The notes under the pieces are model-generated. The model ran no database searches. It was not told the origin of the DNA and saw nothing but the letters and a program-made list of their open reading frames with translations. Positions 1-64,000 of a DNA stretch of 64,000 bases are shown here, piece by piece. The position numbers were made by a program, and so were the translations under genes. This DNA is from Onthophagus taurus. Lineage: Eukaryota; Arthropoda; Insecta; Coleoptera; Scarabaeidae. The stretch lies in contig NC_091975.1 of NCBI RefSeq assembly GCF_036711975.1, positions 2,668,501 to 2,732,500 on the forward strand. Direction: 5' to 3'. Every line of letters starts with the position of its first letter. The stretch's first letter is position 1.

Positions 1-1597
1 GATTTTCCCGAACTAAATTTAGCAGCGTGTATTTTACGAGCTGCAGGATCTAAATTTGAATATATATAAGTGTTGCTTATTCCAACTTTATCTAAAATCT
101 AACGCAATTTTATTAAAAATTTATTAAAAGCTTATTTGTGATGCGGAAAGCAAAAAGAGACCAGTAAAATTTTCACTACGACCGAAGGAAAATAGGATAA
201 TAGAGTTGAAAATATCGATTTTGAGTTTTTAATCGATTATTATAATAGGACTCAGTTGCCTTATCTACAATCATTCACAGAGGACATGGTTGAAAAATCC
301 GTATCATTGAGAGTGTTCATAAACATTTGGCGCGAGACATGGTCAACCATTGTCATCATAAGAGCAAAGTCAGATCTCTGCTCCTTTTGCCAAAAACATT
401 ATACTTCTGGTGCTGCTATGGGGGTTGCAAGTGAAGAAGAGAAAATAATTAACTATCTTAAATAAATTTTTTTTAGGAATGACTGAAGAAAGAAAACAGT
501 ATCTCTACAAAAATATAAGGAAGTACTTTACTAAGAAAAAATGGTAATTCAAATTAGAATTTTTTAAACAACTGGTCCCTTTTCGCATCACATTTATTGT
601 TTTTACCAAATGTAAATATTCCACATGATGTTTGGTAGCTGCAAAAACTACAGTTTGTTGTTTAGCTTCAATATGATTTTTTAATAAAACAAGTAAACCA
701 GCAACTTTTTCTTCAGCTCGCACAGTAATAAAATGCAATTGTAATTGTTCAGGTAATTTAGATTCAACGTCCAAACTAAAAATTAATAAATAAATAAATA
801 ATGTAATGGTAAAGATACATTTTTACCGGATTAAAACAGGATCGCTTAATCCAGCTTTAGCAAAATCAACTAATACTCTCGGTAAGGTAGCAGAAAACAA
901 TAAAGTCTGCCTATTATCAGGTAATCGATTAACAATTTCATTCAACTGTTCCCCGAAACCCATCTCAAACAATCGATCAGCTTCGTCAAAAATAATACAC
1001 TCAACATTTGATAATTTAAGATCCATTTCAATGCAAACATGTAAAAAACGACCTGGGGTGGCCACAATTATATCTGGACTTCCATGAATTACTGCGAATT
1101 GATCTTCCATTGAGTCACCACCCAAAATAACAGCAGCTTTTAAATCGGTAAATTTCCCCAGCTCTTTAACAAACTTTAACGTCTAAAACCAACTAAATTA
1201 ATAATCTCATTTATTTAATAATCTTAAAATATACCTGTAAAGCTAATTCTCTTGTTGGTGAAAGTATTAATCCTCGAGCCCCACTTTTCGCAGATCGTAC
1301 CTTTAACTTTTCGAAAAGGGGTATTAAAAATGAAGCTGTTTTTCCACTTCCCGTACGTGCCATAGCGACAACATCGCGACCCTCTAAAGCTAAAGGGATC
1401 GTTTTTCTTTGTATGGGAGTTGGGATTTTATAACCCCGTTTTATAATTCCTTTTAAAACGTTATAACTTATTCCCATTGATTGAAAACCACCACTTTTTT
1501 TATTGGTTTTCGTCGGTTTTAATGTACTTTCGTTGTCATCGTCTGAATCAACATTTTCTGAATGTTTAAAATCTTCAAAACCGGGTAATTCTTCCAT
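1..1597 (-). CDS. DDX54: DEAD-box RNA helicase DDX54 (Dbp10 family), 3' end cut by the window edge
   Basis: Nucleolar ATP-dependent RNA helicase of large-subunit ribosome assembly. Exons, in transcription order: 1597-1235, 1182-827, 775-607, 98-1 (continues off the window). The frame is preserved at all junctions. Visible motifs: acidic N-terminus, GGF and Q motif (about residues 36-66), Walker A ARTGSGKT (80-87), PTRELA at the end of exon 1, TPGR (163-166), DEAD (187-190), SAT (218-220), and VVFAATKHH in exon 3. The last exon reads [18 protein letters not shown], the conserved DDX54 segment between motifs IV and V. Motifs V and VI and the C-terminal DBP10CT domain lie outside the window. The intron between exons 3 and 4 is 508 bp against about 50 bp for the others, and short open frames inside it look like chance. 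The start ATG precedes the usual acidic leader. Family assignment is secure. Confidence 0.93.
99..606 (-). other. Large DDX54 intron without recognisable gene
   Basis: The intron runs from a GT donor at 606-605 to an AG acceptor at 100-99. It holds only short open frames on either strand with no family resemblance. One minus-strand reading of about 45 codons is bounded by stops and has no plausible splice partners. Confidence 0.5.
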
Positions 1598-1978
1598 ATT
1601 TAAATATTAATATTGTAACAGTTAAAGCAAAATTAAAAACATGCTTTGATTGTTAAGATTGAGGTTAAGAATGTGATTGAATGGAAGGATAATAGATGTC
1701 GGTTTAAAAAAAAAATTTATTAAATTAATTAATTAAAAAGAAAATATCGATTTAGTTTAATTGTAATTTAATTCTTAATTAATTTTGGTTGTATTTAAGG
1801 AACATTTTCAAAATTTAATAAAAATTAAATATCCTTTTAGTTGGATTGTTAGATAATAGATGGCGGTTATAAATTTGAATGTTTTAATTAATTAAAAAAA
1901 TTATTATATTTGTTTGACTTATCTATTTAGTCTAAACAAAATTACAAAAAATATTTCAAATTTTTTACAATTATTTAT
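1598..1978. promoter_or_regulatory. DDX54 promoter region / 14-3-3 3' flank
   Basis: A gene-free AT-rich stretch between two minus-strand genes. It contains AGATGGCGG at 1858-1866 and a related TAGATGTCGG near 1691-1702, members of a motif that recurs near gene ends in this window. No TATA box is evident upstream of DDX54. Confidence 0.4.
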
Positions 1979-2734
1979 TTAATTATCTCCGCCGTCTTGT
2001 TCGTCTTGTGAGGTTTGTGTATCGCTTGTCCATAAAGTTAAATTATCTCTTAAAAGTTGCATAATAAGAGTACTATCCCTATATGAATCTTCATTTAAAG
2101 TATCTAATTCGGCTATAGCATCTTCAAATGCTTGTTTGGCCATTTGACATGCTTTATCTGACAAACTTAAAATTTCGTAGAAAAATACCGAAAAATTTAA
2201 CGCCAATCCTAATCGAATTGGATGTGTTGGTGTCAATTTGCTTGTTGCAATTTCGAAAGCTTCGTGATACACTTTTTGCGCATCTTCCGTAACATTTCCT
2301 TTACGATCTTCTGTTGCAACTTCAGCTAAATACCGAAAATAATCCGCTTTCATTTTTAAATAAAATACTTTAGCTTCAGCCAACGTTGCATTTGGAATTA
2401 AATATTTATCCAATAAATTAATCAAATCCCGACAGATATCGTTTAATTCTTTTTCAATTTCTTCTCGATACTCCTTCACCATTTTTTGCTTTACATCCGA
2501 CCCGGTTTTAGTTTTTTGTTCAATCGATGAAATCACTCTCCATGCCGATCTTCGACAACTAATTACGTTCTTGTAGCCGACCGATAACAAATTTCTTTCA
2601 AAGTTACTCAATTCTCCCCCCATTTCAGTTACAATTTTCATAGTCGCAGCCATATCATCGAACCTTTCCGCTTCTTCCGCAAGTTTTGCACGTTCTACCA
2701 ATTGATCTTTAGTTAATTGATTTAATTCAGTCAT
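1979..2734 (-). CDS. 14-3-3 zeta-type protein, intronless and divergent (probable retrocopy)
   Basis: A complete 251-aa 14-3-3 protein in a single exon. 14-3-3 proteins are cytosolic dimeric adaptors that bind phospho-Ser/Thr motifs. Family hallmarks are present: [11 protein letters not shown], the SSIEQKT segment, [28 protein letters not shown] and [15 protein letters not shown]. The phosphopeptide-binding Lys (K55), the RR pair (61-62) and the Arg-Tyr of FRYLAEV are retained. The C-terminus is acidic, ending DGGDN as in insect zeta. Compared with the zeta isoform I remember, many normally fixed positions differ, notably RRSAWRV (residues 61-67) for RRSSWRV, which removes the Ser of the dimer interface. 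Insect zeta genes have introns, so an intronless, divergent yet fully open copy suggests retroposition followed by retained function. It could also be a lineage-specific paralog that lost its introns. Confidence 0.93.
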
Positions 2735-3757
2735 AATGGTGAGGAAGAATCAGGAAGAAATTAATTAAAAAAGATTGACAGGAGAAATGTTAAAATATTT
2801 TGGAGTGATTGTTGCTATAGTTTTCTTCAAAAAAATTGAAGGGGGATGTTGTCTTGCAGTGATTCCAGTGATATGTTTTCTTTTAAATAACGTCTCTTAA
2901 CTCGTTGTTATTATTAAAAGAACTTTAACTATGGAACAATAACTTTTACAGATTTAACCATACTGCAAAAACAGAACAACACCTTAACTTACGGTTCATT
3001 AACAAGACACAAGAGTTCTTATTCATAACTATACAACCCAATTGGCAGGCAATGCTGTCGATTTGGTTGCCTAAATAAGTATTTTCAAAAGAATATTTTT
3101 TAACAATTTATTCATTTTTTAATTAAATGTGTACATCTTGATTTAAATCGCCGTAAATCCTCCACTTGTTCTTGAGTTATCTTGAGAATTCGCCGAGTTT
3201 TGATGGATCCTAATAATTAGACAAATTGTTAGTTACTTTTAAAAGAATATTTTGTTAGGTTAGGTTAAGGTAGATGATTGCTGAGATATGCCACAAGCAC
3301 AAAAATGGTTTGGAGATATATGTAACAACGATTAATAATGGATAGCTTAAAGATCATGCAGATAAAATGAATGAATGAGTGTTGGAAAGACCGAGGAATC
3401 TTAGAATTTTCTTGTGGTGGGGCTTCATTGGTAAGTAATGCAAGGGAAAAGTACCTTTTACATTAAATTATTTCATTTCCTCATGTTGATTCTTGTACCA
3501 ACCCATCCACTGGTGCTGGGAATATCTTGATATTTCACATAACTCTCTCTTTTTTGATTAATTTTAACAGTCCCTCTCACAGTTAAACCTTCTTTTAATA
3601 GTTTAGATTCAGTCTAAGATTATAAAAAAGTCTTAATACACATCATAATTTTATTTAAATATAAAAAATATACATTCCCTTTACACACCCAAACCAATCT
3701 TTTTAATCACAGTTTTTTTATTAAATTAGTTTTTGATGCTCTAATTAAATTTTGTTG
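2735..3757. other. Gap between 14-3-3 and NSUN7
   Basis: About 1 kb with no supported gene. It serves as the 5' flank of the 14-3-3 copy and the 3' flank of NSUN7. A minus-strand open stretch at about 3130-3205 ends in TAA after an AG-preceded start, but no donor exon connects to it in frame. Confidence 0.4.
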
Positions 3758-6564
3758 TTAACAATTCAGTTTAAGAGCTCTATGTCCGGTTCCGTTAAAT
3801 TTAACAAAAGTAACCGTCATCGGACACGGAACCTTATCCTTTCTGTTCGGTTTTCGAGTTAATCTTAATTTTGGATACAACGGAATCGCACAAGAACTCT
3901 TTGAAGTTTTAGCAACGATTTCATCGATCCTTTGGGTTGTATGAATAAAAGTGTTTGCGATCGCTTTGCTAGTTGTGCTCGTCGCTGATTGTTGCTTCTG
4001 GGGTATTTGTTTCGGTGGCAAAACTTTCTGTTTTACTAAACTTGTGCGTAAATTGGTTAAGTGGCGAGTCGTTTCCGACCACCATTGCTTCGCGGGTGTT
4101 GATGTCGTCGACGGTCTCTTCGTCGGATAATTACATTCCCACAAATCTTTTGAATGTCTCATACAATGTTGACAAGTTGAAAACGTACATGCTTTTGAGT
4201 GTTGAATCGATGCTAATGTAGGTGCAGCAATACGTTCGATCTAAAAATCATAAATGTCTGTGATGAAAAGGATTGGATTGGTTTGGGTCTTAACGAATCA
4301 TCTCGCAACATTAATTTACTTACCTCAATCTGTTTAACTTTCTTTTTAGGTTTATTTGTGGGTGAACTAACAGCTTCAACAGGTTTTTTCGTTTTAGCTC
4401 CTTTAGAAGTTTTTTTATCAGGATTAGCTTTTCCAAATAATCCCCGAGATTCAGCCATTTCTATCATATATTTATTATCCATATTTGTTACGGTTTTTCG
4501 TTGCATTAAAGCTAAAAAGCATCCTTCCCTTGAGATGTTAGTACATTGCTCTTTAATATTAGGGCAAAGAGGTGGGACATCAGCAGTTGTAAAAACATCA
4601 CAATCGGGAACAACGACGTTTCTCAATCTTTCTTCACTATCACTTTCTTCAGCTGACATTCTCGATATTAAAGAGACATCGGAAGGGGCTTCCAATAAAT
4701 TTTTATTTAATAAAGAGGTTTGATCAACAAGAGTTATATCTTGTATGCTGGCAGCATCAACTGATTGAGCTTTTATTTTTCCTTGCAAAGAAGCGTGGTG
4801 TATTAAAGCTAATTTGTTTACTTCTTTCATAGCTTTATCAACCATCGCGTTATTTTCAGCATCGATTTCAGAGTGAGTTTCATACAAAACGAATTGGATC
4901 TAAAAGTAATGTTTTTAAATTAATTTTTATTTCTACTTAATGTTTACTTGTGGTCGTGACATGGCGAATCGTAACGTTTTTTTCTGTTCTTCTAAAATAT
5001 TAGTAACTCTTTGTTTGGTTTGTTTAGTTTCTTCAGCTTCCGTAAGAATTTCTAAAACCGATAAATCGCCTCCTCGTCCGCAAACAAGATCAATCGGATC
5101 GGTAACCGCAGAATAACTATTTGGAGGCGTAGCAAAAACGGCGATAACTTCCTCTAAATAATTAGCATCCGGTGCCACGTCGATTAATTTTTCCGAATAA
5201 ATGACGATATTTTTCATCCCGAGGTCGTGAAAATACGTCTCGTACTCTTTCTTTCTATATTATACACGATAATTATGCGACTTTAAGCAGTCGACTTGAA
5301 AATCTCTTGTAGATTTTTACCTGTTACCTGCGCTAAAAGCCATCAATTTTTTGATATTCCCGTTTTGGGAGAGAAGAGTTGCCAAATAAGCTACCGTTCT
5401 TGGGGAGTTTACGTGGGTTTGTACTACGCTTCCGGTTAATTGAAGATCTGAAATTATTTTTCCAAATGTTGCGGGACCAACACAAAATGATTTACTCTAA
5501 AAATGAAAAAAAAAGTTTTAAAATTTCAAAATCTATATAACAAAAAAATATATAAAGGAATTATATAAAGAATAAAGATTGGCGATACAAATAAAGACCG
5601 AAATCTATCCGAATTACTGTTAAATAAAAAAAAAATTTGATTCATACCTGAACAATTAATTTATGTTTTTTCACTAAAGTGCTTTGAGCTAACTTGGACC
5701 TTACTGTAGGGTGTAAAACTAAAAAATGAGGACAATGAGGATCCCATTTGTAATGGCCAGGTCCCGGCGTTAAATCGTTATCGATTTCCGTTAATCCCAG
5801 ATTCGAAATAAGTTCGACATTTAATTCCTTCTTATTTCTAAAACGAAAAGATTTTATTCAAAAATAATCTCGTAAAAATTATTCTATACTTTAATTTTTT
5901 CAAATTAACCCAACAAGTAACCGGAGATGTATCAAAAATGGTTGTTTTTTCATCCCGAAGATGACCGGGTAATAACTCGTTTAATCTTAAAGCACTTTTT
6001 TCGATGCGTAAGCGCGCGATAGCCGCAGCCAACTTCACTCTTTGTTTCCATAAATACTCTTCGACTTTTGATAAACCACATTCGGCAAACATTTTGTTCG
6101 CTACAGCTTGATTTTGAACTTCGCGTTTTTTAAAACTTCTATGGTACATATCGTAAAGTAATAAATACACTCTAGCTTGATCGTTCATAAGTTCGGGGAA
6201 TATAAAGAAAAAAGCTGTATCCATTAAAGTTTGATGTAACACTGATTTATCTAAAAATAATTTTATTCAATAATTTTTAAATAATTCAATTAATTAATTT
6301 ACATCTAAAGACGTCGTAGATTAATGTGTAAACCCTACGCATTTCTTGTTCATCTTGGAATGTTATTTTAAGCGGTGGTGTTTGTAATAAACAGGAAGCT
6401 TTTGCGATATCACTGACCGTCCAAGTTATTGGTCCAGGGCCTGTTTTAATAACTTTTTTCGCTAATCTTTCAGCATCGGGTGCGCAAAAAACCTTTTCAT
6501 TTTTATTAGGTAGTATATTCCATTCGTGCAATACGATTTTTTCTTCAGGAATTTGTTGGTCCAT
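3758..6564 (-). CDS. NSUN7: NSUN7-like RNA methyltransferase homolog without catalytic cysteines
   Basis: A member of the NOP2/Sun RNA m5C methyltransferase family, closest by eye to NSUN7. Exons: 6564-6303, 6250-5890, 5837-5648, 5496-5321, 5254-4948, 4899-4324, 4240-3758. Frames join to 784 aa. Landmarks shared with vertebrate NSUN7: RVYLLLYDMYHRSF then VKLAAAIARLRIEKSAL (N-terminal helical region), GHYKWDPHCPHFLVLH (about 215-230), and a C-terminal GCFLALMQRK strand. The two positions that carry the NSUN cysteines read ATPPNSY (motif IV, PCS expected) and LYETHSEID (motif VI, TCS expected), so both catalytic Cys are absent and the protein is probably a pseudoenzyme. The tail after about residue 620 is basic and low complexity. 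An acceptor lies directly before the chosen ATG, so an upstream exon exists (see 6890-7185). Confidence 0.85.
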
Positions 6565-6889
6565 TCTACAAAAAAGCTCGGCGAAAAAATTTGTTGTTTT
6601 TTAAAATTTACCGAGCGGAGGACTTTTTACGGCGGCGTTCACATCATCATTAAATTCAATTAAAACTGTCAATTTGGAGTGTCAATTTTAATAAGGTTCA
6701 CTTGAAAAAAAAAGAAGGTGCAAACTTTAAAATAATGCCGCATTGAAAACTTTTCTTCCGCATAAAGTTCAGATTTATTATGAAACATTTACATATTTAT
6801 ACAAAACCGTGTCGTGAAGTTGCACGCAAACGCCATAAATTAAATACTTATTAAAACTTGTTTAAAATTTGAAAAGAAATGTTACTTAC

Positions 6890-7185
6890 GACATAGCAAG
6901 TTTTTGTTTTAATAATAATTTTTGATACATCTTATTTCTCCATTCATCATCGCTTGGAAGCGTGATTTCAAATAGTTCTTGTTCGACATTCTCATTTTCT
7001 ATGTTACCCAACATTTCTTGGATGAGTTTTGGGAGGACTCCGCCGATATTTCCCTCGGTTAAAGAGCTAAGGTTAACCCACAACTGGTGCTCGTTGCCAA
7101 TTTCCATACCTTGATCCATTTTGAACCTTTTATAAGCGACCTTCAACAACACAACAAGCAAAACCAACGCAAATTGAATTTCCAT
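6890..7185 (-). CDS. TATA-driven exon encoding a hydrophobic leader; separate small gene or 5' exon of NSUN7
   Basis: The open frame starts at an ATG 45 bp downstream of a TATA box, encodes about 98 aa, and ends at a strong donor (TC|GTAAGT at 6890/6889). Residues 4-17 (QFALVLLVVLLKVAY region) are hydrophobic, like a signal peptide or anchor; the remainder is acidic and helical (VLPKLIQEMLGNIENENVEQ). I do not recognise it. The next AG acceptor downstream is at 6567-6566, and splicing there joins in frame to the first NSUN7 exon (TC + A gives Ser, then Met). The chain could therefore be one 883-aa protein, or this exon could belong to a small secreted-protein gene whose next exon I did not find. 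The second reading fits the promoter type; the first fits the splice phase. Confidence 0.5.
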
Positions 7186-7229
7186 TAATATGTCCGTGGG
7201 AGAATTTAGTGTAAGTTGTCCCGTAACCC

Positions 7230-7237
7230 TATTTATA
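7230..7237 (-). promoter_or_regulatory. TATA box (TATAAATA)
   Basis: On the minus strand this reads TATAAATA, 45 bp before the ATG at 7185. With normal spacing the transcript would start near 7206, leaving a 5'UTR of about 20 nt. This is typical of short insect secreted-protein genes. Confidence 0.6.
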
Positions 7238-8305
7238 GAGTAGGTACCTTATTGGATCAGCACGGAAACAATGGTTTTCTATATGTTTCGCTTTTATTAA
7301 ACGATTTATTGCCCATAAATCAAATTATGATTAAATTTACATATTTAATATAAATATTTCTAGTTTAATTTATTTGGGAAATAAAAACTTATTATTTATG
7401 TTGGAAAATTATTAAATAAATTTCAAAGACTTATAATAAGTCGAGTAATAAAGTACAGTTTAATAAAGTCAAAAAGAAATCAAGGACTCAGACTTAACTT
7501 TAACACTCTTTTATCACTTCTGTTTTTTGTATCGATGTCATTTTCTGCGGATGAGGGAATGATTACTTCTGCATTAACAGTGTTTATACCGGTCTGATGG
7601 ATTCGTCGCTCGTGGTGCCATGGAACGATCCAGATGGTCCTTGATGACCATGAGAAAGGAGTAATAAAAGATAATAACCTGAATTCTTGTAAGATCTCCG
7701 TTTAGGTTGCAAGACAAAGATACTTTAATTTTGACATATAAAGTCTATTTCTTAATCTATTTGTTATAGAACCAAATTATTCCTCCAATATCAAGGTTTC
7801 ATTTACATCTAACATTTTATAACAACAATTTTTAAATACTTACTTGTTAATTTTCCACAATTTTTACTTTTTTAACTGATTGTAATGATATGATGATAAT
7901 ATTTATAAGTAGTAAATAGATTATTTATGGATAATTTCGGTTTAAAGTCTTATTCACAGAGTCAATCAACACCTGTTACAGCTGGTACGGTCTAAACTTC
8001 AGAAGGAAGTGAGGGTGGCCGGAAATGGTGTCGTCGCGCTGCTAAAACTAGCAGCTCCTGCAGCACCACCAAGTCACGTTCCGGCGGTAAAAGTCACGCG
8101 AACTTAAAAATGAACCGACAGGTCGACGCCAGTACAAACGTGACGGAAAACTTGCCGAGGCAGGACGTCTTCAGAAAAATAAAAATGAAATGATTTAGAA
8201 TGCACTTTCAAAATTTAAGCGTCCTTTCGTAACTGACAGTTTTAAATACAAAAATTATTTTCACAAGAAAAAGCTTTTATTTTAATACATTTTGTTGTTT
8301 GCAAT
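7238..8305. other. Gap between two small minus-strand genes, with a GC-rich patch
   Basis: No gene is supported. At 7490-7710 the minus strand has an open frame of about 70 codons without a start. At roughly 7975-8175 the base composition turns markedly GC-rich and CpG-rich relative to the surroundings, with open readings on both strands but no recognisable product. Confidence 0.4.
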
Positions 8306-8616
8306 TTAATGGTGTATGTTGATCATGTTGAAAATAACCGAAAATTGTTTAATGAGATCTCTAAGGATCATTAAAGCTCCGGGGATATTCATTGACATTA
8401 TATCTCTGACGAAAACTCCTCCTAAATGGAAAATTTTCGAGAATAAATCCGGGATATTAGCGATTTCATTCGTAATAGATGTTGGACCTAAAACTACATT
8501 AAAAAGTAACATAAAAAAGTTAAACGTTAAAATAATTTACCATCAAGTTTAGCGAAACAACATAATTGTAAACAGGCAAAAATTGCGATTATTAAGAGAG
8601 CTGAAGATGTCTTCAT
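8306..8616 (-). CDS. Small secreted peptide (85 aa), two exons
   Basis: Exon 1 8616-8541 and exon 2 8487-8306 join in frame (GATG|GTAAAT donor, TTTTAG acceptor). The first 22 or so residues form a clear signal peptide (MKTSSALLIIAIFACLQLCC, then FAK). The mature part is about 63 aa, has no cysteines, and carries hydrophobic/amphipathic stretches (DLFSKIFHLGG, GALMILRDLIKQFSVIF). It therefore resembles a linear amphipathic secreted peptide rather than a disulfide-rich one. I do not recognise the family. A TATA-like element with a TCAGT initiator sits upstream. The call as a real gene rests on signal peptide, splice signals and promoter together. Confidence 0.65.
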
Positions 8617-8659
8617 GGTGATTTTAAAAACTTTAGTATTACTTCAAATACAAAAATGA

Positions 8660-8694
8660 ACTGATTCCGAAAAATCACCACTTTCTAACTTATA
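8660..8694 (-). promoter_or_regulatory. Core promoter: TATAAG plus TCAGT initiator
   Basis: The minus strand has TATAAG at 8694-8689 and the arthropod initiator TCAGT at 8664-8660, about 32 bp apart, which is the standard TATA-to-start distance. The predicted 5'UTR of the secreted-peptide gene is about 45 nt. Confidence 0.55.
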
Positions 8695-9279
8695 ATTAAT
8701 AATTTTTAAATTACTTATTGTTTTATGACAATAAAATGGAACAATTAATCATTAAGTATTGTTTCACCCACGAATGTATTAATTATGTACGAAATAATAA
8801 AAGTTTTAAGTATTAATCAATTTTAAATAAATTAAATTGAAATATTCCCGCTCAAAAACAGCGCCATCTCTTACAGAAATCTCACTCTATCGAATCAAAA
8901 TTACTTAATAAGAAATCTACTAAATTAATCGAAATCAATTAAAACATGTTTGTGTTTCTTTGATTTTATATTATAATTTATAATAACCTTATTAATTTCT
9001 TTTTAATTAATTAATTCTGTTTAAAACCGATTCGTGCCATCTCTTAAGCAACACCTCAATTCAAAAAGTCCTTGATTAACTGTCAAGAAGTGAAGATTTC
9101 AAACAAACCAAATAATTTAAACTATTTCAATGTAAATAATCGTATTATCATCGTAAAATGTGCTCCTTAATATCCTAAAAGTTAATAGCCTTAAAAACCT
9201 TTAAAAAAAAACATCAATAATAACCGTAAAGAAATCCTAACCTAAAAATTAAACAAGAACTACATTAAAAAGGCAAAAA
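8695..9279. promoter_or_regulatory. Shared 5' flank of the secreted-peptide gene (-) and ST7 (+)
   Basis: AT-rich divergent intergenic DNA. It contains GCGCCATCT at 8871-8879 and a variant GTGCCATCT near 9034-9042, copies of the recurrent AGATGGCGC-type motif. No TATA box is seen before ST7. Confidence 0.4.
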
Positions 9280-10806
9280 ATGTGGGATTCTTCGATGTTC
9301 CTAAGTACTTTGACGCCAAAATTCTACGTGGCCCTAACTGGGACTTCCTCACTTATTTCTGGTTTGATTTTAATCTTTGAGTGGTGGTATTTTAGGAAAT
9401 ATGGGACCTCATTTATTGAACAAGTTTCCTTAAACCATATTAGCCCCTGGATTAGCGGTGTTGATAATACTGAAAATACAACAAATAATGGTAATAATAA
9501 CGGAAATTCTACACAGAATAATATTCCAGAATGTAAAGTGTGGAGGAATCCTTTAAATTTATATCGAGGTGCTGAGTATCAAAGATTTTATTGGGCCACC
9601 AATAAAGAACCGTTAACTTATTATGATATGAATTTATCTGCTCAAGATCATCAGACCTTTTTTACTTGCGAAGCTGACGTTGGTAAACCTGAGTATGAAA
9701 TAATGCAAACAGCTTGGAGAGAAAGGAATCCTGTTGTAAGGATAAAAGCTGCTCATAATGCTTTGGAAAAGAACTTGGAATGTGCGCCAGCTTATATTTT
9801 ATTAGCTGAAGAGGAGGCTACTACAATCACGGAAGCTGAAAAAATCTTAAAACAAGCTTTAAAAGTCGCAGACTTAAATTATCGGAAATCGCAAGCTTTA
9901 CAACATCAAGGATCTTTAATGGAATCTCAACATCGAAGAGATACCAACGTATTAATATATATAAAGCGAAGGTTAGCAATGTGTGCAAGACGATTGGGAA
10001 AATTAAAAGAAGCGGTGAAAATGTTTCGTGACCTCACAAAAGAAGTTCCACCGATTATGAATGTTTTAAATATTCACGAAAATTTAATTGAAGCTTTATT
10101 AGAAATGCAAGCATTCGCAGATGTTCAAGCAGTGTTAGCAAGATACGATGACGGTTCTGTACCACGATCAGCAACAATTTGTTATACATCAGCTTTATTA
10201 AAAACTAGAGTTGTTGCTGAAAAATTTTCTCCAGATATTGCTTGTAAAAGAGGGTTAACAACAGCTGAAATGGCAGCGGTTGATGCAATACATAGAGCCG
10301 TTGAATTTAACCCCCATGTTCCTAAATATTTATTAGAAATGAAACCTTTAATTTTACCGCCAGAACATATTTTAAAACGAGGTGATTCCGAAGCGATTGC
10401 TTATTCATTTTTTAACTTGGCACATTGGAAACAAATGGAAGGTGCTTTAACATTACTACATTGTACTTGGGAAGGCACGTTTAGAATGTTACCTTATCCG
10501 TTAGAACGAGGACATTTATTTTTCCCTTATCCAACTTGTACAGAATGTGCCGATAGGGAGTTATTGCCGGCATTCCATGAAGTTTCTGTTTATCCAAAAA
10601 AGGAATTACCATTTTTTATTATATTTACTGCTGGGTTGTGTTCGTTTACAGCTCTTTTAGCGTTGTTGACACATCAATATCCAGAACCAATGGGAGTTAT
10701 CGCAAGATCAATTTTAAATTGGTTGTCTTCGCCAGTTTATTATGTCTTTGAAAAGATCGAAAACTTATTACCCACTTATTTATTACAAATGTTTGCTAGA
10801 GTTTAA
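9280..10806 (+). CDS. ST7: ST7 homolog (suppressor of tumorigenicity 7), single exon
   Basis: A 508-aa multi-pass membrane protein of the conserved ST7 family; its biochemical activity is poorly defined. The match is strong along the whole length: [18 protein letters not shown] with [17 protein letters not shown] (TM1, about 15-40), an Asn-rich insert at 63-80 (the equivalent of the vertebrate NNSSNN insert), [81 protein letters not shown], and a C-terminal TM (about 442-463). Vertebrate ST7 has an extra N-terminal TM segment absent here. The ATG at the start (MWDSS) is probably the normal insect start. The whole CDS is uninterrupted, unlike the many-exon vertebrate gene. Confidence 0.96.
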
Positions 10807-11359
10807 AAAATGATTCCTTGTGTTTAATTTTAATTCTTTTTAAGAGTTAATTTAAAAAAATTAAGCAAAGATGTGTATTTAATTTCTTCTTCTTCTTAAA
10901 ACCAGGGGTAACAACTTGGTTTCTGGGGTATTTAATTTATTTCTTTGATTTGAATATCTCGTTTTTGTATTTTTTTTTTTTTTTAATTTAAATTAAATGG
11001 AGATGTTTTGTTATAAGTACTTAATATGTATTATTAGACGATGTAAAATATAAAGTCTAAGTAATTCTTTGAAGTTATTATTTTAAATTGATTTATTAAT
11101 AACATTTTTAATTTTTTTTATATTGGTATTTACTTGACAGTTGTCAACTCTTGAAAAGAAAACCTAACCACAACTTTTGCGAGTGCTATCGGATAATATT
11201 CTATGAAATGTTGTAATTATAACAATTTATCCCCTATAATCAATTTGTTTTCATTACCTGCAATACATAAGTGAGTTGTTTAATAATTATTATTACATAA
11301 CGAACGATCGTCTGCCATTGTAGAAATTTTTAGGTTAGGATACTTGTGAAGATTGGAAC
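10807..11359. other. ST7 3' flank / TBRG4 5' flank
   Basis: AT-rich DNA with polyT runs around 10970-10985. It provides the ST7 3'UTR and the TBRG4 promoter. Nothing else is recognisable. Confidence 0.4.
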
Positions 11360-13182
11360 ATGTTTAAATTTACTAGGGCTTTTATTCAAGCAAAATGTAC
11401 CCACTTAAATGGTTACATACGTTTATCTTTTTCAAGCGCCCCAACGGTTGAATTAAAAAATGTTACCCAGGAACCCACAACATCCGAAACGATTAAGAGG
11501 AGAAATGGAATTGTAGCTGCTGCATTTGCTTCACTTAAAACCGCGGAAGTTACTGAAATAAACACCCCTCATACCGACAAAAGAATTATGTCGGCTACTA
11601 ATATCGAAGAATTATTATCAATATCAAACGGGGCTGGTATTTCAAGGAAACACGCCTTGAAAGTTGTTTCTGTTTTAGCCGAATGGTCATCTAACGGTAA
11701 AGTTAGTTTACCAGATTTTGAAACAGATCCAAGATTTTTAAAATTATGTCGCGTGTTATCAAAAACAATGGTTAAAACTCCAAACGTACGGTCTGTTTAT
11801 AGTAAAAATGAAGATTTATCAACCATTTTGGGAATTACAGCTGATGATGAAGCTGCTAAATTAATTTCTGGGATAACATTACCTCAAATGGTTAAAGTAA
11901 TGACGAGTTTAGCTCACAAGAAGCGCCGATCCATCGTTTTATTACGCTCATTGGCTTTCAATATCACCAAAAGCTCCAATGTTTTAGATTTAAAACAATG
12001 CGGTGATTTACTTTATGGTATGGCAATATTAAATTTTCCTGATGAAAATTTATTGGAGAAAGTTTGTTTTGATGTTTGCAAAAGTGTTAATGATGATTTA
12101 AATAAAAGCGCGGTTATTGGATCGGTTTTAACCAGTTTAGGAGTTTTAAAATATAAAGATATTGGTAAAATTTTTCCTTTTTTTTTTTAATTAGTTGGTT
12201 TTAATTAATTTTTTTTTAGATGTCCTAAATTGTTTAAGTAAATGGATGGTTAAACATGCAAATGGATGTCGCCCCCAAGATATTTTTGCTTTATTTTTAA
12301 CGATGGGCGTTTTAAATTATACCCCTCAAAACGTTGAAGAAATTGTTTCAGTTTTTCTTCCTATGTTAACCCCAACAGAAGCAAATAAATCAACGGTTTG
12401 GTTGGATTTTGTTTGGTCACTCGTTCTATTAAATAAAGCGAATGTTGATCAATTAAATAGTGTTTTGGAACAAAAATTTATTCAGCAACTTCACAGTAAG
12501 AATTAATCCTTTTTTCATAATAAATATTTAAAAAAATTAAATAATCGTAGATGAAAAAGCTTTGACTGTTGTTAATAAATTAAAATTATTGAACATTGAT
12601 TCATTCGCTCAATACTTTGTTAAAAATTACAAAGGGGCTCGATTAAGTGAACATTTAAATTTGGAACAGATCGAAATTCCTAGGAATAAAGAAAAAGAGG
12701 ATATGTATTTATCCGTTATTGATAGCTTGAAGAATTTGGCGTCCGAAAAATGCTTTAAATCGAAAGTTAATACTGGATCAGGTTTTTATATCGGTAAATT
12801 TTCCACAATTATGATTTATCGGCGATATTAATAAATATTCGTTTTATTTTGTAGATATTGAGTGTATTTTGGACGACAAATCGAATCCAATTCCTTTAGA
12901 TAGTCCTAAAACATCAAATAATAAAAAGTGAGTTAAAAAAAAACTTTAAACAATATTTTTTATTACTTTTCTTTTTTAAGAGTGGCTATTTTGGTGCATC
13001 AATACCAAGATATGTGTAAAGGAAGCAACGAACCATCAGGTTTAAGCAATTTCATAACAAAACTTGTTGAAATAAAGGGATATAAAGTGATAACAATTCC
13101 CTACACTGAATACAGACCAAAAGATAAACTTGTGGATAGAGTAAAGTATTTACAAAGGAAATTAAAAAGTATAGATGGATAA
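11360..13182 (+). CDS. TBRG4: FAST kinase domain-containing protein 4 (TBRG4), mitochondrial RNA regulator
   Basis: FASTK-family protein that acts in mitochondrial mRNA stability. Exons 11360-12164, 12220-12495, 12551-12793, 12855-12927, 12981-13182 give 532 aa with consistent phases. The N-terminus (MFKFTRAFIQAKC, Arg/Lys/aromatic, few acids) looks like a mitochondrial presequence. The middle has helical FAST-like repeats (PQMVKVMTSLAHKKRR, CGDLLYGMAILNF, WSLVLLNKAN). The last exon is a RAP domain: VAILVHQYQDMC then KGYKVITIPYTEYRPKDKLV, followed by YLQRKLK. Family-level assignment is firm. The choice of FASTKD4 over other FASTKDs rests on overall resemblance of the RAP and central part and is less certain. 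Confidence 0.85.
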
Positions 13183-13411
13183 TTACAACATAGGATAATT
13201 ATTTAAATAATTTGAATTAAAAAAAGAAATCTTAAAATTGTTTTTTTTTCTTTTAATTTTTTTCACGGTAAATTTATTTTGATACAAATAAAATTTTATT
13301 TTGTAATTTAAACGTAATAATAGACCTTTCTCAAGTGTGAGTTAACAACATAATGATGTACTATTTTCTCCGTTCGTCATCAAAAAAAGAAAAATTGTTT
13401 TAATTCTTCAA

Positions 13412-14296
13412 TCAACTTTTAACCGGGTTCGGCGGTGTTGTTTTCCAACCTCTAAAAATTAATAGGTTTCAATTCACAAAAATAAGTCTGCACCAAACAT
13501 CAAACTTTTTTTACTTCAAACTATCCGTGTGTGTTTTGTATTCAAGACCAGCGCTCGATGGTAAATTAAGAAGTCTCTTTACTGCATCTCGAATTCGCGC
13601 CGTCATTATTTGATCTGTTGCCGTTCGATTCCAAATACTTATTAAGTCCTCGTGAAAACGCAAAGAAACGACTATTCCACATATTTCATTACCTGCCTAT
13701 TTCAACAAAATCTTTAGCTATTTAATTTTTTAATAACTAAATAATTACCATAAATTGTTCTCCTAACATTGCCATGCATAAATTTTCCCATGCTCGTCCA
13801 GATTGATACCCTTTTTTTAATCTTATAACCTTAAAATTAAAAAAAAAATAGCACCAAATAAAATAATAATCACTTAATTTTACCCATTTTCCACCTTTTG
13901 TATTTGCGGGATCTTCCCACATAGGCTGTATACCTTTTTTGAATAAATGTAAATCTGTATAAGGTGGTAATTCTTGTAATCTAACCATATGACAATAAAT
14001 GCCCCACCATTGTTCAACTGTACCCATTTGTCCAACTAATCTTAACGAATTTGAATAACCTTGTGTGTTTCTCGAAGCTGCATTTGGTCTTTGTGAATAC
14101 CATAAACAATACGGGTGTTCCAGTTTATGTTCGCCGTTGGGGTATTGTATTGGGCCAAGATCGAAAATACTACCTGTACCTTCTTCGTCTCCGCTATCAG
14201 AACTTTCGTGCATTTTTAAACTGCAAAATTCGGTTGCGTTTTGAAGGTTATAAAAGTGAGGTTAAATTAAACTTACGCGTCGTATTGGTTCGACAT
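13412..14296 (-). CDS. EIF4E2: eIF4E homologous protein 4EHP (eIF4E type 2)
   Basis: Cap-binding translational repressor that competes with eIF4E on selected mRNAs. Exons 14296-14277, 14220-13884, 13829-13749, 13696-13515, 13451-13412 join to 219 aa. The first exon encodes MSNQYDA, matching the MNNKFDALK start of the human protein. Other hallmarks: the EHPYCLWYSQR strand, VEQWWGIYCHMVR, DLHLFKKGIQPMWEDPAN (with the cap-stacking Trp), GGKWVIRLKKG, AWENLCMAMLGEQF, EICGIVVSLRF, ISIWNRTA and LEYKTHTDS. The final short exon adds GWKTTPPNPVKS. The start lies close to the divergent 5' flank shared with FAM185A (+). Confidence 0.95.
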
Positions 14297-14963
14297 GATT
14301 CTTAGGTTTTGTGTGCGTTTAAAAGGTAAGATATAATATCACAGACGATCTTAAATGACAATTTTTCTTTAAAATTAAATTCGTAATTATGTTAATCCTG
14401 TTAAACTTATTGTTAACAATGAACAGATCGCGATCACCGGTTGACCTTCATATGCAGTCGTACCAATCGTTGAAATTATTTTTTGAATTTGTTTTTATTT
14501 TTTGACGTTAATTAAAATTGATTTAATTTATATAAAAATTAAATAAATAACAATTTTCTTTAAATATTTTGTGATAATTTAAATTTTTTAATTCATTAAC
14601 GTAACAGTTAAGTTACTCACTTGACATGACAGTTAATTATAACCTCAATTTAAAATTCGGTATATTTTAATTATTTTATTAACTTTTGGTGTTTAGATGT
14701 ATAAATCTAGTTTTATACCAAATACAATAAAATAATTTCTATTGTTTTTTATTTCGTAAACATGACAACAAAAATCATTCAAAATTTGACATCTTTTAAA
14801 TCAACAATTTTTATTCCCATTGAAAAACCCTCTCGTTTTTCATAAAAATTACCAGTGAAAGTACAAAAACTAAATTTAGTAATGTTCTGCAGTGATTTTA
14901 GGATCAAATCTCATAAAATCCACCCGAATCAACAACAGTATTTATTTTGACATAAGAGAGGTT
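14297..14963. promoter_or_regulatory. Divergent 5' flank between 4EHP (-) and FAM185A (+)
   Basis: The two genes point away from each other across about 670 bp. A plus-strand donor-like site (AAAAG|GTAAGA) lies at about 14327, compatible with a 5'UTR exon of FAM185A, but the reading frame from it does not join the coding exons. No TATA box was seen. Confidence 0.35.
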
Positions 14964-16289
14964 ATGTTTGACTATTTTTGGTGATTAAACACAAAGAGCC
15001 CCAAAATGTAACTTTAATATTCTTGTTAACTAACATTTTTTAAACCTTTTTTTATTTCAGGATATTATCAACGACTTACGCTTTAACCAGTCGTTTATGT
15101 AATTGTATTAAATCCAACATTCGTCAATACGCTACCATTTTAACAGAACAGTTTGATGTCTCTCAATTTTGTACTGTTGTCATAAATAGCCCTTGTAATA
15201 TTTTCGTCCACCCTTTGGATGTGTTTAGCGATCAAAATAAGGTTAAAGTTAGCGTCGAATCTACAGATATAAGAAATTTGCCCAGCGTTAAATATGATAA
15301 ACAAGGAGACACAGTTGCTATTCGATCAGGCCCCAATGCTAATTGTAAAAACTTAACACTTAACGTTTTTGCCTCTTTAAAAGCCAGTAAGTACTCATTT
15401 AGAAAAATTAGCAAATTAATTAATTTTTTTTAATTTAAGATTTGGATATCACTGGATATGATTGTCCTATAATCATAGGGAATTTCTATGGTAGGTCAAT
15501 CATGGCCAATAGTGAGTCAGGTGATATTTCATTGGGAAAGTCGCAATGTGAAACCATTGATTTATCTACTAACGGGGGTAATATTACTTGTAAGGAATTA
15601 ACACAAGCTGGAACACTTAAATTATCAACGTTAGGAAAAGGGGTAATAATTAATAATTAACCTTTAAATCGTTGTTTTAATCATTAATTTTTTAGTCAAT
15701 TACTACTGATAGATTACAAGCTTTAGCGTTAAGAGCAAAAACAGTTTCTGGCGATATTACAGTTGGTTCGTCTTATTGCGACGAAAGCAAATTTGAAACA
15801 GATTTTGGTATATTACGATTAAAAAATGTACATAGAAACGTCAATATAAACATAAATAACGAAGGATTATTAAATATAAGTAAAAAAAAATTCAAAATAC
15901 TTTTCTAATACATTTATTTTAATTATTTTATTTTTTTAGCTGGTTTAGATGGTGTTTTAAAAGCAAAAATAAAGAAAGGTTTGGTAGATGTCCAAGTAGC
16001 GAGATTTGCTCGATCCTCTGAAATTGTAATGGAAGATGCGGGGTCATTAATTTTACGTTTATCTGAGGAGTGTCAGAAAAACACGTTTGTAAAATTATTG
16101 ACGAATCATTTCGTCATCGCCGGAGGTGTAAATATGAAAGCGGAAAAGGAGAAAGATATGGGTATATTAATTCCAACGGGTAATCAAGAAATCGATGCTA
16201 CTTTATTAGCTAATTGTAAGAACGCCCATGTTCTAATCGATAGTTCCTCATGGTCCAAGATGTTTGAACAATCAGTGAGAAAAGCGTAA
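14964..16289 (+). CDS. FAM185A: FAM185A-like protein (DUF4097-type beta-repeat protein)
   Basis: Exons 14964-14980, 15061-15386, 15440-15642, 15696-15879, 15940-16289 give about 359 aa with matching phases. The body is a right-handed beta-repeat type sequence: ANSESGDISLGKSQCETIDLSTNGGNI is one repeat, and AKTVSGDITVGSSYC another. This is characteristic of DUF4097/adhesin-like solenoids and of FAM185A. A stretch of Ser/Arg/Cys residues near the N-terminus (SRLCNCIKSNIRQYAT) could be a mitochondrial presequence. The function is not established. The first exon is the weakest part: the ATG at 14964 gives only six codons before a GTGATT donor, chosen because it restores frame. The true start could lie elsewhere in the 5' flank. 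Confidence 0.8.
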
Positions 16290-16845
16290 ATCTAATTTCG
16301 TCAAAGTTATTTAGTTTTAAAAGAGTTTATTTATTTTGGGTAATTCAGCAAACATTGAAAATCAATGGGAATAAATATTAAAAAAAGTATTACGTATTTT
16401 TATGTATTTATTAATGTAGTTATAGTGTAATTTTGTTTATATTAATAATTTTAGAATAAAAATTATTTCAAAAAATAACTTATTGTGATAAAATTTATTA
16501 CCCCATCTATGAGAAATAAAAATGACTTAGATTGACATAATAATGACGTTATATTAAGCGCGAATTTTGAAATACAAATCATTAAATTACATTAATCTCG
16601 ATATTTTTAATGATTAAATCAAAAACAAGGTGTGTACATTTAACAAACATTCGTGTTTATCACCTTGAGTTTTTTTTTATTAAAAGAGAAAGTCTCCTAT
16701 ATACATATCTACGTAACCTAAAGATAAATGTCACTATTACTTTTGGCTTATCTTAGAAGTAGATCGCTATTTTGTAAATATTCCAAACTCTTGGTAACAG
16801 GAATTGGATGAATTGGCAAGTTTTGGATTTTAAGATACCGATAAG
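16290..16845. other. FAM185A 3' flank / PEX11 5' flank
   Basis: AT-rich, no gene. It includes CCCCATCTATGAG near 16501, a diverged copy of the recurrent motif. Confidence 0.35.
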
Positions 16846-17693
16846 ATGAGCAAGAGTGTTTTGGACGAAATTTGCACCCTTTTGGAGACTTATAAAGGTC
16901 GAGATAAGGTAAGCGCACTTATTTTACTATAATGGAATAAATTAATCTATTTATTTTCTAGGTTTTAAGAACAATATGTTACAGTACAAAGCTTATTGGT
17001 GGGCTTTCAAAAGATCCAATACTACAAAAACGTATGCAGGTGGTTAGTTCGCAAATGAGTCAAACAAGGCTTATTTTAAGACTTTTGGATGATTTACCTA
17101 TGTTACAATATACTTTGGAGTATGGATTAGGAAAAGGGGTAATAATATTAATAATGTTGGATATTGTGGATTATATTAATTTTATTGTAGGAAAATGATA
17201 ATTTGATGGCTTCACTTGGGGTTGTAACGAATATAATTGATACTATTTATTACCCAATTGAAAAGATTGGATGGTTAGCTGAAAATAATTTAATATCGGG
17301 GTATAAAACTGAACCATGGGATACTTTAAGTTCTGTTTTTTGGGTTGCAAGTATTTATTTAAATTTAATGCGAACATTGCGATACATCACGATTTTACGA
17401 CAACATAAGAGTTGTATGAAAGGATCAGTGGAACAGTATGTTTCGTATTTTTTAAATAAACTTTTATTTATCATTTATTTTTTAGGGAAACAATGAAGAA
17501 TTTGTTAGCTCGGCAAAACTTTGAAATGATAACATGTTTTAGACTTACTTTAGATTTTATACACGCTGTAAATACATTACCTCCAGGATTCTTATGGTCT
17601 TCTAAATTAAAGACATGGCAAGTTGGTTTTATTGCTACAATATCTTCTTTCGTAGGATTATATCAAATTTTCGCTAGAAGAAGTTTTAAATAA
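16846..17693 (+). CDS. PEX11G: Peroxisomal membrane protein PEX11 (gamma type)
   Basis: Peroxisome proliferation/division protein of the peroxisomal membrane. Exons 16846-16908, 16962-17138, 17191-17435, 17486-17693 give 230 aa. Seen: an N-terminal helix with ETYKGRDKVLRTICYSTKLIGG (the PEX11 signature), SQTRLILRLLDDLPMLQY, a middle amphipathic/TM region (TIYYPIEKIGWLAE), and a C-terminal hydrophobic segment ending YQIFARRSFK. The gamma assignment rests on the DDLPML segment and overall length. The upstream ATG is the only one in frame with exon 1. Confidence 0.88.
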
Positions 17694-17912
17694 ATAACAT
17701 TTTTAAATATGATTGATAAGAGATGATATTAATTAATTTGGGTTGGGGTAGTGTGATTTCATATTATTATTAATATTTGTACATTAATTATACTATATTT
17801 TTGATATGAATATATTTGTTTTCTTTCTTGTTTTAAGCGCCATCTACAAGCGTTAAAATAAACCCTTATGACATCACAACATAACCTATAAGCCAAAAAA
17901 ATTAATATTAAA
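17694..17912. promoter_or_regulatory. PEX11 / DHX34 spacer with GCGCCATCT motif
   Basis: A 219-bp spacer. It contains GCGCCATCT at 17837-17845, about 70 bp before the DHX34 start codon, on the minus strand reading AGATGGCGC. Confidence 0.45.
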
Positions 17913-20900
17913 ATGTATAATAGAAAACGAAAATATGGGCAATCAAGTAAACATAATGACGATTATGATAATAAAAGGCATCATAAGCATCGTATAAAAG
18001 AACAATCTAAAAGAATCGATGAATGCAAATTTGAATTAAGACGATTTTTAGAAGAAGAATGTGAAATACGGAATCAAGATGACTTCTGGACGTTTTGCAC
18101 TAAATACACTCTCATAAATCTCCGTAGATCGCAACAAGAAACTTTTCCTTTTGATAGAAATAAACTATTTAATATAAGCTTTGATTTAACCACAACCGAA
18201 TTGTTGGATAAATTACCAGTTCTTGATAAAAACGGCGATCGTTTAATAATTAAAAACGAAGATTTTGATTTATTTCTAAAAAGTATCAAAGCTTATCAAG
18301 ATTTTCAGCAAAAAAATAAGTTTTTAAAATTAAAAAAATTGCGTGAATCGCAAAAACAACTTCCAATTGCGGAATATAAAGAAGAGATAACGAAGAAATT
18401 AAAAGGTTGTCGTGTTATGTTAATAGCGGGCGACACAGGTTGTGGTAAATCTACCCAAATTCCCCAATATGTTATGAATGGTGGATATGAAAGAGTGGTT
18501 TGTACACAACCTCGTAGAATAGCCTGCGTTTCTTTAGCGAAACGTGTTGCATATGAAACTTTATCCGATTACAAAAACACGATTGGTTATCAAATAAGAT
18601 TTGAAAAAACGAAAAGAAAAGATACGAAAGTTATTTTTATGACGGAAGGGTTACTTTTAAGGCAAGCCTCAGAAGAAGATGTAATTGGAGGTTATGATGT
18701 GATTATTTTAGATGAGGTTCACGAAAGGCATTTGTATGGTGATTTTTTAGTTGGAATTATGAAATGCTTTTTGTACAAAAATAAGGACTTTAAATTAATT
18801 TTGATGTCAGCTACGATTAATTTGAAGTTATTTATAGAGTACTTTAGTAACGAAAGTTTGGAAGTAATTCAAGTTCCAGGGAGATTATTTCCTATTGAAA
18901 TTCATTATAAGCCTGTTATTAAAGATCCTTATGATAAAAATAAAGATAAATTCGATTGTACACCTTATTTGCAAATCGTACAAATGATCGATGAGAAATA
19001 TCCGAAGAATGAAAAAGGTGATTTATTGATTTTTTTGAATGGTTTTTCCGAAATTAACACTTTACATGATGTTATAACGGAATATTCATCGCATAAAGAT
19101 AATAATTGGATTGTTTTAATGTTACATAGTACTTTATCTTTAGAGCAACAAGATAGAGTGTTTGATTATCCGCAGGATGGGGTTCGAAAATGTATTATTT
19201 CAACTAATATAGCTGAAACTTCGGTTACAATCGACGGGATTCGTTTTGTAATTGATTCCGGGAAAGTTAATCGAATGTCTTATGTTTCCGAAGGGGGGAT
19301 TAATCGATTAGCTGAGTGCGATATATCTCAAGATAGTGCGAGGCAAAGAATGGGTAGAGCTGGAAGAACCGGTCCTGGAATATGCTTTCGTTTCTATTCA
19401 GAAGAAGATTACAAAAACTTCGAGCCATTTACCCCAGCTGAGATACATTTAGTCCCGTTAAATTCACTTTTACTCCACATGATTTCATTAGGTTTAAATA
19501 ATATATATAATTTTCCATTTCTCGAACAACCATCTCAAGATACAATCGAAGAATCAATCGAAAAATTAAAATTTTGCGGGGCTTTAAGCTTAGAAAACGA
19601 TTCATTAACTTTAACAAGCTTAGGCGAAAAGTTATCGAAACTCCCCGTCGATTTGTGCATAGGAAAAATGTTAATTATATCAACGATTTTTGGAAATGTT
19701 AATTCGATTTTAGCATGCGCCGCTTTATTAAGCGTGCAATCTCCGTACACTCAAACAGCTTTTAGGGATTACGACGCCCAAGAATTAAGAAAACGCTTTG
19801 AATCAAATCACGGTGATCCAATAACACTTTTATTTATTTACAAAGAGTGGTTAACGATTAAACAGAACACATCGATTCATTCGAACAAAGAAAAAAATTC
19901 GAAATTTTGGGCGAGAAAACGTTGTCTTGAGGAGCAAAGGTTTTATGAAACAACGAAATTATTAGAACAATTTCGCGAGATTTTAATCGAAGCCGATTTA
20001 TTACAAAAATTAAACGATGAAGAGTTAACATCAAGAGAGCGTTCGATTCGATATGGCGAATTAAAAAAATTAAAATCGTTAAGAAATGATTTAAAATTAA
20101 AATCTAAATCGAGTGCAAAAAAGCGGCTCTCAAAAAATTTATTTGATAACGAAAATGAAGATAACTCCCCCGATTTAAGGGATATAGAATTTAAAATTAC
20201 CAACGATTTTAAACGATTACAAAAGTTACTCGATGAGACATCACCAGATTCTTACAAAGATGTAATTCTTTTAAAATTAGTTATTTCAAGCGGATTGTAC
20301 CCCCAAATTGCTGTTGAAGATGAACACAACAATTTAAAAACGGTCAATGAGAGATTGTTTCACACAAAAAATAAAAGCTATTTGTTTTTACGCCCAACAA
20401 GCATTTTTGCTTCTCACCCCGATATTTTGGAATTAAATAACGATGATATCGATATCCCACCTTCAGGTTACTTCAGTAGAAACCCACTGAGTAAAAAGCA
20501 CAACCTTTTAGTTTATCAATCAGTTTTAAAAACGAAAAAAACTTACTTAGTTAACGTTATGAGAATGCCAGCTTTACAAACGCTTTTACTTTTGAGTAAA
20601 AACATCGCCACAAACGCAACATTAACAAGTTTTATATTCGACGAATTTTTATCTGTACATGTTCCCTATGTTGGTGAAGGCAAAGCGAGTTTAAAACACG
20701 CTTTAAATATACGCAAAAAATGGGACGATAAATTAGAAAAAAAATTAAACGATGTAAACACAAAAAGCAATGAAGATAACTCATTAATCAACGAAATTAT
20801 TAAATTTATGTCATCAGAAATTAGTTACAATATTAAACGGTTACTACCGGCGGATTTAAAAACGATTTATAATCACAACACAGGATTTTTTAATGAAGAT

Positions 20901-21293
20901 TACTTAAAGAATACTAAAAATCCCTTCGATCTCGAGTACGAAATGAAAGAAAATGCTTTAATCGGTGGAGTTCAAGTAACCGAAAACGTTACTTATAATT
21001 GTTTAAACCAGGACGAGTGGGATTCTAATTTAGAAAATGAAATTTATAATTTGGATTTTAATTGTCCGAATTGCGGGGAAATTTTTACCGGGATGTCCTT
21101 TTTTAGGATTTTTCAACACGAAAGTTTTTGTGTGAAGAAAATCGTTGAAGAGGAATTAATTAAACAAGAAAATGTTAGTAACAAACCTAATTCTAAGTTA
21201 TTTAAATGTGATGTTTGTAAAAGTGAATTGGTTTTAACTCCGATTGAGATATTAAAACATAAAAAGAATTGTGTTGTTATGAAAAAAGAATAA
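17913..21293 (+). CDS. DHX34: DEAH/DEVH-box helicase DHX34, single exon
   Basis: A 1,126-aa helicase, close to the vertebrate length; in animals DHX34 works in nonsense-mediated decay. In order: a basic N-terminus, Walker A GDTGCGKS (173-180), TQPRR motif Ia (198-202), DEVH motif II (267-270, DEVH rather than DEAH being a DHX34 trait), LMSATIN motif III, TNIAETSVTI, QRMGRAGRTGPG motif VI, then the winged-helix/ratchet and OB-fold regions. The C-terminus carries two Cys/His clusters (CPNCGEIF...H..SFC and CDVC...HKKNC) that could bind zinc. The entire gene is intronless and much more AT-rich than typical housekeeping helicases. The ATG follows stop-rich sequence, so the start is likely right. 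Confidence 0.95.
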   Translation: MYNRKRKYGQSSKHNDDYDNKRHHKHRIKEQSKRIDECKFELRRFLEEECEIRNQDDFWTFCTKYTLINLRRSQQETFPFDRNKLFNISFDLTTTELLDKLPVLDKNGDRLIIKNEDFDLFLKSIKAYQDFQQKNKFLKLKKLRESQKQLPIAEYKEEITKKLKGCRVMLIAGDTGCGKSTQIPQYVMNGGYERVVCTQPRRIACVSLAKRVAYETLSDYKNTIGYQIRFEKTKRKDTKVIFMTEGLLLRQASEEDVIGGYDVIILDEVHERHLYGDFLVGIMKCFLYKNKDFKLILMSATINLKLFIEYFSNESLEVIQVPGRLFPIEIHYKPVIKDPYDKNKDKFDCTPYLQIVQMIDEKYPKNEKGDLLIFLNGFSEINTLHDVITEYSSHKDNNWIVLMLHSTLSLEQQDRVFDYPQDGVRKCIISTNIAETSVTIDGIRFVIDSGKVNRMSYVSEGGINRLAECDISQDSARQRMGRAGRTGPGICFRFYSEEDYKNFEPFTPAEIHLVPLNSLLLHMISLGLNNIYNFPFLEQPSQDTIEESIEKLKFCGALSLENDSLTLTSLGEKLSKLPVDLCIGKMLIISTIFGNVNSILACAALLSVQSPYTQTAFRDYDAQELRKRFESNHGDPITLLFIYKEWLTIKQNTSIHSNKEKNSKFWARKRCLEEQRFYETTKLLEQFREILIEADLLQKLNDEELTSRERSIRYGELKKLKSLRNDLKLKSKSSAKKRLSKNLFDNENEDNSPDLRDIEFKITNDFKRLQKLLDETSPDSYKDVILLKLVISSGLYPQIAVEDEHNNLKTVNERLFHTKNKSYLFLRPTSIFASHPDILELNNDDIDIPPSGYFSRNPLSKKHNLLVYQSVLKTKKTYLVNVMRMPALQTLLLLSKNIATNATLTSFIFDEFLSVHVPYVGEGKASLKHALNIRKKWDDKLEKKLNDVNTKSNEDNSLINEIIKFMSSEISYNIKRLLPADLKTIYNHNTGFFNEDYLKNTKNPFDLEYEMKENALIGGVQVTENVTYNCLNQDEWDSNLENEIYNLDFNCPNCGEIFTGMSFFRIFQHESFCVKKIVEEELIKQENVSNKPNSKLFKCDVCKSELVLTPIEILKHKKNCVVMKKE

Positions 21294-22097
21294 AGTTATT
21301 ATAATAAATTATTAATTAACCAAAAAGTCTAGTTTATATCTCTCTTTTAACTTGAAAATCCATCATGAAAAGGATATTTATATAATTAATATAATATTCG
21401 TTATTAAAGATGTACTGTTTATAAATTAAATATATTATTGAAAGAATAACATTTAGGTTAGATTGTCAGATGAGTTCATTTTAAAGTTTATAGATGTCAC
21501 CATTAAATTTAATATATCTTGCAGATTATTTAACTATGATTAATGTAATCTTTATAATACGATTATCATACAAAAATAATTTAAAATATTAAATTAATTT
21601 AAATCAATAATTAGTTTTGATTAATTCTGATTAATTTAATTAATATTAATTCTTCTAGATGTCACTGTTATAACACTTTTAATTTTGAATTTAAAATTAT
21701 TTTTTCTATGTTATTCCCCCAATAAGATGATGACTCATAATTCTTAGATGTAAAAACTATAAAACCAGTTTCTACACGTTCTAAACAAACCCTACATTTT
21801 CTTAGAATTTCTGCTTTTGCAAGGTTTTTAAAAGTTTTTTTTTCTGATATAATTCCCCACTCCCAATGTCCTCACAAACTTACTGCCCCATTCCAATTCC
21901 CCACTGTTGCACATTTCAAACTATCCAAACAACGATCATCATTACATCCACCAATTCTCGAAGATTCCTCGCAGAAGAATTGTGTGGTTTTATATAATTA
22001 AATGTGAAGTTAAAAAAGACTTTAAGTTTAGTTTTAGACGTAAATTTAAGTTATAATAAGTGCTTTTTTTTATCGAAGAGGAGATTTAGTGTTAGAA
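21294..22097. promoter_or_regulatory. DHX34 3' flank and orb promoter / 5'UTR
   Basis: Holds the DHX34 3'UTR and the orb 5' region. TAGATGTCAC occurs near 21490 and again near 21657, diverged versions of the AGATGGCGC-type motif. The C-rich stretch at 21860-21960 may be near the orb start site. No TATA box was recognised. Confidence 0.4.
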
Positions 22098-25000
22098 ATG
22101 ATGGCAACGGTACAGCAACAGGTAAGAATGAAAGAATCTCATTAGATTATTAATTCCGTTTGTAATCAGTTCACTTGCGCCGGTGATTTTGACGGGGAAC
22201 GATTTATATTGAGTAATATTAGAAAAGAACGCGAGGATTCCTATTAGTATCGCTACGATTTAATTATGAAAGTACGACGAGGTGATTCCGTTTTCCAACT
22301 CGACGAGAAAAAAATAATAAAGTAAAGAAATCATAATAATAACGTGAATGTAAGAAGTGTTATGTAAAAATCTGGGAACAATCTTAAATTTTTTTAAATT
22401 AATGCTTTTTGTATTATTTATATTAATCGGCAACATTATAAATTGTTTTATAAAAACAAAAATAAATACATAGAAGAAATAATTTAAATTTATAATGTAA
22501 TTGGCCTCCTATTTCGACGTTTTGTACCAATATTTAAGCCGTAATATACACAATTGTAACATTGCCAAGAATTGGGGTCGTTTCCCACAGCATTTCATCC
22601 CTTCAAGATGCACTTTTCTATGCCAAACAACCGTTCAATTGAAGGAAAAATTATTTTAACAGTACCCTTTACCCTTTTTATTTGCAACATTTTTTTTAAT
22701 AAATTTGCCCCAATTTTCCTAATTAAATCAAATCAATATAATAATTACGGATCAAAATTAATTCTTATTTATTTATAAAATAATGTTTAAAATAAATGAA
22801 TTACTTAAAAAAATTAATTTATTAAAAACGATTTTAGGTTGGCAACAAATTTAATTTTTTTTTTGAATCAATTTTATTTATTTTTTATTAATTTATTTTT
22901 CTAAACTAAAATAATTATAAAATTAAATTAAAGTTATTTATTATAAGAATAATTAAAATTTAATAATAAATTTTTGATTTTAAATAAAATTTCAATTAAA
23001 ATAATTTTAGGTTGGTAACAAAATTAATAACTTCAAGCGGAAAAAATCTAACCTCAAATATTTAATTTAAAAGTATTAATCTAGTATCACGATTTAAAGT
23101 TATTAATAAAATCTATATTGCTGTATAATTTTAGCCTTCATCGAATATAATGGATTCTTTGGATACCCCAGGGCATATTTTACAAACACATTCAATTAAT
23201 GCCTTAATGCAAGATGACGATTTTAAAAATTATGTTTTCGACGAAGCAGGTAAGGATATTTTTATTTTATTATTTCAACAGATGTTTTTGTTAACGCAAG
23301 TAAAAAGATTTTGTCTCGTTAACGGAACAGATGTGAAACTCGAAAACCAGTTTTTTTTTGGAAATGTAGTCGGCGAGGATTTTTGTTATTAGAGTGGGAG
23401 GATAAAATAAAATTTTCATGTAGGAGACCTTGATCAAAGTTACCCCATTCGTAGAATAAAAGCGAAGCGGTAGTGACTTAAGGCCACAGTTTTAACCCCA
23501 TAACCCCTCGTTTTTAACGCTGACTTTTATTACGCTTAAAAACTAATTGTTAAAAATATTTTTGAGCTGATGGCTGGCGACACGATTTCAATTTCAGATC
23601 TTTTGGGTCTTAATTCACCACGCGGTCTTCTTGGGAATTCTGAGAGGTACACATCCGAAGATCTTTCTTCGCCATCTCCAGTAAGGAATTTACAGGTACG
23701 TTTGAATAAACTGCTTAATTATTTGTTTAAACCTTTTAATTTTAATAATTTTAGTCTTAATATGACTTTTGCTATTTTTTTTGAGTTTTTGTCTCAATTT
23801 TTTTCAACGCCATTTTGATTTTATTTGGTGTAATTTAATTTAAGTTGGCAACATTTTTAAAATTCATTATTAAATAATTGACTTAATTTATTTAAATATT
23901 TTTTTATTTCTGTTTAGAGAAACATGTCGAACACATCAACAAGTTCTTCTTTACCAACTTATCAGAGTTTATACCCGAAAAACTCACCCCCAAGGTAATT
24001 TATTTTTACAAAAATTATTTTTTTACTGTTTTATTTTTTAGTTACAGTACTGTTGGTAACCCTGTTTCAACAACCCATGATCCTTCGTTGATTGGAAATT
24101 TCTTCAATTGGACACCAAGTACATCCGGAGTTTCTGATAGCGTTTCTTCTACTCCTGATGCAAGTTTATGCGATGTTTTGGTAATAAATCGTATTTATTT
24201 TATGCATTTATTAAATTTAGTTATTTTTTCAGGGTAATATGTGCTTAAACGATGTCCTCCAACGCAACAACACGGATGTTCGTTCAGAATTTGAAATGGC
24301 AAATCTTCAAAATCTTCAAGCTTTACAAGCCATCAAATATTTGCAACCCTCACCGTTTCTCAACACTTTACTAAGAAGTGGTTATCCAACAGCAACTCAA
24401 GTAAATATGTTACACGTTACATTATAGCGTTTTGATATTATTTTTTTGGAATATTAGCTTTTTGATCGTTGGAATAACAACTCCGCATGGGGTGGTCTCT
24501 TTTCGCTTGCCGGTCAAGTCCAAGAAAACCTCCAGTTAGATCGTGCGGCTCGTCTTTATCGTTCCGCAGCTTCTGTATGCGACGCAACTTGTACCTGGAG
24601 CGGTGTGCTACCTCAAAACACCACCATGATATCAAAACAAGGTTTTTCTAATAAAGTCTTCCTGGGTGGTGTACCTTGGGACATCACCGAACAACATCTC
24701 GTCCAAGTTTTTCGACAATTTGGTCAAATTCGCGTTGAATGGCCTGGAAAGGAAAAACAAGTGTCACAGCCGAAAGGTTACGTTTACGTCATCTTCGAGT
24801 CGGAAAAGAATGTTCGTGCACTTCTACATGCTTGCAGACACGATATAGATTGCACGGGAAATTGTTATTTTAAAATTTCGTCGAAACGGATGAAGAGTAA
24901 GGAGGTTCAGGTTATTCCATGGAGTTTGAGCGATTCGAATTATATGCAATCTGCGTCGCAGAAATTAGATCCGAATAATACGGTTTTTGTGGGAGCTCTC

Positions 25001-25535
25001 CACGGAATGTTAAATGCGGAAGGGTTAGCCAAAATCATGAATGATTTGTTTGATGGAGTTATTTATGCTGGTAAAAATGAATTCCCTTTATCAAAACTTG
25101 TTTGTATTGATTCATTTATTTTTAATTTTTAGGTATTGATACCGATAAATACAAATACCCCATAGGATCAGGAAGAGTGACCTTTAACAATTCAAGATCA
25201 TATATGAAAGCGGTAGCTGCTGCTTTTATCGAAATAAAAACAGCAAGATTCACAAAAAAGGTAAAACCTAAAATATCAAAACTGTACTTATTAGTAATTA
25301 AATCGATTTGTTATTGCAGGTACAAGTTGATCCGTATTTGGAAGATTCTTTATGTTCAGTTTGCGGTGTTCATCAAGGTCCATATTTTTGTCGTGAATTA
25401 ATGTGTTTCCGATATTTTTGTCGTTCCTGTTGGCAATGGAAACACTCGCAAGATTTAAGACATCATAAGCCGTTGACTCGTAATCCGAAGAACGCGAACA
25501 ACTTAGATATGGGATCCGTTTTAACCGTAACTTAA
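22098..25535 (+). CDS. orb: Orb, CPEB1-type cytoplasmic polyadenylation element binding protein
   Basis: Germline/neuronal regulator of mRNA polyadenylation and translation. Exons 22098-22121, 23135-23249, 23598-23695, 23918-23994, 24042-24180, 24233-24400, 24458-25070, 25133-25260, 25320-25535 join to 525 aa. The N-terminus is short and Ser/Thr-rich ([15 protein letters not shown]), without the long polyQ of the fly protein. RRM1 has [13 protein letters not shown] and [13 protein letters not shown]2 has [17 protein letters not shown]; the C-terminus is the CPEB zinc-binding ZZ domain ([13 protein letters not shown]...[15 protein letters not shown]). The VPWDITE signature places it with CPEB1/Orb, not Orb2. 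A second in-frame ATG at 23570 may give an alternative start (see findings). Confidence 0.95.
22122..23134 (+). other. First orb intron, AT-rich
   Basis: About 1 kb, very AT-rich, with no supported gene. TTTTAGGTTGG(C/T)AACAAA occurs twice, near 22834 and 23005, suggesting a short internal duplication. Confidence 0.4.
23250..23597 (+). promoter_or_regulatory. orb intron 2, possible alternative promoter
   Basis: This intron is locally richer in G+C around 23420-23560 than its neighbours and ends in an acceptor that overlaps an open frame starting at ATG 23570. An internal promoter is possible but no core element was recognised. Confidence 0.3.
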
Positions 25536-26720
25536 TGGTAAAATCGTGGATGATTAGTCTCGGCGCATTTTGTTGTTTGTTTGATTTTTATTTGATATGT
25601 TGGAATTTATATCGTATGTTTATCGTTATCTTAGTAATTTGAAAGTTTAGTTTCCATTGTCTCGCAAAGATCATAAAATGGATACTGAATTTCGTCTTTA
25701 TTTTAGCTAACTCTAGCTAAAACCTAGACCTGTTTAAGTTTTTTCTCGAAAATTACAAAAAAAATCAAGGTATTCTACAAAGTTAGAATTGATCTCCATA
25801 AATTTCTTGTTTACTTTGTAGAGTAATATTTATTGTTATTCCATTTGATAACCATTGGTAAATTTAATATTGTAGTTTTAGGTGTTTGATAGATGATCCT
25901 ATCGGATATTTATTTTCTTTTACGTTTAAATTTTTTATTTATGGGGTTTTCTTGTTTTTTTAATGGATGGAAAATAGGTAATAGGCGTTTTCAATTTCAC
26001 ATCGAAGTGCTATTTTGATGTTATTATGATGAATTTGGCTAAGATTTTTGGATTACGATTTTTGATGTTTTTCAAAAAAAAAAAGTTATAAATATTTACT
26101 CTAATTATAATCAAATTTATGAATTGGGAATTAAAATTATTGCATTTCAAAATTATTAATATTTGTTCAATTTTTTTATGTGTCAATACAGAACATTCAT
26201 CCTATTACCTCCCAAAAAAATCAAATGTGACGTTTAATTTTTGTCTATCGTTTTATTTGTTTTTAATTTTACTTTTAGTTTTGTTTTAAATGTTTAACCC
26301 CTGACTGTGTTTATGTGATTGTAGTTTTTAAGGTAGATTTAATGTTTGTTTCTTAAACGAAGCTGTTCAACTAAAACCACTAATTTAAATAACCCAATGA
26401 AATCCTGTTAATGTTTGTGTGATAGCTTCGTTTATGAGTATTCATCAGCAGTGCACAAATATTTAACTCTAAATGGTGAGTTTTAATTTTTTTTTATTCA
26501 CGTTTCAAATCTTAGGAGTTTTAACGAGTTTTTAGAATAACGTATCAGTTTGGTAATTCTAAAACGAAATCTTTGATTATATTAACAGTATTATAACAAA
26601 ATGTGCCCCGCTGCTGAAATCTTTCCTGTTTTTGTTCACCAAATTTTAATGTATTCCTAATAAATACCTCTGTTGCTTTAAATTGTTATTGTTATTCCTA
26701 AAGTTATGGAAAAATAAACA
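25536..26720 (+). other. orb 3'UTR with CPE-like U-rich elements
   Basis: Long 3' flank ending near AATAAA signals at about 26660 and 26712. It contains CPE-type motifs: TTTTTAT at 25932-25938, TTTTTAT at 26173-26179 and TTTTAT at 26251-26256. The extent is inferred from the polyadenylation signals. Confidence 0.5.
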
Positions 26721-26721
26721 A

Positions 26722-27080
26722 ATTAAAGGTAATAAATAATTATTCATACGTTTTACAGTGTTTTATTACATCTTGTTGGGTAATAAGTAATAAGAGTATA
26801 AGAAAGAAATTAGCAACATTAATTTATTGAGGGTACAACCACAATTAATAGCGCCATCTATGAGAATAATACAGGCGATTCACAAATTTAAACGTCGTCA
26901 TTTTTAAATTAAAGCTAATAAATAGTTATACGTTTTAGATTGTTTTATTACATCTTGTCGAATAATAGAAGATATAAAAACGATTTTAGCAATATTTATT
27001 AAGGGTGAATTAACAATTAATAGCGCCATCTATGGGAATAATTCAAAACTAATCACAAATTTAAACAGCGTCGCCATTTC
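26722..27080. repeat. Tandem duplication, two units of about 185 bp
   Basis: Unit 1 starts near 26722 and unit 2 near 26908. Shared, in order: TAAAG(G/C)TAATAAATA, CATACGTTTT or ATACGTTTT, TTTTATTACATCTTG, ATTAATAGCGCCATCTATG, AATAAT, and TCACAAATTTAAAC. Each unit carries one AGATGGCGC-type motif (26851-26859 and 27023-27031). The units have diverged with several indels, so the event is not recent. Confidence 0.7.
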
Positions 27081-28983
27081 TGTTACATCTAAGCATTCCT
27101 TGTTATTCCCGATTTTTTCGGGATAAATTGGGATATAAATGAAACTATAACGACTAAAGTTCTTTAAAGCAACGGTCGGTAAGTGTGTTCAAAAATATCT
27201 TTGGTTAATATTTTGAGATCGAACTTCCGTTCATATCATTCTCCAGTTTTTAGGTTAGAAAGTTACGAGTTTAGATTCTACGAGTTAAACACTATCTCAA
27301 GATAAAATTTTCAACGAACTTTTGAAGACTGTTTGGAGCTTTTAAAATGGTAAGTTTTCATAAAAAAACTATTTTGAGCTTTTGAAAAGGTAAATTTTGA
27401 CATCAAAAAAAAATTTTATATAGAGACATCTATAATTTAATAGCGTAACATTACATAAACTCATAAAAATTAATACTTTTGGTCCTTGAAAAGCAAAAAA
27501 AAAGGATAAAATAAAACCAATAAAAAATATTCTTCATTCTTAATTTATTAAATATTTAGTACACTTTAGCCTATCCTAAAGATAATATTACACATACTTT
27601 TTTATACAAAAGAAAGGGGAAATAAAATAACTTCTTTTAACACACACGCCTTTATGGCACAGACTTATTTATTTATTTTGGTTGAATCTAAGGATTTCAA
27701 TGGGGAAGTTTAAAAATAAATAATATCATTAGAAATAAAACTTTTTGTTTAAACCCGGGACGTAAAAATTAATTCAAAGAAAACCTGTAATAATAACGAT
27801 AGTGCCAAGAAAAAAATACAAAAAGAAAAACTTGGTAACAAAGCTAAATGTGTTTAAAAGTATTTTTATATATTGTAAAACTGTAAAAACTTCACCGTCT
27901 ATCATCATCATTTTTTTTTACTTTGGTTCAAGAGAATATTATATACAAAAATCACAATAAGCCTTCAATATATACATATACGCTTTATTTGCATCATTTC
28001 TTTTAGTTATTATTACTTCATATATTTTAAACTGTTTTTAAATTACTTTTTTTAATTACTGAGGATAAATACAGAAGCATTTCTCTTAATTTGCTACCAT
28101 TTTTTTAAAAGAGAAGTGTCTCGGAGATAGCTACGGTGCTTATTTTTTACATGAGTATTTTCTTTTTAGTATTTTTATTTTTTTTCTTATAATATTAATT
28201 TCTTACATTATAAAAAATACTGACTGAAAAATAAAGAAACAGAAAAAATCTTAAATAAAAGTAGAGGTTTTATGATGGTTCCAAAAAGCAGCAGTATTTT
28301 ATAATAAATACAGGGCCCACATTAAACCAGATATGGTGAAGGGAAAAAACCTGTGCGCTTATAATGAAGCCTCAACTTTTAATATTACCTTGAGTAATAC
28401 AAAGAGAGAAACTTCTAATCAAATCGTTCTACAAAGTGAATTTTTGCACTATCTTTTTATTTATGTGTAACTGTTAGCGTGCAAGGAAAGGATATTTTAA
28501 TGAAAATGTTAGTTTACAAAAAAATAGTGCTCATTTTGAATTGCAGTGAAAAGACATGTTATAAGCGGGATAGAAAAAACAGGATGGTTTTTTAAGTTAC
28601 AATTCTCAATTCTCCTTCACCTTGCAGAAGAAAGAAGTTTTATTAATATCGTTTGAGTTTTGATTGACCAATTTTGATTTAGATTACACATTATTAGTTA
28701 TGGAGAGGATTTTTTAAGGATGGGTTGTTAAAATTCTTGATCAATCATCACAGTTTAACACTTTCTTTAAGGTTGGAATGTAAGTTAATACTGATATTAT
28801 TTTGAAAATACCCACAAATAGAAGGAATAGAAAAAGAAAAGGCGACAAAATAAGTGAGGAAAATCCCACCACCACAAAAGAAAATGCCGGAAAAAATTTA
28901 AAGTAATCAGCTTTTTAAAGAAACACAAAGAAAGTTAAAAAATTAATCACAAAATTTCTAAATTTTACGTTTTAATCGTTCAG
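27081..28983. other. Intergenic DNA and probable RUSC-like gene 3'UTR
   Basis: No coding exon is supported. A plus-strand ATG|GTAAGT-like site at about 27347 follows a pyrimidine-rich stretch and could be a lone 5' exon, but nothing follows it in frame. The right part is probably the 3'UTR of the minus-strand gene that stops at 28984. Confidence 0.4.
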
Positions 28984-31900
28984 TCAAAAACGTCCATTAT
29001 CTGCTGGAATTACAGCAGATCTTGGCACCAGTCCCTTTTGAGTACCTCTACAACAAAGCAGCCATTGTTCATCCACTTCTAATACGACTTTAAGCCTTTC
29101 TCCTTCGTTATAAGGAAGGTGGCCGCTTTCAGATGGCAATCTATGAGATAACGTTTTTACCACCCTTCAAAAAACAATACTCATTTTTACCAAAAACCGC
29201 GAACTAATTAATAACAAACACAAATCTTACTTTGGTGTTTGTGTTGTTGTTGTTTTTCTAGTTACAGATGTTGAAACGGCTCTTCTTGGTGGCGTTATTT
29301 TACTATTTTTTGTCGTTTGATTTGCAGGTTTATATGGTAAACTGCTGGGTCTTGGAATTATTCTTGGGGTATTCGAATTGTTTTCCAATTGATCTAATCT
29401 GCTTGTTCTTAAAGAAAAAAATAAATTGTGAAAGAAATATTCAATTGCATAAAAAAACTTACCTGGTTGTTGTTAAATTCTTTTTACCAATCACATTATT
29501 TTTGACTAGATTCGGAACTTTTTTAATAGCTCCCCCATTAATAGCCGTTGGAATTTTTCCTCTCCCAGTTGGTGATGGAATAGCAACGGGAATTCCTGAT
29601 GGTTTAACTGGGGAAATAACAGGTCGCGGTATTTTCGATTTAACATGAGTAGGCGATTCGGGAGGAGTTTGATCATTTCCCCCTTCTTTCCCACTTAACA
29701 TCTCCCACTTTCTTTGCAACTTTTTAAATTTCTTTCCATTCAATGGTTCAACACGATTCTCTTCTCCTTCATCTTTTGGTAAATTTTCAACATGACTCAA
29801 TGCTTCGTCATCTACTTGAGCTTGTTGGTGGTAATGAGTTTCTAAACTATCTGTGTATTCCTCTTCTGAATCGATGGCAAGTCGATTATAAGCTTGGTAT
29901 AGCTTTGAGGTTAAAGGTACACCAGACCATCGTTTTTTCGCTATTGATGCAACATCTTCAGCTAATTTAAACCCGGGTTTTGAATAACAACCGGGATCAA
30001 TGCAAGATCTTGGACGCGCTTTAGGTGGTACTCTTTTTGATGAATTTAATAAATCTGGTAATCCTTGTTCTTCATTTTTCGGTTGAGAAGCATGATGAAT
30101 CGCGGTTGCGCAAGAAACCTCATCAGTGTCCGATCCAGAAAAACTATAAGTTGAATATTTATGGATTTTATGAATCGGACTTGTTGGATGTTGATAAGAA
30201 TCCATTCGTCTTAAACTTTCATGTAATTGCCGATACTCAAACAACAAATCAAATTGAAACGGTAATAAAGCCAACGGTTGTAAAGCAACGATTAAACTAT
30301 CTAAAATCCCACGAATTGTTACACTTCCTGTTAATGACAATACCAATAAAGAATTTGCGTTGTAGTGCTTTTTAATGATACTTTCTCTAGTTCTTAAATA
30401 ACTTATCCAAGCATCTAAAGATCTTACGTTTAATAAACCAAACACGAAAGCGTTAAACTTAACCAATCCTTCTGATAAAGTATCTTCACCATTAATACGC
30501 ATAACCAATTCGTTTAAAGCTTTCGTTAAAGGTCCTTGTTGAGCCGAAGCTTCAACAACTTGCCAAACGGAATTATTAATTGCCCCAAACGAAGTTTCAA
30601 TCGAAGATTTTAATCCATCACTTAGCAAAGTGTATAAAGCCGGACATAAAGTATTAAGAGTTAATTTTGCGCAAGATGGGTTTAATTCTGAGTCACCAAT
30701 TGTGTTTAATTCATTTTGATTTGTTGCCGAAGAGAAATGTTGCATTAATCTTTCAACGGATTCCCCCACAGTCGTGACAAGATTCCTTTTTTGATTTACA
30801 TCATATTTTTGTGGGGTTGCAAGTGGTGATGAGTAACTTTCAGGGCTTGTTTCGCCTTCTTCACAGATTGCCATATCGACTAAAGTTTTTGTTTGATGAT
30901 TTCGATTAAGTAATAAAGCGGAGACGTTCGGGGAATTATTCGGAACGAAATGTTTTTGAGGAGCAAAACTGACTTTCTTTGAATTATCTTGGTTGATTTT
31001 TAACGATAAAAATTTAGTTACGTAACTTCTTAGTTGAGTGATGCTCTCATCGTTATCCGTATCTGATAGAGAAACCCCACTTAATTTTAAAAATTCTTCC
31101 AATTGGTAAATATCTTCGTAATTTAAATTATTAAATAACGGATCAATATTTGGTGGTGGGGTAAAAGTTCGTTCGTGTTCATCAAAACTTGAACTTGAAG
31201 TTCCAGCATCGACTCCTTCATCTTCAGTTTCGCTTAATCTTTTATTTCTTGGTAGATAATATGGTTCGTGTAAAGAGCTTCTTTTATTAAGATTTTCGAT
31301 AGATTCCTCATTAGTTTCGATTAAACTATAACGCTTCTTATTACCAATTAATTTATTATCAATTCCTTTTCGTAAAATACTTCTTGGTAATGGTGGACGT
31401 GGTGGAACATCCCCAGCCAAACTAATCGATCGCTTCGGAAGTGGGGGTGCTGTCACAGTAACCAAAGGTTTTTCATTATTCATCGAACTCGCTTCTGAAC
31501 TTGTAACACTATCGTATCGGTACACAAAAAGAGGATTTAAATTAGGACTGTTTTGAGAATCTGTTAATAAAGTTGAGGAACCTCTATAACCAGAACTTGG
31601 TTGGGTGGCTGTACTTGAGGTGGACGAAGTTTTTTCTAAACTTCCATAATCACAACTCATTGGGCGAGCACGTTCTTTCCAATTATTACTGTTTGACTTT
31701 TCGCGTTTCTTTGCAAAATGATGTGCCACTTCAGGAACATCGGCTAAAATAGTTTTAAATTCTTTTGGGAGTAAAATATTAAGCGAATCCCAATCCTGAA
31801 CGTGACTAAATCCTTTCTTTTTTAAAGCATCGAAGTCGTTGCAACTAAATGGTCGTCTTTTCGGAGGTGTTGAAACTGAATTTACCGGTTGAGGCATTAA

Positions 31901-34900
31901 TAAAATGTTGGCGATATCGTCGTCTTTGTTGTTTAAGAAGTCTAAATTAGGTAGTGCATAACTTGGATATAATACATAAACAGGTTTAGCAACTTCGCTT
32001 TTTTCTTTAAGTTTATTTAAAAATGATGGTTCAACTACTTTTACTCTTTCTTTGATACTTCCGGTTAATTTATAAGGTGGATTTTTAAATATATCTGTTA
32101 CGCTGGTTTGCATACTCTTATTAATCAACTTAAGAGGTACACATTTTGATATTTTTGATGATCTTTTTCGATCGATTTCGGATTGTATAATGCTTGAATT
32201 ACTACTCTCCGATGATATGCTAACACCAATACTATTCAAACGTTTCGTATTCGTAGCCGTTGATCTATAATCTTTTTTCTTTTCAACACTATTGTTGTTA
32301 TTTGAAAGTTTTTCTTTAATTTTACTTTCATCGCTTTTGAATTCTTCTTCCACTTCAATTTTACCACCATCCTCTTGATCCTCAACAATAACTTCGTTAC
32401 TTCTATTGCTAGTTATTTGTTCTATTTGCTTCGATTCCGATATGTTACTATCGCTGGGCCAATTTTCACTCGTACAAGAATTATCTAAAGCTGTAGACAT
32501 TCCTTCGGCACTCATACTTTTCTGTTTCATAAACAATTTGACTAGACTGAAGTTTTGCTTCCCCGAGTGATCACTACTTGTCGTACTCCCCGCATCTATT
32601 GATGTAGCCATATCTGAGAGTTCGCTCATCCCATTTGTACTCCTACTGCTGATTTGTTGGATTTGGTTTTGGATATCAAAGACTTTAACGGGTCTTCTAC
32701 GAACAGTACTTGAATCACTCTGAATAAAAAAGAATTCGATTTAATTTAAGTTTTACTTTAAATGTGTACATAATGATTAAGAATAAACTAGAAGAAATTT
32801 ATTTTATTTTAGATTTTTTGAGGTTATGTCAGGTTTTATTTTATTTTTTTATTTTTTCGTTGGCAACAAAACAAATGTGTCAAATCTGATACAAATATAA
32901 AAAGATAATAAATTTTTGAATAATCATCATTTTTCTTTTAATTTTTTATTATTACCATAATTTCCAATGTTATTACTAAATTATTTAATTAAAAAATTAA
33001 GTCACCGATTTTTTTTTTAGATTGGCACCAAGTGACTGTCAATGTCAAAAAATGAGTTAATTTTTTTTATTTCGAATAAAAGTGATTTATAATAAGGTAT
33101 TAACATAATTTCGTTAAAAAAATATTAGTAATAATCAATTTGTTTTTTAGCGTCTATCTTAACATAATTTATTTTCGCTTGGATGTCAGGTTAAAAGCGG
33201 TGAGATTTTTAGGTTAATTAAGTATTTTAATTAAAACATATTTCTTTAATAGTGATTAAGAACCATATAAGACCTCAATGGGATTCTCTTCATTTATAAG
33301 GATCATCGGAAAGTAATTATTATGGTTATAAAAGACTTTTTTACTTACCGAGCTGCAACTCATTTGATGCAAAATCAAACTTTTATTAATTTTCTTGTTC
33401 AATCTATTCCTAGTTAAATTGGGCATGCTTTGGCTTTTTAAAGTAGCCTCATTCATGTTGCAAGAAGAAGTTTCATCACTCGATTCATTATTATTGCCGG
33501 ATGGTAAACGTCTCAATTGACTCTCACCAGTTAATTTTTTTAATTTACTCCATGTGGTTAAAGTACTGCAATCAGATCTTGTCATGGATTGATCCAGACG
33601 CATATTTTGCAATTTCTTCTTCAACATTCTCGTCCAATTCGCATCTTCACTCGATACATCACTCTTATCTACTTTTAAGATAAATAAAATAGAAATTAAT
33701 ACCGTTTATTCAATATATTAAATCTTACCATTGTCATGGAAATCACTTTCTTCTGAAAACATAGTCATAGATCCTTCAAAAGCGATGGTGTAATTATCTT
33801 TGTTCGCTTGACATGTTAACATGATGTCATGTTCGTTTAACAAATCGCAATCTAAAGAATCGACGCTGAAATTTGCATCTAACATTGGGTTTTCTTTAAC
33901 CGGACTGAACAACAATTCCGATTTGCAGATTGACATTGTTGTTGAGTTTGCCGAATCCTCGCCTTGTGAACTTGTGTGAGGACTATCAAAATCAAATTTG
34001 GCCATTATTGATCCGGAAACACTTGCATAACTTTCCCCTTGCCTATTATTCTATATACACAAATTAAAATAATAATCGTTAACAAGATAAAGACGTTAAG
34101 TTACCTCTTGACTTAAATGATCAGTACACATCGGTGGTAAATTCGTTAATAGTGCGTGGATGTCTTCTGTTCTAAAACTCTCCATATCTGCTTCAGCTAA
34201 ATTTGCGTCCATGTTCTTAGCCAACGCGTCGTAGTAACCAATATCACTAGCATCGTACGACTCGGCCAGCGAAAGAATGCTTGTGTGGTTATTGTCCCGA
34301 TATCTATAAGTAAACATTACAAATTACTTATTAATTTGTTTTTCATTTAATACTTTAGTAAACATATTGGTGACAAAATAACACGAAAATATTTAAATTT
34401 CGATTAGGTGGAATTTGGCGCAGAAAATAATAAACATTTTTGAATATATTTTCAGTTTTGTCTCACCTCATGTCCTTTTTAAAAACGCATAAAACATCGA
34501 CCGTAAACTTAAACTTTAGATGTTTTGTTGCCAAATTTCCAAACTTGCCAAAATGAAATTTCATCAACCGATGATTTCGCATGGAAATGGCGACCGCATA
34601 CTTTGCCACTATGACGACAGTCTATTTGAGGCGAAGCGAGAGAGGTGGTTCGTCCATTAACCAATTTATTTCGTTCGTTTAGAAACATCTGGACGCGAGA
34701 ACTCTGGCTTCCAACAGATATTCATTTAGCAGCTGTTGTGTGTTTTAATATGCAATGTTATACTCATAAATCAACACAAATATTTTAAAAGATAAATATA
34801 AATTAACTAATTATTGTAAGAGCAAAGATTATCTTATGTTGTAACAATAACAAGGTCGATAAAGTTTTAGTTTCTTGATGTAGCCGATTTTAATTATATA

Positions 34901-37900
34901 GTATTTCGCAGCTAGTACACAATGTTTGAAGACCGAGTTCGAATACGATAAGGACTTCTATTATTTAAACCCACGGTGATAACGTTGTGTATTTGTAATC
35001 GATTAATCATAACCTTTAACGAGAATAAAAATGATAAATACGTTCCATTAAAATCGAGTTTGTATTGAAATAAAAACTTGTGTAGGGGCACCTAAACAGT
35101 TTGATTTACGAGAACTGGTAGACAAGAACGAAAAACATCCGATCATTTTTAAACCAAAATCTAAATATAACCCGGGACGCGGCGAAATAAACTCCGGCTT
35201 CCTGTAAACTTATCCTCACGTAAAATCGCTGAATATCATTGAAAAATAAACTCACTTTTTTGGTTTGGGACTCCCTGATCTACCCGATCTTTTCTTTCGC
35301 ACCTTTTTCGACATTTCCGCGATTTTTGGCACCATCCCGATTAAAAGAATCAACTCAAAACGACGAAGTTTATATTCCCATCTTGTTTATAGTTTACAAA
35401 CACGCGCATACACGGCATACACACACCGGGAGTTAAAAAGTAAAGAAAGTTTTCTTTGGGCGTGGACCACGTGTGCGTTTACGATACAATACAAGAACGT
35501 TACGCGGCAAAACCTCTCTCGAAGAACTGAATCTAATCCCGGCTCAGACTAAAATTATGCAGGCGTCCAGCCAACACGAAAAGGGAACACCGACGCACCG
35601 CAGGCGTTATTTTTGTAATCTTCCCAAGGTTGAGATAGGATGGAAGGGGAACATTGGATGGTATTCATCCGACTTTCTTTTAGGACTTTTTATTTCAAGA
35701 AAAAGAAAGTGTTGAAATTTGAACCCTTTTCAGTTCTTTTTTGGGAGTTTCTTGAAAATATTATTGTTATCAATTGAGTGTGAATAAAGTTAGAAAAGAA
35801 AATTAATTAAGTAAGAATTTATCGATTCTATAAACATTTTTTACGGGTGATTTTAAAATGTATTTATAATGATAATACAATATTGTGATGAAAATAATTT
35901 GAAAAAATAGAAAGAATTGAGACTACCATTAACAACAAAACAGTTACAAGGTTAACTTTAATAAGAATAGGTCGTCATTTCCTGTAGCTTCACTGTTTTT
36001 TGATGTTTTATCCTCACACGGTGTGGTACTGAGTTACAAATACACACTATAAGGTGATGACTATTACATAAATGTACTTATTTAAGTTTTATTTTTTTTT
36101 TAATTCATTAAATTGGCAAATTCTTGTTAACTTCAAAAATTGATAACGTTAAAAACAAACAAATTAATATGTGCTACACAATCTTATACGCAATTTATAA
36201 TATTTATAACTTGAATAGATGACTCAAACATTGCACAAATGGAAATGAAAGCCAAATTTCTCTGATTTATACACTAAGGCACGTGGGCCGTTGATTTGCA
36301 AATTAAAACTGACACGAAGGTCAGCTTCTTTATGATTGAAAAAAAAAATTGTATTATTAATATTTTTACATAATCTACATAAAAGAAAAAAAGCGTGGTA
36401 TTCTTACCCATAATCTAAGAACCATTGGTAATCGGAGTTATCCTGGATGAAGTCTATGTCTTGAGAGGATGTGTTGCTGAGACAACTCACTGACCCCGGA
36501 TGATTGCTGTTGCAATCCGAATCCGGGGTCAGAGCGGTGCCTCTTCCCACTACCCCAACCTCGTTCATCGCTTTTCCTATAAGAAGAAATATAAAAATTT
36601 GAAAAGATTAAAAGAAAATTAATTGAAAAAACTATCATCTTCCTATCAAAGTTAAAAATATACGATAGCCATTTTTAATGTAAGAAAGGTTCTAATTCAC
36701 TTTCTGGCAGAGAGCCAAATACAGCTACAATACGATTGTTTACGACAACCCCCGTAAAATATCATCAAATCTGACCTTTATCCTAATCCTAAAAGACCCT
36801 AAGGATATTATTGTTTAGTATTTATAGATAACTTATCGAAACGTGCTTTAAATATTAAATACCCAAAGGCGATTTAAGTCTCTCGTAAAGATTTATTAAG
36901 GTCGCAGAGTACACCAAACAGCGCGGAGAGATAAGAAAGAGTCGAGAAGCTCTTAAATTTCTGGGTTGAATTTCTCGCGTGCGCAGAGTTGTTACATCAT
37001 GTTGATACATATCTAGTTGAAAATGTTGTAAAACTCGGTGGGTATCGATTTTTTCCTAGTTTAATAGATGGAAAATATCGAAACTGATACTTTCTGCGGT
37101 TTACAAACAGCAAACGAGTCGGTAAAAGAGAAAGTGACCACCGAAGCATCGAATTCCGTTTGTCACGCTTACGAATGCACTTGTGTCCAACAATTTTCTA
37201 CTAATTATGATGCGGATGTTAGAAACAATAGACAAGAGGTTTTGCGAAATCATTTTGATATCGATTTATGTTAAAATAACAATTATTAGAATTTAAATAT
37301 TAAAAGTTATTAACTAAGTATTAATTGTTACAAAGGTGATGGATCTTGCCCGGTAAGAAAGAAGATGTAGGTAAAAAAGAAATTGAGGAGGAAATGATCT
37401 TTTTGGTCATTGATGAGATGGTGAATCTACTAGCACAAATATCTGTCAAAACAAGAAAACATTCCAATGAAACAATAAATTATAATGGTGAGTATATTTA
37501 TGTCCATAAAAAGTCTACTAACTTCACCACCATAAATTTCTTTTAGGTCGGGATAAAATCATGAATTGTGAATTGAAATTGCGAACAGCTGCAACCATTG
37601 AATAAAAGGATATTCACATCTGCCTTCTACCATAGAGAGTAGGTATTGATTTTATTATAATTCTGTAAACTTTAAAAACTGTAGGAATTTATTTTGTTTA
37701 AAGAAACCGTAAACATATTATACAAATCGTTTCTTGGTTTCACGCTATTAGCAAAACGAAAAAGTTGTAATGGGTAAAGTGCGTTTTCTAATTGTGGCAA
37801 TTTAAAACGAAAGCGATTTTCTCTAAAGTACATAAATCACGTACCTCTGCATAGCAAGTATTTTGCCACAAAACCGTTTGCTGGGATTTTGGATGGAACC

Positions 37901-40900
37901 ACGATGAATCTCATTTTTAGTTTAGTCTTCGTTTTAGTTTCACAATAATGTTAGTAAAAAACTTTTTATGTATTAGTAGGGTTAATCAAAACATTCTCTA
38001 TTATCAAAAAAATGTACCATGATTTAAAATTTTTATATGGAAAGGAATTTTCATTTCAATATCACAAAGCCTTCCTATTAATAGATTGAGTATTTTAGCC
38101 TTAACTTAGTCTTACTCCTTTGATATTCAAAGCGCACCATTTGATAATGTCAGGTAAAATTAGGAATAATGTCACGTACTTTGCTTTTAATCCGAAATGT
38201 CGCGTTAACCTATATAGTATCGAAAGTAATAAGTTGGTATTTGGTGTGCGACATTTAAATTCGATTCTACTAAAATTAAATTGTACAAAAATTTTAATAT
38301 TATTAAAAACCCGCGAAGATGATGATATGGACGACATCAAGTTTATCTCCGGAATCGATCTTTAGTTTGAAGAGGGTGTGAGTCACGTGATGACTAACGA
38401 CTCGCAGAAGCATGAAATTGGACGACAGCTTGAGAAGAGAAGGGCCGCTTTGGAAACTCTCTGGGTACGTTTTAAAAAGAGATTTAGATCTCTTTCTCTC
38501 TCAACTGAGTTGATTTTACAAACTCGAAGCGATAAAATTAACTATGTACGAACAACCTCAAGTTTGTATACATGTAAACTATAAAAGAGGGAATTTGCAA
38601 AAACCAACTATTTTGGATTTACATAAATCGAGTCCGCTCGCTTCGTTAACACCTCCTCAGAGGTTCAAGAATTCAATTACATGGTAATATACGAGATGGT
38701 AAACCTACTCTCGAGAGGTGCGACTGGCGCCGGCGTTATGTCAGTGACCTTAAAGGGGCGACATAACGAAGAGAAAAGGTAAACAACGGCAGATGTCGAA
38801 ATTTGCGTCTTTTTATGGTTTCTTTTATTATTTTTGAGAATTTTCTTTTTCACGCGGTTGATGATGTGTTGAAGTTAATGGAAGATCGTAACTGTAAATT
38901 ACGTTTTGAGCTCACACACTTTCGTAGAAACCAGCTCGGCATACTATAATTTACAGGGAAATGTAGGTAAACGGGTGACGGAGATGGTGGATTATTATTT
39001 TTGAGAAATAGTGTGTACTCGAATTTTGTGTCAACAACTTTATAATTTATCGACATTTGCGGTTTTGAATGGTACTTTTCGAATAAGTACTAACCCACTT
39101 CAGAAAGAAGCAAAGAAAGGAGTTCAAAGTGTTTAGAGGTACTTCTAATTTTTAAGAGTTGTTATAAAACTTTTTATATTTTTTTGCAAATAACAGTTAA
39201 AAAAAATGGGAATAAATTTATTACTTTGTCACACCTTCTCTATCAAGTTATTGAATGAAAGTTAAAACAAGCATTTTTTAGGTAAAAAAATGCTTTTGAC
39301 ACGGAGACGAAACAGCCAGAAATATGTTAAACGCCCTCAATGGAAAATATGAGGGTGACCTTTGTATGCTATATAGTGTCATGGATAAGTATTGCGGCAA
39401 TTGCTGATTTATTTGCTGGAGCAACAAAAAAAATCTTCATAACCTAGACCATCAGTACCTATGATATATACAAAAAATATCCGTAAAGTGGATTCTCTAA
39501 ATAGTTGTTGATGCGAAAAAGAGAATGGAAAATAGTTTTTGGATAAGGAGGAAGAAAAGGCAGGTTCAAATCTTATTGACCATACCGAACTCTCAACTTA
39601 TCATTGCTGCAGTTAGAGGTTTTAGCAGATTTAGATAAAATATGTTTTTATAAACTTTTCAAACACAACATTTTTTATGATTTGAATCGCAAAAGATGAA
39701 AATAAATAATATTTTTATTGAAAACGATTCCGATTGAAAAATGAAGATCAAGAAAAAAACAATCCAGTTTCTAAGCATCGTCCCACTTTTATTCGTTTTC
39801 ATAACACATCGTTTAAGGAAGCCGAAGAAACCATTCTTGAATAATGCATTCTACACGTTTCCACAAAAGTAACTCAAGTGAATAACAACGCAATCCAAAT
39901 TTCTCTCTCGTTGATTGTTCTTTAATAAAAAGAATGTTTTATATTTGAGAAATGCTTGTAAAAAAATGATTGAATCAATTTGGATTGATTGGAATTTAAA
40001 CTTTGTAACTAAAAATAATATTGTAATGGTGACTAATCAGGACGTTATCCTTGGAATACCAAAAAAAATGCAAACATTTTTTACATTTCCTAATATTAAC
40101 CGGGAATTTCTATACTCGGACTCGATTGGTAACATAATTGGTATTATGCCTTCCATATAAAGACAAGCTAATCGCTTTCATAACGTGGCACGTGTACAAT
40201 GTTTATTGGCTTCTTTTTCTCAATAATTTTTTTCTTATAAATTCATTTTAATTAATCATGGTACATTTCTTATTATTATAATTATTATTTTTTTAGATAT
40301 ATTTTTTTAATTACCACTTAAAAGCCTCATTATTAAATAAGTTTTTGATCCAACATGTTAAATTTTCTTAAACTTTTCACTGATTCAACGAAATATTTAA
40401 ACGTTTTTTTTAAACACAGCGAGGAACCAATATTTTACATTTACACCATAAACAGCACCTCAACAACTCCGTAACAGATCATCCCGACGTGCACTAAACC
40501 ACACTAAACGTTTGGAATGTCTCGTAGTCGTTTCTCGTATGGTTTTTAGTAGCGCGCACGCGCTCGTTGTAAGATTGGGGAACGATTTTGGAGTGAATGA
40601 CGCATCAAAGAAAGGCGGTTCTTTCATTTAAACATATTAAAAAAAACTTATTAAACCAATGGAACTGATTAAGTGGTTTATTTATGTATAGTAAAAGTAA
40701 ATTTCTTTGTAAACAGATATTTGTACATAAGTATTTTTCTTTTCTTTGGTATATAATTAGATATTATATACGTAGGTGTCTTAAAATTAACAAAAAATAA
40801 GAGCAGTAATTAACCATCAAACTTTTCAGGTAATTTGACTCCAGCAAAGTCGTGGAAATGATTCAGAACAGTAAATTTAAGACTGGCACAAAAACGACAG

Positions 40901-42875
40901 AGAGAAACCGAAGTCGTGTTGAAGTTGCTGGAAAGAAAATACGTTCAGGTGCTTACTTGTACTCCAGGAGCTTCATCATGCAGTCCTCAATGCATATTAC
41001 AACGAGGGACAAATTGCGAGACAACGCAAGAGATGACGGAATGCTGTAGGGCATAGAAGGCAAATACTGGTAATTTTATATCCTTAAATCATGATGATGA
41101 ATTTTTATCTGAATGGATAGATTATATTTATAAAAATGATTTCTTTTAATTTCAGATTGGCTAGAAAAACATGATGATGTGCGCGAGGAAGTCGCTGGGA
41201 ACCTGTAGAGGTGCATAATCAAAGAACGCAGAACATTCGAAATTGAATTCGATGAAAAAACTGTTAATATTTTTATTTAGGTAAGAAATTCAACATTACC
41301 GATGTGATTTACTTAAACTAACTTAGGTTTGCACAAAAAGTCAAGACTGAGTGATCAAAATTCTCAGCAATAACTCAATCTGAAACATCTTTTCTATTAT
41401 GGCAACTCATAAATAGATAAATAAAATTGAATTGGGCCAAGATTTTCAGTATATGATAAAAACGGATTGTTCAAAAGAAAGCTTGAGTCGGAACGATCCT
41501 ACCGCCATCTTTTTATATTTTAATCAATCTATTTTTCAAAAATTACCTTTACTATTTTTCGGTATTCTCCTTTTGTATCGAACTTTTTTCTTTTTCGGTT
41601 CCGGTTTCCCGACGACATTTTCGACGATTTTCATCATACAACACAATAAAACGACCAACATGTTCCCTATGGTTCACAAAATTGCACAAACTTGTTGATT
41701 CATAGTATATAGAACGACGGCACATTTATTACTGTAAAATATCACCAAACATGTGTCTTTCAGCTTAATGTTTAATATTTTCCCGATGACTTCATCGTCA
41801 TTTTGCGGTTAATGTAAATAAGCGAGGATGTTGATAAGATTAACGTCATGCGGTTTAACGAGCCAAAGTTTTTAAACTAAACTCTTTGTGTTACGTTTAA
41901 ATACTTTTGCGTCGAGCTGTATCAATTTGAAGCAAAACTAGCGTTTTTCGTTTGGAGATGGCGTTAACGATTGCGAGTCTATTTTCAAATTGAGTTCATC
42001 GTACTTATATTAGAACAAAAAGAAATGAAAATATTAATAAAAATGGTATGATTAGTACGAAAAATATGTTATATGTTGAAGTTAATTTAATTTTAGTGTG
42101 GGATAAAGGGTTATAAAAAAACCGTTTCACTTAACACCATGACAAACCGTTTAATTGATAACAAAGTTTTAACTTGTAGTTAAAGTCCCGTACGAAATTT
42201 AAACTTTTCACGTTAAAATAACAGCGCAACATATCTCGCGTCACCGTGATGAAAACTCTATCCGAATTTGCGCACGGCACCAAATGCTGCACAACTCTTC
42301 TCGTTTGTAAAGTACGAATCAATCAAAGACAAGCAAACGACGTACGTCCGCTTTAATCGTGTTCCTGCATCCGAAGTACACGCACGTCCTGGATTGGTTT
42401 AACTAATTTAGAGCCGCTCTCCTGCCGCCTCAACTCGTACAAAAACGATTATATTTCTGGATCGCAGTTGGGAGGAGGGGACGCCGAAGAGGTCCTCTTG
42501 GCCTCTTTTGACGCCCTGCAGACTAGGACCGACTTAATTTCGGAGAGCCAATCGGCTCATCTCAACGGGGCTGTTATTGCGACCTATTTTTAACCCCTCT
42601 CATAGCGAGAGAGAGAGTTTTGGTTGAGTTAGATTCTGTCCTATGGCTTGTCTTTACCCTAGAGTTTATTTATGAGAAACTAGGACGATGAATAGTCACT
42701 GCTATTGTAATCACTATTTAGCACCTTCCCAAGAAGACAAATATTTGTATTAAAAATCTGAGTAGTGATGAAATGAGTTGTAATGTTCTATTTATACTTT
42801 AACAATTAAAGTTAACTAAGATTGAAAACTTTTTAACTTACCTATTGCAAGTGAGCTTTTAAAGTAATCAGTCAT
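28984..42875 (-). CDS. RUN and SH3 domain protein of the RUSC/iporin type
   Basis: Large adaptor of the RUSC1/2 (iporin, NESCA) family, linked in vertebrates to vesicle trafficking. Exons: 42875-42842, 36576-36408, 34303-34105, 34050-33729, 33671-33349, 32719-29463, 29407-29231, 29164-28984. Phases agree throughout, giving 1,553 aa. The first two thirds are disordered: Ser/Thr-rich with Pro-rich SH3-ligand-like stretches (PPLPKRS, PPRPPLPRS). A RUN domain lies in the long exon (ESVERLMQHFSS ... LCPALYTLLSDGL ... FNAFVFGLLNVRSLDAWISYL). The last exon is an SH3 domain (VVKTLSHRLPSESGHLPYNEGERL, then WLLCCRGTQKGLVPRSAV), the domain order of RUSC. Intron 1 is 6.3 kb. The N-terminal exon (MTDYFKSSLAIG) was added because it has a strong GTAAGT donor and joins in frame. 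Confidence 0.87.
32720..33348 (-). other. RUSC-like gene intron 5
   Basis: A 629-bp AT-rich intron between coding exons. Nothing else is supported in it. Confidence 0.5.
34304..36407 (-). other. RUSC-like gene intron 2, with CpG-richer patches
   Basis: A 2.1-kb intron. Segments near 34600-34740 and 35150-35620 are richer in G+C and CpG than the surroundings and might hold an alternative promoter or 5' exon, but no splice-linked exon was found. Plus-strand open frames here (35239-35715) show no family signal. Confidence 0.4.
37068..37605 (+). CDS. Candidate small nested gene (unrecognised)
   Basis: An ATG at 37068 opens a 68-codon frame (Cys-containing, acidic). After it, a frame from about 37352 (KEDVGKKEIEEEMIFLVIDEM...) ends at a good donor (AATG|GTGAGT, 37483) and joins in frame to an acceptor before 37547, giving a tail NGRDKIMNCELKLRTAATIE and a stop at 37603-37605. 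The link between the first and second blocks is poor: no convincing donor/acceptor pair keeps frame. The second and third blocks alone could encode about 50 aa from the internal Met. No family is recognised; it may be chance sequence in an intron. Confidence 0.28.
38290..38463 (+). other. Unassigned open stretch with donor site and one in-frame TAG
   Basis: The plus strand reads KTREDDDMDDIKFISGIDL, a TAG, then FEEGVSHVMTNDSQKHEIG and QLEKRRAALETLW, ending at a donor TGG|GTACGT. The part after the TAG starts behind an AG that could serve as an acceptor. The composition is protein-like but no family is recognised. Confidence 0.3.
40957..41043 (-). other. Exon-like 87-bp block in RUSC-like gene intron 1
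   Basis: On the minus strand, a pyrimidine/AG acceptor (GCCCTACAG) precedes 41043 and a donor AA|GTAAGC follows 40957. Inserted between the first two coding exons it would bring an in-frame TAA, so if used it is a poison or 5'UTR exon. The block is locally GC-rich and is also largely open on the plus strand. Confidence 0.3.
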
Positions 42876-43646
42876 GTTAAACTGGAAAAATTGAAAAATG
42901 TTTGAATGTTTATTTTAAAATCTTTAAAACTGAAATATACCTGAAGTTTATCCACAATCTATATGAATGAACATCTTGGCTAGAACGTCCCCTGGAAAGC
43001 AATGATAAATTCATTACGATTCAGAATTAATTGTTCCGGTTTTGAAGCTTAATTGAATGCGTGATGAAGCGAAATGAACGTGGCTAACCCATACAACTAC
43101 TCTAAATTGTAAAACGTTGTTAACCACGTAAAGCTAAATAGTACAATAACCAAGGATAATTTGCCATATTGATTTTATGAAGTGTAATCGGAAGGTGTCA
43201 TCGGATTTTGCATACCTTATTCAAAACAGGGCTCATTCCACCTCCTTCGAGAAGAGGTTTTAAAAGTTAACCACAAGAAAGTGACACAAAACTCAAGGTT
43301 TTTTTTGACACGTTTTGAGATGTTATTGCGATTTTGTGGTAAACCGGGTGGGGTTTCAACAACTTGTTCTTGAACACGGTCTTCTAACCCCGATTTATTC
43401 TAACTATTGCAGCCACCTATCGGTGGGCGAAAGAAATTACTTGAACCCTCTGGATTATTGATCTGGTCTACAATGGGTACTGCGCAACAAGAGTTTTAAT
43501 ATACTGATATATTTTCTTGTTCATTGAGTTTAGATATAATCGTTTTTAGATTATAATAGCATCTAGATTATAATCGCTTCTAGATTCTAATCAAAAGAAA
43601 CTCGATAAAGTGTCAAAAATAATTTTTATTTTGTTATGAAACATTT
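42876..43646. promoter_or_regulatory. RUSC-like gene 5' flank / aminopeptidase A 3' flank
   Basis: Includes the presumed promoter of the RUSC-like gene and the 3' flank of the aminopeptidase gene. A small tandem repeat is at 43543-43597. No core promoter element was recognised. Confidence 0.4.
43543..43597. repeat. Short imperfect tandem repeat, about 20-bp unit
   Basis: TTTTAGATTATAATAGCAT, TCTAGATTATAATCGCT and TCTAGATTCTAATC follow one another, three degenerate copies. Confidence 0.6.
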
Positions 43647-46600
43647 TTAACTTTTAATTCGTTCATTTGCGATCCAATTCTCAACGGTTTCTTTGTAATT
43701 TCGTAACCACTTAATATTATTGTGAACTTGTTCTAATGCTAAATATCTTGCATTTTCCCCTGCCCCTCCATCTGGATATTTAGCTATAAACGAATGTATT
43801 TCTTCAATTTTCGTTTGAGTTGAAAATAAATTCGTTGTTAACGTTATTATTGTTCCTAAATAACGATCGTTTAATGTGAATCTTTCAACTATTTTTAACC
43901 AATTTTCTCTAAAAAATTTTTGTTAATTTCTTATTTGTTAACATATTTTATTTTTACCTGATGTAATCCCAAACAATCGGTCTTCCAACCGGGTTCGAAC
44001 CTATATAAGTAATAAGAGTAAAATAATCTTGTCGCCTCACATACTTTTCCGTTTTCGATAATTCAAGTAATTTACTTAAATACAAAGGGTCTCTAACGCT
44101 TGCTAAACCATGCAATAATCTCATTTTTTCCCCAGCATCGTGTTCTGCTGCAAAGCGATCGAAAAGATGATCCCAGTATTCGACGTTGCTATGTTTCATG
44201 CCTAAAAATATGTTTGTAAAAGCTTAATTTACGCTTAATTAGTTCATTTAACCATGGGGATACACTATTTCGCGTAAATCTTGTCGAATCCTCAAAGTTT
44301 TTCCTTCCAACCAATCTATAAAGTGTTTTGAAGCTGTTTGTACACAATGTTTTAAACCCACCGTACATGCTAAACTAAGAATAATAACGCGGGCTCTCCT
44401 AAAATATTAAATACAAATTTTTTTTTAGTATAATAATTTTTTTTATTGTTAATTTACCTATCTAAGTGAGTATCGGTTGGTTTTTCATCCCAAGAATACA
44501 TATCATAAGCAGGTTTAATTAAAAATTGGACATATTTCTTTAAAAAAAAATAATTATAAATCTAATTACTTTTTTATAATATAAGTAACTTACATTTAAT
44601 TTGTCGAAATGTTCAGAATCTCTCATTAAATCAATAACCGGTTTGATTGAGTAGAAAAATGCGGCCCAAGGTACAAACTGAACTTCATTTACAAGATATC
44701 TAGATAAACTTAAGGGTACCTCGTAACTTAAACGTCCAGATTCCGCCAAAGAAAACGTTTCCTCAATTAAATGTGCTCGATCTGCGGTTTCCATCTCGTG
44801 GATATTATCGATCAATGTCTTCCAATGGTTCATTTCGTAATTGACTCGATACATTCCGATTTGTTTAAAATTAAATTTTACCCACTTTGCTTTTGTCGGC
44901 TTTTCTATTTCAACTAAAATAAATGATTAATTGTTTGTTTTCAGAAATGAAATGTGGTAATGGATTCATAATTGGAATATGAGAAGTATAAAGCCTTTAA
45001 TTTGAAGAAAAACCTTTAGTTCGAGTGGTAACTGGATGAAAACTTTCAAATGTGAGGAAGAAGAAAGAGAAAAGGAGAATATTAATTTATACTGCCAATA
45101 GAGGTAAGATCAATTTGCTAAAAGGTATGTAAAATTTGCTTTAAAACTGGAATTTTTAAACTTACTTTCATGATCGTCATGTTGAAACCAAACTAATACA
45201 GATGTTGAACTTTCATCCGTAACATAAGTAACTGGAATAACCCATTTATAACTTAAAGATTAAAAAAAAAATTTACTAATTTTGAGATGAATTAGAGTTT
45301 TTAAATTACTTATAAGGTGATGGAACTCTATCTTGAGCATCGGGATCGGTTAAAAATCTTTCTTGAGTTAAAACAAAACTGTCGTTCTTCGATTTTACAT
45401 TAACAACGGGATACCCTGATTGTACGGTCCAAGATTTCATAAACGTAACGACATCAACATCTTCGACTAATTTTCCTAACTCATTCCATAAATCATCTGT
45501 TACCGCATTACCATAAGCATATTTTTTTAAATAATTAGTTACACCCTCTCTGAAAATGTTATCTGTAACGGCATCTTCTAACATTCTTAAAACCGTGCCT
45601 CCTTTGTTGTAAGAAATCGTATCAAAAATCGAAGTGATTTCATCCGGTTTTGTAACATGTTGTAAAATTGGATGTGAACTTAACGTGGCGTCTATTTTGA
45701 GTAAAGTATGTAATCTTTCCACTAAAAATTGATCCATCATCTTCCATTGTTCTTTGAGAACTTCATCTAATCCTTTAAACGTTATATAAGTCGCAAAACC
45801 TTCGCTTAACCACAGATCGTTCCACCATTTCATTGTTACTAAATTTCCAAACCAACTATGTACAAACTCGTGAGCAACAACGGCCGCAACTTGTTGCATA
45901 TTTTTAGTTGTACTAATTTCGGGGTGATACAAAAGACTCGTTTCTCGAAACGTAACCAATCCCCAATGCTCCATAGCTCCGGATATAAAATTTGGAATCG
46001 CGATCATATCCAATTTTGGTAATGGAAAATCGATTCCAAAATATCGATTAAAATGTTCGATAATCCTTTTGCCGATAGCGGTTGCAAATTCGGTTTTTGA
46101 TTTTTGTTCGGGAGTTGCAAACACCCTAAACGGAACGTTATTGGCATTCGTGGATGTGTGTATTATATTTGCGGTGTGATCGAAATCGCAAACGACGAAA
46201 CAGACGAGGTACGTCGACATTTTAACACTTTTTTGGAAATGAACCATCACGCCATCTCTGGTTAATTCGCTCTTTATTTCTGGCATGTTTGATAGGGCGA
46301 TGTATTCGGGTAAATTTGGTTTTAAAATGTGAACTGTGAATGTTGCTTTTAAATCTGGTTCGTCGAAACAAGGAAACGCTTCGCGGGCATGTGTTGGCTC
46401 AAATTTTGAACTAGCAATGGGTCTATAAAGAAAATTTTAAATGGTATTAAGAATTCCCATGAATAATTTAGAATTTAAATTATAGCACAAGAAATCATTT
46501 GTTACCACCGTAAATAATTAATTTAATCCAATACAATTTTTTATTGTAAAACCTTTCAATCGCCTCTTCTAAATTGAAGGCTTTCGTAATCGAAAAATAA

Positions 46601-47367
46601 CAATCTTTCACCGATGTAAATAGAGAGTTGGGTTTAAATTCATTTCTGGTTTATTTGTCACCAATTGGATAATAATTCACAATTTGAGTTAATTAACTTC
46701 CTCTAGTTCTATTTTTTTCTTACCTTTTTTCATTATTAGCTGTTGTGTAATAACTAAGATACATCCCGGTTAATCTATCTTTCATATTTCCAAAATAACT
46801 AATCCAAACAAAATATTCACCGGGATAAATATTCCTATTTAAATGTATCGCCATAGTTTGAGTGCGTTCATCCATCGCGACATTTCTTACAGAAATTGAT
46901 TCACCATCGTTCCTTTTAATTTGCACTTTGCTAATATTCAATAAATGCGAATTTAAAACGATATATTGAACCGATTCGGAAACTAAAACGCTCACGATCA
47001 CCTCTCCAGTTAAAACTCCCGTAATCAAATTCGGCCGAATTGTAAGATCGTAATGAGTGGGAGTAACACCTTCTGGGAGCCTAAAAAGTGTTTCATCCAT
47101 TTCCGTTTGAGATCTCGTTAAATTTTCACTTTTTAACGATTGATCAAACACCATTGAACGCGACGAATTCATTTTTGGGGGATAACTTTTATTGTGAATG
47201 TAAAACTTTCCGATTAAAATGAGCGCCGTTAATAAACACGCGGAGAAAATTAATAAAATAAAGCAACATGATAATAGAAAGGTTATTAATTTCTTCGATG
47301 GTTTCACTTTAATTTCTAAGTGGTGTTCGGGAATTTTTGTACAACTTGTAGAGTCGCTTGTCGACAT
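43647..47367 (-). CDS. Membrane alanyl aminopeptidase (M1), copy A
   Basis: A zinc aminopeptidase anchored by an N-terminal type II membrane segment; cleaves N-terminal residues outside the cell. Exons 47367-46724, 46422-45310, 45251-45166, 44913-44594, 44537-44458, 44398-44253, 44201-43958, 43908-43647 give 964 aa.  Anchor: [20 protein letters not shown] and following residues (about 32-58). The gluzincin core is intact: GAMEHWG (363-369), HEFVH (399-403) and the third ligand Glu422 in LWLSEGFA. The C-terminal ERAP1-like domain is complete. The exopeptidase motif is GAMEH, where GAMEN is usual. The ATG at 47367 was chosen; upstream codons are open but lack an ATG. The 1,113-bp second exon corresponds to four exons in copy B. 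Confidence 0.93.
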
Positions 47368-47637
47368 TTTCACTCGCGTTTTACTCGAGTTATGAATGTT
47401 ATCTCTTCGCCCACCGGGTTTTTGAAGAAAGTTATTACCCCCCACGATTCGGAGATCGCGTTAAAACCTTTAAATGAAAGTGATTTCAAGAAGCTGGTGA
47501 AGTGGAAAGTAAATAATTATTATATATTTTTATTATTTAAACGTCAATGTACACTGTACAACAAAACAATTTTATTTTGACAAAAAAAGGACGAGAAAAA
47601 CACCTTCCTCGCCTTACATATAAATATATTATTTTTT

Positions 47638-50600
47638 TTAAACTTTTTGGCTCGATAAAGCTGTTATCCACTCTTCAACAGGTTCTTTGTACTGCGACAA
47701 CCATTTTATGTTATTTCTTACAGTTTCTAAAGCTCTTAATCTAGCACTAGCTCCAGCTCCAGCATTTGGATATTTTGCGAAAAACGCTTCCATCTACAAA
47801 AATTAGTATTTGGTTGTAAAGTTCTTAAATAATATGTATATAATTTCAATAATTCTAGCCGAGGTCGTTAGTTTTGTAGCTCTTTATTTTCTAAGTTTTC
47901 AAAGTAACAACTCGACCACAAATGACCTTGGTTTATATTTTCGTTAGTCCAGATAGGTTTAAGCTGAGGTCGCTTGCAGCCGAGGCGCTAGCTCGGTAGC
48001 ACCGCACTCGGTAAAGTTTCCTTTCAAACGACCTTGGCTCATATCTTTGCTGATTCTAATAAATTTTAATCTAGCAAATTTTTGCACAGCAAGCACTCTA
48101 AGCTTAAATTTATCTTAATCATAACAGGACCCCTATTGTAAAGATACAATTACCCTTAGGAAAATTAAAGACATGAATGAATTATTCGTCAAGGTTAGAA
48201 TTAATGTGACAGGTAAAAGTGAAACAGCTGATATTTTTCCTTATTTGCCCAAAAACCGACTAAATGGATTGATGAATTTAAAAAGATCATTATTACATAT
48301 ATTGATTAAAAAAGAAATATCTACCTCATCTAATTTGGTTTGTGAAGAAAATGATTGAGTGATTGTTGGAATCATAGTACCTAAATTTCTTTCGTTTAAA
48401 GTAAATCTATCAACCAAATCTTCCCAGTGTTCTCTAAAACAATAAAAAATACAATTTTTAATATTTTTATAATAAATAGAAATTATTTTATGAAAAATAC
48501 CTAACATATTCCCAAACGATTGGTGTCCCAATAGTGTTATAAGAAATATAAGCTAAGCACGAAAAGTAATCTTGACTCCTAACGTACGTTTCATCTTTTG
48601 AAGCTAACTCAATCAGTTTTGTAAGATACGAAGGATCTTTAATGCTAGCTAAACCATATAAAAGACGTAATTTTTCCCCAGCATCTGCTTCGTTCGCAAA
48701 TTTATCGAAGAGTTTATCCCAATACTCAACAGGGCTATTTTTCATTCCTTTAATTATAAATTATAATTAATAAAAATTAATTTTGTATTGAAATTTTTTT
48801 ACCATAAATATAAACCATTTGTCGCAAATCCTGAGATATATCCGATTCTGTTCCGTCTAACCAATCTTTAAATAATTTAGAAGCTTGTTCATTACATTCT
48901 TTCATTCCCGCGCTGCAAGCTAAATTTAAAACTGTCGATCTCGCACGTCTGCAATAAATTTTATATTTATTTAAGCAAAAATTGTTACGGTTTAGTACCT
49001 GTCTAAATGACCATCTGTATCTTTTTCTTCAAAACCGTATACTTTATAAGCAGGTTCAACAAGACTACTAACATATTCCTACAAGAAAATATTAATTAAC
49101 GATGAATACTTTATAAAATCAAATATTTACTTGTAAATTTGTGTATACATTCGAATTTTGTAAGAAACGCATTACTTCTCCAACAACGGTACTAAACGCA
49201 CTCCATGGTACATAATCCCTTTCATCCGCCATCTTTTTAGAGAGATCTAAAGGAATATTGTAGCTAATGTGACCGGATTCTGCCAATCTAAATGTTTCTT
49301 CAATTAAATGCGTTCTGTCAACTGTATCCATCATTTTTATATTATTTATTAAATCATTCCAATGCCCATCTTCATAATTTACTCTGTAATACCCAACTTG
49401 ACGGGAATTAAATTTCAACCACGTTGCATCAGATGGTTTCTCAATTGTAACTAAAAAAAAACATTAATTTTTTATACATATTATTTATTTTATTATCAAA
49501 ACCTGATTCGTCATCAGGATGAAGCCAAATTACTTCAGTAGAAACTCCTTTATCGGTAACATAAGTTATTGGGATAATCCATTTGTAACTAAAACATAAA
49601 TCAAATAATAAAAAAACATTTTTTTATTTATTTCCACTAACTTGTAAGGAATAGCCTTTGCTTCTTCAGCTTTACTCTGATCGGTTAAATATCTCTTTTG
49701 TGTCAAAGTATATTTGTTACCATCACTTTTTACGGTTAAAACTGGGTAACCCATTTGCATGGTCCAAGTGTTCATAAACTCAGTGACATTAACATCATTA
49801 AAAAGATCTTCAAGTTCGTTCCAAAAATCATCAGTAACCGCGTTACCAAATTTGTATTTATTCAAATAATTCGTAACCCCCGTTTTAAATACATTTTCAG
49901 TAACTGCATTTTCTAACATTCTTAAAACGGAAGCTCCCTTACTGTAAGAAATCGTATCAAAAATCGATGTTATTTCATCCGGAGTAAGAACAGTTTGAAC
50001 GATTGGGTGCGAACTTAAAGCTGAATCGATTTTCAAAACGTTATGTAAATCTTCAATTACAAATTGATCCATCTAAAATTAGTGTAATTAAAATTTTTAT
50101 TTTGTAAATTAAGCTATTTTTACCATATTCCAAGTTGGTTCAACCGCATCGACACCTTTGTATTCAATGTATGAAGCAAAACCTTCATTTAACCAAAGAT
50201 CGTTCCACCAATTCATCGTTACTAAATTTCCGAACCAACTGTGAGCGAGTTCGTGTGAAATAACGGTCGCCACTCTTTGTTTATTAGCGGTTGAACTTAT
50301 TTTTGAATCGTATAATAAAGCTGTTTCTCTAAAAGTAACTAATCCCCAATGTTCCATAGCTCCTGATACAAAATCTGGGATTGCGGCCATATCTGTATTA
50401 ACAGGAAATAACATTTTATTGCAGACATTGCAATGCAGATAATATATTAAGAAGCCGTTAAAGAAATAAAGAAGCCAATAACCATATCTATTTGGACCAG
50501 TTGTTCAAAAGAAGGGATGATATCATAAGAATGATCAATGTCCAGAAGGGAAGAAAAAACTCTAACAGTACTACACACGAAACTGCTGTCCAATTGACTT

Positions 50601-52329
50601 GGATCACTCTATAATAAGATAACGAAGCTTTACATTGAAGTAGTGCCAAGTTTTAGCCATCTGGGAAGCATAGTAAATAACACAGGAAGTACGACAAGGG
50701 ATCATGAAGGGGACTAAAACACAAAACCCATTTAATGCAGTTCTATAGTCATCGCTTATTCTACGAAATACCAAGATACAAAGGACATGGAACATCCGCT
50801 GTGGAAGTTTACGAACTTATTTTTAGGAATTATCAAAATCGATACGCAACACTGAAATGTGATCAAAATTTCTATATTTATTTGCAGAGGAACCCAACCC
50901 CCCTTCATAATACCATGAGTATCCACAAAAACCAGACCATAACAGGTATTCACCAAGCATTACAGGATATATTCTAATAGCACAAAGAAATTTTTGGTCC
51001 ACGAAAATGAAAGTGAGTTTGATCATGTTTTCAATTATAGTTTCAATTTCTTACCTAATTTTGGTAACGGATAATCAAGTCCAAAGTATCCATTAAAATA
51101 TTCGATAACTCCTTTTCCCACTGAAAGGGCGTAATCTGTTTTATCCAGTTGTCCCGGAGTTGCGTATACTCTCAAAGGTACTTTGTCATCATTAAACGAT
51201 GTTTCTTTATAAGCAAAATCGCTCACAATAAAGCAAGCTAAATATGTTGACATTGATTCGCTTGGTTTAAATGTTACCAAAACACCGTTATCGACACGCT
51301 CAGTCGAATCCTATTTGAACGTTAAAAGTAATGATCAAATTCTTATTTTTAATATTATATTTACCTGATTCATATTTGATAGAGCGATGTATTTTTCATC
51401 GTCGCCAGGTATTAACAGGTGAACTGTGAACTTTGCCTTCATTTGAGGTTCATCGAAACATGGAAATGCTTGTCGAGCGTAAGTTGGTTCGAATTTTGAT
51501 GTTGCCATTGCTCTAAAAAAAATTAATTTAAAAATAAGTTCAAGTACATTTTAAATAACATAATTTGAGTAATTACTCAATCAATTAAATATGCAAACGA
51601 GGATTACAAACTTTCTAAACAACTTATTCAAAGTTACGTAATTAAGTAAACGATTAAAAAAATCTAGGACATTTATTACATCCTTTAAAATAGGTATGTT
51701 TTTTTTTATAATCACCTTTTAGTTTTGTTTTCGTCTTTATAATAGCTAAGATAAATTCCTTTAGTTTTATTTTTAATATTTCCATCGTAAGTAATCGTTA
51801 AAAAATATTTTCCAAAATCAATAAATTTTTTCTTAAAATAAATAACGATTCTCTGTAACTCGTTATCAATAACATAATTAGCCACGAGTTGTTGTTCTAA
51901 TGTAGCTACACTTTGAATCGTAACCTCACTTATATTTAAACCATAACTATTAATAATTACATTTTCTCGTTTATTTTCAACGTTTATTGTTATATTCACT
52001 TTTCCATTCACCACACCTAATTTTAAATCGGGTTTTAACGTTATGTCGTATGTTATGGGTTTAACATCTTTTGGTAAACGATAATCGTTTATGTTCTTTT
52101 CTGGTAACGGTTTCATTGTAACATTTTCTTTAAAATAATCCGGGTCGTAGTTATGTATGTAATGTTTTCCGATTAAAACCAAAGCTGTTAATAAGCACGC
52201 ACAAAAAACTGCGAGGAAAACGCAACAACTCAAAAGAAACGTTATTAACTTTCTTCGGCTACGTTTTCTCACTTTTATTGGTGGTGGTCGCATGTTTTGA
52301 TCGGGTTCATTTTCTGCGGATCCGTTCAT
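47638..52329 (-). CDS. Membrane alanyl aminopeptidase (M1), copy B
   Basis: Same family and topology as copy A. Exons 52329-51716, 51512-51365, 51310-51055, 50392-50124, 50072-49642, 49588-49503, 49450-49131, 49078-48999, 48948-48803, 48747-48501, 48433-48325, 47793-47638 give 953 aa, all phases consistent. A basic cytosolic tail (RKRSRRK) precedes the TM segment ([20 protein letters not shown]). The active site is intact: GAMEHWG (350-356), HELAH (386-390), Glu409. The C-terminal domain ends [16 protein letters not shown]. Two introns host repeats: a decayed LINE (51054-50393) and a SINE-like patch (48324-47794). The distal first exon at 53954-54492 could be an alternative start for this gene. 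Confidence 0.93.
47870..48065. mobile_element. SINE-like tRNA-derived patch, partly duplicated
   Basis: GCCGAGGTCGTTAG and GCTGAGGTCGCTTG head two related halves, each later followed by (A/C)GACCTTGG(T/C)T. The right half contains CTAGCTCGGTAGCACCGC, which resembles a tRNA A box (TRGCNNARNGG), typical of the head of a tRNA-derived SINE. A clean B box is not visible and no target duplication was found. Confidence 0.4.
50440..51000 (+). mobile_element. Decayed non-LTR (LINE) reverse transcriptase fragment
   Basis: Within copy B intron 3, plus strand around 50640-50705, the frame reads [21 protein letters not shown]. This matches the F.YLGS.....G....I block found at the end of LINE reverse transcriptase domains in insects. 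The surroundings are GC-richer than the intron average and show further short open pieces but many interruptions. Only a small 3' portion of an element is recognisable. Confidence 0.6.
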
Positions 52330-53953
52330 TTTTCAAATTATGACATTATTTTTCTAAGAAATAAATTAATATTTTTATGGATGAGACTTTGACCGAGATG
52401 AAAATAACGCGATACCGTTAACTGTATTGATGTGAAAGTAGTGTCTTGGTTCAACGACTGCTTCTCAAGAACGACGACTTTAAACTAACCGTAAGTGTTT
52501 TAAAGTCTGCGGCATTCGTTTGGAAAGTGAAGGTGAAATTATTACACTGGATGTTATCGTCTTTGGTCGATGGTTATTGGTTAACGTTGTTTTTGTTTTA
52601 AATCTAGTTAATTGAATTGAAATTGCTTGACGAAACAATATACTCGACAGAGAATAAATTATAATGGGATTTCGAAATATTATAATTTGTTTACGCGTAA
52701 AACTTGCGTCATATTTTTGGGGAGAAAAATATTGTTAAAAATACATTGTTATCTTTTATAAATAAACCAACAAGTGTCCACGAAGTATAATAATAAAACA
52801 AAATGTTTTTTTGATAAAATAAAATAGAGTACGCGATCATCCATCAAGTTGATATCAGATGACATCAGAACATAAGTTTATAAAACTTACAAATATAGTT
52901 ATTATTTATTATACTTTTGATTAAAACCAAAAAATCAAAACATATGGGTTAAGTTGAATTAATCCTTATATATTATAAATCATGATTAATCAAGATAAAA
53001 ATAAAATAAAAAGTTATATACATCTTAATATTCTATGATATATTACACATTATATAGATAAACTAGATCAAATTTATAGCTAATTCAAGGCTAAAAAAAA
53101 TTTATTATGACAAATTTAATACAATTCAAAATTGATTGATATGATAAGATGTCAAGTACGTCTTAAATATTTATAATAAAGCAAGGAGATCTTTAATATT
53201 TTACTCTAAATTAGGGACAATAATATCGTTTTCATGATATTTCTTAGTAATTTTATTATAAATTTACTATTAATACTTTATAATACAAAATTTAGGTTAA
53301 TTTTGAATAATGCCAAAATACACGAACTACACAAAGTAGTTAGATAGGTTGATATCAGCTAAGAGTACATTGGAATGGTGTGCACTTAAGACGCAGAACG
53401 TATCGACTGTCTATTAACATGCCAGGCAAACAAACTTTCATTACTAATTTCCTTCCGCCGTTTCTGGCAAGTTTTTGGCGAAATTTTTGGCAAGTTTCAG
53501 CAACTAACTGATTAATGAATTTTTAAAACTTCATAGATGACTTATCAGGTGCACCCTTTTAGATAGTTACTTCTAGTTTTAGTTGGTATTCAGCGTTAGA
53601 TTGTTGTATTTTTTTATTCAAAGCTAGTAACAGTTGACTGAGAGTGATACGTGGTGTGACGTATTGGTCCTATACTGATATCATTTTCTTGATTACAAAA
53701 GAATAAGGGATGAAGCAGTCCTCTTAAATTCTACCGTTCTTGACAAAAACTTAACTAAAGCTTATTAGGCCATTCATTGACAGTTAATAAATTTTTTGTA
53801 ACTAATTTGGGAATACCAAGTTAGTAAATAAAGAAGTTATGTTTGTCACACCCGTTACGTAACAATGTCACGCCCTATACACAATGTACACTCTATTGGA
53901 AAGGTTTATATATGATAAGACATTAATTTAACATTAAAAAAAATTAAACTCAC
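52330..53953. other. Spacer between aminopeptidase first exons
   Basis: No gene. It is the 5' flank of copy B and, if the distal exon is an alternative start, an intron. At 53360-53510 there is a less AT-rich stretch containing three spaced TGGC(A/G)A(A/G)(A/T)TTT units; I could not assign it to an element. Confidence 0.4.
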
Positions 53954-54492
53954 CTCTCCACACCATTTTCAACATATTTACTAACGTACAACCCTACGAT
54001 ACGATTTCTCATATCTCCATTATATTCAATTGTAATCACATGACTTCCCACGGTTAAAGTTTTCGAACTTTTCAAAACGATCAATTCGTGAAGTTCGTCT
54101 TTTTCATATTGAGTTGATTCAGAATCGATCTCGACGCTATCGATGTTCAAACCGTTGCTGTGTATTTTAACGATCGACGTTTCTTCCGAAACGTCCACCG
54201 CAATGGTCACTTTACCATTGTAAAGTCCTTCTACTAAATCTGGATATAAATATAAGTCGTATGTTTTTGGTACGACATTTTTGGGGAGACGATAATCGGT
54301 CATGTCTTCTTCCGGCGTTGGTTCGGTTGTTGTTGGATTATCGGTTGTCGATTCTTCTTCGGATTTGCAAGAATCTAAATCGTCTTTAAGACTTGTATTA
54401 TCCACTCCTAGGATTGTCGTTGATATCCCTAAGGCGATGGTGGCTAAGATAAAAAAGCATAATAGCTTGTTAGAGAGTAACCACGAGAACAT
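53954..54492 (-). CDS. Orphan aminopeptidase first exon (copy C)
   Basis: A 539-bp exon encoding an N-terminal hydrophobic anchor (LLCFFILATIALGISTTILG, about 10-29), a Thr/Glu/Pro-rich stalk, and the first beta strands of the M1 N-terminal domain (YRLPKNVVPKTYDLYLYPDL). It ends at AG|GTGAGT in phase 2, the same place and phase as the first exons of copies A and B. No M1 exon lies between it and copy B exon 1. It can only splice to copy B exon 2 at 51512, skipping exon 1, or it is a relic of a third gene. The reading frame is intact. Confidence 0.75.
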
Positions 54493-56459
54493 CCTGTTTG
54501 AAACGAGAATCTACCAAAACTAAGTAATCAGCAGTCTCTGGATATTGAATCATGGGAGCAAATTGTTTTATCAGCTTTAAGATTAAATTATATATTATGT
54601 ATTGATTGGTTAGATTCGTGAAATAAATTTGAGTAGGAAACTTTTAGAATTAATAAGTTAAGTATATGTAAGTATTGTATATTTGAATATGAAATATGTT
54701 TTTCGATTATTCTTTTATTGTTTATTAGGAGATATTGTTTTTGTCCTGTTAAAATAAAATTTTCAGAAGTGTTTAATAAACAGAAGAAGTTATCGTGATA
54801 TTTTAATCAAAATTGCTTTCAAAAGTACTTCACCAATTTATTCTTTCTTTGTCGTAAAGAATTGGAGTTTATCCCAATAGTAAAGTGTTTTATTGAGGCC
54901 TATTGTAAAGAAATTGTTGTAACAATAAGGTTTTGAAACTCAAAATATTTATTCACTTTAAAATAAAATTTAACAGTCGTCGTCAGAGAAATTTTGTAGA
55001 TTAGATAACGTTTGTTACATTTATTGTAGTGTTAAGAATTTATTATTGTAGTTTTTTGAGCAATAATTATTAATAAAGTCGATTTTAACTAAATTATGAT
55101 AAAAATATAAATCTAGACGATTTAATCTATTTGATTCGTCCAGATATTTAATTATAAATCATTATAATGTATTGGGATTAAATCGATTTTTAAAAATGAT
55201 TATCTAACTAATTTTTAACTTTATATATCTTATCAATCAAAAACATCAATTATTTTAACATTGAAATAATGTAATATTAATATTTATTGGTGTATGTTAA
55301 ATTTTGAAATATTTATTTATTTGCAGATCAAATTAAACTGTAGAGAATTGCAACAACTACTCGACGCTCTGATCATGAATCATTAAGACCTTCAACCCAC
55401 CCCAATCTAAATAGTTAAGGTAATCATTAATTTGGTTGTAGAAAGTTTTGGAATTAAGCTTGTTCTTTTGCGGCTTTAGATCATGGAAATGACATCTTTA
55501 AATATCAAAGGATTAGGAAAGGAGCTTCGCTACCGTTACGAAAGCTAATAATAATGTTAGTCATGCTTGCCCAATTAGCACAAATAAGTATTTAGAATAT
55601 GTTCTACAACCAATTTATTATTACTAATTGAAAATAAAAAAAAAATAAATAGGCAACCCAAATAACACCTCTGCTAAATATATCATCAAAACATAACCTA
55701 ATATAACATTTATCTCCTAATGGGATAATTTCTCAACTTTATACTTTATTTTAAACGACACATACATTAACTTACATTGTTTAGGTAAAAAATCCTTCCT
55801 AAAAGCAGGAGTTTTATTCCAAAAACTTGATTTAATGAAACTTTTATGAAAAGATGACTCTGCAAAATGCAAAACAGTACTATTCTGTATTAAAAAAAAT
55901 TGCATTTAATTTAGCTTACGTTTTCTATGAAATCCCAAAGAAATCTTGTTTGTTTTCAGGTAAGGATCTATCTAAAACAGATTATCTATTACCCAAAGGG
56001 AGATAAGGTAAAAGGAGGATGTTCATTAAATCTAAATAAACAGAGGCTTTAAATGTCACATCCATTCATTAATTTAAACGGTAAACAGCAAATTAGTACC
56101 TCTTTAACATTAAACGTGCAAAAACTATTGATAACACCCCTAAACTGTCTTAATTTATAAGGGTGCATTATATTCCTTTAAGAATGATGTCTACGTTCAA
56201 TAATTCCCCACGTGATTTTAAGTTTTGACATTTATTTAATACTTCACTAACAAAAATTAAATTCTTAATCATAATTTATCATAAAAATCACACTTCCTTC
56301 AATTAACTCAATTTAATTAAATTGAATTTATTATTTATAATGATTTATATTCGGGGTGCGTTCATTTATTATCCATGCTGCTTTTTGACAGTTCACAAGT
56401 GTTGATAACTTAACCTCAAACAAATTTAAATAAATTTGTGTTTTTATCAATAAAAATAC
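54493..56459. other. Gene-free spacer before NOL9
   Basis: About 2 kb of AT-rich DNA. Short inverted arms (TTGGTTGTAGAA near 55432 and TTCTACAACCAA near 55603) are 160 bp apart, possibly a degraded MITE. A plus-strand open piece at 55326-55385 follows a TTTGCAG but has no partner exon. Confidence 0.4.
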
Positions 56460-58332
56460 ATGAAGATGGAAGAAGATGTTAAAGGATACCCCTCCCCCAG
56501 TAAAAATCAGAAGAAAAAATTAAAATTATCCAAAAACCTAAGCAATTCAAGTTTTGATAGTGAAAATTTGTACCGAAGTGATTCTGATGATGATTTAGAA
56601 CGAACTGTATCATCTGAAAATTCCCAATTTTTCGGGAATAACTCAGAAAATAATTTAAAATATTTTCAAGGGAATAATTGTGGCGTTATTGCATTAAGTA
56701 AAAATAGTTCAATTTATGTATTTGGGGCTTGTAGAATACAAGTTTTACGAGGTGGTGTGACTGCTTATGGTTATAATTTTCATCCAGGAGAAAAAATGTA
56801 TGATATCTTCTCTGGTCGTGGAACACCACGTTTATTTTTAACACACACTTCTTATATAGACGAAATTAATGATGATAGAATTAAGGTGATTATTAAGAAG
56901 TGTGGTTTTAATCGAAATCTATACAAAGAAATTGTTAATAATTATTTAATAAATGAATATGCTATCATCTGTTGTTATCCAATTGACAATAATTGGTTAA
57001 AATATATAAAAAAGTGTGTTAACGTTGTGTTATTTCCAAATGAAAGTAAACTTCAAGTTACTTTTAATTCCGTTCCTGATGAAAATGTTTTAAAAGTTGG
57101 GAAAGATTGGAACGAATTAACAAATTATCAAGAAAACAATCAAAAAGTTATGATTTGTGGTGGTCAAGGTGTTGGTAAAAGCACTTTATTACGATATATG
57201 ATCAACACATTTTTGAATCATCATGAAAAAGTTTATGTCATCGATTTAGACCCTGGTCAATCCGAATTTACAATGGCCGGTTGTATTTCAATAATTTGTA
57301 TGGAGAATCCAATTTTCGGCCCGAATTATGCAACTTTGAATGAAACTATAAGGTATAAATATTTAAATATTTACTTAAATTATTTAAAAACACTAATTTA
57401 TTTTTAGATCAATTTCTCATAACATAGATGTTTCATTTTCACCTAATCATTACATTAAAAGCATTCAAAGTTTAATGAAAACGTACGAAACTCTCGAAAA
57501 ATTCCCAACTTTAATAAATATGGTGGGGTTTCAGAAAGGATTAGGTTTAGAAATAACAAGTAGTGCAATCGCTGTGATTAACCCAAACATTTTAATTGAG
57601 ATACGGTCTGAAAGACCTCAAAAAAACTACTCTAGAGCTTTAGTTAAAACAATGGTTAATGAGCAATTTTCGCTATTTCTACCAAACTTTGAAGTTAATT
57701 TAAGTTACGATTACATAAGTATAACATCAGTGAGTGATGCAACTGGATTTAAACCTGCCGGTTATTTACGAAGAAACATTTCAACAATTTCTTATTTTGG
57801 GAGAATTGTAGATGAAGGTTTAACATTAAGAAGTGGATCTATTCCTATGTTTATGTAAGTTTTTTTAAACAAAGAATGTAGATTAATAATTTTTTGAGAA
57901 ATTTTAGGATTAATTTAGATGAAATAACCGTTATTGATAAAGAATACAAAAGTATAAACACGTTAAATAAAGAAGACATCATTAATTTTAATATTGTTGG
58001 TTTATGCTCAAAGGAAGAGGGTGAAGGAAATATCTTTAATTGCTATGGATATGGTAAATATTATTTGGATTTATTTAATACATTCTAATTTGAAATAATT
58101 TTCTGCAGGGATTGTTCGTTGCGTTATAAATAACATATTATATTTAATAACTCCCGTTAAATACGAAATAATTCAGAAAGTAACCCATTTTATTATTGGA
58201 CTCGTTGAATTACCAAACTCTATGTTAGATGAGAATGAAAAAAATTATTTCAAACCTGTTCCATATTTTGCAAATGGTTGTTTACATAAATCGCTGGAGA
58301 AACCAAGAAGAAATTATTTACCAAGAAAATAA
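56460..58332 (+). CDS. NOL9: NOL9/Grc3 polynucleotide 5'-hydroxyl kinase
   Basis: Nucleolar RNA 5' kinase that acts in pre-rRNA ITS2 processing. Exons 56460-57352, 57408-57854, 57908-58053, 58109-58332 give 569 aa. The N-terminus is a basic/acidic disordered stretch (KKKLKLSK, SDSDDDLE), fitting nucleolar localisation. Walker A is GGQGVGKST (234-242), followed by VYVIDLDPGQSEF (about 261-273), the Clp1/Grc3 signature. Then GFQKGLG and a C-terminal domain with VLHK-like strands. The protein is shorter than human NOL9 (about 700 aa), mainly at the N-terminus. Two nearby ATGs (56460, 56466) are both possible starts. Confidence 0.9.
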
Positions 58333-58456
58333 ATCATTATTAAAAGATTTAGAATTAGTTTAATTAATAATTTAGGAAATAAATAAGAATTCTAACAAAT
58401 TACTTTGAATTAAAATAAATCACCAAAAGATGTCACCATTGCATATAACAACAACA

Positions 58457-58465
58457 GCGCCATCT
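58457..58465. promoter_or_regulatory. GCGCCATCT element upstream of METTL6
   Basis: One copy of the recurrent AGATGGCGC-type motif, 78 bp before the METTL6 ATG and just upstream of its TATA box. Confidence 0.45.
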
Positions 58466-58472
58466 ATCCAAC

Positions 58473-58480
58473 TATATAAG
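58473..58480 (+). promoter_or_regulatory. TATA box of METTL6 / snoRNA host transcript
   Basis: TATATAAG lies 31 bp upstream of C58504, the first base of a pyrimidine tract, exactly where a TATA-directed start is expected. Confidence 0.6.
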
Positions 58481-58503
58481 TGACGCGTCAAAAAAATTCC
58501 AAT

Positions 58504-58511
58504 CTCTTTTT
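58504..58511 (+). promoter_or_regulatory. 5'TOP-like start tract (CTCTTTTT)
   Basis: A C followed by seven pyrimidines at the predicted start site, giving a 5'UTR of about 31 nt. 5'TOP starts are typical of ribosomal-protein and snoRNA-host genes, not of most methyltransferase genes. Confidence 0.5.
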
Positions 58512-58534
58512 AGCTCCACTCTGCACGTGTTAAG

Positions 58535-59513
58535 ATGGGGGATGAAACTAACCTCGATAAAATCTTAACGGATGAAGAAAAAGATTTAATCGTAGCCCAA
58601 AATTCAAGGTTAGTACCTCAATTTAAAGCGAATCAATTAGAAGAACACGCCCAAAAACATTGGGACTTATTTTATAAGAGAAACGAAAATCGATTTTTCA
58701 AAGACCGACATTGGACCACGCGTGAATTCCAAGATCTTTTAAACGAGAAATATCAATGTGAAAAGCGGGTTTTATTTGAAATTGGTTGTGGTACTGGTAA
58801 TTTTATATTTCCCCTTATCGAAGCGGGATTAAATTTTGAAATAATAGCTTGCGATTTATCAAAAAGAGCCGTGGAGATTGTAAGAAGAAATAAATTGTAT
58901 AATAAAACGTTTAACGTTTTCGTTGGGGATATAACGGTTGATAATTTTGATGAAGTTAAATCAAATAGTGTCGATATAGCAACGTTAATATTCGTTTTAT
59001 CAGCAATTCATCCCGATAAATTTATTAAAACGCTTAAAAACATTTTTGATAAGTTAAAACCTGGGGGTGTTTTATTATTCCGTGATTACGGTCTTTACGA
59101 TATGGCTCAGTTAAGATTTAAAGCTGGACATAAGATATCGGAAAATTTGTATATGAGGCAAGATGGTACGAGGTGTTATTATTTCTCTTTGGATTTTATT
59201 AAAAATGTTATGGAGAAAGTTGGGTTTGAAATTATCTCGAATGTTTATGTCCATAGACGTACTATTAATAAAAAGGAGGGAGTTGATGTTCCTCGGATAT
59301 TCGTACAAGGAAAATTTCAAAAATCTTCCTCTGAAAAAGGTAATTATTTTTTAAATGTCTTTTTCATTTAAGCTTTTATGATGAAATCAATTTAATAAAT
59401 GAGATTTTAAGTGATTTATTTTATTATTAGCTCTATCTGAAATAATATAGTACAATATGTTAATTTTAATTTAATTTCAATTTATAATTAAATTTTATTA
59501 ATTACAGGTTAAA
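58535..59513 (+). CDS. METTL6: METTL6, tRNA 3-methylcytidine methyltransferase
   Basis: SAM-dependent enzyme that makes m3C32 in tRNA-Ser in animals. The coding part is essentially one exon, 58535-59339, with the last codons supplied by the next exon at 59509 (G|GT then TAA), giving 269 aa ending SSSEKG. Unspliced, the frame would end at 59371 with a different 10-aa tail. Seen: the N-terminal KHWDLFYKRNENRFFKDRHW block, SAM motif I FEIGCGTGN (81-89), IACDLSKRAVEIV, FVLSAIHPDKF, KPGGVLLFRDYGLYDMAQLRF, MRQDGTRCYYFS, and RRTINKKEGVDVPRIFVQGKF near the end. All match METTL6/METTL2-type proteins. The downstream exons seem to be non-coding and host snoRNAs. Confidence 0.93.
59374..59444 (+). ncRNA. 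Box C/D snoRNA, SNORD44 (U44)-like
   Basis: C box ATGATGA 59378-59384 and D box CTGA 59437-59440. The guide directly upstream of the D box, TATTAGCTCTAT, pairs over 11 nt with the universally conserved 18S segment UAGAGCUAAUA. This is the target of vertebrate U44 (18S Am166 in human numbering, from memory). Position 5 upstream of the D box faces the A in UAGAG. It lies in the intron 59340-59508, with the D box ending 68 nt before the 3' splice site. No clear D' box is present. Confidence 0.72.
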
Positions 59514-59545
59514 TATGAGTCGATTTATTGGAGATTTAAGCCAAG
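59509..59545 (+). other. Non-coding host exon 2 (after METTL6 stop)
   Basis: A 37-nt exon between AATTACAG and CAA|GTGAGT. It supplies the METTL6 stop codon (TAA 59511-59513) and then an unrelated ATG opening a 25-codon frame that runs into the next exon. Confidence 0.55.
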
Positions 59546-59586
59546 TGAGTATTTTTTTGTGAAGCATTTTTTTATTGGGGATTATT

Positions 59587-59666
59587 TAAATGATGATTTC
59601 ATAGTTCAACTGATTGTTTTAATGATTAGTAACTAGCATTTTGTCTTTCGCTCCTATCTGATAAAG
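59587..59666 (+). ncRNA. Box C/D snoRNA, SNORD80 (U80)-like, copy 1
   Basis: C box ATGATGA 59591-59597, D' box CTGA 59611-59614, C'-like ATGATTA 59623-59629, D box CTGA 59659-59662, with TTTA/TAAA at the termini. The D guide GTCTTTCGCTCCTAT pairs with 28S AUAGGGGCGAAAGAC (15 bp, one G.U). The D' guide contains CATAGTTCA, complementary to UGAACUAUG in the same 28S domain. Both guide cores are those I remember from vertebrate U80. The D box ends 68 nt before the 3' splice site at 59730. Confidence 0.85.
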
Positions 59667-59730
59667 AAAACCAATTTTTACATATTAATTTATTTTTATA
59701 ATTTCAAAATTAATACAATTTATTTTTAGA

Positions 59731-59795
59731 TTAAAATTCTACAACAAATGATTTCTGAAATGAAGATTATAAAATAGAAGAGAAATCTATGAAGG
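59731..59795 (+). other. Non-coding host exon 3
   Basis: A 65-nt exon between TTATTTTTAG and ATGAAG|GTAATC. It closes the short frame begun in the previous exon (TAG at 59776-59778). No conserved protein. Confidence 0.55.
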
Positions 59796-59847
59796 TAATC
59801 ATTAATTTAGTTATTAAATGATTTGATTTTTTTATTAACTGAAGGTT

Positions 59848-59927
59848 AAAATGATGATTTCATAGTTCAACTGATCTTTCAATGATTAGTAACTAGCATT
59901 TTTGTCTTTCGCTCCTATCTGATTAAA
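59848..59927 (+). ncRNA. Box C/D snoRNA, SNORD80 (U80)-like, copy 2
   Basis: Nearly identical to copy 1: C box ATGATGA 59852-59858, D' CTGA 59872-59875, D box CTGA 59920-59923. Both guides and the ATGATTAGTAACTAGCATTTT core are unchanged; differences sit in the linker after D' and one extra T before the D guide. The D box ends 76 nt before the 3' splice site. It arose by duplication of a whole exon-intron unit or of the snoRNA alone. Confidence 0.85.
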
Positions 59928-59999
59928 AAATAATTCAAATCTATAAATTATATCATATTTATTAACTGATTAATTTAAGCTTTATTTTTTTTTTATAGA

Positions 60000-60068
60000 A
60001 TTTAATGGAATTTGAGGATGGTTTAAAAAGGAATTCATAAATCTCACCAATAAAGGCACTCAAAAAGG
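60000..60068 (+). other. Non-coding host exon 4
   Basis: A 69-nt exon between TTTTATAG and AAAAAG|GTAATA, with no significant open frame. Confidence 0.5.
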
Positions 60069-60112
60069 TAATAATTTTAATTTTTAACTTAATTTTTATT
60101 AATTTTAAGCTT

Positions 60113-60182
60113 TAAATGATGATTGGCATGCACCACTCTTAATGTTTACTCTGCCGATAAAGAAGCCATTACACTGATTCGA
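60113..60182 (+). ncRNA. Box C/D snoRNA, SNORD32 (U32)-like
   Basis: C box ATGATGA 60117-60123 and D box CTGA 60175-60178. An internal CATGCACCAC is followed by a degenerate D' (CTTA, 60139-60142). It is complementary to the conserved 18S segment GUGGUGCAUG, the same element and spacing as vertebrate U32 (18S Gm1328, from memory). The guide upstream of the D box (GAAGCCATTACA) has no rRNA target I can name. The D box ends 70 nt before the 3' splice site at 60248. Confidence 0.7.
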
Positions 60183-60248
60183 TTATATTTATTATTATTA
60201 ATTAGTAATTAAATTGATTTATAGATTAATTTAAAAATTTTTTTTAGG

Positions 60249-60702
60249 TGTCTTTCGATGGATATTTACTACTTTTCTACTTTATTTATATTAACCATAA
60301 TGTTAGAAAGAGGTTGTCTGATAGTTTTAGTCTGATCAAATCTCCATTATGAATTATAAAATATATAAAAAAATGGTGTGATGAATCGGTTTTTGGTTAC
60401 CTTTATATTTTTCCAAGATCATTTCCAATTCCTGGGGGTTAGAATCGTTTGTTATACCGCTTTTACTATTTCCCTTGATTAAATTTACTAATAGTCAAAA
60501 TTCCAAGATTTAAGATAAAAATAATAATTGAAAAAGACCTTAGTATATATGGCAACAAAATGATAAGGAAACTAACGACTAAAATTGAAACTAAATTTTG
60601 GATTAAATATACAAAAGAAAACGTGAATTGCAAATTTACAAAAAATATATAATTTAATATGAAAGATATTATGTATAAAGATATATTAATAAGTTAACCT
60701 TA
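60249..60702 (+). other. Terminal host exon and convergent 3' flank
   Basis: Begins after TTTTTTTAG. It is AT-rich without coding potential, and no further C/D boxes with proper spacing were found. It meets the transferrin 3' end head-on; AATAAA-like signals occur near 60706. Confidence 0.4.
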
Positions 60703-63433
60703 CTAAAATAAATTCATGATAATTGTCGTGAAAATTAAAAGAGTCGTAGTGACAAAAGTGATTGATCTAATCCCTTTCGAGGGATTATCTGCTACACCAG
60801 ATCCTTTGCTACAATCGCCGATATGCTTAAATAGTTCAACGTAATTTTTGATGGGTGGTTTCTGTGAGGTTGGAACAGCTAAACCTGGAGTGGAATCCTT
60901 AAAAATTAAGAAAGAAAATAAATCAATTCAATTCAAATCCGTTTTTGGTGAAAATTACTTTAAATAATAAATCCTTGGTATTGTTAAAGCTATCGAATAA
61001 TCTGAAGGGTGTGTGAGTTTTAGCGGCAAACCATTCATCATATTGTAATAATGCTAATTGGATGTCTTTATTTAATGGGTCGTTAATTCTCGTAATAACC
61101 TCGCTCGTTGTTAGAGTTGATAAATAACATCCTTCGTCCACATTAAAAGCATCCAACGTCGAAAATGTCCCGTTTTTACACATTACTTGAACGTTATTGG
61201 GGAATACTAACGAAGGATCTTTGACGATCACAGCGAAATCTCCTTTTTCCTCCAAACATCTGAGTGCACCAGATGTGTTAAAGTATAAATTTGTCGCTTC
61301 GGATGCCTCACAAGTTTTTCCTAAAAAGAAATTGTTAATACATTATTATTTTTAATTTAATTTTTATGTACCTGTTTCTGTGCATAATTTGCACATTTTT
61401 TCAGAATCAACTGTATTGTGGATGGCTCGGTTAGTTTCTATAGCTCCAGGCATGCAAGAATCGCCCAAAAAGTCGCTCAATAATTTTCCGTAATCGCAAG
61501 ACTCGTTTGATAAAACAATTCCTCTTGTGGCTTCGACGAAAGATAACCAAGCGATACCGCTGTATAAAGGAAAACATCCTTTTTTACCTTTCAAATTTTC
61601 TAATCGTTCGATATTTCTATCGTTTTTAACTAAAAGTAAGGTGTTTATTTCTTGATTATTATACGTTTCAGGAAAAGCGATTGCTGATAAACCATATCTA
61701 AAAGAAAATTATGTTTGGTGGTAAATATATTAATAGAAAATATTTTTACTTTTTCGCCGCATATCCTAAGTCGGCGGATGTTGTTATTAAATCAGCACTT
61801 TCATTGTTATTACTAATTGCTTTAAGACATTCTAATTCACTGGATTTTTGAACGCATTCAACAACCGGTTGGATTCCGTAATTTATACTGGCTTGAGATA
61901 ACCATTTACATTTGGTTTGCTCATTATCGGAAGTTGTGCACCATCTCATTTTGCGTTTGCAGATGATTGAATCGTCTGGGGATGGAATATCTCGAAAACC
62001 TGCACAAAAAAAGGAAAATTCGATTAACACTAGATCTAAAACTAGAAATATTCGGGTTTAGCCGTACGTCTCTTAAGACGGCAAAATCCGCATGTTTCTA
62101 GCCTAGGTTTAGTGTTGGTTCTAATGCTAGTGTTAGTTCTAGTTTTAGTTGTTAAATACGAATGTTTCTAATTCTAGATTTAGTTTTTTATAAAATTTAT
62201 TTTCTTACTTTTTATAAAGTTTCCCCAAGCATTCGAGGTGTTGTCATTGAATAACTTGTAATTCACAACAACGTTATTCAATTCTTTGTTATTGTTGAGA
62301 ATTTCTTTAAGATATCTTAAATCTTTTTCATCTAAATCTGATTCACTATCCTCGCTGCCGTCTTTATTAAAAACCTCTCTTGATAACCATTTCTTTAGAG
62401 TATTTTCTAGGTTGCCAGGTTGGCTAAAAGTAATTTAATCAATATAAATTAAATACATGAGTAAATTTTTACCTTTGATGGTTGCTCATAATTAATATTG
62501 GATATGGTTGTTTACTCCAACTACAAGGCGTATTTGAAACAGTTCCATTTTTGCAATAATACCACAAAGCTTTGTTAGTTGTATTAATTTTATTATTGAT
62601 TGTATTTGATGTAGTTAAAGCAATCGAATGTTTCGTGTTCAACATGCACTGTAACGATCGTTCTAAAGGATCTCCATTTAAGTTTGGACATAATTTAATT
62701 AATCCCGGATGTTTATCATCTAAAAATTGAATTCTTAATATTTGTTTTAACCCTTTTTTTGTAACTTACGTAAATGTTCATCCAATTTTTTATCAGGTGT
62801 CCACACCCCATCTCTACAACTATCTCCAAAAATCTTGTTTAAGGCGAAAATTTCCCATTCAACCGAAGTTTCAAATTCAGTATCGCAATGATTTGAATAC
62901 TTTTTAAAAACGTGTTGTTCAAATTCTTTTAAAATTAGCGGAGGAATCAGGGTGTTTTCAAAGCCGGGATGGCAATAGCTTAATCCTTCCAGTGATTCGA
63001 ATTTTTCTTCCGATACTACAACCGTTTCATAATCGAACTCCACGTTTCTTGCCGTTTCCGGTATGATTTGGGCGAACGGAACAACGTTCGATATTAATCC
63101 ATTCCCCAGGAATGCTGTTTCGGCGTTTATCGAACCAAAATCGATTTCGCCTGAATCGATTTTTATTAAACAACTCGCTTCATTGTCTACATATTCGCAT
63201 TTAATGCGGTTGTTTCGTTCCAATTGACCACAAATGTTTTCGTGTTTCTTCAAAGCGCATATTTTATCTGAACGTTAAGTAAGGTACAAAAATTAATGAT
63301 TAATAAGGGCGTGGTCCATAAAAAGATTTTTTTTAATAACTTTTTTGATTAATCAGTTTTAGGATTACTTACAACTGTATGTTAAGTTAACATAAAAGAA
63401 TATGATGAAGAGAGTTTTTTGTAGCAACTTCAT
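60703..63433 (-). CDS. Transferrin-family protein with GPI-type tail (Tsf3-like)
   Basis: Exons 63433-63373, 63267-62770, 62719-62473, 62423-62209, 61999-61750, 61697-61372, 61320-60959, 60897-60703 give 717 aa. A signal peptide (MKLLQKTLFIIFFYVNLTYS) is followed by two transferrin lobes rich in Cys: CALKKHENIC at the start of lobe 1, SYCHPGFENT, CKRKMRWCTTSDNEQTKC at the start of lobe 2, then KGKKGCFPLYSG and SGALRCLEEKGDFAVIV. The C-terminus is a hydrophobic tail (FVTTTLLIFTTIIMNLF) after a small-residue stretch (KGSGVADN), the form of a GPI-anchor signal. The expected iron/anion ligands look lost in both lobes. That points to Tsf3-type or a divergent melanotransferrin rather than an iron carrier. 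The subfamily is less certain than the family. Confidence 0.87.
62040..62170. repeat. CTAG/TTAGT-rich degenerate microrepeat in transferrin intron
   Basis: Runs of CTAG(T/A)TTTAG, GCTAGTGTTAGTTCTAG and TTCTAGATTTAG, with TTTCTAGCCTAGG and TTTCTAATTCTAG flanks, form a short low-complexity cluster with internal near-duplicates (GCATGTTTCTAG / GAATGTTTCTAA). Confidence 0.5.
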
Positions 63434-63930
63434 TGTTTTAACATGAACAGAAGTAACAGAACACACCCAGGTACTAAATCTAAAGTAATATCTACCACTC
63501 TATGTGACAACATTTATGTTATCTTATCATTTATTTGATTTACACAATAATTTAAAAGATATTAAAACATAGGTAAAAAGCACATTGAATTTGGCTCTTC
63601 TATTATGATAGATGAAAAGATATAAGTAGGATTAAATAGGAATAAATATGTTTTAGGAAGGTACTAGAGAGATATTTAGGTTTTTTGCAAGCTAATTTGA
63701 AAAGTTTATAAAGTTTAATGCGCCACTATTCCAACTGCTAAAACATTGTAGAAAGTTGGAATATGAAGCGGAGAATGTTTTGAAGAAATGAGAATGAAAA
63801 AGATAATAAAACTATTTTTTAAATAATAATTTAAATAATTTTTTAAAAGTTACCTACTTTACCAACAACTAAACGTCAAAATAAAAATTGAGGTTATATT
63901 CTAACCTAAATTTAGTTATCAAAATAAATA
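63434..63930. promoter_or_regulatory. Divergent 5' flank of transferrin (-) and a plus-strand gene
   Basis: AT-rich spacer between divergent start codons. No TATA box or initiator was recognised with confidence. Confidence 0.4.
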
Positions 63931-64000
63931 ATGGAAACGAAACTTTTAAAAGACGAATATCACCATAAACAACGTGCATTATGTAAAACCCGACCAGTTT
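63931..64000 (+). CDS. 5' end of an unidentified gene, cut by the window edge
   Basis: An ATG after AATAAATA opens METKLLKDEYHHKQRALCKTR and continues to the edge without a stop. The start context and basic/charged composition are plausible for a real N-terminus, but 23 codons are too few to name it. Confidence 0.5.
   Translation, partial: METKLLKDEYHHKQRALCKTRPV

Follow-up and report, generated by a model that had tools for sequence, protein, structure and literature searches.

METTL6 and its predicted tail exons

The analysed window is a 64-kb stretch of Onthophagus taurus DNA. The reading frame at 58535 was confirmed as METTL6, as its closest solved relative is METTL6 across nearly the whole chain: in a phmmer search, human METTL6 (8p7b_A) was the best solved match with an E value of 6.5e-85 over query residues 9–265 of 278, and Pfam analysis placed methyltransferase domains in the frame. 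NOL9 lies upstream on the same strand, with CLP1_P and Cupin_NOL9 domains above their cut-offs and NOL9_C below its own. A transferrin-like gene lies downstream on the opposite strand, where one of the two ORFs tested gave a match (21.8 bits; cut-off 20.3). Pieces of M1-family aminopeptidase were found at 49566–54510 on the minus strand in all four ORFs tested, and since they include two M1 N-terminal domains, they probably represent at least two tandem genes. The features in and around METTL6 are as follows:

58504 to 58511, plus strand: candidate TCT/5'-TOP initiator CTCTTTTT, just upstream of METTL6
58524 to 58529, strand not applicable: candidate E-box (CACGTG), a few nucleotides before the METTL6 ATG
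58535 to 59339, plus strand: METTL6 coding exon, 268 codons plus one nucleotide before the first donor
59340 to 59507, plus strand: predicted intron 1, 168 nt, GTAATT...TTACAG
59508 to 59544, plus strand: predicted exon 2, 37 nt, holding the METTL6 stop TAA at 59510–59512
59545 to 59729, plus strand: predicted intron 2, 185 nt, GTGAGT...TTTTAG
59730 to 59794, plus strand: predicted exon 3, 65 nt, without a long reading frame
59795 to 59998, plus strand: predicted intron 3, 204 nt, GTAATC...TTATAG
59999 to 60067, plus strand: predicted exon 4, 69 nt, without a long reading frame
60068 to 60247, plus strand: predicted intron 4, 180 nt, GTAATA...TTTTAG
60248 to 60400, plus strand: predicted exon 5, cut arbitrarily at 60400, which is not its true 3' end (the next AATAAA is at 60707)

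A preliminary description of this DNA had reported short exons with canonical splice sites after METTL6. These are present, their splicing being predicted; the end it gave for the first exon (59339) was correct, but its seven downstream boundaries were each off by one. Exon 2 likewise has no long reading frame. The first donor, a GT directly after 59339, falls within the final METTL6 codons, and the stop codon ends 5 nt into exon 2; the introns are thereby tied to the METTL6 transcription unit. When intron 1 is spliced, one codon is gained before the TAA and the product is 269 aa; when it is retained, a stop follows after 278 aa. The predicted enzyme is complete in either case.

Several exon junctions had also been placed downstream of the stop. 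Three do lie there, at 32, 97, and 166 nt past it, but the stop itself is inside exon 2 and junction 1 falls 5 nt before its end. The full transcript had been expected to be a target of nonsense-mediated decay (NMD), as GAS5 is; this is at most a possibility. Two of the three junctions are more than 55 nt away and would satisfy the mammalian 50–55-nt rule for NMD, but this rule is doubtful in insects. In Drosophila, mfl mRNA with additional spliced 3' UTR exons was reported to be detectable as poly(A)+ RNA (PMC1821038).

Four box C/D snoRNA candidates and their guides

To locate box C/D elements, a strict scan (RTGATGA followed by CTGA 35–90 nt on) was run over the whole 64-kb window on both strands. 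Four pairs were found on the plus strand and none on the minus strand, and all four were the intronic candidates listed below. The claim of one C/D snoRNA in every intron therefore agrees with the candidates in the four predicted introns.

59378 to 59440, plus strand: C/D snoRNA 1, from C to D box, with guide TATTAGCTCTA as in U44
59590 to 59661, plus strand: C/D snoRNA 2, U80/snR60/Z15 (Rfam span 59581–59669; RF00309, 65.5 bits, cut-off 41)
59851 to 59922, plus strand: C/D snoRNA 3, second U80/snR60 copy (Rfam span 59842–59930; RF00309, 61.1 bits, cut-off 41)
60116 to 60177, plus strand: C/D snoRNA 4, snR40/U32/Me18S-Gm1358-type, with D' guide CATGCACCACT and degenerate D' box CTTA

All four candidates carry a C box RUGAUGA and a D box CUGA at normal spacing, with C-to-D spans of 62–72 nt, and all four have an rRNA-complementary guide in register adjoining the D or D' box when degenerate D' boxes are allowed. 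Dinucleotide shuffling of 59340–60260 (2000 shuffles) gave a mean of 0.0235 pairs and a maximum of 2; none of the shuffles had four or more pairs, and a pair carrying an rRNA guide appeared in one. Because only four pairs occur in 64 kb, all of them intronic, and the shuffles were nearly devoid of them, the four pairs are not attributable to chance. Equal or longer rRNA complementarity was also found off the guide position, namely 14 nt with 11 Watson-Crick pairs in snoRNA 1, 15 nt with 13 in snoRNA 2, and 14 nt with 12 in snoRNA 4; the guides are singled out by their place next to a box, run length alone being insufficient.

The distance from the end of the D box to the 3' splice site was 67, 68, 76, and 70 nt in introns 1–4, respectively, in agreement with the earlier values for introns 2–4 and 1 nt short of the 68 nt given for intron 1. 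The terminal stems showed just short, interrupted pairing, mostly A-U, and this was counted against the snoRNA-host reading. The covariance-model search that had been proposed as a check gave a divided answer: the two U80 copies passed the Rfam curated cut-offs in the window, and snoRNAs 1 and 4 failed.

The rRNA references used for the guides are contaminant or stray eukaryotic sequences from sources other than Onthophagus taurus, comprising the whole 18S in loci L010 and L019 and a 100-nt 28S-like piece in L008. A scan of genome contigs gave 12 loci (L009–L020) filed under bacterial names, all 12 with the 18S start motif, and the five run against Rfam were all eukaryotic SSU. The eukaryotic 18S in these contigs looks like contamination. 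L008 was the one locus of the viral-contig scan whose opening piece reads as 28S, and it is absent from the Rfam matches. The search pattern that retrieved this piece included the U80 site, so the U80 guide test was not blind. A scan for the second U80 target gave 78 IMG/VR loci, and the comparison of the U80 guides with rRNA covered the D guide. Seven viral-contig loci considered as rRNA gave no Rfam rRNA match and were treated as chance.

The guide of snoRNA 1, one nucleotide from the D box, forms 11 Watson-Crick pairs with 18S in both references, and its fifth base pairs with A164 of the L019 18S. Rfam contains a SNORD44 model; the 18 Rfam rows with E values of up to 10 all lie outside 59340–59507. 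The reverse complement of a primer for the 3' end of human U44 ends in TTAGCTCTAACTGACT (PMC10743478), and the guide register of snoRNA 1 is that of human U44. Chicken U44 was reported to guide 18S-A165 (PMC2653536). On these grounds snoRNA 1 was filed as a guide isolog of U44 (SNORD44) and not as a family member. The U80 family named in the preliminary description is thus firm by Rfam, but its U44 family stands by the guide, without a covariance-model match. SnoRNA 1 seemed to have another 18S guide when compared with L019, but this was dropped because L010 has other letters there. An AATAAA at 59394–59399 lies inside snoRNA 1, soon after its C box, so that polyadenylation there and production of snoRNA 1 would be mutually exclusive.

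SnoRNAs 2 and 3 are assigned by the Rfam matches to U80/snR60/Z15 (RF00309, snosnR60_Z15) as predicted new sequences of the family. Each forms a 15-bp D-guide duplex with the L008 piece, with 14 Watson-Crick pairs; in this 28S piece the final G of ATAGG is the partner of the fifth guide base. The two snoRNAs are identical in 80 of 87 aligned columns. When introns 2 and 3 were aligned with gaps counted, using element limits set by the analyst and with AT-rich flanks that align poorly, the 49 box and guide columns showed no differences, the spacers differed in 4 of 24 columns, and the flanks in 68 of 132 (Fisher 0.0098 for box and guide vs. spacer; 6.6e-13 vs. flanks). The copies look old enough for their introns to have diverged, with the presumed functional parts unchanged.

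The D' guide of snoRNA 4 forms an 11-bp duplex with 18S, 10 of the pairs being Watson-Crick. The fifth pair involves G1271 of the L019 18S, and G1271 is the site of yeast snR40. All Rfam scores for this candidate were below the cut-offs: the best row was snoMe18S-Gm1358 (RF00533) with 23.3 bits (cut-off 50), and snR40 (RF01201) and Z221/R21b gave 17 bits (cut-off 50) and 18.8 bits (cut-off 44), respectively. The guide letters CATGCACCACT of the RF00533 consensus, a Drosophila model, are identical in snoRNA 4, which differs from snoMe18S-Gm1358/snR40/U32 in its D' box CTTA and is diverged in the remainder. It was therefore filed as a guide isolog of snR40/U32, two names (snR40 and U32A/B) that the chicken snoRNA survey assigns to one site. 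The second guide before the D box (AAGAAGCCATTACA, 60138–60177) had no 18S target in guide position; it could possibly be a guide for 28S or snRNA, or an orphan guide.

Comparison with known snoRNA hosts

The closest described counterpart is Drosophila mfl/Nop60B, in the region called 'dUhg 6'. Its variable 3' UTRs hold four DmSnR60 copies, each in an intron of its own and some 70 nt ahead of the 3' splice site, and alternative poly(A) sites release nested sets of snoRNAs, an architecture demonstrated by RACE and Northern blots (PMC1821038). Both loci consist of a protein-coding RNA-modification gene with one C/D snoRNA per intron, and both have tandem snR60-family copies with a spacing of about 70 nt to the 3' splice site. 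By sequence alone, the METTL6 locus has the mfl-type layout of a coding gene with one snoRNA per intron and introns at or after the stop. The two differ in that the Drosophila host is a pseudouridine synthase and not METTL6, and in that mfl/Nop60B carries four snR60 copies together with two snm60 RNAs and an H/ACA snoRNA; the portion of the report at hand mentions no U44 or snR40 type (PMC1821038).

The preliminary description had called the locus GAS5-like. The likeness holds for the short exons, the snoRNAs arrayed in introns, and the presence of a U44 guide and U80; in the chicken gas5-like gene, introns 4 and 5 each contain a U80 copy and intron 7 contains U44 (PMC2653536). However, GAS5 is described as non-coding (PMC2653536), with a 5' TOP and, in chicken, 10 box C/D snoRNAs, whereas the METTL6 locus has an intact ORF in exon 1. 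Because of its non-coding nature GAS5 is the second-best comparison, and Drosophila mfl/Nop60B matches better. In chicken, for which 93 box C/D snoRNAs were reported in total, the counterpart of U32A/B lies in KPNB1. The chance of at least two of three families falling in GAS5 was 0.012–0.042, given nine GAS5 families among 70–130 C/D families; these counts are assumptions and the question was asked after the result had been seen, so that the value is a hint only.

The links between snoRNAs and their hosts have been reported to be unstable across eukaryote evolution (PMC3511168), and a new host for U80 is thus no surprise. The earlier remark that METTL6 is undescribed as a snoRNA host agrees with a search of open-licence literature: no such description was found in the passages on METTL6 and snoRNA host genes, and METTL6 is absent from the titles and abstract openings listed for insect or beetle hosts. 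As the layout, one snoRNA family, and the spacing are the same in mfl/Nop60B, the architecture is already known and METTL6 is a further example of it; what looks new is METTL6 as the host. It is also conceivable, though improbable, that a single snoRNA cluster of an ancestral bilaterian, made up of U44 and tandem U80, gave rise both to the METTL6-tail cluster and to vertebrate GAS5, and that it was captured by or fused to METTL6 here while its U80 part moved to mfl in flies. If this were true, hosts would change while linked snoRNAs travel together.

METTL6 as a probable dual-output gene

Probably, METTL6 is a dual-output gene that yields a protein and four intronic C/D guide RNAs from one transcript. 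The proposal that METTL6 is the host of the four introns is supported on sequence grounds: the sequences with their splice-site motifs, boxes, and guides are established, as is the identity of METTL6, and from these we infer a common transcript, the splicing and processing of its introns, and methylation guided by its snoRNAs. A single RNA polymerase II transcript would start just upstream of the METTL6 ATG and carry the METTL6 frame in exon 1; its four short introns, the first at the close of the coding region and the others in the 3' UTR, would each be freed by splicing. C/D proteins would assemble on each snoRNA, whose distance from the 3' splice site favours this, and the debranched intron would be trimmed by exonucleases to the guide RNA. 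SnoRNAs 1 and 4 would then guide 2'-O-methylation of 18S rRNA at the U44 site and the snR40/U32 site, and snoRNAs 2 and 3 that of 28S rRNA at the U80/snR60 sites, in two copies. Since the METTL6 protein is nearly the same from the spliced (269 aa) and the intron-retaining (278 aa) RNA, snoRNA and protein output could vary harmlessly.

On this dual-output reading, a tRNA methyltransferase gene joins the coding genes whose tails can yield rRNA methylation guides, and a further case with snR60 copies is added after Drosophila mfl/Nop60B. If the arrangement recurs in related species, it would be well suited to studying whether snoRNA families pass between hosts singly, in line with the reported mobility (PMC3511168), or as linked groups, and whether the balance of host protein and snoRNA is tuned by splicing of the introns in the 3' UTR.

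The AATAAA at 59394 could end the METTL6 mRNA before the snoRNAs, and this was counted against dual output. A version of the dual-output reading that accommodates this signal, and which we hold as a tentative possibility, is that most METTL6 mRNA is cut and polyadenylated in intron 1 and that read-through spliced RNA alone yields the snoRNAs, as in Drosophila mfl. Polyadenylation signalled by the AATAAA at 59394 and by that at 60049 would produce nested sets of snoRNAs, and alternative poly(A) sites are reported to be used in mfl (PMC1821038); however, AATAAA is common in DNA so AT-rich, and the signal at 59394 is the one inside snoRNA 1.

A separate non-coding host gene that overlaps METTL6 and has its own start inside the METTL6 coding exon is unlikely. 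Dedicated hosts do exist, as with the Uhg genes in flies and the non-coding hosts described in vertebrates (PMC2653536), but there is no room for one between METTL6 and intron 1, as the first donor already falls within the final codons of METTL6 and the first exon of any host using that donor must overlap METTL6. The TCT/E-box pair also lies upstream of METTL6 and not within it. That the snoRNAs are transcribed independently of a host or are dead copies is very improbable, for although two candidates fall short of the covariance models and the terminal stems are weak, canonical C and D boxes with guides are present in all four, the differences between the U80 copies are confined to spacers and flanks, and the intron spacing is typical of splicing-coupled snoRNAs.

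The two motifs upstream of METTL6 were noticed after the fact, and their frequencies should be read in that light: YYCTTTYY occurs 44 times on the plus strand of the 64 kb, so that about 0.09 are expected in the 131 nt before the METTL6 ATG, and CACGTG occurs six times in the 64 kb, with about 0.013 expected in 135 nt. Genes that host snoRNAs have been reported to use TCT/TOP starts (PMC6954239), and in Drosophila the Myc peaks at Uhg1, 2, and 5 were described as centred on E-boxes (PMC4430873). The TCT-like motif and the E-box would be equally suited to METTL6 itself as a translation gene. Another of the six CACGTG boxes lies at 56209–56214, approximately 250 bp ahead of the NOL9 frame.
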